A DNA stretch of 37,766 bases, taken from Bryobacterales bacterium. GTDB lineage: Bacteria; Acidobacteriota; Terriglobia; Bryobacterales; Bryobacteraceae. Location of the stretch: assembly GCA_025462945.1 (NCBI GenBank), contig JAOAPO010000201.1, forward strand, positions 1 through 37,766, written 5' to 3'. Made by a program: the position numbers and the translations under genes. The notes below the pieces were generated by a model, which was not told the origin of the DNA, did no database searches, and was given only the letters and a program-made list of their open reading frames with translations. How positions within the stretch are numbered: the first letter of the stretch is position 1; each line of letters starts with the position of its first letter. Positions 1 through 37,766 of this stretch are shown piece after piece.

Positions 1-79
1 CTATCTCGGCCGCTTCTTCGATCCGGAGAACGGGGCGGGGAAGGCGGGGTGTCGTTGAAAGGGGCTGCTCGGCCATCAT
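1..79 (-). CDS. N-terminal part of a small phage protein, cut by the window edge
   Basis: The frame opens with two consecutive ATG codons (79 and 76). The first overlaps the TGA of the DUF5131 gene as ATGA, so the two are probably translationally coupled. Twenty-six codons are visible, starting MMAEQPLSTTPRL and ending RIEEAAEI, before the sequence stops. The open frame ends with one base (G). The frame entering at 37766 begins with two bases (TC), and together they make a valine codon, giving an uninterrupted 87-codon gene if the ends are joined. On its own the end looks like the start of an excisionase helix (the E-E-A-A-E-I pattern), but the joined protein does not continue like one. Function unknown. 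Confidence 0.6.
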   Translation of the reverse strand, partial: MMAEQPLSTTPRLPRPVLRIEEAAEI

Positions 80-1074
80 GCGGTCACCCCCGGGAATTCC
101 TGTACTCTCAGGTCCTGGGGCCATTCGAGCGGGTCCCCGCCCTTGCGGTCTTCCAGCTTTGGCTCGGTCCGGTACGGCTGCTCGTAACCTTCTGGCTGCA
201 TCATTCCGACCGGCTTCGCCCCCAACTGCTTCACGAAGCACGCCACGCCAGCCGCTTTGCACTGCTGGACCGTGTTCCGCGCCCACTCGACATCGAAGGC
301 ACGCGCCCCGGGTCCGGACTCTCCACCCACAATTACCCAGTCAAGTGCTGGACGGTTCTCGTATGCCCCGTGGTCGACGGCTACTTGGTGAGGCCTGAGC
401 CTGTCAAGCGACTCAAACATTGGACCGCATTTCGTAAAGTCAACTGGACCGAGGGCAGGCTCATAACTGACGAACCGCTTCGCCGCCGGCGTTTCCATCA
501 GCAGCGGGATCCGCGCGTTGGCTGTCTCCTGATCCTCGACCGAGACGCCGAGCCAGACGTTCGGCAGCGGGAATCGATGGCCTTCGCCGAAGTTTCCTTT
601 GCGCCCGGTCAGGATGTGCGTCCCCATCGCAAGCCGGTAGACCTCCATTGAGTTCTCACGCGCTGAGATATAAGCCAGCATCCGCTCCGGTCGCTTCGTC
701 AGCACCTGAAAAGTATGCTGCGGGCAAAGCGCCATTACCGCGAACACGCGATCTATCTGCGCGTCGGTCAGCGCTTCATGGAACAGGTCCGAGAGCGAGT
801 TAACGAAGATCCGTTTCGGCTGCCGCCACTTTAGCGGCAGCGTTAAAGCCTTCTCGATAAACTCCACTTTTCCGGTCCAGCGCGGTCCAGATGCGAGGAT
901 GCGCGCGAACGGCTCGCCGGTAGTCGGAGACTTCATCTCTGGCAGGTTCCGCGCGTTCAGCCGGGCTGCATAGCAATTGAGGCATCCTTTGGTCTCGCTG
1001 CCCTTGGCCATCGAACAGCCGCGGATCGGATTCCAGGTCGAATCGGTCCACCCGATGCTTGATTTGGCTCCCAT
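76..1074 (-). CDS. Phage Gp37/Gp68 family protein (DUF5131)
   Basis: This 332-residue protein matches the Gp37/Gp68 family, common in phages and mobile elements and without an established function. Visible signatures are the opening IGWTDSTWNPIRGC, then a cysteine cluster (C, nine residues, C-L-N-C), the segment WLGVSVEDQ, the segment FVSYEPALGP, and DWVIVGGESGPGAR near residue 250, followed by CFVKQLG. The family has been compared with radical SAM TIM barrels, and the three cysteines near the N-terminus fit a metal site, but the spacing is not the classical CxxxCxxC. The start at 1074 is chosen because its ATG shares one base with the TAA of the RuvC-like gene. A longer frame exists but would overlap that gene. 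It is the last of the leftward recombination block. Confidence 0.88.
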   Translation of the reverse strand: MGAKSSIGWTDSTWNPIRGCSMAKGSETKGCLNCYAARLNARNLPEMKSPTTGEPFARILASGPRWTGKVEFIEKALTLPLKWRQPKRIFVNSLSDLFHEALTDAQIDRVFAVMALCPQHTFQVLTKRPERMLAYISARENSMEVYRLAMGTHILTGRKGNFGEGHRFPLPNVWLGVSVEDQETANARIPLLMETPAAKRFVSYEPALGPVDFTKCGPMFESLDRLRPHQVAVDHGAYENRPALDWVIVGGESGPGARAFDVEWARNTVQQCKAAGVACFVKQLGAKPVGMMQPEGYEQPYRTEPKLEDRKGGDPLEWPQDLRVQEFPGVTA

Positions 1075-1529
1075 TAGACGAATTGCGCTCCTTGATCCCA
1101 AACAGTCACAGCGACGGCCAGAGCCGCCCATTCGTCCCCGGCGATACCGAACGTCGGGCCGGGTGTCGCTTTCTTCCCGGGAGGGCCAAGCCGGTCAATC
1201 AACGCCTGTCGGATATTCCCGTCGTTCGCCTTTGCCGAGTGGCAGAGGTGAGACTTCACTTTCAGCCGGGGAATGCGGGTAACTTCACCGCCCCAAGCCT
1301 CCATGAACCGCCCGATCCACACGCACGTTTCGAAGACTTCAGCTCCGACCGGCATCCCGTAGCAGGCGATCATCTCGATTGCGAGGTGGGGATATAACTG
1401 GCTCTCCCGGTGGTCCCGGATGATGCCGATCATCTCTGCGTTCGGCCGCTTCCAGTGGAGTAGAACGCGCGTGCCATCCCAAAGGACGCACGCGCTCTCC
1501 ACCGGGCCGGGGTCAATGGCCAGCAACAT
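1074..1529 (-). CDS. RuvC-like Holliday junction resolvase (RNase H fold)
   Basis: This 151-residue protein is likely a phage-type RuvC-like nuclease that cleaves branched DNA before or during packaging. The acidic residues expected of the RNase H fold are visible: D6 in LLAIDPG, E52 in AIEMIACYG, and D132 in the C-terminal GDEWAALAVA helix, with D103 in the sequence NDGNIRQAL. The string PGPTFGIAGDEW is typical of this phage family. It sits two bases after the DUF2303 gene and its stop overlaps the next start, so it belongs to the same operon. Identification of the fold is fairly secure. The exact substrate (four-way junctions or other branched DNA) is inferred. Confidence 0.82.
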   Translation of the reverse strand: MLLAIDPGPVESACVLWDGTRVLLHWKRPNAEMIGIIRDHRESQLYPHLAIEMIACYGMPVGAEVFETCVWIGRFMEAWGGEVTRIPRLKVKSHLCHSAKANDGNIRQALIDRLGPPGKKATPGPTFGIAGDEWAALAVAVTVWDQGAQFV

Positions 1530-1531
1530 GA

Positions 1532-2377
1532 CTACTCGGCCAGCCTTCCGAGCCAGACCGGAAGCTGCAGCGCCGAACCGATGCCGGCCACTGCGCAGTT
1601 GAATGCCTCGTCCCGCGTTTCAACGGGGCGATACAGGCGGTAGGTGAAGGTCAACTTGCCGCCGCTGATCCGGAAGCGAAGCTTTGCCGTGATCTCGATG
1701 GGCTGCTCGCCGTAGAAGACCGGGATCCGGATTGAGAACTCGTCCGGGATCTCGATGTTTCCGGCCGGGCCGACGCCAGCGGTGACGACTTCCTGATACT
1801 TGATCTGGTTGGAGCCGTTCTGCAGGCGAACCGAGGAAGCGAAGTTCACTTCGGATTTGCCGATGAGGTCGCGGGCGATCTCCATCATTTCCGCCGCTGA
1901 GGGCTTCAGGATGTCGCGCCGGTTGTCTTCGAGGAACTCCGCGAAGTCCGTCTGGCTGAGCGACTTGTCATTGTTTCCGAACCAGATCTTCCACTGCTCC
2001 GACTGCTTCATTGGGAAAGTGGCGCGATGGCTGACAAACTCCGGGTCGAGCGGCTCAATGTTCTCGGTCTCGGTATCGTTGCCGTTGTGGTAATCCAGCA
2101 GGGCCGTGAAGGTGAAGTTCTCCGGGTTGGCCATCACACGGCTGCGATAGTCGGCGAAGGTCTTGAAGTACTGGATGAAGCTGGCGGAATCAGCCAGCGC
2201 CATAGTGGCGACAATCCGCGTGGGAGGAACGCCGTGCGGGTACTGGATATCCTTCAGGCTCTTCAGCGAGCAGTCGTTCGGGATGACGATCGCGTGGATC
2301 GGTTCCGCCGTGATCGGCAAGCCGATGCGGGCCTGTAGCGCGGCAACGGCCTCAATGATGTTGTTATCGGTGTCCAT
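1532..2377 (-). CDS. DUF2303 family phage protein (YfdQ-like)
   Basis: This 281-residue protein resembles the DUF2303/YfdQ family found in early regions of temperate phages. Visible family features are the N-terminal helix around AVAALQARIG, the central SFIQYFKTFAD segment, a DYHNG motif (around residue 100), the IWFGNNDKSLSQTDFAEFLEDN segment (split here by description only), and a C-terminal beta-rich part ending in a predicted structural domain. No catalytic motif is evident and the role is unknown. The ATG at 2377 is chosen over an upstream start because it gives only a 14-base overlap with the preceding gene and matches the family N-terminus. It lies in the recombination gene cluster. 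Confidence 0.83.
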   Translation of the reverse strand: MDTDNNIIEAVAALQARIGLPITAEPIHAIVIPNDCSLKSLKDIQYPHGVPPTRIVATMALADSASFIQYFKTFADYRSRVMANPENFTFTALLDYHNGNDTETENIEPLDPEFVSHRATFPMKQSEQWKIWFGNNDKSLSQTDFAEFLEDNRRDILKPSAAEMMEIARDLIGKSEVNFASSVRLQNGSNQIKYQEVVTAGVGPAGNIEIPDEFSIRIPVFYGEQPIEITAKLRFRISGGKLTFTYRLYRPVETRDEAFNCAVAGIGSALQLPVWLGRLAE

Positions 2378-2717
2378 TTGTCTCTCTTTCCGTCTCCAGT
2401 TCCATTTCCATCTGGGCGGGGTCTTCTCGAACCAGGTGGTTGTCATCCGTGATGAAGAAGATGCTCTTGCCCTGATCCGGTTTGGGTTTCTGGATCGTCA
2501 CGTCAGGGCGGATCTCGCACTGATTGACGACGCCTTTCCGGAGGCCACTGGGAGTGACTTCAAGGGTGATAACAAGCTTCCCCTTCTTCCCGGTGTCCTT
2601 GATTGCTTCCGTGAGCTCGAAAAGCTCCCGGCCTGCGTCGATCACAAAGTTTCCACGGCTCATCACGATCAACGTCGAGATGATGTCGTTTACTCGTGCT
2701 GCCTCTTCTTCTGCCAT
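2364..2717 (-). CDS. Conserved phage early protein of unknown function
   Basis: The product is 117 residues. I recognise the layout of a widespread small phage early protein: a helical N-terminus, the segment ELTEAIKDTGKKGKL near residues 33-47, a beta-hairpin (LVITLEVTPSG), and a C-terminal stretch with IFFITDDNHLVREDP. Homologues usually sit next to DUF2303 genes, as here. No enzymatic motif is seen. It starts with ATG about 57 bases after the Sak4-like gene, without a clear Shine-Dalgarno sequence, and its end overlaps the DUF2303 start by 14 bases. Confidence 0.8.
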   Translation of the reverse strand: MAEEEAARVNDIISTLIVMSRGNFVIDAGRELFELTEAIKDTGKKGKLVITLEVTPSGLRKGVVNQCEIRPDVTIQKPKPDQGKSIFFITDDNHLVREDPAQMEMELETERETNGHR

Positions 2718-2774
2718 TGGGGTACGTCCGTCCTTTCGCCAGCGCGGTATCCGCGAAGGCCTGCGAAAACTTGG

Positions 2775-3848
2775 TTACGCTGCTTCTTTGGTCGCTTCGC
2801 GGAGTCTGTCGAGAGTCGCCTGAAGATCTGCCATCGGCACATCTGCCAGACGTTCGAACCCGATCAGATCCCGGAACTTCGCCGGCGTGAATTCGTCGCG
2901 GATAGCCTCGATCTCTTCCCTGATGCCCACGGCCGCCTCCATGTCCACGTTCTTCGCAGATTCGAGGTTCAGATCGTGGATGCCGATTTCGACCATCGCC
3001 CTCTGGAGCTTCTCGTTCAGCCCTCGGTAAAAGGCAAGGTATGCGACCGACCCGGATAACGACTCCAGTGCTGCTCGTTTTTTCAAACGGTCCATCGGGT
3101 TCTCTTTGGCCCCGGTGTTGTTCCACTCGCGGATCCTGCGCCCTATCTCCGGCGTGAGCAGTTGAGGCGTCCAGCCGTCGAACAGTCCGTTCATTCCCTT
3201 CGGGTACTTGGTCGGACGCGCAAGGTGGGTCGCGGGACGGTTCTCAACTTCTCCCTCAACCATGAACGTGAGCTCCATATCGAAGTAGAAATTCTTTTCG
3301 CAGATAGGCGCCATGCCGAGCGGGATGTACTGTTGCGAATTTCCGGAGCCGAGGATTTTTGTTTTATCCTGGGCGCGAAGGCAGACGATCTGGTGGGCGG
3401 TGGAGTAGCGGAGCGCCGCACTGAACCGTTTGGTCCAGAGCTTGGCATTCTTCCAGCCCTTGTCCTGTTCCTTCATGTCCTGGCCGCCGCCTTCGCCGTC
3501 CCAGGCGTGGCTACCTGAGTCGGTGATGATCAACTTGCAGCCGGCACGTTCGAGGGCTTTGTTCGCCCCGATATAGCGTTGAGGGTGGAACGGGGGGTGG
3601 AGTTCGATGACCTTTATGCCTTGCGGTATCAGCCGCCGGACGTCCGGATCGTCGGCGTACTTACTGAAACGGCCGTTCTCTGTGTCGATCGCACCGACCA
3701 TGTCGCCCGGCTCAATCAGCCCGCTCCCGAGCAAAATCGCCCCGAATGTCTTGCCTGAGAATGTTGGACCCGCAACGGCGATTACTTGTGGTGTCGCGTG
3801 ACGGACAGCGTCCTTGATCTCGAATACTTCCGCGCTCTCGTATGCCAT
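2775..3848 (-). CDS. AAA/RecA-like ATPase, probably a Sak4-type recombinase
   Basis: This 357-residue protein has a Walker A motif, GPTFSGKT (residues 27-34), and a Walker B-like strand ending in aspartate, KLIITDSGSHAWD (D110). Between them is IDTENGRFSKYAD, typical of RecA-fold phage ATPases of the Sak4 type, which support single-strand annealing and recombination. The C-terminal part, from about residue 240, is helical and may bind partners or DNA. The ATG at 3848 overlaps the TAA of the SMC-like gene by one base, and this decides the start against a longer frame that overlaps that gene by 210 bases. It is flanked by a RecE-like nuclease, an SMC-like ATPase and a resolvase, which supports a recombination role. 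The Sak4 assignment itself is inference. Confidence 0.78.
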   Translation of the reverse strand: MAYESAEVFEIKDAVRHATPQVIAVAGPTFSGKTFGAILLGSGLIEPGDMVGAIDTENGRFSKYADDPDVRRLIPQGIKVIELHPPFHPQRYIGANKALERAGCKLIITDSGSHAWDGEGGGQDMKEQDKGWKNAKLWTKRFSAALRYSTAHQIVCLRAQDKTKILGSGNSQQYIPLGMAPICEKNFYFDMELTFMVEGEVENRPATHLARPTKYPKGMNGLFDGWTPQLLTPEIGRRIREWNNTGAKENPMDRLKKRAALESLSGSVAYLAFYRGLNEKLQRAMVEIGIHDLNLESAKNVDMEAAVGIREEIEAIRDEFTPAKFRDLIGFERLADVPMADLQATLDRLREATKEAA

Positions 3849-5206
3849 TACGCTGCCGCCTCGTTCACGCTGGCGACTTCGCCGTCTTCCATGACGATGC
3901 CGATCTTGCCGCTCGAATCGACGCGCTCGAGCCAGACCTGATAGTCCTTGTCCGCTGCCATATCGGCAATCAACTGGATGCCGTCTTCGTCGAGCAGCGA
4001 GCCGTCCTGAATCCGGATGACCCGAAGCTTCGGGTTCCCTGCCATCGCGATCGAGCACGAGACCCGGAGTTGCTCGGCTCCCGACGCCTGGTTAAACGGG
4101 ATGCCGTTGTAGAGAACAGTCCCTTCGCCAAAGCTGAGGCCATCGATCGGCATCTCGGCAGAACTGATCGCTGTCGCTTTCTCCCTCTCGCGCTCGGCCA
4201 TTGCGTCGGTGAGTTTCTTTGCATTCGCTTCGAGCGCCTCTGCCTCCGCGGTGACGATCGCCTTTTGCTTCAGCATCCGTACGTTGGCATTGACCGTCTT
4301 CGCGGCGTCGAGTGACCGGCGGAGCGTCGCAACGTCGATCGGGGCTGGTAATTCGCCGGCGGAGTCGAGCTTCTTTTGAATCTCGGCAGCCCGATCCCTC
4401 GCCACCATCGTTGCTTCGTAGTACGACTTGATCGATTCAGCAGATTCGGCCTGCAAGGCCGCAATCTGATCCTGTAGTTCTTTCACGCGCTTAGCGGTGC
4501 GTTCGCGGTGCTGGTTGGCCGACGTCTCCATACGAGAGGCCTCCGCTTCACGCTCGATGACTTCCCGGGCAGCCTGCTCGCGTCGCGCCTTACGATTCTC
4601 GATATCAGCGTTATGCTCGCCGGCGGCCTGAATCTCGTCCACCAGTGCGTTCTCGTCGATCGTCTCCGATGGAGTGTCCGCCGGCACTACGAGAGATTCA
4701 GCCTGGGCGCGCTTTGCCCTCAGATCACGGTTCAGGTCGGTCCGAGCCTTGAAGTCCCCAGCGTTCTGAGCGTTCAGCGCATCGATGTCGACCGCCAGCT
4801 TCGAGATGCGCCGGAGCTCGTCGAACTGAGCTTTCGGGGCCATCCGTGAGAACGCGAGTGGGTCGAAGCTGAGTTCGCCCAGCAGCTCGTCGAGCATGGC
4901 CTGGGGCGACGGGTACCGGGCACCCTCAGCATTCTCAACCGTGAGCGCCGTGCCGCCTGCTGCGGTGAAGGTCCGCTGCACGACGTAAGGGCCGAGATCC
5001 AGTCGGATGCACGCCTTCGCCTGACCAACGCGGACCGGCTTATCCTGAATCCCTTCTTTGCCGCCGAGCGCCCACCAGATCGCATCGAGCACGGAAGTCT
5101 TGCCAGAGCCGTTCTTCCCGGTGATTTGATTCAGGCCGCCAGTTGGGCTCAACTCGACTACCTTCAGTTTTTTGACGTTCTCAGCCGTCAGCTTCAAGAT
5201 CTTCAT
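3848..5206 (-). CDS. SMC/RecF/SbcC-like ATPase
   Basis: This 452-residue protein begins with a typical RecF/SMC ATPase head: MKILKLTAENVKKL, a beta strand, then Walker A GKNGSGKT (30-37) and the helix SVLDAIWWALGG. The middle (roughly 140-350) is rich in A, E, R and K and predicted to form long coiled coils. The C-terminal head half has SGAEQLRVS (about 372-380), which corresponds to the ABC signature, and a weak Walker B strand (VIRIQDGSLLDEDG). The conventional LSGGQ is replaced by SGAEQ, common in small phage versions. An AAAGGG-type ribosome site lies upstream of the ATG. It probably works with the nuclease encoded just before it, in an SbcC/SbcD-like or RecF-like fashion. The partnership is inferred from gene order. 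Confidence 0.85.
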   Translation of the reverse strand: MKILKLTAENVKKLKVVELSPTGGLNQITGKNGSGKTSVLDAIWWALGGKEGIQDKPVRVGQAKACIRLDLGPYVVQRTFTAAGGTALTVENAEGARYPSPQAMLDELLGELSFDPLAFSRMAPKAQFDELRRISKLAVDIDALNAQNAGDFKARTDLNRDLRAKRAQAESLVVPADTPSETIDENALVDEIQAAGEHNADIENRKARREQAAREVIEREAEASRMETSANQHRERTAKRVKELQDQIAALQAESAESIKSYYEATMVARDRAAEIQKKLDSAGELPAPIDVATLRRSLDAAKTVNANVRMLKQKAIVTAEAEALEANAKKLTDAMAEREREKATAISSAEMPIDGLSFGEGTVLYNGIPFNQASGAEQLRVSCSIAMAGNPKLRVIRIQDGSLLDEDGIQLIADMAADKDYQVWLERVDSSGKIGIVMEDGEVASVNEAAA

Positions 5207-5215
5207 CGGTTCCCT

Positions 5216-6241
5216 TTAATAAGAAAATTGGCGGACGTCTTCGTCCGTGAGTGATTCGATTTCTTGCGGACTGGCCCACGGTGTCGTCAGGCCGTACTTG
5301 TCGAGGCAGTCGACATAGAGACGGGTCAGGCTCCGAACCTCCTGCCTTGCGGCTTCCCAGTACAGGTTGACTTCGCTCCCGAGCTTCGGCTGGAGGCGCT
5401 TCAGTCTGGTCTCGTGCGGCTGCTCGGATTCCACGAAGGCATAGACCGTGTCGACATCACCGGGGCGCTCCTGTGTTTCCAGCCGGCGGATCTTGTCGTA
5501 GAGAAAGCCCTGAACCCAATACCGCTCGTAGTAGATCGCGTCGTGAATGGACTTGTCGATCGACTTCCCGCGCATTTGGGTGAAGCTCTTCAGGTCGACT
5601 GTGTGCCGCGGGGCCATCCAGTCTTGGCGGCACTTCAGCAGGACTCCGGTATCAGGGTCTTTGGAGATGATCGAGACCTCCGGCTTACCGTTGCTGAGGA
5701 TCTCGGCCAGCTTCGGCTCCTTCAACAGCGCCTGTGTCATGCCGGTGATGCGGTCCCATTCGTCGACGCGGAGGATCTGCTTATCGGCGTTCTTTGCGAA
5801 GTGCCGGCTCTTTTCGAGTTCCAAAATGGGAACCTCGACGCCGAGCTGAAACATCAGGAGTTGAGCCTGTTCGATCCAGTCGGCCTTGCGGGTGCCTTTC
5901 GGCGTGCCGCCCTTCTCGCGGATCCAGCCTTTAATGTCGTCGGCAGTTTCGAGACAGACAGGCCAGTCGGACGGATCAAGCGCCCGGGCGTACCTGGAAT
6001 CGAACGTCTCGGCGGATTCCAGGACGGCGCAATGGAAGGCTGAGCCCATCCGCATCGCCTTCGTTTCCTCTTCGCCCTCTTCCGGTCGGTCCGGGTTCAC
6101 GCAATGAAACCAGTAGCGAAGCGGTGAGATTGCCAGATGCTTCATGCCGGAGTTGCTGAGCGCCGGGATGGCGTCATATTCGGCGCGCGTCATGTTCGGG
6201 AATACGCCGAGGGCCTGAGTAGCTGGCAAGGTGGCCGTCAT
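5216..6241 (-). CDS. PD-(D/E)XK exonuclease, RecE / exodeoxyribonuclease VIII-like
   Basis: This 341-residue protein shows the pattern of RecE-type 5'-3' exonucleases: the N-terminal motif LSNSGMKHLAISPLRYW (about 28-44), the helix MGSAFHCAVLE (about 64-74), and a catalytic core with RQDW followed by a hydrophobic strand and VDLKSF (D-x-K). The enzyme is expected to resect double-stranded DNA ends to feed an annealing protein. It is shorter than full-length RecE and equals the catalytic domain. The ATG at 6241 overlaps the previous stop as ATGA. It lies ten bases before the SMC-like gene. Together with the Sak4-like ATPase it forms the usual exonuclease plus recombinase set. Confidence 0.85.
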   Translation of the reverse strand: MTATLPATQALGVFPNMTRAEYDAIPALSNSGMKHLAISPLRYWFHCVNPDRPEEGEEETKAMRMGSAFHCAVLESAETFDSRYARALDPSDWPVCLETADDIKGWIREKGGTPKGTRKADWIEQAQLLMFQLGVEVPILELEKSRHFAKNADKQILRVDEWDRITGMTQALLKEPKLAEILSNGKPEVSIISKDPDTGVLLKCRQDWMAPRHTVDLKSFTQMRGKSIDKSIHDAIYYERYWVQGFLYDKIRRLETQERPGDVDTVYAFVESEQPHETRLKRLQPKLGSEVNLYWEAARQEVRSLTRLYVDCLDKYGLTTPWASPQEIESLTDEDVRQFSY

Positions 6242-6540
6242 CGGAAGTCCTCCTCGCACATACCGACATCAGCAAGCGTTTGCGGCCCATGGTCCTGCTC
6301 GTCGTCTTCGTCGTCGTCCGCAAACAGCGCATCGAAGCAAGTGCCACAGATTCCGCTGATGAGCAACTCCCGCTCGCCTTCGGGCACTTCCGGCATGGCG
6401 TCCTGTATATGCGCTCCGTTGGCCCACGCATCGTAACTGGCGGACGGTACGGTGAACTGTTTCGCCTGATTGCAGTCCACGCATGTAGCGGAAATGATCG
6501 TCGTTCCGTCAGGCAGGGAAATGGTCTGGTGACGGGTCAC
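6238..6540 (-). CDS. Small phage protein with two CxxC pairs (probable zinc binding)
   Basis: The product is 100 residues. Two cysteine pairs, CVDC at about residue 20 and CGTC near residue 66, are separated by a segment with VPSASYDAWANG and the string ERELLISGICG. This pattern recurs in small conserved phage proteins encoded next to early nucleases. The C-terminal quarter is strongly acidic (DDDEDDEQD). The gene uses a GTG start that overlaps the previous TGA as GTGA, and its own stop overlaps the nuclease start as ATGA, so it is locked into the operon. Function unknown. A zinc-stabilised adaptor is a reasonable guess. Confidence 0.8.
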   Translation of the reverse strand: MTRHQTISLPDGTTIISATCVDCNQAKQFTVPSASYDAWANGAHIQDAMPEVPEGERELLISGICGTCFDALFADDDEDDEQDHGPQTLADVGMCEEDFR

Positions 6541-7199
6541 AACTGCACCTCCCGTGAATCGCCACTCGCGGCGCGTACGACTGACAGCGCGTAGTCCGAG
6601 GACAGGGCACCCGCCCCGCGAATGACAAACTTGGTGAAACTTTGATGGCGTCCCGTTCCCTCTCCTTGCGGAGCCATGCCGGGATGATTAGAGGCCACTG
6701 GTCCGCGCGAACCAACGGCGTTACCTACGGATTCAGCTCTGTCCGACGACACCGTTAGGTGGGGAAGTTTATCGCCCTGCCGAAACTCGCTTTCAACCTG
6801 TCTCACGTTGCGGGTCATCATCCCCGCCGCGCCATCGATATGAATCTGTGCCGGTCTCTCCCGGCTGTCACGCCCGTTTCGTGCGCTCCGGTGGCCATGA
6901 TTGCCACCAGCACGACTGCCTACTTCGGCCCCGCGTTCGGGGTGGCTTCTCACTGCCACGAATGGAGGCAATCCGCCGTTGCCACTCAGCTCCCCAAGGT
7001 GCAGGGACACGGGTTCTCGTTGAATCTCTTGTTCTCTGGCCTGTGCCAGTTCCGCCGCGTACTCCTCCAGCGACAGGAAGGTGACCGTGTGCGCCGGGCG
7101 ATTCTCTCTGCTCGGTGCTTGGGGGCGCTCTTCCAATGCCCGACACTGCTCCGGGTACATCGCGCGCTCGTAGCGGTCGGTGAAGCCCTCGCCCATCAT
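6537..7199 (-). CDS. Uncharacterised early protein
   Basis: This is a 220-residue frame. The N-terminal third looks like ordinary coding sequence, with a helix-rich stretch (LSLEEYAAELAQAREQEIQ, residues 42-60). The middle is rich in G, R, H and S and looks disordered. I recognise no family. Support comes mainly from position: its double ATG (7199, 7196) overlaps the previous stop and its end overlaps the next start, both in the 4-base style used by neighbours. Competing frames on both strands exist here, so the C-terminal part should be treated with caution. Confidence 0.6.
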   Translation of the reverse strand: MMGEGFTDRYERAMYPEQCRALEERPQAPSRENRPAHTVTFLSLEEYAAELAQAREQEIQREPVSLHLGELSGNGGLPPFVAVRSHPERGAEVGSRAGGNHGHRSARNGRDSRERPAQIHIDGAAGMMTRNVRQVESEFRQGDKLPHLTVSSDRAESVGNAVGSRGPVASNHPGMAPQGEGTGRHQSFTKFVIRGAGALSSDYALSVVRAASGDSREVQL

Positions 7200-7723
7200 T
7201 GCTGTACCTCGCGGGTTTCAATGCGGAATTTGTTACGGGTTCCGTTGGTTCCGATGAGGTAATGGCCACCGAGCGCCACTGCTTCGATGGTGTTCTCGTC
7301 AAAGCATTCCACCACCAGAACCTTACGGAACTGCTTTTTCCGGCGCAGGATGATGCGGCGGTAGTCAGGGCCAACCAACGGCGCGCCTGGATTGCCTAGG
7401 CGTCCGCCTGGCATCAAAAAATTGCAATGCGCGACGCGCCCTACACCCGGAACCCGGCTCTCGTCGCTACGAAACCACCATTCCGCCTCTGGCACGTCAC
7501 TGGAAGGGTCAACGCCATCGAGTTCCCATCCCTCAGGAATCGGAAGTGCCTTAAGGTCGAGTTCGTTGTAAACGTTGTTTCGGGCGACAATCAGGTACGA
7601 TCCTTCGGAGGCGCGAAGGGCTTCGACAACCCTCCCGCCGCTGTTTATGAAGGCATCCCCCATGCGGTACGGCCCAAACCTAACCGCCTTCAGCCAGACA
7701 GGAACTCCAGGGATGCGGCTCAC
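7196..7723 (-). CDS. Uncharacterised early protein
   Basis: The product is 175 residues when started at the GTG at 7723, which overlaps the stop of the tiny upstream gene as GTGA. A longer in-frame start exists but would cover that gene completely. The sequence begins SRIPGVPVWLKAVRFGPY and has several beta-strand-like stretches, for example KQFRKVLVVECFDENTIEAV near the C-terminus. I recognise no domain. It is not a membrane protein. It is part of the chain of coupled small early genes. Confidence 0.7.
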   Translation of the reverse strand: MSRIPGVPVWLKAVRFGPYRMGDAFINSGGRVVEALRASEGSYLIVARNNVYNELDLKALPIPEGWELDGVDPSSDVPEAEWWFRSDESRVPGVGRVAHCNFLMPGGRLGNPGAPLVGPDYRRIILRRKKQFRKVLVVECFDENTIEAVALGGHYLIGTNGTRNKFRIETREVQQ

Positions 7724-7809
7724 GGCTGCACCGCCAGAAACAGAGCCGCTGCGATACCGAAGGCCGTTAGAAACAGGCACTTCGCGAGGTCTGCCAGAAT
7801 GACCTTCAC
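7720..7809 (-). CDS. 29-residue membrane peptide
   Basis: This short frame starts with GTG, overlapping the stop of the preceding membrane protein gene as GTGA, and ends in a TGA that overlaps the next GTG in the same way. The peptide begins MKVILADLAK and continues as one hydrophobic helix (CLFLTAFGIAAALFLAV) ending QP. Such a fit on both sides is unlikely by chance. It resembles tiny phage membrane peptides, but I cannot name a family. Confidence 0.6.
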   Translation of the reverse strand: MKVILADLAKCLFLTAFGIAAALFLAVQP

Positions 7810-8009
7810 AGTGGCCACCCGGACTGCTCAGCCGCGAAACGTTCAGCGGACTGCTTCAGCTGGGTCTTCTCGTCGGCGGGTGGCAGGATGTTCAGCACCG
7901 GGAAGAAGTGACTTGCCAGAACGACGAGGACCGCGAGAACGGCCACGATGCCGACGGTGACCAGAACAGCCAGCGAAGCGTAGAGGATGCAGTCGAGGAA
8001 GCGTGGCAT
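7806..8009 (-). CDS. Small single-pass membrane protein
   Basis: The product is 67 residues. One long hydrophobic segment (about residues 8-35, from ILYASLAVLV through VLVVLASHFF) is followed by a charged tail with EKTQLKQSAERFAAEQ. The ATG at 8009 shares a base with the stop of the upstream small gene (TAATG). With the next peptide it makes a pair of small membrane genes in tandem, a layout also used by holin pairs and Rz-type spanins. However, its place in the early operon, far from the other lysis-like genes, argues against a firm lysis assignment. Confidence 0.7.
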   Translation of the reverse strand: MPRFLDCILYASLAVLVTVGIVAVLAVLVVLASHFFPVLNILPPADEKTQLKQSAERFAAEQSGWPL

Positions 8010-8182
8010 TACGCTGCCCGCCTGTAATGACCGGGCACCACGGCGGGGTTAGCTCCTCGAACAAGGTCGCTTCCTTTCGTTCCCGCCGTGGTTGTATTTG
8101 CCCGGAGCTTTCGTGTGCCAGGGAGCTTCCGCGCTTCCGTGATGGAGCGGGGCGTCATCTGGATAAGGTTGGACTGGCTCAA
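8009..8182 (-). CDS. 57-residue basic protein
   Basis: This gene uses a TTG start at 8182 that overlaps the previous stop as TTGA and lies five bases after a strong ribosome site (GGAGGG). The product starts MSQSNLIQMTPRSITEARK and is rich in R, T and G, with a net positive charge. An internal ATG at 8158 would give 49 residues. Its stop overlaps the start of the membrane protein gene. No family is recognised. Confidence 0.6.
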   Translation of the reverse strand: MSQSNLIQMTPRSITEARKLPGTRKLRANTTTAGTKGSDLVRGANPAVVPGHYRRAA

Positions 8183-8478
8183 GCTGCCCTCCGGCCCTGA
8201 ATCACCTGGAGACCTTCGACCCGTCCCTCACTGGCACGCTCTAACGCTGCGATCCGTCGCTCCTGCGCATCCGAACGCTCAAACAGGACATGGATCAGAG
8301 CCGGGTAGATGTTGGCCGCACCGATCTTCGCGTTCATTGCTATTGTTCGCGCATGGGGAATCAGGTTTTTCACCCGCCGGAACTGGTGCGCGATCTCCGG
8401 GCAGAGCCCCGGCATGACGTACTTGTTGGCGATTATCACCGTGTCCTGTTGAAGTTGCGGGTGCTGGCGTTGCGGCAT
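8179..8478 (-). CDS. Uncharacterised small early protein
   Basis: The product is 99 residues. The ATG at 8478 is preceded by AGGAGA at a good distance, which decides the start. The upstream extension of the frame is arginine-rich shadow sequence. The body is helical, with NAKIGAANIYPALIHVLFE in the centre and a C-terminal coiled-coil-like RRIAALERASEG. It lies directly after the ribbon-helix-helix gene and is likely co-transcribed with it. Function unknown. Confidence 0.72.
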   Translation of the reverse strand: MPQRQHPQLQQDTVIIANKYVMPGLCPEIAHQFRRVKNLIPHARTIAMNAKIGAANIYPALIHVLFERSDAQERRIAALERASEGRVEGLQVIQGRRAA

Positions 8479-8509
8479 TTCTCGTTCTCCTGTAGGTTTG
8501 TGAAGCTGA

Positions 8510-8785
8510 TTACGATTTGCAGAGCAAATGGCGCACGTCACGTACGGAAGCTTCCGTTTTTTCTGTCGTGGTGTTCGTTTTCTCTGATTGAGGCGACCGC
8601 AACGTGGCGATCCGGACAAGTGCCGCCGTTTCGAAAAACTGGCTGATCGTCTCGCCATGTATGGCCGCTAACGCTTTGGCTTGGCGATATGTGTCATCGG
8701 TAATATCCAGGCTGCGCCGGGAGCTGCCGACTTCGGGCTCGCTCGGCTGTGCTAACTTTGTTTCGTTTGCTTCATTTGTGGGCAC
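8510..8785 (-). CDS. Ribbon-helix-helix DNA-binding protein
   Basis: This 91-residue protein has a central segment, RRSLDITDDTYRQAKALAA followed by HGETISQFFETAAL (about 23-57), that matches the strand-helix-helix pattern of Arc/MetJ-type regulators and antitoxins. N- and C-terminal tails look disordered. It is the first gene of the leftward early transcript and is divergent from an XRE-type repressor, so it may act like Arc, Mnt or Cro in a lysis/lysogeny switch. The start is GTG with no visible ribosome site. The predicted transcription start lies almost at the start codon, so a leaderless message is possible. Confidence 0.75.
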   Translation of the reverse strand: MPTNEANETKLAQPSEPEVGSSRRSLDITDDTYRQAKALAAIHGETISQFFETAALVRIATLRSPQSEKTNTTTEKTEASVRDVRHLLCKS

Positions 8786-8821
8786 GTGGTCAGTATGCAG
8801 TAGTCACTAGTGACTAGTCAA
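8786..8821. promoter_or_regulatory. Divergent operator-promoter region with nested palindromes
   Basis: The interval between two divergent regulator genes holds a perfect 14-base palindrome, AGTCACTAGTGACT (8802-8815), overlapping a second perfect palindrome, TGACTAGTCA (8811-8820). On the minus strand TTGACT (8821-8816) and CATACT (8797-8792) are 18 bases apart and resemble -35 and -10 boxes of a leftward promoter. The palindromes lie between and over these boxes, where a bound repressor would block transcription. The repressor GTG (8810) falls inside the palindromes. Promoter boxes are imperfect and unproven. Confidence 0.6.
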
Positions 8822-9166
8822 TGGTCGAAAGAGAACTTTTTGCATAATTTAGGCGCTGCTATAAAAGAACTCCGGGGCACGCGGAAATGGACGCAAGATG
8901 ACCTTCATGTGAGGTTGAATGTGTCAATGTCAACTGTTGTCCGATATGAAGCCAATGGAAAGGTGGAGTTAACTACCGCCGCCAGAATGGCTTACTGGGC
9001 GATTGAGGCCGGTCGAGCCGACTTGGCTCGACAGTTCCGCGACGCCATTGTGAGCGAACTGGGCTCAGATGTTGTGAACCTGATTCAGGAGGATTTGAGC
9101 GGTGCCGAAAGTGAAAAGAAAACCGGTGAGCCGGGTATTGTGCATCAGAGGAAGCTTCGAGCCTGA
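8810..9166 (+). CDS. XRE-family helix-turn-helix repressor
   Basis: This 118-residue protein has a Cro/C1-type helix-turn-helix in residues 10-60: LGAAIKELRGTRKWTQDDLHVRLNVSMS (described in part) followed by STVVRYEANGKVEL. It is the rightward partner of the ribbon-helix-helix gene and probably the lysogeny repressor or an antagonist of it. The GTG start overlaps the operator palindrome and has no Shine-Dalgarno sequence, so a leaderless transcript or a downstream TTG start (near 8839) are both possible. Its C-terminus overlaps the next gene by 65 bases. There is no peptidase domain of the LexA/CI type, so induction would not be by RecA-stimulated self-cleavage. Confidence 0.82.
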   Translation: MTSQWSKENFLHNLGAAIKELRGTRKWTQDDLHVRLNVSMSTVVRYEANGKVELTTAARMAYWAIEAGRADLARQFRDAIVSELGSDVVNLIQEDLSGAESEKKTGEPGIVHQRKLRA

Positions 9167-9359
9167 CACCGTTACACGCGAAGAGCTTGCGACCGCAGCC
9201 GAAAAACAGGCCACGGCTTGGCTGGCCGAGAAGAACGCTCGTGAGTACGTTCAGGGGATCGAAGCGCGATTGATGGCCGGCGCGGCGGTTTCTGACTGCG
9301 AGTTCGAGTTCGACCGAACGCTCCAAATGGTCAGGTCAAAGAAAGTTAAGGCCGGATGA
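9102..9359 (+). CDS. Small uncharacterised protein of the repressor operon
   Basis: The product is 85 residues. The GTG start at 9102 follows AGGAGG nine bases upstream, a strong ribosome site that supports a real gene despite the 65-base overlap with the repressor. The protein is mostly helical, with AAEKQATAWLAEKNAREYV in the middle and a basic end (RSKKVKAG). I recognise no family. Its stop overlaps the next start as ATGA, tying it to the secreted protein that follows. Confidence 0.72.
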   Translation: MPKVKRKPVSRVLCIRGSFEPDTVTREELATAAEKQATAWLAEKNAREYVQGIEARLMAGAAVSDCEFEFDRTLQMVRSKKVKAG

Positions 9360-9952
9360 ATCGCGGGCTCATACTTACGGTGATTCTGCTGCTACGTCCC
9401 GCATTGGGCATCTGCCAGTCCGAGACTACAAGTTCATCAATGGCTCACCGGCCCAAGGTTAACGACTCGCTGCAGTGGAAAGAGGAGCCGATTGAATTCA
9501 AAGGGGTTGCTTTTGGCTCGAACTTCAAAGACTTCGCCGCGTCCGTAACAATACCCGGCGCTGGCAACTATTGCGTTTCTCGCATAGAGCCACCAGCTTG
9601 CGTGCCTAAGCTGAAGGTTGGCGATTTTTCGATCGATCTTGCATTCATCTTTGATGCCAACAAACTTTCGCGTGTGGTTGGGACGTTCCCCGTTAAGAAC
9701 TTCCCCGACGTAGTCGACATGTTCGAAGGCAAGTACGGGAGCGCTCACAGCTCTGAGTTGTCATCCGTCCAATCAAATGCTGGAGTAAATGCCGAGCAGG
9801 CGCGCTTGACATGGGCGGGACCGCACGTTGTTATCTCACTACGTCGCTTCGGGGAAACTATCGACCGTGGAATTTTCTCCATCTCAACGGTTGCAGTTCT
9901 TGAGCGAGATTCGGTTGAGATGGACGCCGCGAAGAAGAACGCACTCAATTAG
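9356..9952 (+). CDS. Predicted secreted protein of the repressor operon
   Basis: This 198-residue protein starts with a positively charged residue and a hydrophobic core (MNRGLILTVILLLRPALG), a clear Sec signal peptide. Cleavage is likely soon after, near ICQS. The cysteine there does not fit a good lipobox. The mature part has two further cysteines (NYC and PPAC) and motifs such as FKGVAFGSNFKDFAA and LAFIFDANKLSRV, resembling periplasmic beta-rich proteins. The role is unknown. Co-expression with the repressor suggests it is made during lysogeny, as with superinfection exclusion or host-conversion proteins (inference). Confidence 0.72.
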   Translation: MNRGLILTVILLLRPALGICQSETTSSSMAHRPKVNDSLQWKEEPIEFKGVAFGSNFKDFAASVTIPGAGNYCVSRIEPPACVPKLKVGDFSIDLAFIFDANKLSRVVGTFPVKNFPDVVDMFEGKYGSAHSSELSSVQSNAGVNAEQARLTWAGPHVVISLRRFGETIDRGIFSISTVAVLERDSVEMDAAKKNALN

Positions 9953-10066
9953 GACCACAGCGTCCACTGAAAGAGAACGGTATAAATATAGCTGACTGAC
10001 CACGATGAAACAGGCCACTTAGGTCGATAAGTAGGCTGGTTAGGGATTGACAGGCGTGGTACGTAA

Positions 10067-10621
10067 CTAACGCTGCTTGACGGCTTGGTACTTGTTGTCG
10101 GGTGGCCAAGTCCTGCGTACGATGGGAAACTGGAATGCCCACGAGACGCAATAACGGCGCACCCATTTCGTCCACGCGATCCAGCGTCGATAACGAGGGA
10201 TACCGGCGTGATCGGTCTTGCGGTCCTTAGAGTGCCTTTGGCGTTCTTCATCTGGTATTGGATCGGTTTTGCAGAGCTCACACACACGGTCCTTCTTTAG
10301 CTCCGTGTAGATCACGCTGCCGACGACGATCAATTTCGGGTCCAGTAGCCCACTTCCGCAAACCTGTCCGTTTGATTGCCTAGTTGATTGCGTTTCAAGG
10401 GCCAGGAACCTCGATGACAGGGGGTGGAAAGAGTAGTCTTGAAGGTAATGCAGTTGTTTCCACGTTGCGTCCTGGCGCTCCGCAGAATGCACCCTTAGGT
10501 CAAACTCGCCCCGCAGGTAGCGCCACCACATCGCCTGAGAGATCAGGAGTCGGCACCTATGCTCGTCGCACACTCGCACTCGGGGGCTAGGTGTGTCTAT
10601 AATTAGGCGGGGAAGTTTCAT
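10067..10621 (-). CDS. Uncharacterised cysteine- and tryptophan-containing protein
   Basis: The product is 184 residues. The sequence looks like true coding DNA, with ordinary codon use, though less GC-rich at third positions than the tail genes. Features are VRVCDEHRCRLLIS near the N-terminus, MWWRYLRGEFDLR, a predicted strand region with DPKLIVVGSVIYTELKK, then CELC. The C-terminus is basic and tryptophan-rich. The four cysteines could bind zinc. Its ATG (10621-10619) lies in the same CATG as the ATG of the rightward gene at 10620. There is no strong ribosome site. Family not recognised. Confidence 0.6.
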   Translation of the reverse strand: MKLPRLIIDTPSPRVRVCDEHRCRLLISQAMWWRYLRGEFDLRVHSAERQDATWKQLHYLQDYSFHPLSSRFLALETQSTRQSNGQVCGSGLLDPKLIVVGSVIYTELKKDRVCELCKTDPIPDEERQRHSKDRKTDHAGIPRYRRWIAWTKWVRRYCVSWAFQFPIVRRTWPPDNKYQAVKQR

Positions 10622-10961
10622 GCTAACGATTGACGACCTATCGCAGGCGGTTGCGGCATACACTGGCGGATTCGTGTCGTATGACGAATTCGAGGAGTGG
10701 TTTTTTGCGGCTTCGCGCGGCAAGTTCGGGGAGCCCCGGGATGTCCTGAAAGCTTGTCTGGATATCGATCTCGCCCACTCCGAGTTCCTTGATGACGCTG
10801 TGAGCGAGTCGGAATTTCAGCGTAACCTATTGGGGATAGTTGCGCCATTTCGCGCAACTGACTCGGTCGTACAGGACTATGTGGTTGATACGCCATACAG
10901 GGCATTAACTGGCCGCTCATCCACGGCTAGCCCTGCGCGTCGCGCTCTCTTGACGGTCTGA
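10620..10961 (+). CDS. Uncharacterised acidic protein
   Basis: The product is 113 residues. The ATG at 10620 is preceded by GGGGAAG with good spacing, which decides the start over a weaker one 27 bases upstream. The protein is helical and acidic in its first two thirds (LTIDDLSQAVAAYTGGFVSY, DEFEEWFFAA), with a serine- and arginine-rich end. I recognise no family. Its 3' end overlaps the convergent gene at 10927 by 35 bases. It starts within the same four bases as the leftward gene at 10621. Confidence 0.65.
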   Translation: MLTIDDLSQAVAAYTGGFVSYDEFEEWFFAASRGKFGEPRDVLKACLDIDLAHSEFLDDAVSESEFQRNLLGIVAPFRATDSVVQDYVVDTPYRALTGRSSTASPARRALLTV

Positions 10962-11352
10962 TCGAAAACACGGTTTTAGCTACCTCGACACCGTCAACAG
11001 AAACAATCAGCGTCTGGTTCCCGAAGAACGTGGGGATGAGGTTCAATTGGATATTGAACGTTGCGCCGGGATGAGAATCTGGCATGTCAGCGGGGGTTTC
11101 GAGAGCTATTGGGAAGTCCGCGATTGACTTGCTAGCACCAGACGGACCCTTGAGGGCAAGGTCAAGTTTTCCTTGATGATTACCAGGCATGCCACGCAGA
11201 AAAACGCATGCATACATCCGCACGACGCCGGGTTGCTTCGGTTTGCCATTTGCGTCGGCGGGAACGTCGAAGACATCTACGATTCGGATTGCGCTTAAAA
11301 CCCCGTCGCCTTCTTGCAGTACTTTCTCGCAAATTAACAAGTTCACGGACAT
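10927..11352 (-). CDS. DUF6941-like protein
   Basis: The product is 141 residues from the ATG at 11352, or 151 from an ATG at 11382. The sequence starts SVNLLICEKVLQEGDG, followed by a beta-rich fold with VVRMYACVFLRG, GKLDLALKGPSG and FFGNQTLIVSVDG. This fits the DUF6941 group of small bacterial proteins, whose members open with an L-I-C-E/D motif and a short interior beta sandwich. The function of that group is not known. The gene is at the end of the accessory island and overlaps a convergent gene tail to tail. It may be of host origin. Confidence 0.65.
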   Translation of the reverse strand: MSVNLLICEKVLQEGDGVLSAIRIVDVFDVPADANGKPKQPGVVRMYACVFLRGMPGNHQGKLDLALKGPSGASKSIADFPIALETPADMPDSHPGATFNIQLNLIPTFFGNQTLIVSVDGVEVAKTVFSIRPSRERDAQG

Positions 11353-11499
11353 CAAGTACTTGGGAATTAGGCGCAAGGGCATTGGCTTGTCAGTGTATCA
11401 TTCCGATCCGTCTTTTACGCGAAGATCGCGCCAAACTTACTGCTGGCGTCGACCTCCATCGTCTGGCCTTCGACCGTTACGAAGCACTTGACCACGCCA

Positions 11500-11515
11500 C
11501 GATTCTAGCGAATCG
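11500..11515. repeat. Perfect 6-base inverted repeat with 4-base loop
   Basis: CGATTC, TAGC, GAATCG lies in the intergenic space between a leftward gene (start 11352 or 11382) and a rightward small gene (start 11532). It could be an operator or an RNA hairpin. No matching copies were noticed elsewhere in the window. Confidence 0.3.
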
Positions 11516-11531
11516 CCCGTAAAATGGAGGC

Positions 11532-11702
11532 ATGACAGCCGAAGACGCGATGCAGGAGATTTGGGCCGACATTGGCCCGGACTGCGGACCCGAGAACTAC
11601 CCGTACATCGTTGGTGAAGTCGCTGCAATGACGCGGTATCTACGCAAGGTGGCACCGACTGCGCCAGGTGAAATGCCCGCGTGGCTGAAGGATCCCGGAT
11701 AG
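11532..11702 (+). CDS. 56-residue acidic protein
   Basis: This small frame starts MTAEDAMQEIWADIG and has a plausible helical, acidic composition, including EVAAMTRYLRKVAP and the end WLKDPG. A GGAGG sequence lies only one base before the ATG, too close for ideal initiation, so the start is uncertain. It stands between two leftward genes and has no recognised family. Confidence 0.5.
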   Translation: MTAEDAMQEIWADIGPDCGPENYPYIVGEVAAMTRYLRKVAPTAPGEMPAWLKDPG

Positions 11703-11721
11703 GACTCGCCGCCTGCTCGCA

Positions 11722-11907
11722 TCACCAACGGATCTTCCCGGTTCCATAACAGGTCTCGCAATTTCCATTGTTTGCACGGCCCAGCCCGCTGCAATCAGCG
11801 CAGTCCTCGACGTTACTGGATGCAGAACGCTTCCTTTTCAAGGCAAGCGTGATCCCGGTTGCCAGCACTGCGGCCAGTGTGATTCCCATGACTATTTGAA
11901 CGGACAT
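11722..11907 (-). CDS. Tiny membrane protein with a DnaJ-type zinc motif
   Basis: The product is 61 residues. The N-terminal half is one hydrophobic segment (VQIVMGITLAAVLATGITLAL) followed by KRKR, which would keep the C-terminus in the cytoplasm. The C-terminal half carries CADCSGLGRANNGNCETCYG and ends TGKIRW, close to two CxxCxGxG repeats of the DnaJ central domain, which bind one zinc. It looks like a membrane-anchored mini zinc finger. No function is known to me. Confidence 0.65.
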   Translation of the reverse strand: MSVQIVMGITLAAVLATGITLALKRKRSASSNVEDCADCSGLGRANNGNCETCYGTGKIRW

Positions 11908-12059
11908 TTAACCATAGGGTGCATAATCGCACTAAAAGGTTTCCGGTTATAAAGGAAAAGTTACGGTGCGGGCAGGTTTCCCGACTCGCCCCCCTTGCCG
12001 GCCTCTTCGGACGCCTCCGTTCCTCATGGTGGAGCGTGTCGCCGCCGGGTTGGGGCTCG

Positions 12060-12485
12060 CTACTGGACCCTGAACGGCAACACCTTGGCGGGTGTCTCGA
12101 GCATTTTAGCCAAACGCTCGAGCTCAAAGGCGACCTCTTCCACTGGTGAGGGCCCTGAGAGCATCCCATAATCCAGAGCAACGAGATCCTCTTTCTTTGC
12201 GCCAGATCGCTTAAGCAACTCTGCGTAGAGCAAACTGCAGTCAGCACGGAACTCGGAGTTGAACCGCTGCTTCGTCTCGTCGCTCCTGCGCGAGCGCTCC
12301 TCGGTCTCCCGCTGCCACAACGCACTTCGCTCGACCTCTGTCGAGGGGGACCTCCGCGCGTTGAACGCGTCCTCGCTGGCCTGGGAGTCTACAGCTTTAT
12401 ATCTTCGGTGAAACTCTCGCAGTCGAAGAACGTAATCGAATGCCATTCCTTGTAGTTGCTTATTGTCCATCTGCCCGTAAGTCAT
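12060..12485 (-). CDS. Uncharacterised helical protein
   Basis: The product is 141 residues and highly charged, with predicted long helices (DYVLRLREFHRRYKAVDSQ, then a segment rich in E and R such as VERSALWQRETEERSRR) and AELLKRSGAKKEDLVALDYG. The last third is EEVAFELERLAKMLETP. It starts with ATG at 12485, and the beginning could alternatively be at a later methionine. Similar helical proteins occur in bacterial chromosomes next to mobile DNA, but I do not recognise the family. It is the last leftward gene of the accessory island, just beyond the tail operon. Confidence 0.6.
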   Translation of the reverse strand: MTYGQMDNKQLQGMAFDYVLRLREFHRRYKAVDSQASEDAFNARRSPSTEVERSALWQRETEERSRRSDETKQRFNSEFRADCSLLYAELLKRSGAKKEDLVALDYGMLSGPSPVEEVAFELERLAKMLETPAKVLPFRVQ

Positions 12486-12698
12486 ATTTTCTGAGACGGT
12501 CTCCTGGGGTCGAAACTGTAACTGTAACGCAAGCCCGCCACACCGTGTGGGCGTGTGCCGCTCCGGCAGACGCCCACACGGTGGTTTGCCGTGTTTCGGC
12601 TGTACGTGTTGAACTAGATCGCTCCCATCTGGCCAGGTCAGACACCAGGTGGGCGCGAGGTCATCGCGCGTCGTCGAATGGTGTGAGTGTGCCGATGG
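12486..12698 (-). pseudogene. Remnant of a tail-fibre C-terminus with a large hairpin
   Basis: In this 213-base gap the minus strand encodes SAGAAHAHTV, which resembles the end of the tailspike at 13631 (SAGAAHTHTI). At the nucleotide level the two places agree over about 30 bases with roughly five differences (12543-12572 versus 13637-13666). The remnant frame runs on without a proper stop and overlaps the next gene, so it does not look functional. It is probably left over from fibre gene exchange or duplication. Confidence 0.4.
12541..12583. terminator. 43-base near-perfect hairpin after the tail operon
   Basis: A 14-base arm (12541-12554) is perfectly complementary to 12570-12583, with an inner 5-base stem and a 3-base loop (CTC) separated by one mismatch. 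It lies about 115 bases beyond the last tail gene on the minus strand. No T-run follows on either strand, so it is not a classical intrinsic terminator, but such a stable stem could stop or protect the transcript. Confidence 0.4.
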
Positions 12699-13520
12699 TC
12701 AGTAGCTCGGGTACCATTTTGTGGTTCCGGCGTCGTAGCAGAGTTCAAGCATTTTGTTGACCACGGCTGTTGAGGCCGAGGCGATATTGCCGCCCGTTGT
12801 AGTGGTGAATGCGGCATCCGGGATCAACTCAATACAGCCGCCAGCGCCCGCCACGGCGAATGGTGTCGGCGGGGTGATGGTTGCGACAGGGGTTGTTCCG
12901 GTGATGTGGTTTATGCGGTTTACGGGCGCGATCGTGGTCGCGCTGGCGATGGTCGCCACGGTGTCAACGTCGAAGCGGCGCTTTAGGTCTCCACCGACGC
13001 CACCTGCCCCGGTGCCAACTTCGAGCACCCCTGCCGCATTTCGGCTGACACTGAGGTCCGGAGCACCAGCGAAGATGCTGCTTGAGTTCTGCCAGATGAG
13101 CTTCATAGAGGTAGCGGCGTTGTAATTCGAGCCGATTTGCCCCGCGCTGCTACCGATCACGTAGCCCGTTGAAGCGTTGATAAGCCCAGTTACGTTGATC
13201 TTGTAAGTGGAACCTGGGGCGCAATTCCCCACGCCCAGCGTATGGTTCGTGGCGTCCCAGCAGAAGTTTGTTGCGTCTTCCGCCAGCGTGCCCGCCGCAC
13301 TTACGTAGGGGACCGGGCCGGGGTTGCCCCCCACCGTCAGGCTGCCCACCACGCACGTGTCGCAGGCTATGGTGCCGGCCGCTGTAATCGGGCCGCCCGT
13401 GATCGGCGAGCTGGTGGATATGCTCGTGACAGACCCGCTGGGCCCGGGAATACTGGCGAACTGCCCCAGCGCCATAGTAGCGGTGAGGATAAGGCTTGCA
13501 AGTAGGTTCTTCGTTTTCAT
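12699..13520 (-). CDS. Fibre-like protein with a Sec signal peptide
   Basis: This 273-residue protein starts with a textbook signal peptide (MKTKNLLASLILTATMALGQ). The mature part is rich in S, T, G and A with many short repeats (SITGGPITAAGT-like), as in the shaft of phage fibres, and ends in a compact C-terminal domain with KRRFDVDTVATI, ELIPDAAFTTTTGG and KWYPSY. That C-terminal type is common at the ends of phage structural fibres. The start at 13520 is supported by AAGGA upstream. An export signal on a fibre-like protein is unusual, since virion proteins assemble in the cytoplasm. It may be exported to the cell surface instead of joining the virion. Confidence 0.75.
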   Translation of the reverse strand: MKTKNLLASLILTATMALGQFASIPGPSGSVTSISTSSPITGGPITAAGTIACDTCVVGSLTVGGNPGPVPYVSAAGTLAEDATNFCWDATNHTLGVGNCAPGSTYKINVTGLINASTGYVIGSSAGQIGSNYNAATSMKLIWQNSSSIFAGAPDLSVSRNAAGVLEVGTGAGGVGGDLKRRFDVDTVATIASATTIAPVNRINHITGTTPVATITPPTPFAVAGAGGCIELIPDAAFTTTTGGNIASASTAVVNKMLELCYDAGTTKWYPSY

Positions 13521-13630
13521 TGTTGGTCCTTTTGTTTTCGGTTGGTGTCTTGATGAGAGTTTTCGCTCTCGGGTTGTTTCGCTGGCGACCGTGGGGAAGT
13601 GGAGAGCGCCGCTGCGATTCTGCGCGGTTA

Positions 13631-15688
13631 TTAGATCGTGTGAGTGTGTGCGGCTCCAGCAGACGGCCCGCTGGTAACCGTGCCCGTTGCTGCCTTCGCT
13701 GCCAGCGCTGCCGTCAGCCCGGAGATGTCGCCAATGCCGAGGCCGAGTGCCGCTTTTACTGCCGCAACCAATGCAGCAAAGTTGGCGTAGTTCGCCCCCG
13801 TCCCGCCGTTCGAGGTCGCAAGTTGCCCTGTGACCTCGGCGGCGAGGTCGATAGCCCCCGACACAAGAACCTTCGAGGCGTTCGTTTTCGTCGGAAGGGA
13901 AGCAGTTAGCCCCAGCACCTGGAGGTTGCCGCTGAGCAGCTGGCTGCCGGTCACCGATAGCCCGCTGTCTATCGTTACGGTGCCTGACGCGCCTTTCAGC
14001 GGCGCATTGCTCAGAAGCACCTTGCCGCCGTCGATTCGGAAAATCTCTGTGCCTGCGATGCAGAATACTATGGTCCGATCCATGTCGGCATTCGTGTTGA
14101 AGCCGCACAGCTCAACAGAGACCGAAGAACTAGGCGAGGGTATGCTCGTCGAAGGAGGCACGGGGATACCGCCACCAGCCACTAGCTTGAAATAGCCGTC
14201 AGCATTGTAGGGGAAGATCGATGTGCCTGCAATGACCCCGCGCCCGTAATAGTTCGCTCCCGGTCGAACCATCGTGTTGCCGGTTGAGCCGTAGAGGTTC
14301 ACCGCTCCGGTCGGGTCAATCCTGTACAGCGGGTTCCCGTCGCCGTCTACCGGGGTCGCATCGAAGACCTTCGCCAGGGTTGTCGTGCTTACGTCTGGCG
14401 TGCGGATGACTGCCGTGTTGTCGTAAGCGTAGTTGTTCTCAAAGTACAGGTTGCAGGTGATGTTATCCGGGTTAACGACATCCACGATTGCATTGAGCAC
14501 CCCGAAGAATGCGCAGTTCGTGACGTGCAGGGAGATGCGCGAGGTGGGGTACTGGGCAGTGGTGGACGCGAGGTTGATTTGGAACGGATACGACACGCCC
14601 CCCGAAAGGAAGATGCGGCAGTCATCAAACCGCAGATGTTCCATTTCGAGTGTTTTAGCGGCAGCCGAAGTCACGCTCAGGACCGCGTGGCTTGGCGCGC
14701 CCGTCCCCGAGGTGTTGAACTCGCCCGAATGAAAGGTAACCTTCTGGAGGACCGAGTTATGCGATGTATTGTCCACACGAACGCCGTACTTGCAGTTCTC
14801 GGTGTAGAAGGCGTAGACACTGCCGGTCTGGAGGTTCCTGATATCGTACGCCGCCTCAAGATTTCCGATGACGGGCGCGATGAAACTGATCGTCAGGTTG
14901 CCGTAAAGGACCGCATCGTCAAAGAGGACCCCTACTGAGCCAGCGGCGTAAGATGGCGGAAAGATCGTGAGCCGATGGAAGGCAATACCATCAGCATCGG
15001 ACAATCTGAGGCCAGCCTGAAACGTGCCGGTACCGGTAGCGCTGATCGCAATTCCCGGCCAGACCACCTCACTCATGTTCTGCACGTTGATCATGTAGCG
15101 CATGGTCGCGCCATTCGCCGCAACGAACCCAATGTTCTGGACTTGTGCCGCGAATACACGGGTGACGCTATCCCCAATGGTGAGCCCGTCGCCAGATCCA
15201 TAGAACTTGATAGCTGGCTGTGCGCTTCCGAGCCCCACCTGGCCGTAGATGCCGGGGTTTCCTGTCTTGATATACAGGCCCACCGCGAACTTCGGGGAGC
15301 CAGCGACAGCACCAAACCCGGAAGAGTTGATCGGGATCGAGAACGTTGTGGCGGAAATCCGCGTTGCCCGATAAAGCCCGTTCGCGCTCAACCAGGAGCC
15401 GGTGAATCCAGTAATGATGACCGGTGACCTGTCAGCCGGGGCGCTCGCCACAGTGAAGATAGCCGCGCTGGCGTTGGTAGCGGACGATATGGCCGCAGCA
15501 GCCGCGCAGGTGGCCTTATAAACCCCAGGAGGAACCAGCATTCCGGTGCGATTCGCGCAGGCGTAGTCCAGCGCGTCCTGCAGCGGGATTAAGTCATCTG
15601 CCGAGTCATCGCCGCGCGCCTGGACCATCCTGACGCTGAGGTGATCCCCCATGAAGTCGGACGGGGTCTGGCTTGCTTGTGTGGTCAT
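13631..15688 (-). CDS. Tailspike or tail fibre with a pectate-lyase-like beta helix
   Basis: This 685-residue protein has an N-terminal region with DDSADDLIPLQDALDYACA and MLVPPGVYKATC, the signature of the pectate-lyase-3 / beta-helix domain used by tailspikes that bind or cut host polysaccharide. The middle is beta-rich with many N, G and T residues. The last 85 residues look like a fibre tip: TNASKVLVSGAIDLAAEVTG, SNGGTGANYAN, and the end AGAAHTHTI. No enzymatic residues are identified. It shares one base with the stop of the tip protein gene, so it is the next gene of the tail operon. It is likely the receptor-binding or depolymerase protein. Confidence 0.82.
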   Translation of the reverse strand: MTTQASQTPSDFMGDHLSVRMVQARGDDSADDLIPLQDALDYACANRTGMLVPPGVYKATCAAAAAISSATNASAAIFTVASAPADRSPVIITGFTGSWLSANGLYRATRISATTFSIPINSSGFGAVAGSPKFAVGLYIKTGNPGIYGQVGLGSAQPAIKFYGSGDGLTIGDSVTRVFAAQVQNIGFVAANGATMRYMINVQNMSEVVWPGIAISATGTGTFQAGLRLSDADGIAFHRLTIFPPSYAAGSVGVLFDDAVLYGNLTISFIAPVIGNLEAAYDIRNLQTGSVYAFYTENCKYGVRVDNTSHNSVLQKVTFHSGEFNTSGTGAPSHAVLSVTSAAAKTLEMEHLRFDDCRIFLSGGVSYPFQINLASTTAQYPTSRISLHVTNCAFFGVLNAIVDVVNPDNITCNLYFENNYAYDNTAVIRTPDVSTTTLAKVFDATPVDGDGNPLYRIDPTGAVNLYGSTGNTMVRPGANYYGRGVIAGTSIFPYNADGYFKLVAGGGIPVPPSTSIPSPSSSVSVELCGFNTNADMDRTIVFCIAGTEIFRIDGGKVLLSNAPLKGASGTVTIDSGLSVTGSQLLSGNLQVLGLTASLPTKTNASKVLVSGAIDLAAEVTGQLATSNGGTGANYANFAALVAAVKAALGLGIGDISGLTAALAAKAATGTVTSGPSAGAAHTHTI

Positions 15689-18600
15689 TAGAACACCACC
15701 GGGCTTCCAATGATTGTGACGCTGGACGGCGACGTGCTTTCCGGCGGCAAGATGTACATCTCCCGAAGCCCGTCCGCGTCCTGAATGGACTCGTTACCGT
15801 CCTCGTCCAGCGTGCAGACCCAAACCAGAGCCACCGCCCCGCCGAGGTCTCCGGCTGGGATCGTGGCAATTACCGGAGCGTCGCCAGTGCCCGGGATCAC
15901 GATGTTGTCGAACGGCTTCGTGTCGATGCTGATGATGTCGGCGGGTTCGACGATAATGTAGGCCGTCCCGGCGCCGGGAGTCCGGGGGAACGGCGTCACC
16001 GTATGCGTGTCGCTGGTGTTCGAGAGGACCGTGACCGTGTCGCCCGGCAGTGCGGAGCCAGTCGGGTCGTAGAGAATCATTAGACGCTTGTCTTTGTCCT
16101 GGTCGACATCGAGGCCGGTCGGAGCAAAGGGAGATGCCCAGCCGGTGTCCCTGATCGTGGTCGAAGTCGCTGACGTGGCGTAGGTCCGGACGAGAACGAG
16201 ATCGCCCACGTCGATCGGCGTGCCGATGTTCCCGATTGAGATCAGGCCCGCTGCGTCGTTCGCGCTGATGGTGAAATCTACGCCGGTCTGGGTGTCCGGC
16301 AGTCCGTACTTGCTGATCAAGCTGAGCTTTGCATTGACGAGCGAGTTCACCGTTAGGGCAGACGGAATGCTGATCGTTACGTCCGTAGAGGTTGCCGCCG
16401 TCACGGTGGCAACGAAGCGCCCGCCGTGAACCTCCCGAGCAGCCTTCACGCGGAATTTGGTCGCCCGGGTGTCCGGCGGGCCGTATCCAGCCAGATAGCT
16501 GATCGTGTCGATGTTCTGATTCCCGGAGACAGGCGTCACGATGGTCGCCTGGCTGAGCATGTGATCCTTGTCGCGCCCGATGAATAGCTGGGCGTGGACC
16601 GTGCCGGCCGGGAAGTTCGCCGCGAATGTGACGCGCGACGTCGAGGTGACGATACCGAAGGTGAGGTAACCGGAAGCGGGCGAGTAGAGCCCGTTCGAGT
16701 CGATGCCGTACATGCGGGCGATCCAGTCACCGAGTGGGAGCGAGTTGGCAGGCCGGGCAGTCACCACGCCAGCCTCATCGATGACCGGAGCGGCCAGAGT
16801 TGGCGAGAGGCGATTCACTGGCGGATACCCGGAGATCTCCAGATCGCCGCCACGCTGGGCGAGGTCGACGCCCTTTCGGAACGGAGCCGAGAATACGATC
16901 TCGGAGAATGGCCGCCATGGAAGCGGACGCCGCGCTCCGGAAGCTCTGATGTTGGCAGTGACCCAGTCAGAAGGGGTGCCGCCCGCGTTGACGCTCCGGA
17001 TCGAGACGGTGTACTGCTCGTGGTCGGTGACGTTGACGATCCGGACCTTAGTCACGGAAGGGTTGACGCTGGGCATCCCCGTCCAGGTGGAAGCGGCGAG
17101 CAGCTTGTACCGGACCTCGATGTGCCCGCCGTTGGTCACGTATCCGTCCGTCGGGGCGGTCCATGAAACGAGGATCGCTGGGGTGATCTTGCCCTTGGGC
17201 CCGACGACGGCCGTGTCGGCATCGCTCTGCAGTGTGAGGCCGGTCGGCGGAGCTGGTGCACGTCCGTCGGGAATGGCCGGCTGCTGATAGCCTTGCGGGC
17301 TCAGTTCCTCCGAGGTACTCCAGTCGTAGATGTCGGCATCAGTCTCCTGGACATCGATCTCGGTGCCGAGCAGCGTCAGTTCATCCTCGCCTTGCTTATC
17401 GAAAGTGAAGCGGTGCGCGAGAACTTCCAGTTGCTTGCCGCTCCATCCGAAGTAGGCGAGGTCCATGGTGACGACGTCCATCGGCGCGATCGAGTAGCCC
17501 GTCATGTTGAACCGGAACGTTCCCGTTCCCTGATGGCGTCTTCGAAGCAGTTCGATCTTGCAGAGGCGCTGGGCCGTCGCGGGCGAGATCGTGAACGGAA
17601 GCTGGATGTCGAGCCAGCGGCGTTCGTCACCGTCGGCTGCGAGGTTCGCATCGGAAGCGTAGCCGTGCGCCACGTCCTGAGCGTAGGCTGGAACATCCGA
17701 CGCCTGCCAGTTGTTCGCCGGGCTGATGTAGGTTCCCTTGACGCCGTTGTAAAGGTCCCGGATGCTTACGGTTGGCTTCCAGCGGAACGGGCCGGACATG
17801 CTGCCGAGGGTCGGAGCCGCCAGTGGGGAGCTACCGTTCCAGGCTGCAGGCCAGATGACGAACTGGCCGCCCTGATAAGTGAGCCGTCCGGCGCACGCGG
17901 TGAGCAGGTTCTGCAGGATCTCGCCGCGGCGCACGCTGAGGTCGAACTTCCCGTTCAGCGCGTAACGTGGCTCGGTTCCGCCGATCGCGAGCGAGACAGC
18001 CTCGTCGCAGATGTCAGCAGCGGCGATCAGTGGCGCAATCGGGATCTCGGAACCGTACGTCGCCTTGAAGCCGTAAGTCTGGTTTGCGAGGTAATCGGCA
18101 ATGACGAGGGCCGCGTTCTCGGTGTAGCCTGTGGTCCCCGGGTCGCCATAGTCGCCGAGGCGCGGGTCGTAGATGTCGTTCTTCCCGCTGACAAGGAAGC
18201 TGATCTGGGGGAGTCCGCCGGAGAAAACCTTCTCGTCGTAGTGGAATCGGAGGAACACGGCCGTCTTGCCCTGCAGGAGATGGGCCGCGGTCCATGGGTT
18301 GTTGGGCGCGACGAGCAGATCGCCAGTGTCCCCGTCGTTCGGTGTCCCGGAGAGCATGCCGGGGAACGTCGAGACGTGATTGCCCAGCAGGACTTCCATG
18401 TGGACCTTCCGCTCGTAATCCGCCCAGGCTGTCGTCACGCTGCCATGCGCGCCCAGATCGGCAACGTCGGACCCGCCGCACAGGTAGGTGAACGTCATGT
18501 GGTCAACGGAAACCGACTCAACTGGCCAGCGGCCGAGCATGGTCAGGTCGCTTACGCCGTCGATCGTGAGCCGGTCGCCAGCGGTCAGCAGTGGAATCGC

Positions 18601-19131
18601 CGCTGCCAGAATGACTGTGATTACGCCTTTTGTTCTGCTGATGTGCAAGATGTTCTCCGTTTGCTGAAGAGGTTGGAAGCTGTCGTACGTGCCATCGCCG
18701 TAGCTTTCGAGCTGTACGAACTGTTTGTTAAAGAGAAGCCGGTCGATGCTGGCGCACGGATGCGAGGCAAGGACGATGACCATGTCGAGGTACTTGTTCT
18801 CGTCGCCCCACTCGTGCTCGTAAACCACGGTCCCGCCGATGACAGTGCGGCCGTAGATGACGACGTGCGGCGCGATTGGGTTGACGCTGGCGGAACCGGA
18901 GACTCCACCGCCTCCGCTGATAGCGCCAGAACCAGAAGCGCCGGCGTCTCCAGAGCCAGAAATCAGCGTCCCGACACCAGCGAGGACCATTCCGGCGCCC
19001 GCCGAGATCAGTCCCGCAGCGAATCCGGTCGCGTGGATGATGGCGGCGAGCACTCCGATGCCAGCGCCAGCGGTGGTCACGGCGAGAACAACGCCCGCGG
19101 CAATCGCCGCAACGCCGATTACTACCTTCAT
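15688..19131 (-). CDS. Phage tail tip / central fibre protein (gpJ-like) with fibronectin type III domain
   Basis: This 1147-residue protein has a hydrophobic, glycine-rich start (MKVVIGVAAIAAGV, then many A, G and I to about residue 60), a beta-rich core, and a fibronectin type III domain at roughly 620-715 (beginning APAPPTGLTLQ, including ILVSWTAPTDG and YTVSIRSVNAGG). The order tape measure, distal tail proteins, DUF6950, this gene, tailspike is that of the tip of siphovirus tails, so it probably forms the central hub or fibre that contacts the host. The start at 19131 (ATG, overlapping the previous stop as ATGA, preceded by GGGGTGG) is preferred to a GTG nine bases upstream. Confidence 0.85.
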   Translation of the reverse strand: MKVVIGVAAIAAGVVLAVTTAGAGIGVLAAIIHATGFAAGLISAGAGMVLAGVGTLISGSGDAGASGSGAISGGGGVSGSASVNPIAPHVVIYGRTVIGGTVVYEHEWGDENKYLDMVIVLASHPCASIDRLLFNKQFVQLESYGDGTYDSFQPLQQTENILHISRTKGVITVILAAAIPLLTAGDRLTIDGVSDLTMLGRWPVESVSVDHMTFTYLCGGSDVADLGAHGSVTTAWADYERKVHMEVLLGNHVSTFPGMLSGTPNDGDTGDLLVAPNNPWTAAHLLQGKTAVFLRFHYDEKVFSGGLPQISFLVSGKNDIYDPRLGDYGDPGTTGYTENAALVIADYLANQTYGFKATYGSEIPIAPLIAAADICDEAVSLAIGGTEPRYALNGKFDLSVRRGEILQNLLTACAGRLTYQGGQFVIWPAAWNGSSPLAAPTLGSMSGPFRWKPTVSIRDLYNGVKGTYISPANNWQASDVPAYAQDVAHGYASDANLAADGDERRWLDIQLPFTISPATAQRLCKIELLRRRHQGTGTFRFNMTGYSIAPMDVVTMDLAYFGWSGKQLEVLAHRFTFDKQGEDELTLLGTEIDVQETDADIYDWSTSEELSPQGYQQPAIPDGRAPAPPTGLTLQSDADTAVVGPKGKITPAILVSWTAPTDGYVTNGGHIEVRYKLLAASTWTGMPSVNPSVTKVRIVNVTDHEQYTVSIRSVNAGGTPSDWVTANIRASGARRPLPWRPFSEIVFSAPFRKGVDLAQRGGDLEISGYPPVNRLSPTLAAPVIDEAGVVTARPANSLPLGDWIARMYGIDSNGLYSPASGYLTFGIVTSTSRVTFAANFPAGTVHAQLFIGRDKDHMLSQATIVTPVSGNQNIDTISYLAGYGPPDTRATKFRVKAAREVHGGRFVATVTAATSTDVTISIPSALTVNSLVNAKLSLISKYGLPDTQTGVDFTISANDAAGLISIGNIGTPIDVGDLVLVRTYATSATSTTIRDTGWASPFAPTGLDVDQDKDKRLMILYDPTGSALPGDTVTVLSNTSDTHTVTPFPRTPGAGTAYIIVEPADIISIDTKPFDNIVIPGTGDAPVIATIPAGDLGGAVALVWVCTLDEDGNESIQDADGLREMYILPPESTSPSSVTIIGSPVVF

Positions 19132-19553
19132 ACGTGCCACCCCATGACTACGGTCGATAACGGAAGTCGCACTGTGCCTGCGTTTGAAACGGCCAGGACG
19201 TCGCGCCCAGTGAGCGACACCAGCCCGAGCAGGTAACCGCGAGCGCCCCAGCGGACGAGCGCCATGTCTCCGCGCCGAAGAGATGCGGCCAGCGGCATGC
19301 CGTGAACGGCTGCTGCGTCCTCAGCCACGGCGCGGATGGATGCCCGCCCTGTCTTCTCCCGAATAGCCCGCAGCGCTTCCTTGCGGGTCCGGTACCGCGC
19401 GCGAAAGTGAGCCGCGATGTCAGTTCCCGTCATGGCTTCGATCGCCCCGCAGACGAAAAGGCAGCAGTCCCACGTCCCGTACTGGAAACGGTCGGACCGG
19501 TGCTCGTTGATGAATCGGTCGAGCGCCGATTGCCAGTTTCCGAGTCGCGTCAT
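19128..19553 (-). CDS. DUF6950 family tail protein (NlpC/P60-like)
   Basis: This 141-residue protein has the family signature FQYGTWDCCLFVCGAIEAMTG (described in part) near residue 25, where a cysteine follows W-D as in NlpC/P60 peptidases, and HGMPLAASLRRGDMALV further on, with a conserved G-D-M/L pattern. Family members in phage tails are thought to act as peptidoglycan-targeting or structural cysteine-peptidase-like proteins, but the usual catalytic histidine cannot be confirmed here. It lies directly before the tip protein, where lambda gpK-like proteins sit. Confidence 0.8.
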   Translation of the reverse strand: MTRLGNWQSALDRFINEHRSDRFQYGTWDCCLFVCGAIEAMTGTDIAAHFRARYRTRKEALRAIREKTGRASIRAVAEDAAAVHGMPLAASLRRGDMALVRWGARGYLLGLVSLTGRDVLAVSNAGTVRLPLSTVVMGWHV

Positions 19554-19570
19554 ATGCTCTGCCGTTTAGC

Positions 19571-20170
19571 TCAAACGTTATTTAAAGAGTTGGGCGCATG
19601 CCCCCAAAAAACGGCCTTTTGCTGTAAAGTGTTGACGAACTCGAAACCCTTATCGAACGGAATGCCGACGGATGGGACGTAGTCCAGTTGGGCGTCTTCG
19701 TTGGTATACCTTCGCTGAACGCTGATGTTCATGTCGACCAGACGGTTTTCGCAGTTGATCGAGATGATGGCCGAGTCCGCGCCGACATCGATGGTCGGCT
19801 GATCCATCTTTCCCGCCCACGCGACAACCGGATCGGCGATCAGCGCATTCGAAGAGTTGAACAGGCCGAGGTAGATCGTTGCAGGTGCGCCCAGGATGAA
19901 CTCATCGAGCACGCCGGTCAAGAGTGCTTGATCGATACCGCTCAGCGTCAGAGTGACGCCCCGGGCTTCAACTGTCGCGCCGTCTTCGATGGTCGAGATG
20001 CTGCCGAACGAACCGACGCCGAGCCATGTATGACCGCCCCAGGCGACCGATCCGAAGCCGGTCCACATGTAAACCGTCCCACTGGTGAATGCTGCGGTCA
20101 CGAAGATAGCCGGACGCAGATCGCTCGCAGCGACGGCTGCAAGCATCGCCGCTGACATATCTCTTGGCAC
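19571..20170 (-). CDS. Baseplate hub-type tail protein (DUF2163-like)
   Basis: The product is 199 residues and beta-rich. It begins with a helix (SAAMLAAVAASDLRPAIFV), then VYMWTGFGSVAWGGHTWLG and the string VEARGVTLTLSGIDQALL, and later RRYTNEDAQLDYV. The combination of the W-T-G-x-G strand and the L-S-G-I-D segment is found in hub proteins that link the tape measure/distal tail to the tip in many siphoviruses. It starts with GTG directly after the stop of the tiny upstream gene. An ATG at codon 5 is an alternative. The exact family name is less certain than the structural role. Confidence 0.7.
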   Translation of the reverse strand: MPRDMSAAMLAAVAASDLRPAIFVTAAFTSGTVYMWTGFGSVAWGGHTWLGVGSFGSISTIEDGATVEARGVTLTLSGIDQALLTGVLDEFILGAPATIYLGLFNSSNALIADPVVAWAGKMDQPTIDVGADSAIISINCENRLVDMNISVQRRYTNEDAQLDYVPSVGIPFDKGFEFVNTLQQKAVFWGHAPNSLNNV

Positions 20171-20311
20171 TTATCCCACCACCGTTACGTAAAGATTTGG
20201 TCGAATATAGGGGTCGGCTATCTGGATTTTCAGCCGCCCCCGAAGACGCAATACTCTCCAGTCGAGAACGTGAAGCTCCCAGTCGTCGGGGGAAGAAAAC
20301 CACCACCACAT
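20171..20311 (-). CDS. 46-residue tryptophan-rich protein
   Basis: The frame fits the space between two tail genes exactly: its ATG follows the TAA of the previous gene with no gap and its TAA touches the next GTG. The product begins MWWWFSSPDDWELHVLDWRV and has five tryptophans. It is not obviously a membrane helix. I do not recognise a family, but the perfect fit indicates a real gene. Confidence 0.65.
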   Translation of the reverse strand: MWWWFSSPDDWELHVLDWRVLRLRGRLKIQIADPYIRPNLYVTVVG

Positions 20312-20920
20312 TTAGAGCGCCTCCACGATGTCGAACGAAATGCCGTAATGCCGGGCCTTGTTGATCGACCAGCCGCGCGTGTTCGACTTCAGTCGGAACA
20401 GTCCCTTGGTATTTGAGGTCACGACGGCCGTGGCGTCCAGCGGGGATTCCCTGATCGGCGGCCAAATGCTGAGCGTTGCCGCGCCCCCGTTGTAGGTGCT
20501 CAGGTTGCGATACAGCCGGTACCCGATCTGGATGAAGTCACCTGGGAGCAAACAGCCGGCACCGGTACCGCCGCTAACGGCGAGCGTGTAGCCGGTCTGG
20601 CTCGCCCCGTTCACAACGATCGTTCCCGCGCCCGTACCTTGTGGCGAACTGGCCAGCGGGTCCCCGATCTGGAACACACCAGCCATGCCCTGCAGCCCGA
20701 GCAGGAACGCTATCCACGCATTCGCAGTAACGCCATGCTTCATCGGCGGCATCTTAACCGAGCCTTCCAACCAGGAGGCGCGCCAGTTCTGTGTCTGCTG
20801 CTGCCCGGTGAACGGCGAGCGGGAGACTGCCACCGTGTCCGTGGCTGTCCAGTCGATCGACGCCGGAGCTGCAGGCGTCGAAGGCATCACGATAAGTTCC
20901 CATCCAAAGACTGTGGCCAT
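20312..20920 (-). CDS. Tail protein between tape measure and hub (distal tail-like)
   Basis: This 202-residue protein is predicted to be mainly beta structure, starting MATVFGWELIVMPSTPAAP, with SRSPFTGQQQTQNW and the end GWSINKARHYGISFDIVEAL. The position just after the tape measure gene is that of the distal tail protein (Dit/gpM type), and the residues SFTGQQQ-like and TRGWSI-like patterns occur in such proteins of phages with similar tails. The start at 20920 is supported by AAAGGT and by a seven-base gap to the tape measure stop. Identification rests largely on context. Confidence 0.65.
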   Translation of the reverse strand: MATVFGWELIVMPSTPAAPASIDWTATDTVAVSRSPFTGQQQTQNWRASWLEGSVKMPPMKHGVTANAWIAFLLGLQGMAGVFQIGDPLASSPQGTGAGTIVVNGASQTGYTLAVSGGTGAGCLLPGDFIQIGYRLYRNLSTYNGGAATLSIWPPIRESPLDATAVVTSNTKGLFRLKSNTRGWSINKARHYGISFDIVEAL

Positions 20921-20927
20921 AGAATCG

Positions 20928-23513
20928 TTACCTTTGCGGCGTCCGCTTCGAGCGCTCGATCGTCGCCTGGACGCCCGTTGAAACCGAGGAATCGTGGGCC
21001 GCGCGGATAGCCCTGAAGATTTCCGACTGGCTCGCACCCGGTGGCAGGTTCACGTAGTACGTATGGCTAACCGTCGGACCTCCAGCCATCGCGCCGCCCA
21101 GGGCATGAAAGATCATCCCGCCACCGGAGCCGCCGAAGATCCCTCTGCCGCCACCGCCGAGCCTTCCGAGAATGCCGCCTTGTGTGTTCGGCTTCCCCCC
21201 GGGGCTGCCGCTCATGTTTACAAAGATCGGATCATCGACCGTCCCTGTCGGTCCCTTTTTCGCGAAAGTGCCAAGCAGTTTCTGGATAGCCTGCTTTACT
21301 GTTCCCTCAACTGCCTGGCGGCCGATCCCCTGAATCATCTGGCCGAAGTTCCCCTTGCCTCCTGTGGCCACGTTCGCGATGCTCGCGGAGAAGCCGTCAA
21401 CGGCGGAATGAAGCGCGGTGTAGGCGATCTGGCCGGTAGTGACGGCTTGTTCCTGCATGTCTAGAAAGAACTCACGAGCGCCGTCGCGCGCCGTCGTCAT
21501 GCGCCGCCGCTGGTAAGCCGCAAGCCGTTCTTCGTAGTTGAGCCTCGCCTCGTCGGAGTCGTGCAAGAGTCGCGCGGTTTCGATCTCCATCTCTTCATAG
21601 GTGGCGTGCTCTGCAATCCGCTTGCGCTCTGCCTCGATGGACTTCAGTCGAATTTGAAGCACCTGACCCGCGAGCGCCGCCTCATCGCCGTGCGAGTTGA
21701 TGGTCGCCATGTTGGCTTCGTGCCCGGCGCGAGCACGAATACCATCGACAGCGAAAGAATCGTCACGGCGGAGCCAGTCATGTGAGCGATCCGCAACTTT
21801 CCTGGAGTTCTCGTCGCGCTCAACACTCCTGCGCAAGTCCTTGGCGAGCCAGCCGAGCGCTGGGCCTGTGCTCTCAGAATCTCCGCTCGCCTCTCCGCTG
21901 GCAAGGTAATCCTTCGCCCACTTGGACTGCTGCTCCCGAACAATCTCTGCCAGTGTCCGGGTCTCGATCGCCGCGCGACCGGCGCGTTCGTCGGCAGTCG
22001 TCCGGTCCGAGTCCTTCATGACCTCGGCGGATCCACGGTAGATCTGCTGAGCGATCGGATCGTGGAGGGTGCGCTCGAAAGCCGAAGCCGAAAGGGCCTT
22101 GAGCCGCTCCGTTGCCTTTCCGCGCCACTTCGCCAGTTCCTCGGCCGCAGCCGTTGCTTTCTGCTCGGCCTTCTCGGCCTCTTCCATCGTCGCGACTTGC
22201 TCTTTGAGGATTCTGGCCTTCTGGCCGAATGCCTGCTGCTGTGTCGCCAGGCGGAACCGCTCGTCGTTCGATAGGAGCGTCGGCGAGTTCGGGTTCTGGC
22301 GACGGGCCGCGTCGTCTTTGCTCAGCTTCTTCGCAGCGTCGCTGGCGCTCTCTTTGGCGTCATCCAGCGCGGCTTGTCTGCCAGCCCGCGTGTTCTCGGA
22401 CTTCCGGCGAGCTATCCCCTGAGCCTCGGCCCAAAGCGCGTCGGCAGCCTGCCCGGTCTGCACAGACTGACGCTGTGTGTTCGCCCCGGCGATCGATGGC
22501 ACACCGGGAAGAGCATTGTCCTGACTGAGCCAGCCCTTAAATACCTGTACGGCTTGAATCTTGCCGAGCCACTTGCCCGTTTCCTCGGACCCACGGCGCG
22601 CCCAGTCGACGAGATCAGCGAAGACTACTTCCACGCCCTTGCCGAAGCTTTCGATTCCGGCTTTCTCCCCGCTGAAGTCGAAGATCTGCTTCAGGCTGAG
22701 GATCTCGCGACGGAACGCATAGATGTGATTGCGGGCCGTCTCGTCCATCACTACGCCGAATCGCTCCGTTGCCTGGGCTGCCACCGCGAACGATGGGTTC
22801 AGGTCCTTGAGCGCCTCGGCCGCTTTGTCCGCTCCGAACAGGGCAACTGCTGCCGCAGCTCGTTTGACCGGGTCCTCGATGTCCGCGAAGCCCTGAGCGA
22901 TCTTCCCCAACAGTACGGGATCCAGATTGTCGATGGACTCAGCGGAGACGCCGAGCGCGGACAATCCGGATTCGACGCCCAGCCGGTTTGTGGAGACGCG
23001 CTGCGAAAGGTCGGTGAACAGTGACCGGGATCTCGACACGTCCCCGCCGGCGGCTCCGGTGATTGAATCGAGGCGATCTACGGCGCTGAACGGCATCTTC
23101 GAGCTGGCCGCGAACAGTGCCTGCTGCTCGATGATCTTGGCCCGGGCGCTCGTCATCTTGAACAACTGCTGAGTCAGCAGGCCAGCTGCGATCGCCGCCG
23201 CCGTGAAGGGAGTCGGCGAGAGTGCGAGCCGGAGCCCGCGCGAGACGTTGACCAGCTGCTCGGTCGCACTGGCTCCCCGTGACGTGACGGCGTAGTACTT
23301 CGCGGCGACGGCGGACACCTCGGCAGCCATCAGCATGAAGTGGTGTGCGCCCTCGGTCGCCTGCCCCATACCCCGGGCTACTTGCGTCCCGGCGGTAAGT
23401 CCGGCCTGCCCCCACTTGGCGAGCTGCTGGCTGGCAACCTGAGTGTCGCGGTTGAACTTCTCGGTTCGGGCATCGATCCCGATGTAGATTTGTCCGGCTC
23501 TGGCGCGTGGCAT
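20928..23513 (-). CDS. Tape measure protein
   Basis: At 861 residues this is the longest alpha-helical protein of the tail module. It has an amphipathic start with IYIGIDARTEKFNRDTQVAS, hydrophobic segments around 40-120 (for example FTAAAIAAGLLTQQLF), a long charged helical middle, and a glycine-rich C-terminal part with YVNLPPGASQSEIFRAIR. This layout is typical of tape measure proteins, which set tail length and travel into the host membrane. With the usual rule of about 1.5 angstrom per residue, the tail would be near 130 nm (inference). It follows the chaperone-like and gp10-like genes and precedes the distal tail gene. Confidence 0.9.
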   Translation of the reverse strand: MPRARAGQIYIGIDARTEKFNRDTQVASQQLAKWGQAGLTAGTQVARGMGQATEGAHHFMLMAAEVSAVAAKYYAVTSRGASATEQLVNVSRGLRLALSPTPFTAAAIAAGLLTQQLFKMTSARAKIIEQQALFAASSKMPFSAVDRLDSITGAAGGDVSRSRSLFTDLSQRVSTNRLGVESGLSALGVSAESIDNLDPVLLGKIAQGFADIEDPVKRAAAAVALFGADKAAEALKDLNPSFAVAAQATERFGVVMDETARNHIYAFRREILSLKQIFDFSGEKAGIESFGKGVEVVFADLVDWARRGSEETGKWLGKIQAVQVFKGWLSQDNALPGVPSIAGANTQRQSVQTGQAADALWAEAQGIARRKSENTRAGRQAALDDAKESASDAAKKLSKDDAARRQNPNSPTLLSNDERFRLATQQQAFGQKARILKEQVATMEEAEKAEQKATAAAEELAKWRGKATERLKALSASAFERTLHDPIAQQIYRGSAEVMKDSDRTTADERAGRAAIETRTLAEIVREQQSKWAKDYLASGEASGDSESTGPALGWLAKDLRRSVERDENSRKVADRSHDWLRRDDSFAVDGIRARAGHEANMATINSHGDEAALAGQVLQIRLKSIEAERKRIAEHATYEEMEIETARLLHDSDEARLNYEERLAAYQRRRMTTARDGAREFFLDMQEQAVTTGQIAYTALHSAVDGFSASIANVATGGKGNFGQMIQGIGRQAVEGTVKQAIQKLLGTFAKKGPTGTVDDPIFVNMSGSPGGKPNTQGGILGRLGGGGRGIFGGSGGGMIFHALGGAMAGGPTVSHTYYVNLPPGASQSEIFRAIRAAHDSSVSTGVQATIERSKRTPQR

Positions 23514-23517
23514 GGGG

Positions 23518-23955
23518 TTACTCGAATTCCTCGTTTACTGCCTGGACGAACGCGTCTTCGAAAGCTGCAATGGTGGCGTCGGCCGCTGAGATCGCAGCCT
23601 GCCGCATGAATGGATTGGCGGGAACGAACGGGCCCCGTTTGCCACCGTGAGATACGTGCTGGTGGCCGTGATCGACCCAGAGCGCACGGTAACCCTGTTT
23701 CCCGAAGCCGATTTCCGCGTGCGCTGAGCCGGCCGCCTCGTCAATCTGGATGTCAACGACCATGCTGTCGGCGAGATGCGGGTCGGTGTGGGTTGCTTTC
23801 GTGGAGCGAGGCGTTCTCGATAGAACCTCTTGCCCCATGACGGCGGTCGCGGCGAGCATCCCCTTCGCCAGCGCCTTTTGAGCGATGACGCGCGGCGCTC
23901 GCCGCAACATCTCCTGAGCTTCCTTCAGCCCTTCGATCTGGGTGTTATTGGGCAC
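23518..23955 (-). CDS. HK97 gp10-like tail or connector protein
   Basis: This 145-residue protein has the gp10-type pattern: an N-terminal helix (IEGLKEAQEMLRRAPRV), a conserved block with RTPRSTKATHTDPHLADSM, an interior beta region (AHAEIGFGKQGYRALWVDHG), and VPANPFMRQA near the C-terminus. Such proteins sit at the head-tail joint. A GTG start at 23955 is preferred, overlapping the previous stop by 11 bases. A TTG further upstream (24003) would extend into the previous gene. It lies next to the tape measure gene, further along the order than usual. Confidence 0.78.
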   Translation of the reverse strand: MPNNTQIEGLKEAQEMLRRAPRVIAQKALAKGMLAATAVMGQEVLSRTPRSTKATHTDPHLADSMVVDIQIDEAAGSAHAEIGFGKQGYRALWVDHGHQHVSHGGKRGPFVPANPFMRQAAISAADATIAAFEDAFVQAVNEEFE

Positions 23956-24265
23956 TCGGGGTAGGGACGGAAACCGCCACCATGTCACCGCGCCAGGCGG
24001 CAATCAGGGAGTCGCGCAACTCAACAGCGTTATCCATCTCGATGAAGTCCGCGACCTCTTCGAGCTTGAACTTCGCGCCACCTTTCTTGAGCGCCACGTA
24101 GAGCAGCGCCCGAAGAAGGCCGAACGAGGGGAGCATTAGGTTCACGGCCCCCATCAGCACGTTGTGCCCGGTCATCTCTTCGACCTCGATCAGGTCGTTG
24201 GTGTCGAGTTCGATCGGCCACTCGGTGCCGTCGATCTTGATCGTTACTGGCTTCTTTTCGGTCAT
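23945..24265 (-). CDS. Tail assembly chaperone-like protein (short paralogue)
   Basis: The product is 106 residues. It starts MTEKKPVTIKIDGTEWPIEL and then has DLIEVEEMTGHNVLMG and LLRALLYVALKKGG. This is the layout of the tail assembly chaperones that precede tape measure genes and often use a programmed frameshift. It shares a clear pattern (W-P-I, D, L-x-E-x-E, T-G, V-L-x-G, L-R-A, A-L) with the N-terminal half of the gene before it, so the two are paralogues. Its ATG overlaps that gene's stop (ATGA). Confidence 0.7.
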   Translation of the reverse strand: MTEKKPVTIKIDGTEWPIELDTNDLIEVEEMTGHNVLMGAVNLMLPSFGLLRALLYVALKKGGAKFKLEEVADFIEMDNAVELRDSLIAAWRGDMVAVSVPTPSAQ

Positions 24266-24909
24266 ATGCTGCCTTCGGTCCTCGGTAGGTGTGCGGTTGC
24301 CCGCAAGATGTCGTCGATGGTGTCGGCTTTCGCCGGGTAGGGGTGAAGCATGAAGCTATCCGGCCCGCGACCTTCGGTGAGTCGGCCCGAGAAGTTGGCG
24401 ACCGCAGCGGCCGTGATTCCAGCGCAAAGCTCTTCGTGTCTGATCTTTGCGAGTTGCCGACGGCGAAGGTGGTCGACTTGCCGCGGTGTCATCGCCAGCC
24501 ATTCGGAATCCGAGAGCCGAAGATCGAATCGGGCTTCAGCCCAGAGTTCCAGCTTCGAACGCTTGAGCGGTTCGCCCTCTTCTTCGTCCGGATCTTGCTC
24601 CTCGTCCGGTTCCGGCATCGAGGCGATCCAGCCCTCGATCAGTTGCCGGCGGATCTCCGGGAGATCCAGAGCACTCATCAGGGAGCCGATCAGGTTCAGC
24701 GTTCCGGTGTAACCTGCCCTTCTCAGCGCAGCCCAAAGAGCCGCCCTGAGTTGCTTCGTGTTTGGCTGCCAGAGGTCCAGATCGCCCGCCAGTACATCGA
24801 GGCCGGTGAGCCGTTCGATCTCCAGTAGCGCGGCATGGTCGAAAAGGATCGGCCACACCGCGCCAGCGAGAGTCAGTACCGGCGGGCGAATCAGGAGATC
24901 AGCGAGCAT
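24262..24909 (-). CDS. Tail assembly chaperone-like protein (long paralogue)
   Basis: The product is 215 residues. The N-terminal 95 residues (WPILFDHAALLEIERLTG, then LDVLAG and RAALWAALRRAGYTG) match the short paralogue that follows. The rest is a separate C-terminal part: an acidic linker (EPDEEQDPDEEEGEP), a helical segment (LELWAEARFDLRLSDSEWL) and an unstructured end. The long form with an extra domain recalls the G-T type product of lambda-like phages, but here it is a single uninterrupted gene placed before the short form. The ATG directly follows the stop of the tail tube gene. Confidence 0.72.
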   Translation of the reverse strand: MLADLLIRPPVLTLAGAVWPILFDHAALLEIERLTGLDVLAGDLDLWQPNTKQLRAALWAALRRAGYTGTLNLIGSLMSALDLPEIRRQLIEGWIASMPEPDEEQDPDEEEGEPLKRSKLELWAEARFDLRLSDSEWLAMTPRQVDHLRRRQLAKIRHEELCAGITAAAVANFSGRLTEGRGPDSFMLHPYPAKADTIDDILRATAHLPRTEGSI

Positions 24910-25377
24910 TTAGGCAATTGCGCGAGTGATGGGACCGGTGGCCTTCATGGTGGCCATGATGTCGACCTTCTTGCCCTTGGCTTCGAACGGCCCCTCGCCT
25001 GAATCCGTGAAGAAGCCGTAGCCGGTGAGCGTGAGGACTGAGGTTCCAGCCAGCGCGGTTCCGCCGATCTTTGCGGCACTGGTGAACTTCCAGGGGAAGA
25101 CCGTCCCGGCGTCGATCAGTGTTTGGATCGTCTCCTGCGTTGCGTCCCCGATGAAGTTGCCAGAGATCTGGATCTCGCCCGGGTCAACCGTGCCGCCGGG
25201 GATGAACTCGTCCACGTCGCTGGCAGACTTCAGGTGCGTGGCCTCAACGCTTTCCCGCTTCTTGCGGGGGGTGCTGATGGACGCCATCTCGAGGACGGCG
25301 GTGTAAGTCGGTGAAGTCGTTCCGGTGCCAGTGAAAAACTGTGCTCCCTGGCCGACAGACGCTGATGTTCTTGGCAT
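24910..25377 (-). CDS. Major tail tube protein
   Basis: This 155-residue protein has predicted beta-sandwich structure, with strings such as SPTYTAVLEMASISTPRKKR, VDPGEIQISGNFIGD and TLTGYGFFTDSGEGPF. The small size, position before the chaperones and tape measure, and the K-K-R-E-S-V-E-A-T-H motif, found in lambda V-type tube proteins, support the identification. A strong AGGAGAG ribosome site lies before the ATG, as expected for a highly expressed structural protein. Confidence 0.85.
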   Translation of the reverse strand: MPRTSASVGQGAQFFTGTGTTSPTYTAVLEMASISTPRKKRESVEATHLKSASDVDEFIPGGTVDPGEIQISGNFIGDATQETIQTLIDAGTVFPWKFTSAAKIGGTALAGTSVLTLTGYGFFTDSGEGPFEAKGKKVDIMATMKATGPITRAIA

Positions 25378-25398
25378 TTGGTTACTCTCCTGTGTTCG

Positions 25399-25797
25399 TT
25401 AGTTGCTGGCGTACCAGATTGAGAATTCGAGCATCCGGCGGTACGTCCGCGCCGCGTCGTCGAAAAAGTCGTGTTGGCTGGTCCAGAAACATTCCTGAAC
25501 CTGCGTTGCATCGGCGTCGGTCAGTGTGCCGGAATAGCCGTCGAGAACTCGGGTGATTGCTTTCGCGAGTCGGAGAGTGGAAAGGGGACTTGAGCCGAAG
25601 ACGTCGATCTGAACCTCCCACTCGGTCAGGCCGTCGATGCCCCGGAGGTGCGGCGTAGCTGCCCCATGGATCGTCGTGTAGCTCCAGCTGGGGAGCGCGG
25701 TGCCTTTGGGCAAGGTGGCCATGAAGCCGCCAGCCGTGCAGAGGGCAGCGACAGCGCTGTCTGTCTGAACAAGCTTCTGGATGCCTTCTTCGATCAC
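25399..25797 (-). CDS. Tail completion protein (DUF3168, gp17-like)
   Basis: The product is 132 residues and matches the DUF3168 tail-terminator family in its helix-strand pattern: a start with IQKLVQTDSAVAAL, then LPSWSYTTIHG, a central GLTEWEVQIDVFG, a helix with RLAKAITRVLDGY, and a C-terminal RRMLEFSIWY. These proteins close the tail tube at the head end. It starts with GTG, overlapping the stop of the glycosyltransferase gene as GTGA. Confidence 0.8.
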   Translation of the reverse strand: MIEEGIQKLVQTDSAVAALCTAGGFMATLPKGTALPSWSYTTIHGAATPHLRGIDGLTEWEVQIDVFGSSPLSTLRLAKAITRVLDGYSGTLTDADATQVQECFWTSQHDFFDDAARTYRRMLEFSIWYASN

Positions 25798-26426
25798 AGT
25801 GGCAGCCAGTTATCCCCAACGGAAATCACGCCGCCAGTGTTGCCAGCATGAAAGTTCGCGTACATGAACTCGCCAGCCCGGGCGGCCGTCATCTGATGGG
25901 CCCAGCAGGCCTCGTCCGCGAAGTCGCGATCTTCGCCGACGTTCTTCGATGCGAAGGGGTGAGACTCCCACCATGTGCGACGGTAAACAAGCGACGTGCC
26001 GGCAGCAAAGAACGGCGTCCCGAGATACATCCATGAGCGATCGCCGTCGGTGTACCGGAGGGTGTGATATCCGGTCACGGCCTTGCCGGATTCGAGCAGC
26101 CGGGTAACCTGATCGGTGAGACGGCCGGGAGCGGAGTGGTCGTCATCGTCGAAAACCGCGATGATCTCCCCGTTTGCGGCGTAGCTCCCGGCGTTCCGCT
26201 TGTCGCCAACGGTACCGCTGAACTCGATTACCCTGATGCGCGGATCGGCTGGGACGAGATCGGCTACGTCGTCACCGTCGACCACAATGACCAGCTCGCG
26301 GGGCTCGTAGTCCTGAGCCAGAAAGCAAGCGATGGCCTTCGGAAGCCACTCGCGCCGGTTGCGGGTGACGCAAAGGCAGGAGATGAGCGGGAGCGTCGGT
26401 GTTGATGGCGTGGCGGTCTTTTTCAT
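25794..26426 (-). CDS. Family 2 glycosyltransferase
   Basis: This 210-residue GT-A fold enzyme has an N-terminal LISCLCVTRNRREWLPKAI (about 14-32), the D-G-D-D element, and FDDDDHSAP at 92-100, where an aspartate cluster binds the metal and nucleotide sugar. GEDRDFADEA (164-173) matches the usual E-D catalytic motif, and WWESHPF lies just before it. No membrane anchor is seen, so it acts in the cytoplasm. It is joined to a head-tail adaptor gene on one side (ATGA) and to the tail completion gene on the other (GTGA). That suggests modification of a virion protein, though host surface modification is also possible. The ATG at 26426 replaces a longer frame that overlaps the adaptor gene. Confidence 0.85.
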   Translation of the reverse strand: MKKTATPSTPTLPLISCLCVTRNRREWLPKAIACFLAQDYEPRELVIVVDGDDVADLVPADPRIRVIEFSGTVGDKRNAGSYAANGEIIAVFDDDDHSAPGRLTDQVTRLLESGKAVTGYHTLRYTDGDRSWMYLGTPFFAAGTSLVYRRTWWESHPFASKNVGEDRDFADEACWAHQMTAARAGEFMYANFHAGNTGGVISVGDNWLPL

Positions 26427-26761
26427 TGGTTGGCTCCGAGGGCGATGCAGGTGAGAACGAGCAGCGCGTTCCGTTCTTCGACGTTGTCGATGGACTCGAT
26501 CAGGTACGTTCCGTTCGGCCCGATGATGCGCATATTGGCGAGGATGCCCGGCTGCCAGCGGATCGTGATCTCCATCGGCACCTGGGCGGTGGTTTGTCCC
26601 GACTGGATGGCTGCGCGACCTTTCGCGGGTACGATCTTCGCGAAAGCGGTCGTGAAGTCGCTCCACGCCACCGTGGCGCCGGAACCGTCAGTCGTCGCGG
26701 ACTGCTGCTGAATGGTGCAAGAGTGCCGCAGCTCGCCGGGGTTGATGGAGGGCCAGCTCAA
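26423..26761 (-). CDS. Head-tail adaptor (head closure) protein
   Basis: This 112-residue beta-barrel-type protein of the SPP1 gp16 / Pfam head-tail joining class is recognised from PGELRHSCTIQQQ near the N-terminus and a conserved centre with SDFTTAFAKIVPAKG and VPMEITIRW. The end VEERNALLVLTCIAL matches the last strands. It uses a TTG start overlapping the holin stop as TTGA. The position between holin and glycosyltransferase is unusual, since connector genes normally stand together. Confidence 0.83.
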   Translation of the reverse strand: MSWPSINPGELRHSCTIQQQSATTDGSGATVAWSDFTTAFAKIVPAKGRAAIQSGQTTAQVPMEITIRWQPGILANMRIIGPNGTYLIESIDNVEERNALLVLTCIALGANQ

Positions 26762-27264
26762 AGCTTGTCCTCGATACGGTGTGCGGTAGCGTTGGTGTCC
26801 GTGGCCACCGCCTCGCTCCGTTGGGCGCTCAGGCTGTCGACGTCATCCTGCCTGGCGTTGGAGCCCCGGACGCTCTTGGCTGCTGCCAGTGCCGTCATCA
26901 GCGGTGACGGGATCGGCACACCGAGCGCGGCGAAGTTCTGGATCAGGCTAATCAGTTCGTTGATGATGAAGCCGAGCCCGCAAATACTTTCGAGGCCAGC
27001 GGAAAAGCCCGCCTGATTCTCGGCGACGTGCAACGCCAGCAACAGGGTCAGCGTGGCCACTTTTTTGACCAGTCCCTTCCAGCCAACCCGGGCGCAGAGC
27101 TTGCCGCCCGTAATCGCGATCATGAGGCCCGCCATATAGTCCATGGCCATCAAAACAAGGAGAGTCCGGACCAAGCCGGGGATCTGAAGCCATTGCGTGA
27201 TCGCAAAGGCGACGATCCACTTCAGTAGCGCCAGGCTACTGTACTCCTTTTCGTCGATGATCAT
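26758..27264 (-). CDS. Phage holin of the toxin-secretion/lysis holin type
   Basis: This 168-residue protein has several hydrophobic segments: LLKWIVAFAITQWL, LVRTLLVLMAMDYMAGLMIAI (described in part), and VATLTLLLALHV. The pattern M-D-Y-x-x-G-L is a mark of the holin family 4_1 (phi29-like/TcdE). The C-terminal tail is polar. A longer frame starts upstream but overlaps the preceding gene. The ATG at 27264 gives the family's usual size. The protein should oligomerise in the inner membrane to release or activate endolysin. Confidence 0.78.
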   Translation of the reverse strand: MIIDEKEYSSLALLKWIVAFAITQWLQIPGLVRTLLVLMAMDYMAGLMIAITGGKLCARVGWKGLVKKVATLTLLLALHVAENQAGFSAGLESICGLGFIINELISLIQNFAALGVPIPSPLMTALAAAKSVRGSNARQDDVDSLSAQRSEAVATDTNATAHRIEDKL

Positions 27265-27377
27265 GATGCCTGGCCCATCTTGTAAACTGTGGTCTGCATT
27301 TGCGGCCCTCCTTGGGGGTCGTACTTGCTGTTTCGCCCGGGTGCCGGTTCTCAAGGCCGGTGCCCGGTGTGAATCGT

Positions 27378-27803
27378 TCATTGAGGCGGATACTTCTTTT
27401 GCATTTCCACCAGCGCGGCCAGCTTTGAGGCGTCCGCTACTTCCAGAAACCATCCGCCATTCACAACAGTGGAACCCAGCAGGGACTCGCCTTCTTCGTA
27501 CCTCGCCTTGGTCGAAGGATCATGAAACACCTCCTGCTGCTGCATGACAATCGCGTGAGTGCAGGTTGCAAAATTCTTGCTCTTCACGCTGGCGATCCAG
27601 TAGCCATTGCGCCAACAAGCATCCGTGTAGTTTATTTCGAGGCCCAAGGGACCAAGAAACTTTTGCCATTTGAAGAACCATGCCGGGTCGTCAACGTTCG
27701 GCAGTTCAGGGTCGTTCGGGATACCAAGCAGCGACGTAACGCACGCCCGAAAGCAGTCACCCTTCCCCTCGTCAACTATCAACTGCATGTTCTTGCGCGT
27801 CAA
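27378..27803 (-). CDS. Cysteine-peptidase-like protein (C39-like)
   Basis: This 141-residue protein shows a catalytic-type layout. C17 lies in GDCFRACVTSLLGI, the hallmark of a papain/C39-like N-terminus. H83 lies in TCTHAIVMQ and D95 in FHDPS, fitting a C-H-D triad. A tryptophan-rich middle (AWFFKWQKFLG) is also seen in this family, which is common in phages and bacteria but of unknown substrate. The TTG start has GAGGTGG upstream and overlaps the DUF5675 stop (TTGA). An internal ATG at 27788 is an alternative. Placed between DUF5675 and the holin, it could be part of a lysis system. Confidence 0.72.
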   Translation of the reverse strand: MTRKNMQLIVDEGKGDCFRACVTSLLGIPNDPELPNVDDPAWFFKWQKFLGPLGLEINYTDACWRNGYWIASVKSKNFATCTHAIVMQQQEVFHDPSTKARYEEGESLLGSTVVNGGWFLEVADASKLAALVEMQKKYPPQ

Positions 27804-28240
27804 CTTACCACCTCACAAGGGTTCCGCACTTCGATCCAAACTTCGCCAGCGCCCTGAATTCCCGCCTGAATCTTCCTAAACAGCGCTTCGAAGGCAAGGC
27901 GGCTCTGAGCGACGCCAGTTGAGAGGCGGATCGAGCCGGGGAGAATACAGCCGTCGGTGTCGTCGGCATCGTTGCCGGGGTGAATCCGGATCCCGCCGAA
28001 GCCGGGAACGCAGAGCAGGAGCGGAAGCAGCCGGCTGAAGCGTTTCGAAAAGTCGATGATGACGCGGTACCGGCCGGACGGGATGGCTGTCTTGCCGGGA
28101 ACCTTCCACTGCTCGACGGGAACGCCGGGGACCTCCCGAACCTCGTCCTCGCACGTCCAGCACTCGTGAACGCCCTCGATCAGGAGTGCGCCCAGGGTGA
28201 AGCCGTGAACCGATGGCGACCGCTGCAGTACTAGTTCCAT
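27800..28240 (-). CDS. DUF5675 family protein, possible lysis protein
   Basis: This 146-residue protein matches DUF5675: an N-terminal part with GALLIEGVHECWTCEDE, then VPGKTAIPSGRYRVIIDFS, LPLLLCVPGFGGIRIHPGN (described in part), and DDTDGCILPG. The histidine in I-R-I-H and the D-T-D-G-C motif are family hallmarks. Its function is not proven, but the family often stands near holins, so a peptidoglycan or lysis role is plausible. The ATG at 28240 overlaps the stop of a tiny upstream frame (TGATG). Confidence 0.75.
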   Translation of the reverse strand: MELVLQRSPSVHGFTLGALLIEGVHECWTCEDEVREVPGVPVEQWKVPGKTAIPSGRYRVIIDFSKRFSRLLPLLLCVPGFGGIRIHPGNDADDTDGCILPGSIRLSTGVAQSRLAFEALFRKIQAGIQGAGEVWIEVRNPCEVVS

Positions 28241-28308
28241 CACTTCGCTGGTGCCTTGTCCTTCGCGGCGATGGCCGCATTGAGTACTTTCTGTAGGTTT
28301 GTCATCAT
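28240..28308 (-). CDS. 22-residue leader-like peptide
   Basis: This very short frame has two ATGs (28308, 28305) after GAGGGA, a good ribosome site, and encodes MMTNLQKVLNAAIAAKDKAP and a final AK. Its stop overlaps the next ATG (TGATG), so it may serve to couple translation of DUF5675. It may also be no gene at all. Confidence 0.35.
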   Translation of the reverse strand: MMTNLQKVLNAAIAAKDKAPAK

Positions 28309-28328
28309 TCCCTCGATTGCGGTACCTG

Positions 28329-28907
28329 CTATTTCAGCTTTTCCACGGTGACGTCAAGGTTGTAAACCGGGGAACCCGTAACGGCATTGAAAACGGTTTG
28401 GTACTGCAGGTTTTTCGCAGTGCCTAGACGCAGAACAACGCACCCGCCGCTATTGCCGGTGATCGACGCCATGTTGACGTTGTTCCCCAGAATCGAGGCT
28501 GCTGGGGTCAGGCCGTTCCCTGAGTCGGCCAGGGAGTAAATGCCCATGTTGCCGCCGGTTCCGGTGGTGGTCAGCCACGCTGCGACGCACATGCGGTAGG
28601 TGCCCGCAACGGTGGAGGTGTAAAAGGTTGTCGCACCCAATGCAGTGGTCTGCCCTGTTACGGAAACGCTTCCAACGACAGGTGCGGCGGTTGAGGCAGT
28701 CGCAACGGCAGCGGCAGTTGCGCCCCCAACGAAGGCCACAGTGGTGACGGCTGACCCGGCCGGGCTTGTCACGTCGCCGGTATGTGCCGGGAGGCGAGCG
28801 GCGGGCAGCGTACCCGCCGATAAGTCCGACGCACTGGTAACTGTCGGAATGCTGGACAACTGGCCCCACGCAAGAGAGGCAGACAGTAGGGCGATAGCGA
28901 TTCGCAT
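28329..28907 (-). CDS. Fibre-like protein with signal peptide (192 aa)
   Basis: The ATG at 28907 gives a signal peptide (MRIAIALLSASLAWGQ) followed by LSSIPTVTSASDLSAGTLP and PAHTGDVTSPAGS, a pattern of tail fibre shaft sequences. The rest is small-residue-rich and beta-like, with a compact C-terminal domain (VVLRLGTAKNLQYQTVF, VYNLDVTVEKLK). It resembles a fibre tip that has been given an export signal. The signal end and the next residues (G-Q-L-S-S-I-P) resemble the start of the fibre-like protein at 12699 (G-Q-F-A-S-I-P). A one-base overlap couples it to the preceding gene. Confidence 0.7.
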   Translation of the reverse strand: MRIAIALLSASLAWGQLSSIPTVTSASDLSAGTLPAARLPAHTGDVTSPAGSAVTTVAFVGGATAAAVATASTAAPVVGSVSVTGQTTALGATTFYTSTVAGTYRMCVAAWLTTTGTGGNMGIYSLADSGNGLTPAASILGNNVNMASITGNSGGCVVLRLGTAKNLQYQTVFNAVTGSPVYNLDVTVEKLK

Positions 28908-29272
28908 TACTGCCTCCACCATGCAGACCACTTACAGCCGGACCCCGACGCTGAGATCGAGAACCCGCCAGAGATGTAGGCACCCCCAATGACCGAGGTC
29001 AGTGAAACGACCTGATTGGCTGCGACTGCAACGGCTGGCATGACGTCAATCGCGTTACCGTCAGTGAGCGTGATGGTCCTCGCCGACGTGCAGGAGATCC
29101 AGCCGCCAGTGAGGGTCAGTGTTGACGTGGTGATGACGGTGGGTGTCGTGGGAACTGACTGCGCCTCCATCACGTAGCAGTTCTGGAACTGTCCGGGCGG
29201 GCAGGTGCGCGGGGTTGCTGATTGCGCGAGCGCAACAGCGCAGAAGGCGAGAGCGAGAAAGAGTGCCTTCAT
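28907..29272 (-). CDS. Small secreted fibre-like protein
   Basis: The product is 121 residues. The signal peptide is MKALFLALAFCAVALAQ, followed by a segment with two cysteines (TCPPGQFQNC) and a beta-rich domain (TSTLTLTGGWISCTSARTITL, then AIDVMPAVAVAANQVVSL), ending GCKWSAWWRQ. It is probably exported, with cysteines able to form disulphides. The ending is of the sort seen at C-termini of phage head or tail decorations. It stands directly before the other secreted fibre-like gene. Confidence 0.65.
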   Translation of the reverse strand: MKALFLALAFCAVALAQSATPRTCPPGQFQNCYVMEAQSVPTTPTVITTSTLTLTGGWISCTSARTITLTDGNAIDVMPAVAVAANQVVSLTSVIGGAYISGGFSISASGSGCKWSAWWRQ

Positions 29273-29274
29273 GG

Positions 29275-29559
29275 CTATTTAGCCCCCTTGAAAATGCCGG
29301 AACGGAAAAGGTTGAGCGCCGTTACCGTGAAGCTGATGAGGTTCGCGATCGCTGCCACTCGCGGGTCCGTCGAAACGGCTGCGATCGCTCCGCTGGACTC
29401 GGTCACGATGTCCAGCGCGTGGCTGAGCTTCTCATGGCCAGCCCCGCCATTTTGTTCGGCAGCCTCGATCGCGGCCACGATCTTATGGGGCGCTGGGAGC
29501 TCCGACGTCGCAGCGGCGGTGGGAGCGATCTCCGTCGGTACTTTCTTTGTTTTCGGCAT
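29275..29559 (-). CDS. Small uncharacterised phage protein
   Basis: The product is 94 residues, starting MPKTKKVPTEIAPTAAA. A helical part follows, with VAAIEAAEQNGGAGHEKLSH, and a hydrophobic C-terminal helix with AIANLISFTVTALNLFRSG. Similar small proteins with a G-H-E-K-L and A-L-N-x-F ending occur near lysis genes of other phages, but the family has no assigned role. It lies between the connector gene and the secreted proteins. A weak holin-like or membrane-associated function cannot be excluded. Confidence 0.6.
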   Translation of the reverse strand: MPKTKKVPTEIAPTAAATSELPAPHKIVAAIEAAEQNGGAGHEKLSHALDIVTESSGAIAAVSTDPRVAAIANLISFTVTALNLFRSGIFKGAK

Positions 29560-29570
29560 TGCAGAAACCT

Positions 29571-30284
29571 CTATCGGGTGGGGTTGAAGTCGATCACGGC
29601 TTGTGACCAGAGGGCTTGTTCGATGTGCTTCGGGACCTGGCCTTCGATGCCGCGGTTCTCATACCAGAAGTTCGCGAGCTGCATGATCGCGACTGCCAAG
29701 GTCGCCGGGATGCCGGTAACGACAGTGGACACGGGCTGCTGGCTCGGGGTGGAACCCGCGATCGTGGATGTGCTGACTACCGTCGGGTCCGGGTCGTAGC
29801 CAGCCGTGAAGGGGATCTTCACCGCGTTCGCGACATACAGCGATGCGGGCCAGTCGCTACCGGGTAGCGGTGTGATCCGGGCTGGTTCGGAGATGCGGTC
29901 AAGGATGAAGTTCGTGCCCTGCGTCAGCGATGTGATCGTGCCGTCGGACGCGACAACCTGAATCGGGTCAACGCTGATGCCAGGCGGGAATGGCAGCTTG
30001 ATTTCGCGCGATCGCGAGAACAGTCCACGGTTGTAGTCGTGGAAGTTTGAACGCTCCCAGTTGGAGTCTGGATTGTAAGGGAAGGCGTCCAGCACCATGC
30101 AGAACTTGCGCTGTGCGATAGCTCGGCCCGTGATGGTCTCTGCGGACTCTCGGGCCGCCTTGAGCAAGGTCGATATCGTCGTGTCATCTGATGTAAGCGC
30201 CGAGGGGATGCGCATCCACTGCCGCATGGAAGCAAGCGAGACGGGCTCTGCGGTCGGCAGTTCGATTTGTCGGCAGTAGCTCAT
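29571..30284 (-). CDS. Head-tail connector protein (gp6 / phiE125 gp8-like)
   Basis: This 237-residue protein begins with SYCRQIELPTAEPVSLASMR, then MRIPSALTSDDTTISTLLKAA (described in part), AETITGRAIAQRKF, and later ISVDPIQVVASDG. These match the phiE125 gp8 / head-tail connector pattern: an N-terminal helical domain and a beta-sandwich. It ends with a longer helical tail (ATLAVAIMQLANFWYENRG). It forms the connector ring between portal and tail. The start overlaps the previous stop as ATGA. Confidence 0.85.
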   Translation of the reverse strand: MSYCRQIELPTAEPVSLASMRQWMRIPSALTSDDTTISTLLKAARESAETITGRAIAQRKFCMVLDAFPYNPDSNWERSNFHDYNRGLFSRSREIKLPFPPGISVDPIQVVASDGTITSLTQGTNFILDRISEPARITPLPGSDWPASLYVANAVKIPFTAGYDPDPTVVSTSTIAGSTPSQQPVSTVVTGIPATLAVAIMQLANFWYENRGIEGQVPKHIEQALWSQAVIDFNPTR

Positions 30285-30445
30285 TTGCGCTTCTTCTTGC
30301 GTGGCTTAGCGGGTCTAACTTCCTGTTTTTTGACCACGTTTGAGGTGTCGCGATGGCTTTCACGGCCGCAGGTCGGGCAGATTGCCGTGTGTTCCGGCTC
30401 TCGGCCAAACGGCCGGCGGCAGTAATCGCAGTGTTCGTCGATCAT
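30281..30445 (-). CDS. Small zinc-ribbon protein
   Basis: The product is 54 residues. Four cysteines in two pairs (CDYC at 6-9 and CPTC at 23-26) form a zinc ribbon, followed by a basic tail (PAKPRKKKRK). The basic tail suggests nucleic acid binding. The ATG at 30445 overlaps the HNH gene stop as ATGA, and the stop overlaps the connector start. It may have come with the HNH gene. Confidence 0.65.
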   Translation of the reverse strand: MIDEHCDYCRRPFGREPEHTAICPTCGRESHRDTSNVVKKQEVRPAKPRKKKRK

Positions 30446-30963
30446 GAGGGGAGTCGAAAATATGCAGTCATTCCGAACCATTCTTTATGGGTGAATCGCG
30501 CGCCTTTGCCGTGATTACATCGCTTACAGCAGGCGACCACGTTCTGAGCCGAATACCCGAGGGCGTTGTCTTTTCGGTCCAGATTGTAAGCCTGGGCGCC
30601 CCTGTTCACGTTGTGTTCGGCCCATACCAAAGGAGCCAGGCAGTAGTGGCATTCTGGCTGGATCGCCGCGACAAATTCGTCATAAGTAAGCGAGAACCCG
30701 TGCCGCTCTCGCGCCGCCGAGCGTGATGCCTTCAGGAATAGCGCCTCAAACGGACGAAGCCGCATGCGAGGCTTGACAGCGCACCGGCGGCAGCCCTTAC
30801 TGCGGCCGGCGATTAACTGATGGCTGGAGACCCTTTGCGTCTTATTGCCGCATTTGCAGGAGCACAGCCAGATCTGCACGTCTCCGCGCTTCCGCGCAGC
30901 TACCTTCTCTAAGACTGCCCAGGCTCCAAATGTCTGCCCGACTAAGGCGGCTTTTTTGTGCAT
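30442..30963 (-). CDS. HNH homing-type endonuclease
   Basis: This 173-residue protein has two parts. The N-terminal part (about 8-65), with LVGQTFGAWAVLEK, CSCKCGN and SKGCRRC, is the zinc-binding domain common in phage homing nucleases. The C-terminal part has CHYC, NLDRKDNALGYSAQNVVACC and KRCNHGKG, the HNH motif with a metal-binding cysteine set. Such genes insert next to virion genes as selfish elements. It lies after the major capsid gene, separated by a GC hairpin. Confidence 0.82.
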   Translation of the reverse strand: MHKKAALVGQTFGAWAVLEKVAARKRGDVQIWLCSCKCGNKTQRVSSHQLIAGRSKGCRRCAVKPRMRLRPFEALFLKASRSAARERHGFSLTYDEFVAAIQPECHYCLAPLVWAEHNVNRGAQAYNLDRKDNALGYSAQNVVACCKRCNHGKGARFTHKEWFGMTAYFRLPS

Positions 30964-30977
30964 TGTTTTTTAAGGAG

Positions 30978-31016
30978 CCCCCCCCCGCGTCGCGAAGGGC
31001 TGAACGCGGGGGGGGG
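30978..31016. terminator. Strong GC hairpin after the major capsid gene
   Basis: A 13-base stem (30978-30990 pairs with 31004-31016) includes nine consecutive C or G residues on each arm, with a 13-base loop. A further run of seven G lies at 31025-31031. There is no T-run, so it may be an attenuator or stabiliser of the capsid message, and not a complete terminator. It sits in the 69-base gap between capsid and HNH genes. Confidence 0.5.
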
Positions 31017-31032
31017 TGTCAACAGGGGGGGC

Positions 31033-32292
31033 TTACGCCTGTGTCACATATTTGACTGGATGAGTTCCGGCATCGATCAGGTCGCCGTCATACCGCGCGA
31101 AACCGATGAAGGCAACCTGCCCGAATTCGGCGTAGCGCTCGCTGAGCCGGAGGATCTCCAACTCCTTCACGCGCCGGAGCATGTACTTCTTCAGCTGGCC
31201 GAAGAGCACCGACTTCACGCCGGTTGCGATCGCGGCCATGTCGTTGTTCACGGCATAGCCATAGCCCTCGATGGTGTCCGGCTCGCGGGTGGCAACGCCG
31301 GGCTGCCAGAGCGGGCGACCGTACTTGTCCTTCACCTTCTTCAGCACCTTGAGCGTGGTGTCGTGCATCATGAACATCGCGCCCTGGCGGTACACGATAT
31401 CCACGGAATGGATGAGGTCGAGAAGATCGTCCGAGCCGATCGTGGTGGTACCGGTTTCAGCGCCGCCCGAGTTGGTGGCCGAGCCAGCGGCGGTCACGCC
31501 GGAGCTGGTCGCTGCGGTGATGATGCCGTTGATGGTGCTCGCACCGCTGCCCGTGGTCGCCTTCGTGTTGACGATGCGGCCGAGGCGCTCAGCGAAACGG
31601 CTGTTGATGAAGGCCTCGAAGCTGAACGCGGAATCCTGCAGCAACTGGCGGGAGACCTTGATCATCTTCGTGCTGAACTGATACGCGTCGAAGTTCACGT
31701 TTCCGATCGTGATGTCATTGGTGGACACCTGCGTGTTTTCGTCGACCTGCTCGCCAGAGACCGTGGTGTCGTTGCTGGTCGGGTACGGCAGCGGAGCGCC
31801 GGTCGACGTGTCGAACATCGTGATGATGTCTCCGTTGACCATCGGCCCATAGAACTTCATCGCCGTTTCGATCTCGGAGGCCATTCCAACCGGGACGAGG
31901 TAGCCGCCGCCGGTACCAGTCAGCGCATTTCCGCCGCCAGTTCCCATGTCGCGCTTCTCGGCCCCGACCATGATGTCGCGGAGTTCCGCGGGCATCCGCT
32001 CGAATCCGTTGATCAGGTAGCTGCGAAGGGCCATCTTCTGGCGCTCTTCCGGCTTCATTTCGCCCAGATTCCCGAGGCGGCCAGTCGGCGGCGCGCCGCG
32101 GTGCTCCTGATCGGCAGCGTCGAGGCGTTCGAGGCGGTCGATGTCAGCTTTGATGCCGTCGGCTTCGCCCATCATGCGGTCGAAGTTCGAGCGATCTTCC
32201 GCGGTGACCTCGGTCTTTTCCACCAACGCCCGGGCGTCGGTGACGAGCTTCATGCGCTGCTCACGGAGCTGGCGCGCTTTGATAAGTTCCAT
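31033..32292 (-). CDS. Major capsid protein (HK97 fold)
   Basis: This 419-residue protein has an N-terminal coiled-coil delta/scaffold region (KARQLREQRMKLVTDARALV to about residue 70) expected to be removed by the prohead protease. The mature HK97-type shell domain follows, with GGGYLVPVGMASEIETAM near residue 125 and conserved segments MFMMHDTTLKVLKKVKD, NNDMAAIATG and VLFGQLKKYMLRRV. An AGGAGA ribosome site precedes the ATG, as expected of the most highly expressed virion gene. It lies next to the protease and portal genes in the usual order. Confidence 0.93.
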   Translation of the reverse strand: MELIKARQLREQRMKLVTDARALVEKTEVTAEDRSNFDRMMGEADGIKADIDRLERLDAADQEHRGAPPTGRLGNLGEMKPEERQKMALRSYLINGFERMPAELRDIMVGAEKRDMGTGGGNALTGTGGGYLVPVGMASEIETAMKFYGPMVNGDIITMFDTSTGAPLPYPTSNDTTVSGEQVDENTQVSTNDITIGNVNFDAYQFSTKMIKVSRQLLQDSAFSFEAFINSRFAERLGRIVNTKATTGSGASTINGIITAATSSGVTAAGSATNSGGAETGTTTIGSDDLLDLIHSVDIVYRQGAMFMMHDTTLKVLKKVKDKYGRPLWQPGVATREPDTIEGYGYAVNNDMAAIATGVKSVLFGQLKKYMLRRVKELEILRLSERYAEFGQVAFIGFARYDGDLIDAGTHPVKYVTQA

Positions 32293-32336
32293 TTGTGTTT
32301 CTCCTGTTGGTTGATTTCGCCCGCGCCCGCGAGCGT

Positions 32337-32993
32337 TTACTGCAAAACCTGAGCGATCCGGAGCCGCATTTCGGCCCGGGTCTTCCAGTCGTCGACTGCC
32401 GGCACTTCTGGCTTGCCGCGCTGCTCAAACTTGGATCGAACGTCAGCCGGCACGTCCTCGGGAAGAGACCGCGCTTCGAGCTCGGTGTTCGTCTCCGGGT
32501 ATGCCGGATAGGTGACCGTCGAGATGTCGAACAGGTCCAGATCCCGCAGTTCCCGGACGTACATCATCTGTTTCGGGTCCGCCGCGTCCGGCTCTTCGAT
32601 CCATGCGGTGTTCACGGCATAGAAACCGAACGAGCACTCATTGATGTCGCCGCGCTCCACCGAAACCACGAGATCCCTGGCATAGCTGGTATCGGGAACG
32701 AGCGTCCGGAACGTGAGGCCGTTCTCGTCTTCGGCCAGTTCCAAGGTGCCGGCTTCCGTGCGCCCGAGAACGAGGTTCCGGTCATGGTTGATCAGGTGGC
32801 GAACGTCATGCTTCTCGCTGATCGCCCGAGAGAAGGCGCCCGGGGCGATGCGCTCGCGCCAGTATCCGAAGTCCTCGCTTAGGACGTTGTAGCTGGCGGC
32901 CCGGCCTTCCAGGTACTGCTTACCGTCTTCGCTGGTCGTCGCCCGCAGCTCGCGGACCTTCAGGCTTCGTGTTTCGCGCTTCTTGATGGTCAT
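32337..32993 (-). CDS. Prohead protease (HK97 type, U35)
   Basis: This 218-residue protein has YLEGRAASYNVLSEDFG and RIAPGAFSRAI near the start, H70 in LINHDRN and S121 in NECSFGF, the catalytic His and Ser of the family, with DISTVTYPAYPET following. It trims the capsid scaffold domain during maturation. The start overlaps the portal stop (ATGA). The C-terminal part is charged and probably serves as its own removable tail. Confidence 0.9.
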   Translation of the reverse strand: MTIKKRETRSLKVRELRATTSEDGKQYLEGRAASYNVLSEDFGYWRERIAPGAFSRAISEKHDVRHLINHDRNLVLGRTEAGTLELAEDENGLTFRTLVPDTSYARDLVVSVERGDINECSFGFYAVNTAWIEEPDAADPKQMMYVRELRDLDLFDISTVTYPAYPETNTELEARSLPEDVPADVRSKFEQRGKPEVPAVDDWKTRAEMRLRIAQVLQ

Positions 32994-34435
32994 GCGGCAA
33001 CGTCCTCTTCTTTCGGCGCGTCTTCGGCTGGTTTTGTGCCATCGGCGGCCGGAAGCATGTTCTTTTGCGGGTTGACCGGCGTGGTGGCCAGCGTCATGTT
33101 CACCGGGATCAGGTACTCATCGGCCCATGGCTCATCGATCGGGTTCAGGCCTTCGTTCGCCCGTACGTCGTTCGCGCTGAGGTATCCCCACTGGCGGCCG
33201 GATGCGTTGAACTTCTCGCGGCTCGCAGCGTCAGGGCGGAGCATCTTCGAAAAGTCGAAATCTACAAAGAATCGGTTCTTGGGGGTGCGCCCGACGCCCC
33301 GATGAGGGAAAAGCTTGCGCTTGAACTCCTGCCGAATCAGTGAGGTCCACGGCTCGATTGCGTACTGGACGAACTCGCGCGCCTCCTGCTCGGTGTTGGA
33401 CTTGCCCTTCGAGTCCACGTCGCCAACCATCCGCGGCGGGACGTGCATCATCGCGGCGATGTCGGTCCTGACGTGCTTCCGTGTCTCGATGGTCTGCGAC
33501 TCTTCGGGGTTGTTCGAGATCGCGGTGAACTTCGCCCCGACCGGCATGACCGCTACTCGGTGCGAGTTCTCACCGCCCTGAGCTTCTATCCACGATTGCT
33601 TCGACTGTTCGCGCTGTCCGGGCGCCACTGGCGGAAGCTCAAGGATCCCGCCCGGCTTCGCGAAGTTCCCGAAGTACTTGGCCCCAAACTTCTCAGTCGC
33701 CAATGCCAGGCCGAGGACATTCCGCGCCAGCGAAACCACCGACTGCCCGATGCGGCCGTCGAAGCTCAGCCCGGGGATGTAGATCATGTCCTCAGCTGGG
33801 ACGATTCGCTCAGCAGACTCCGAGCTATCGATATCGTCTTGGTTGTCTGTCGTCTTGTAGGCGAGCGTCCCGGCGGCCAGAACGACAGGGAAGGGACGCC
33901 ACGGCGCCGCCTCGAGGCGAGTAGCAGATGTCAGGCGAAACGGCTTGGTCTTGTTCGGGTTTCGCGGCCAGAGCGCTACGACTCCGTTTCCAGCATTCCT
34001 CTGGATCTCGATCGCGCCCGCCGGCCACGCGAGGCAGTGGCACATGAAAGCCTTGATCATGACCGTCTGGGTCATCTCGTCGTTAGGCTCGCAGCTCACC
34101 GTCTCGTAGAGCTCGTGATCGTAGGCGATCCGGTTCACCAGACGCCCACGTTCGTTCACGCTGCGCTCGTAGACGTGCATGTCGAGCGTGGAGATCGAAC
34201 CGGCGATCAGGTCCACGCACGACAGGAATGTCGAGCACTGGAAGGCCGTCATCTCCGAGACGCGAACGCCGGAATCAGTCCGGCTGCCGCTGAAGACGTC
34301 CAGCAGCCACTCAGCCGGGTAGGCCAGCGACGTCGAAGGGTTCTCAAGGCTGGACCGGCGCTCGATCGGTGCCATGCCCCGCAGGGATACTGGCGGCATC
34401 CCCATGCTTACGAGATTGCGCTCCGCGGCGTTCAT
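32990..34435 (-). CDS. Portal protein (HK97 family)
   Basis: This 481-residue protein has VSEMTAFQCSTFLSCVDLIAG at about 58-78, typical of the portal N-terminus. A central region with ILELPPVAPGQREQSKQ and IPVNMTL follows, and the MVGDVDSKGKSNTEQEAREFV segment lies before residue 380. A helical, charged C-terminus ends in EDAPKEEDVAA. It forms the dodecameric entry through which the terminase packages DNA and to which the connector attaches. Its ATG directly follows the terminase stop. Confidence 0.92.
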   Translation of the reverse strand: MNAAERNLVSMGMPPVSLRGMAPIERRSSLENPSTSLAYPAEWLLDVFSGSRTDSGVRVSEMTAFQCSTFLSCVDLIAGSISTLDMHVYERSVNERGRLVNRIAYDHELYETVSCEPNDEMTQTVMIKAFMCHCLAWPAGAIEIQRNAGNGVVALWPRNPNKTKPFRLTSATRLEAAPWRPFPVVLAAGTLAYKTTDNQDDIDSSESAERIVPAEDMIYIPGLSFDGRIGQSVVSLARNVLGLALATEKFGAKYFGNFAKPGGILELPPVAPGQREQSKQSWIEAQGGENSHRVAVMPVGAKFTAISNNPEESQTIETRKHVRTDIAAMMHVPPRMVGDVDSKGKSNTEQEAREFVQYAIEPWTSLIRQEFKRKLFPHRGVGRTPKNRFFVDFDFSKMLRPDAASREKFNASGRQWGYLSANDVRANEGLNPIDEPWADEYLIPVNMTLATTPVNPQKNMLPAADGTKPAEDAPKEEDVAA

Positions 34436-36109
34436 CTACCAGACCTCGATCGCGGCGAGGTTGGACGTTGCCGCCATCGCCTGATGCAGGGCATTCACTG
34501 TCGCTGCAATGCCATCGATGCGCGCCGCGTCAGTGGCTCGCTTCGGCTTTTCGAACATGAGATTGTCGTTCAACTCACGCGAGCTAACGCAGGAGGCATT
34601 CCAGCGCATGACCGGGTGGCCACCATGATTCAGTCTCCCCGTGAGAACTAATTCAACAAGCTTCTTCGATGGCTCGTTCAGTGTGGCGAAGCCTTGTTGG
34701 ACCTCCACGCACCGCTGGCCGTCTTCCAGTAGCTTCAGACTGATCTCCCGCGAGTTCCACCTGTCGAAACCGATCTCCTGCAGGTCAAAAAGCTCTGCAG
34801 CCCATTCCAGACGTGCCCGGATGATGCGATGGTCGATCGCCTCGCCAGGGATAAGCTCGATCCAGCCCTGTTCGGCCCACTTACGGAGCGGAACGCCGAG
34901 GCGGGTCTGCAGTAACTTGATCTTGGCGTCCGGCAGATAGAAGAACGGAAGGACATCAAAGCCCTCATCTTCACGCGGGAACAACAGCGAAACAGCCGTT
35001 AAATCAGTGGTGTACGACATGTCAACGCCAGCCCAGCAACGTCGGCCGATGAAACGGGCCTTCAGCTCATGCGGCAGGGACCGGGCCTTGAAGTCCGGTT
35101 GCTGCTCGAGCAAGCCCTCGGCTACCCAGTCGCCGCTCGACGCTTCCCACTTCGCCATGTCGATCGCGCGCCCGCCGGCGTCTTCCCACATGTTGAGGAA
35201 GTACCGTTTGAAACTGGTGAGGTCGCCCTTCGCCACCGCGCTGACGTACTTCTCGCGGACCTTCTCGATGTCGAGGAAGCCGCCATTCTCTCTCAGGCTC
35301 GGGATCGCCTTGATCCACGTCTTTGGGTCGCCGGGATCGTCAGTTCTGTCGGCACCATAGATCCGGCCGAAGAACTTCGGGTCGGTGACGATGCCTTCTT
35401 TGATGCGCCGGGTCAGCTCGTGTAGCTGCCAGGCGAGCGGCGATTCTGACTTCACGCCGGCGGTGGTGATAGCGACGGTGAGCGTCTGCTTCCGGGTGAT
35501 GCCACCATTCGAGAGAACATCCCAGTTCTCCATCTGCTTCCGGGTCTTCCAGCGGTGGACCTCATCGGCAACCGTGCAGACTGGGTTCACGCCGTCACCC
35601 ATGTCGCCGTCAGCTGCGACGGCCGCGTAGAACGAATCAGGATCGTTGCGCTTGACGATGCGGTTTGTGCCGCGCCGGATCAGAAGACGAGCCTGCAGGA
35701 GTGGCGACTGCTCGACCATCTTGCAGGCAGCACGATAGACATTCATCGCCTGACGTGTCGCCGCGGCAGCGCCGTAGATCTGGCAGCTGGGCGTCATCGT
35801 CAGGACGAGGATCAGGAGCAACAGCCCCGCCGCCCATTCTGTCTTGCCTGTTTTCTTTGGCACTTCGAGATAAACCGTTTCGATGATGCGGTTTCCGTCC
35901 TCGTCGACCTGGCCGAAGATAGCCCGAACGGCTTCTTCCTGCCAGGGCGCGAGGATAAAGGGTTTGCCGTAATACTCGTCCTGAGTGTGCTTCAGGACGA
36001 GCTCGAAGAAGTTGACCGCAGCATCGGCCGCTGCCTTCGAATACGGCACGAGAGGATTACGCGCCCGAGAGCGTGCCGCCAGTGTTGAAAGTGCTCCACC
36101 ATGTGCCAT
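34436..36109 (-). CDS. Terminase large subunit
   Basis: This is an ATPase-nuclease motor of the HK97/Terminase_1 type. Walker A, LEVPKKTGKTEWAAG, lies near residue 85. Walker B, VCTVADEVHRW, near 180 includes a DE pair. A nuclease domain starts with GVDMSYTTDLTAV (near 380), where the first aspartate is the expected metal ligand. The protein is about 557 residues. The N-terminus is unsettled: TTG at 36121, ATG at 36109 and GTG at 36049 are possible. Family members usually begin close to PLVPYSKAAAD, which favours the later starts, but none has a good ribosome site. It overlaps the small decoration-like gene. Confidence 0.92.
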   Translation of the reverse strand: MAHGGALSTLAARSRARNPLVPYSKAAADAAVNFFELVLKHTQDEYYGKPFILAPWQEEAVRAIFGQVDEDGNRIIETVYLEVPKKTGKTEWAAGLLLLILVLTMTPSCQIYGAAAATRQAMNVYRAACKMVEQSPLLQARLLIRRGTNRIVKRNDPDSFYAAVAADGDMGDGVNPVCTVADEVHRWKTRKQMENWDVLSNGGITRKQTLTVAITTAGVKSESPLAWQLHELTRRIKEGIVTDPKFFGRIYGADRTDDPGDPKTWIKAIPSLRENGGFLDIEKVREKYVSAVAKGDLTSFKRYFLNMWEDAGGRAIDMAKWEASSGDWVAEGLLEQQPDFKARSLPHELKARFIGRRCWAGVDMSYTTDLTAVSLLFPREDEGFDVLPFFYLPDAKIKLLQTRLGVPLRKWAEQGWIELIPGEAIDHRIIRARLEWAAELFDLQEIGFDRWNSREISLKLLEDGQRCVEVQQGFATLNEPSKKLVELVLTGRLNHGGHPVMRWNASCVSSRELNDNLMFEKPKRATDAARIDGIAATVNALHQAMAATSNLAAIEVW

Positions 36110-36461
36110 TGCGGGCGACAAACTCGCAGGCGTTCGGCAGGGTGGCGCTGAAGGTGTTGATGTTCTTGTTGCCGTTGATCCCGGCGGCCGGGGTGGTGAT
36201 CGTGTGGGCGTTGGCGGTCTCGCTCACGATGCGCAGCACCTTGCCGTCATCGCCACCAGCGGACGGAAGCCCGGCAGTCGGCGCCACCAGTGTCAAGGCG
36301 GCCACACCGGCCTTCGTGATGGAGACGGTGCCCTCTTTGACCGAGATCGCGCCGCTTGCCGATGCGATCTGGTAGGAGTCTTTGTCGTCAACTGCCTTAG
36401 CTACCCCTCCGGTGGAGTTGTAGTCGGGGCTGGTGGCTGCAATTCTTGCGTTTACGCTCAT
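36057..36461 (-). CDS. Small structural (decoration-like) protein
   Basis: The product is 134 residues. The sequence is rich in A, G, T and S with beta-strand character: ISVKEGTVSITKAGVAALTL, GKVLRIVSETANAHTITTP, INGNKNINTF, ending NGTWWSTFNTGGTL. This is a pattern I associate with phage head fibres and decorations and with similar repeats in other phages. The placement between the HNH gene and the large terminase is unusual for a virion protein. The start overlaps the HNH stop as ATGA. Confidence 0.6.
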   Translation of the reverse strand: MSVNARIAATSPDYNSTGGVAKAVDDKDSYQIASASGAISVKEGTVSITKAGVAALTLVAPTAGLPSAGGDDGKVLRIVSETANAHTITTPAAGINGNKNINTFSATLPNACEFVARNGTWWSTFNTGGTLSGA

Positions 36462-36757
36462 GTCGTTTGGTCCTTCCTGATTGGGAATCGTGCGCCCTTG
36501 GCGCTATTGCACGGCTTACAGGCCGCTTGGAGGTTTGCCGGGTCCAGTCTCAGATCTGGCCGTTTTGAGATGGGAATGATGTGATCGACTTCATTGGCCA
36601 GGCCTTGACAATTGGGTAGCTTGATTCGGCAAAGATATCTGTCTCTATCGAGAACAAAAGCCGCAACTTGCCGCCAGTCAGCGTCATAGCCTCTCCTGGC
36701 CGTCTTGTCTCGAACAGGTGCCCCGTGAAGCGGCTTCGCTCGGGGCGGGAGCTTCAA
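36458..36757 (-). CDS. HNH endonuclease next to the small terminase
   Basis: The product is 99 residues. The HNH core is NEVDHIIPISKRPDLRL (H59) followed by NLQAACKPCNSAKGA, with two extra cysteines (YLCRIKLPNC) that bind zinc. HNH nucleases of this size beside terminase genes in HK97-like phages are needed for packaging (gp74 of HK97), and this is the likely role. The TTG start overlaps the small terminase stop as TTGA. Confidence 0.85.
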   Translation of the reverse strand: MKLPPRAKPLHGAPVRDKTARRGYDADWRQVAAFVLDRDRYLCRIKLPNCQGLANEVDHIIPISKRPDLRLDPANLQAACKPCNSAKGARFPIRKDQTT

Positions 36758-37293
36758 TGGACGATGGCCCGCTCTTCTCGCGGGGCGCTCAGGATTGCCA
36801 TCAGGTCGGCGTCACCGGCATCCAGCTTCTTCTCGACTGATAACCGCACCCGAGCTACGGGTGAAAGCCCGAACTCGGAACAGAACGAACGGACCTGAGA
36901 CCATGCCGAACGGCTGATCGTGACGGCCGGGTGGACCTTGAGCTTCATGATCGATTTCTTCGTCTGAGGGTCCAGCGACTCCGTCCGACACACCGGGCCC
37001 TCGCGGGTAATGATCTCGTCTGCCTGAACAGCCTGCTGGTACGCGACACATGCGCCCTCGAGCATCATGGCGTCCGGCCTGCGATCGATGCCCATACCTT
37101 CAAGCTCTGGCGACCAGAAGCCCCACGCTGCACGAGCTCGCCCGCGCAAGTGCCGAGGGCAGCCAGGCAGTCCGCGTGTCGCTTTCGGTTCAGCATCACG
37201 TTTCGCCTGAAGCTTCTTCGCTCCGATCTTCCGAGGGTCGCCCTCAGAAATCTGACGCGCTGCCGTCTTTGGTTTGCGTCCCCTCAACGACAT
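36754..37293 (-). CDS. Terminase small subunit (P27 family)
   Basis: This 179-residue protein starts MSLRGRKPKTAARQISEGDP, has RGLPGCPRHLRGRARAAWGF and the block MKLKVHPAVTISRSAWSQVR, and continues with FCSEFGLSPVARVRLSV. These are the marks of P27-type small terminases, which recognise the packaging site and feed DNA to the large subunit. It overlaps the previous small gene by ten bases and stands at the head of the packaging module. Confidence 0.9.
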   Translation of the reverse strand: MSLRGRKPKTAARQISEGDPRKIGAKKLQAKRDAEPKATRGLPGCPRHLRGRARAAWGFWSPELEGMGIDRRPDAMMLEGACVAYQQAVQADEIITREGPVCRTESLDPQTKKSIMKLKVHPAVTISRSAWSQVRSFCSEFGLSPVARVRLSVEKKLDAGDADLMAILSAPREERAIVH

Positions 37294-37469
37294 CCCTCAA
37301 TTTCACGGATTTTCGTAGACGTCTTGGGGACGGTCACCGGGGAAAACCGTGGAAGGAATGGCCCCCCTACTCCCTTCGGAGCGACGGTTGCATGCTCGAC
37401 CGGACGCATGGGGGTGGTCTCGAAGGCACCGCGCATCTTGGCCATGTGATAGCCGCCGCGCTTCGTCAC
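37284..37469 (-). CDS. Small uncharacterised phage protein
   Basis: The product is 61 residues and basic, starting MTKRGGYHMAKMRGAFETTP. The GTG start overlaps the previous stop as GTGA and has GGAG six bases before it. The protein is rich in T, P and V in the second half. No family is recognised. It lies directly before the small terminase. Confidence 0.6.
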   Translation of the reverse strand: MTKRGGYHMAKMRGAFETTPMRPVEHATVAPKGVGGPFLPRFSPVTVPKTSTKIREIEGCR

Positions 37470-37585
37470 CGCAGCTCCTTCTTCCGCTTGCGTCGCAGGA
37501 TGGCAGGCGGGAGATCGACATCACAGGGGAACTGCATGTGTGCCGGCATGTGGACGGCAGAGATGAGCAGGAGCAGGGTGATCAT
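37466..37585 (-). CDS. 39-residue small protein
   Basis: This frame starts with ATG that overlaps the previous stop (ATGA) and ends with TGA overlapping the next GTG. The product begins MITLLLLISAVHMPAHMQ, a short hydrophobic stretch, and ends with basic LRRRKRKKELR-like residues. The 4-base overlaps on both sides support a real gene, although the true start could be a later ATG (residue 13 or 17). Confidence 0.55.
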   Translation of the reverse strand: MITLLLLISAVHMPAHMQFPCDVDLPPAILRRKRKKELR

Positions 37586-37766
37586 GCGGCGACTCGATCG
37601 TAGAGCTCGGGCTGATGGCTGAACACCATGCCACCGCTGAGCCCGTAATCCTTGCCCACTTCGAAGTGCTCACGACGAATACTGAACGAACCCGGGCGCA
37701 CGTTGACAGGCACAGGCTTCGTGGTCAGGCGGAATGACACGATGACCTTCCCACGCTTCTCGTCGA
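37582..37766 (-). CDS. C-terminal part of a small phage protein, cut by the window edge
   Basis: Sixty codons are visible, beginning DEKRGKVIVSFRLTTKPVPV and ending PELYDRVAA. The fold may be a small beta-strand domain. The stop overlaps the next ATG (ATGA). The frame joins that of the minus-strand gene leaving position 1 with a valine codon between, which would make one protein of 87 residues with a double-methionine start. No function is known. Confidence 0.6.
   Translation of the reverse strand, partial: DEKRGKVIVSFRLTTKPVPVNVRPGSFSIRREHFEVGKDYGLSGGMVFSHQPELYDRVAA

Follow-up and report, generated by a model that had tools for sequence, protein, structure and literature searches.

Small tail-fibre-like proteins tagged for export are encoded among the late genes of a phage in a Bryobacterales assembly, and in related phages larger fibres encoded among the tail genes are tagged likewise. 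As judged from sequence, the export of such fibre-derived domains is well supported by the signal character retained, by export-specific cysteines and by the recurrence of the arrangement in related phages. The window, that is, the whole stretch of DNA analysed (37,766 bases), is one whole contig (C28) of an assembly of 6.5 Mb in 640 contigs. Its recognised phage genes all lie on the minus strand, and include those for the small and large terminase, portal, protease, major head protein, connector, tail completion, Dit, J and tailspike-like proteins, the tube and the tape measure being weak assignments. Neither tRNA genes nor repeats at the contig ends were found on searching for them.

A previous reading of the sequence alone had pointed to an adjacent pair of reading frames with signal peptides at 28329-29272, and both frames were confirmed. 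The first, SP1 (28907..29272, minus strand), encodes a fibre-type beta protein of 121 aa with a signal peptide predicted at 29225-29272, and the second, SP2 (28329..28907, minus strand), a fibre-type protein of 192 aa (signal peptide predicted at 28863-28907) which bears a GDVT fibre motif and possibly a C1q-like C-terminal domain. A third fibre-like protein predicted to be exported, SP3 (12699..13520, minus strand; 273 aa with six cysteines, signal peptide predicted at 13464-13520), was found by a scan of the minus strand. It lies downstream of a tailspike-like protein (13631..15688, minus strand; phrog_7458, tail spike, at E 0.0038 only) which has no signal peptide by our own score and is likely a virion fibre, and which follows the J-like tail tip protein (15688..19140, minus strand; phrog_5616, E 2.8e-78; phrog_31, E 6.9e-46).

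The sequence-only reading had set the pair in the connector region. The pair is indeed near the connector, but the place is really the slot between a gp6-like head-tail connector (29571..30284, minus strand; PF05135, E 9e-7; phrog_442, E 2.3e-14), its upstream border, and a gp17-like tail completion protein (25399..25797, minus strand; PF11367, E 4.1e-11), its downstream border. A gene for a 94-aa protein (29275..29559, minus strand) is located directly upstream of SP1, and SP2 is followed, on the same strand, by genes for a DUF5675 protein (27800..28243; PF18925, E 4.7e-26), a 141-aa phage protein (27378..27803; phrog_5845, E 1.1e-7), a holin of the Phage_holin_4_1 type (26758..27453; PF05105, E 1.1e-21 over residues 90-193, the real start being probably within the frame) and a family 2 glycosyltransferase (25794..26666; PF00535, E 1.5e-15). 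No endolysin was identified. Since the genes are so tightly packed (11 bases from the connector to the 94-aa gene, 2 bases from this to SP1, and a TAATG overlap of SP1 and SP2), SP1 and SP2 have no room for a promoter of their own right ahead of them. Moreover, of the two promoter-like sites in 27300-30600 (0.9 expected, on the sigma-70 consensus only), neither precedes SP1 or SP2. Elsewhere in the window, a 198-aa frame on the plus strand (9356-9952) with a signal-peptide-like start and no Pfam match adjoins an HTH regulator (8810-9166).

Signal peptides were evaluated with a rule-based score of our own, not SignalP, and compared with a null of 5000 shuffles of residues 2-40. The n, h and c regions, with small residues at -1/-3, are strong in SP1, moderate in SP3 and weak, taken alone, in SP2. 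The SP1 N-terminus reads MKALFLALAFCAVALA followed by QSATPRTC, with the signal ending ALA before Q, and its score was reached by 1 of 5000 shuffles; the predicted signal peptide is thus beyond chance by itself. The SP3 score was reached by 92 of 5000 shuffles and that of SP2 by 465, so that the earlier description of both peptides of the pair as clear holds for SP1 and not for SP2 on its own, whose case rests on context. The listed frame of SP2 runs from a GTG at 28931 to a stop at 28329, the ATG at 28907, which overlaps the SP1 stop, giving the 192-aa product; its N-terminus reads MRIAIALLSASLAWG followed by QLSS, with the signal ending AWG before Q. Exported proteins of two host-family genomes (G053 and G102) that match SP2 start alike (L098, MRISLALLLSAAAWAQ, against MRIAIALLSASLAWGQ; 9/16 identical by our count), and this was counted as support for the SP2 signal. 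The G053 alignment with SP2 covers residues 1-143 at 28%; these are GDSL lipase-like exported proteins (PF13472), and kinship with SP2 was not accepted.

Among the other late products of the window (n=25, listed starts), a score of at least 33 was reached by J only (53), with the remaining 24 below it. We take the J value for a false positive from its hydrophobic N-terminus; several J relatives likewise have a hydrophobic start that imitates a signal peptide. That such starts can mislead, together with the weakness of SP2 alone, speaks for the hydrophobic N-termini being unused, with the proteins cytoplasmic or mere remnants. We regard this as very unlikely, given the cysteine parity, the cysteines that exported relatives have and unexported ones lack, and signals which diverge and yet are retained, all described below.

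The fibre-like character ascribed to the pair stands on motif matches and weak folds, and has no family match behind it: SP1 and SP2 matched nothing in Pfam at E<=1 and nothing in PHROG at E<=0.1. SP2 matched 51 viral loci, mostly within residues 25-100, which hold the fibre motif, in frames that read as fibres. Sequence searches of the viral contigs returned no relative of SP1, nothing for SP3 and no match to the J of the window, and SP2, SP3 and the fibre of L115 had no matches in the phage collection, where a fragment of L039 matched, over repeats, the fibres of 83 records. After removal of 11 near-copies, 40 SP2 relatives remained, 18 of which were called with a signal; on reading, two of these were doubtful and one more had been missed. 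The doubtful ones (L002 and L047) are apparently false positives, and the missed signal-peptide protein, L050, has one cysteine.

Disulfides can form in exported proteins, which tend to have even numbers of cysteines. The mature proteins contain four (SP1), two (SP2) and six (SP3), the positions being 11, 24, 32, 61 and 113 in SP1, where Cys 11 belongs to the signal and was excluded, and 107 and 156 in SP2. In an SP2 homologue without a signal (L093, with no phage structural family among the four neighbours tested), both positions are replaced. An SP1 homologue without a signal, located on a contig with an integrase (L096), has no cysteine opposite any of the four mature cysteines of SP1 and a single one elsewhere. 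The C-terminal domain of SP3 is common to L090, L091, L094, L095, L099 and L100 (alignment A1); among P22-like phages, the SP3-type protein of L095, on a contig with a P22-type portal and terminase, has neither signal nor cysteines, and those of L091 and L099 have a signal with four mature cysteines and two, respectively.

The same tendency was found on a larger scale. In a set of viral-locus frames (768, reduced to 605 after removing similar ones, with 12 frames scoring 30 to <33 excluded from both groups), even counts occurred in 23/25 cysteine-containing frames that reach 400 aa and bear a signal, compared with 50/112 of those without one (Fisher p about 1e-5), and in 33/40 compared with 190/424 when frames from 120 aa up were considered. 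The 40 SP2 relatives had 1.13 cysteines per 100 aa with a signal versus 0.36 without; even counts among them, by the automatic calls, were found in 13/14 with a signal and 7/15 without, becoming 11/13 and 7/14 once corrected (L048 has no cysteine). Odd counts also occur among signal-peptide fibres (L018, 3; the second protein of L025, 5; L165, 9; L139, 13). The 40-relative test, the 605-frame parity test and the signal comparison of 15 copies given below share sequences and are not independent, and parity does not tell which cysteines pair. With unexported homologues lacking the matching cysteines and even counts in signal-bearing frames, the signals look functional.

The larger kin (fibres of 485-3397 aa) extend these observations to tail genes. 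In L039, the baseplate region, which is myophage-like, encodes a signal-peptide fibre of 3397 aa, and in L139 and L141 signal-peptide fibres of 765 and 789 aa are located between the tape measure and Dit. When the fibres of L115 and L039 were used as query by their N-terminal part, L144-L148 were retrieved; here J is followed by signal-peptide fibres, the complete ones being 543-650 aa long. A further search with J of this type gave 25 loci, of which six end at most 104 bases from the J match and another (L170) has a J frame reaching the contig end, none of these being informative; in the informative contigs (n=18, near-copies included), a signal-peptide fibre was found downstream of J in 16. 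The two most distant J loci, L175 and L176, have none, L175 containing other signal-peptide proteins. Of the other frames in the J loci that are 250 aa or longer, 6/114 reached a score of 38. In 15 fibre copies picked by a stricter pattern, mean pairwise identity was 0.33 for the signal versus 0.73 for the next 110 residues, that is, the predicted signal peptides are retained while diverging. Even cysteine counts were found in 11/12 complete copies of the J-linked fibre. One relative, L152, which belongs to an Acidobacteriaceae metagenome assembly and is 75% identical, has a signal-like start with an unusual Pro before Gln. The host of the phage in the window is presumably an Acidobacteriota. 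L169 and L172 each carry a pair of signal-peptide fibres that share their N-terminal domain, one of the pair being inverted in L169, which suggests cassette exchange. L091 contains a 249-aa signal-peptide protein within a 267-aa frame, whose gene comes next after that for the major head protein in a P22-like phage (L091:9872-10621).

A rival reading takes the proteins for virion fibres matured outside, that is, exported, trimerised and oxidised in the periplasm, and docked on finished virions at lysis, with the conserved N-terminal domain as docking domain. In its favour, 13 of the 16 contigs with such a fibre have its start at most 700 bases from the J match; in L145, L148, L157 and L162 the fibre is the sole same-strand gene of at least 90 aa called from J up to the strand change (the contigs of L145 and L148 are also those of L153 and L159); the N-terminal domain is conserved; and 3 of 10 kin fragments (L039, L049, L020) had tail or appendage matches in PHROG. 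Nevertheless, the phage of the window retains a separate tailspike without a signal, and the N-terminal domain of the large kin, termed QN, is found alongside more than one type of tail and at three places in the late operon, a distribution that would be strange for a part that docks on a single virion protein. Its presence in both a siphophage-like tail module (L145) and a myophage-like one (L039), at 33-37% identity, suggests a host-side rather than a virion-side partner. The QN-domain searches were biased to signal-bearing copies, since the starting alignments include the signal, and the J search was not. Maturation of these fibres outside the cell, which we place next after the host-side reading, is possible, if rather unlikely, and its broader form, in which sipho-, myo- and P22-like phages would make up a class with Sec-exported, disulfide-bonded fibres put on virions only at lysis, we consider improbable but worth stating. 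A common origin of the phage QN domain and the N-terminal domain of host secreted proteins is not claimed (hhalign P 0.055).

The slot itself was followed through relatives of the connector (17 viral loci) and of the head protein (2 viral loci and 14/237 host-family genomes); 10 of the 19 viral loci were annotated and the slot was read in 12 among the matches listed, and seven host-family regions were fetched, of which six were annotated. The stretch from connector to gp17 varies among relatives. Family 2 glycosyltransferase genes were found in the slot of L104, L106, L110 and L113 (one gene tested each), and glycosyltransferases related to that of the window in the matching slot of L137 and L138. 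L115 has an 880-aa signal-peptide fibre together with a 124-aa signal-peptide protein, and L138 a 225-aa protein from a GTG start with a moderate signal score (36), adjoining its glycosyltransferase, which is 46% identical to that of the window. None of these signal-peptide proteins was found in the slot of L107, L108, L111, L112, L117, L118 and L119. The slot is likely a hotspot for envelope-modifying genes.

Secreted fibre-like proteins are also encoded on host-family chromosomes. SP3 has matches in 43/237 host-family genomes, several of its relatives being secreted proteins outside a recognised phage context. Together with the variable slot and the family 2 glycosyltransferases of the kin, this favours lysogenic-conversion adhesins (morons), exported fibres that would alter host attachment or matrix. 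A host-conversion gene would be expected with its own promoter, and both the late-operon packing and the absence of promoter-like sites ahead of SP1 and SP2 stand against such a role, which we judge to be quite unlikely. Among the genomes matching SP3, L064, L065, L078, L083 and L088 have secreted-looking frames of 616-768 aa with a shared N-terminal domain and tail-fibre-like middles. Runs of secreted fibre-like and very large cysteine-rich proteins were observed in L090:10280-16216, L092:9155-19550 and L094:6616-12623; beyond SP2- or SP3-like parts, no gene in them matched the phage proteins of the window, and the neighbours tested encode a cation efflux protein in L090 and a GH38 protein in L092. 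These runs are possibly domesticated phage fibres. In a same-genus contig, two more signal-peptide-like proteins adjoin the unexported SP1 homologue (L096:7706-9299).

SP2 shares a GDVT-type motif with the tail fibres and tailspikes of dsDNA phages, and SP3 and most of the large kin their position, but the tailspike of the window and the 22 SP2 relatives called signal-less (L050 wrongly so) have no signal, and these 22 have fewer cysteines. Lom of lambda, the exported product of a gene beside J, resembles the present proteins in its export and its J neighbour, but is an outer-membrane barrel and not fibre-like. Cor and Llp, which the sequence-only reading had invoked as acting by other means, are likewise small exported phage proteins; they are lipoproteins binding a transporter from the periplasmic side, whereas SP1 and SP2 look like fibre domains. 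SP1 and SP2 do not belong to this type, because the predicted +1 residue is Gln and no cysteine comes right after the predicted cleavage site. In the accessible part of PMC9586334, Llp is a periplasmic protein with a disulfide, encoded beside the receptor-binding protein pb5, which blocks FhuA allosterically and abolishes pb5-FhuA binding, and it is not described there as a fibre. A literature search gave no exported tail fibres announced in titles or abstracts among the matches listed, an absence that is weak evidence.

XepA, a pentamer encoded in the lytic cassette of prophage PBSX, is the nearest precedent for another function, a lysis aid in the form of a late exported beta-sandwich protein acting on the envelope. 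According to the available portion of PMC6834076, it is exported during phage development, has a beta-sandwich fold and is absent from mature particles. The likeness of XepA/YomS to SP1 and SP2 lies in their being phage proteins with known or predicted export and a gene in a lysis cassette, and possibly in a C2-like beta-sandwich fold: SP1 and SP2 adjoin the DUF5675 gene, followed by that of the phrog_5845 protein and then by the holin gene, two genes beyond that of DUF5675. Furthermore, the XepA structure 6i56 appears among the fold matches of SP2 (Z 8.2, 101 aligned, rmsd 3.0) and SP1 (Z 6.6, 87 aligned, rmsd 3.3), unrelated folds tying in both cases. The SP1 model is fair (pLDDT 73) and mainly beta; that of SP2 is poor (pLDDT 42.5), so that its fold matches are hints only, and its list at Z 8-9 ranks C1q, BclA, PRD1 P5 and a phage needle equally with XepA. 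Neither kinship of SP2 with C1q/TNF folds nor that of SP1 with nucleoplasmin, cupin and Ena folds, all rows of these fold lists, was accepted. Among PDB chains (phmmer, E<=1), SP2 returned no row and SP1 three unrelated, unconvincing ones, with XepA in neither; a distant relationship is possible. The XepA host is Gram-positive, and the accessible text of PMC6834076 gives no Sec signal and does not describe the protein as fibre-related. With large kin that are fibres of hundreds to thousands of residues, a lysis aid seems decidedly unlikely.

Our preferred explanation, put forward tentatively and with something short of even confidence, is that fibre-tip domains have been turned to export and occupy receptors, or surface, of the dying cell and of debris. 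It includes the idea of the sequence-only reading that exported copies of receptor-binding parts cover the receptor, of which the export part is well supported and receptor covering would be one way to read it. Its sequence-supported elements are the predicted signal peptides, the co-location with late genes, the cysteines in exported and not unexported relatives, and the recurrence in kin. SP1, SP2 and SP3 would be translated late from the head-tail transcription unit and cross the Sec translocon, and we infer that the signal peptide would be removed before the glutamine. They would form disulfides in the periplasm and remain in or on the envelope, to be released at lysis, and would occupy the receptors or surface polymers recognised by the fibres of the phage. 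The benefit would be to keep progeny from being lost on the dying cell or debris and to lower late superinfection. As regards the earlier proposal of superinfection block or debris protection, the position of the genes within the late head-tail unit makes action at the end of infection fit better than exclusion by a resident prophage.

A host-side role is favoured by the distribution of the N-terminal domain over tail types and operon places, and we also count for it that, in the available part of PMC12946066, a purified protein presumed to be receptor-binding prevents phage from adsorbing in vitro. Against it stand the weak SP2 signal and a home-made predictor that errs on J; the combination of a conserved N-terminal domain and variable ends, which is also typical of a virion fibre; the neighbouring lysis genes and weak XepA-like fold, which suit a lysis role; the host family's own secreted fibre-like proteins, which suit an adhesin; and the odd cysteine counts among signal-peptide fibres. 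The premise that virion proteins are not exported is unusable as proof, since in related phages signals are also present on large fibres encoded at the usual fibre positions.

Exported phage proteins have so far been known singly, as with Llp, Cor and XepA. If the present findings are true, the recurring retained signals in tail operons would imply that fibre domains are placed outside the cytoplasm by many uncultivated phages, where these domains would serve either to shield the progeny from the phage's own receptors or to complete the virions extracellularly. Either reading, if true, would alter the interpretation of tail-fibre genes in metagenomes.
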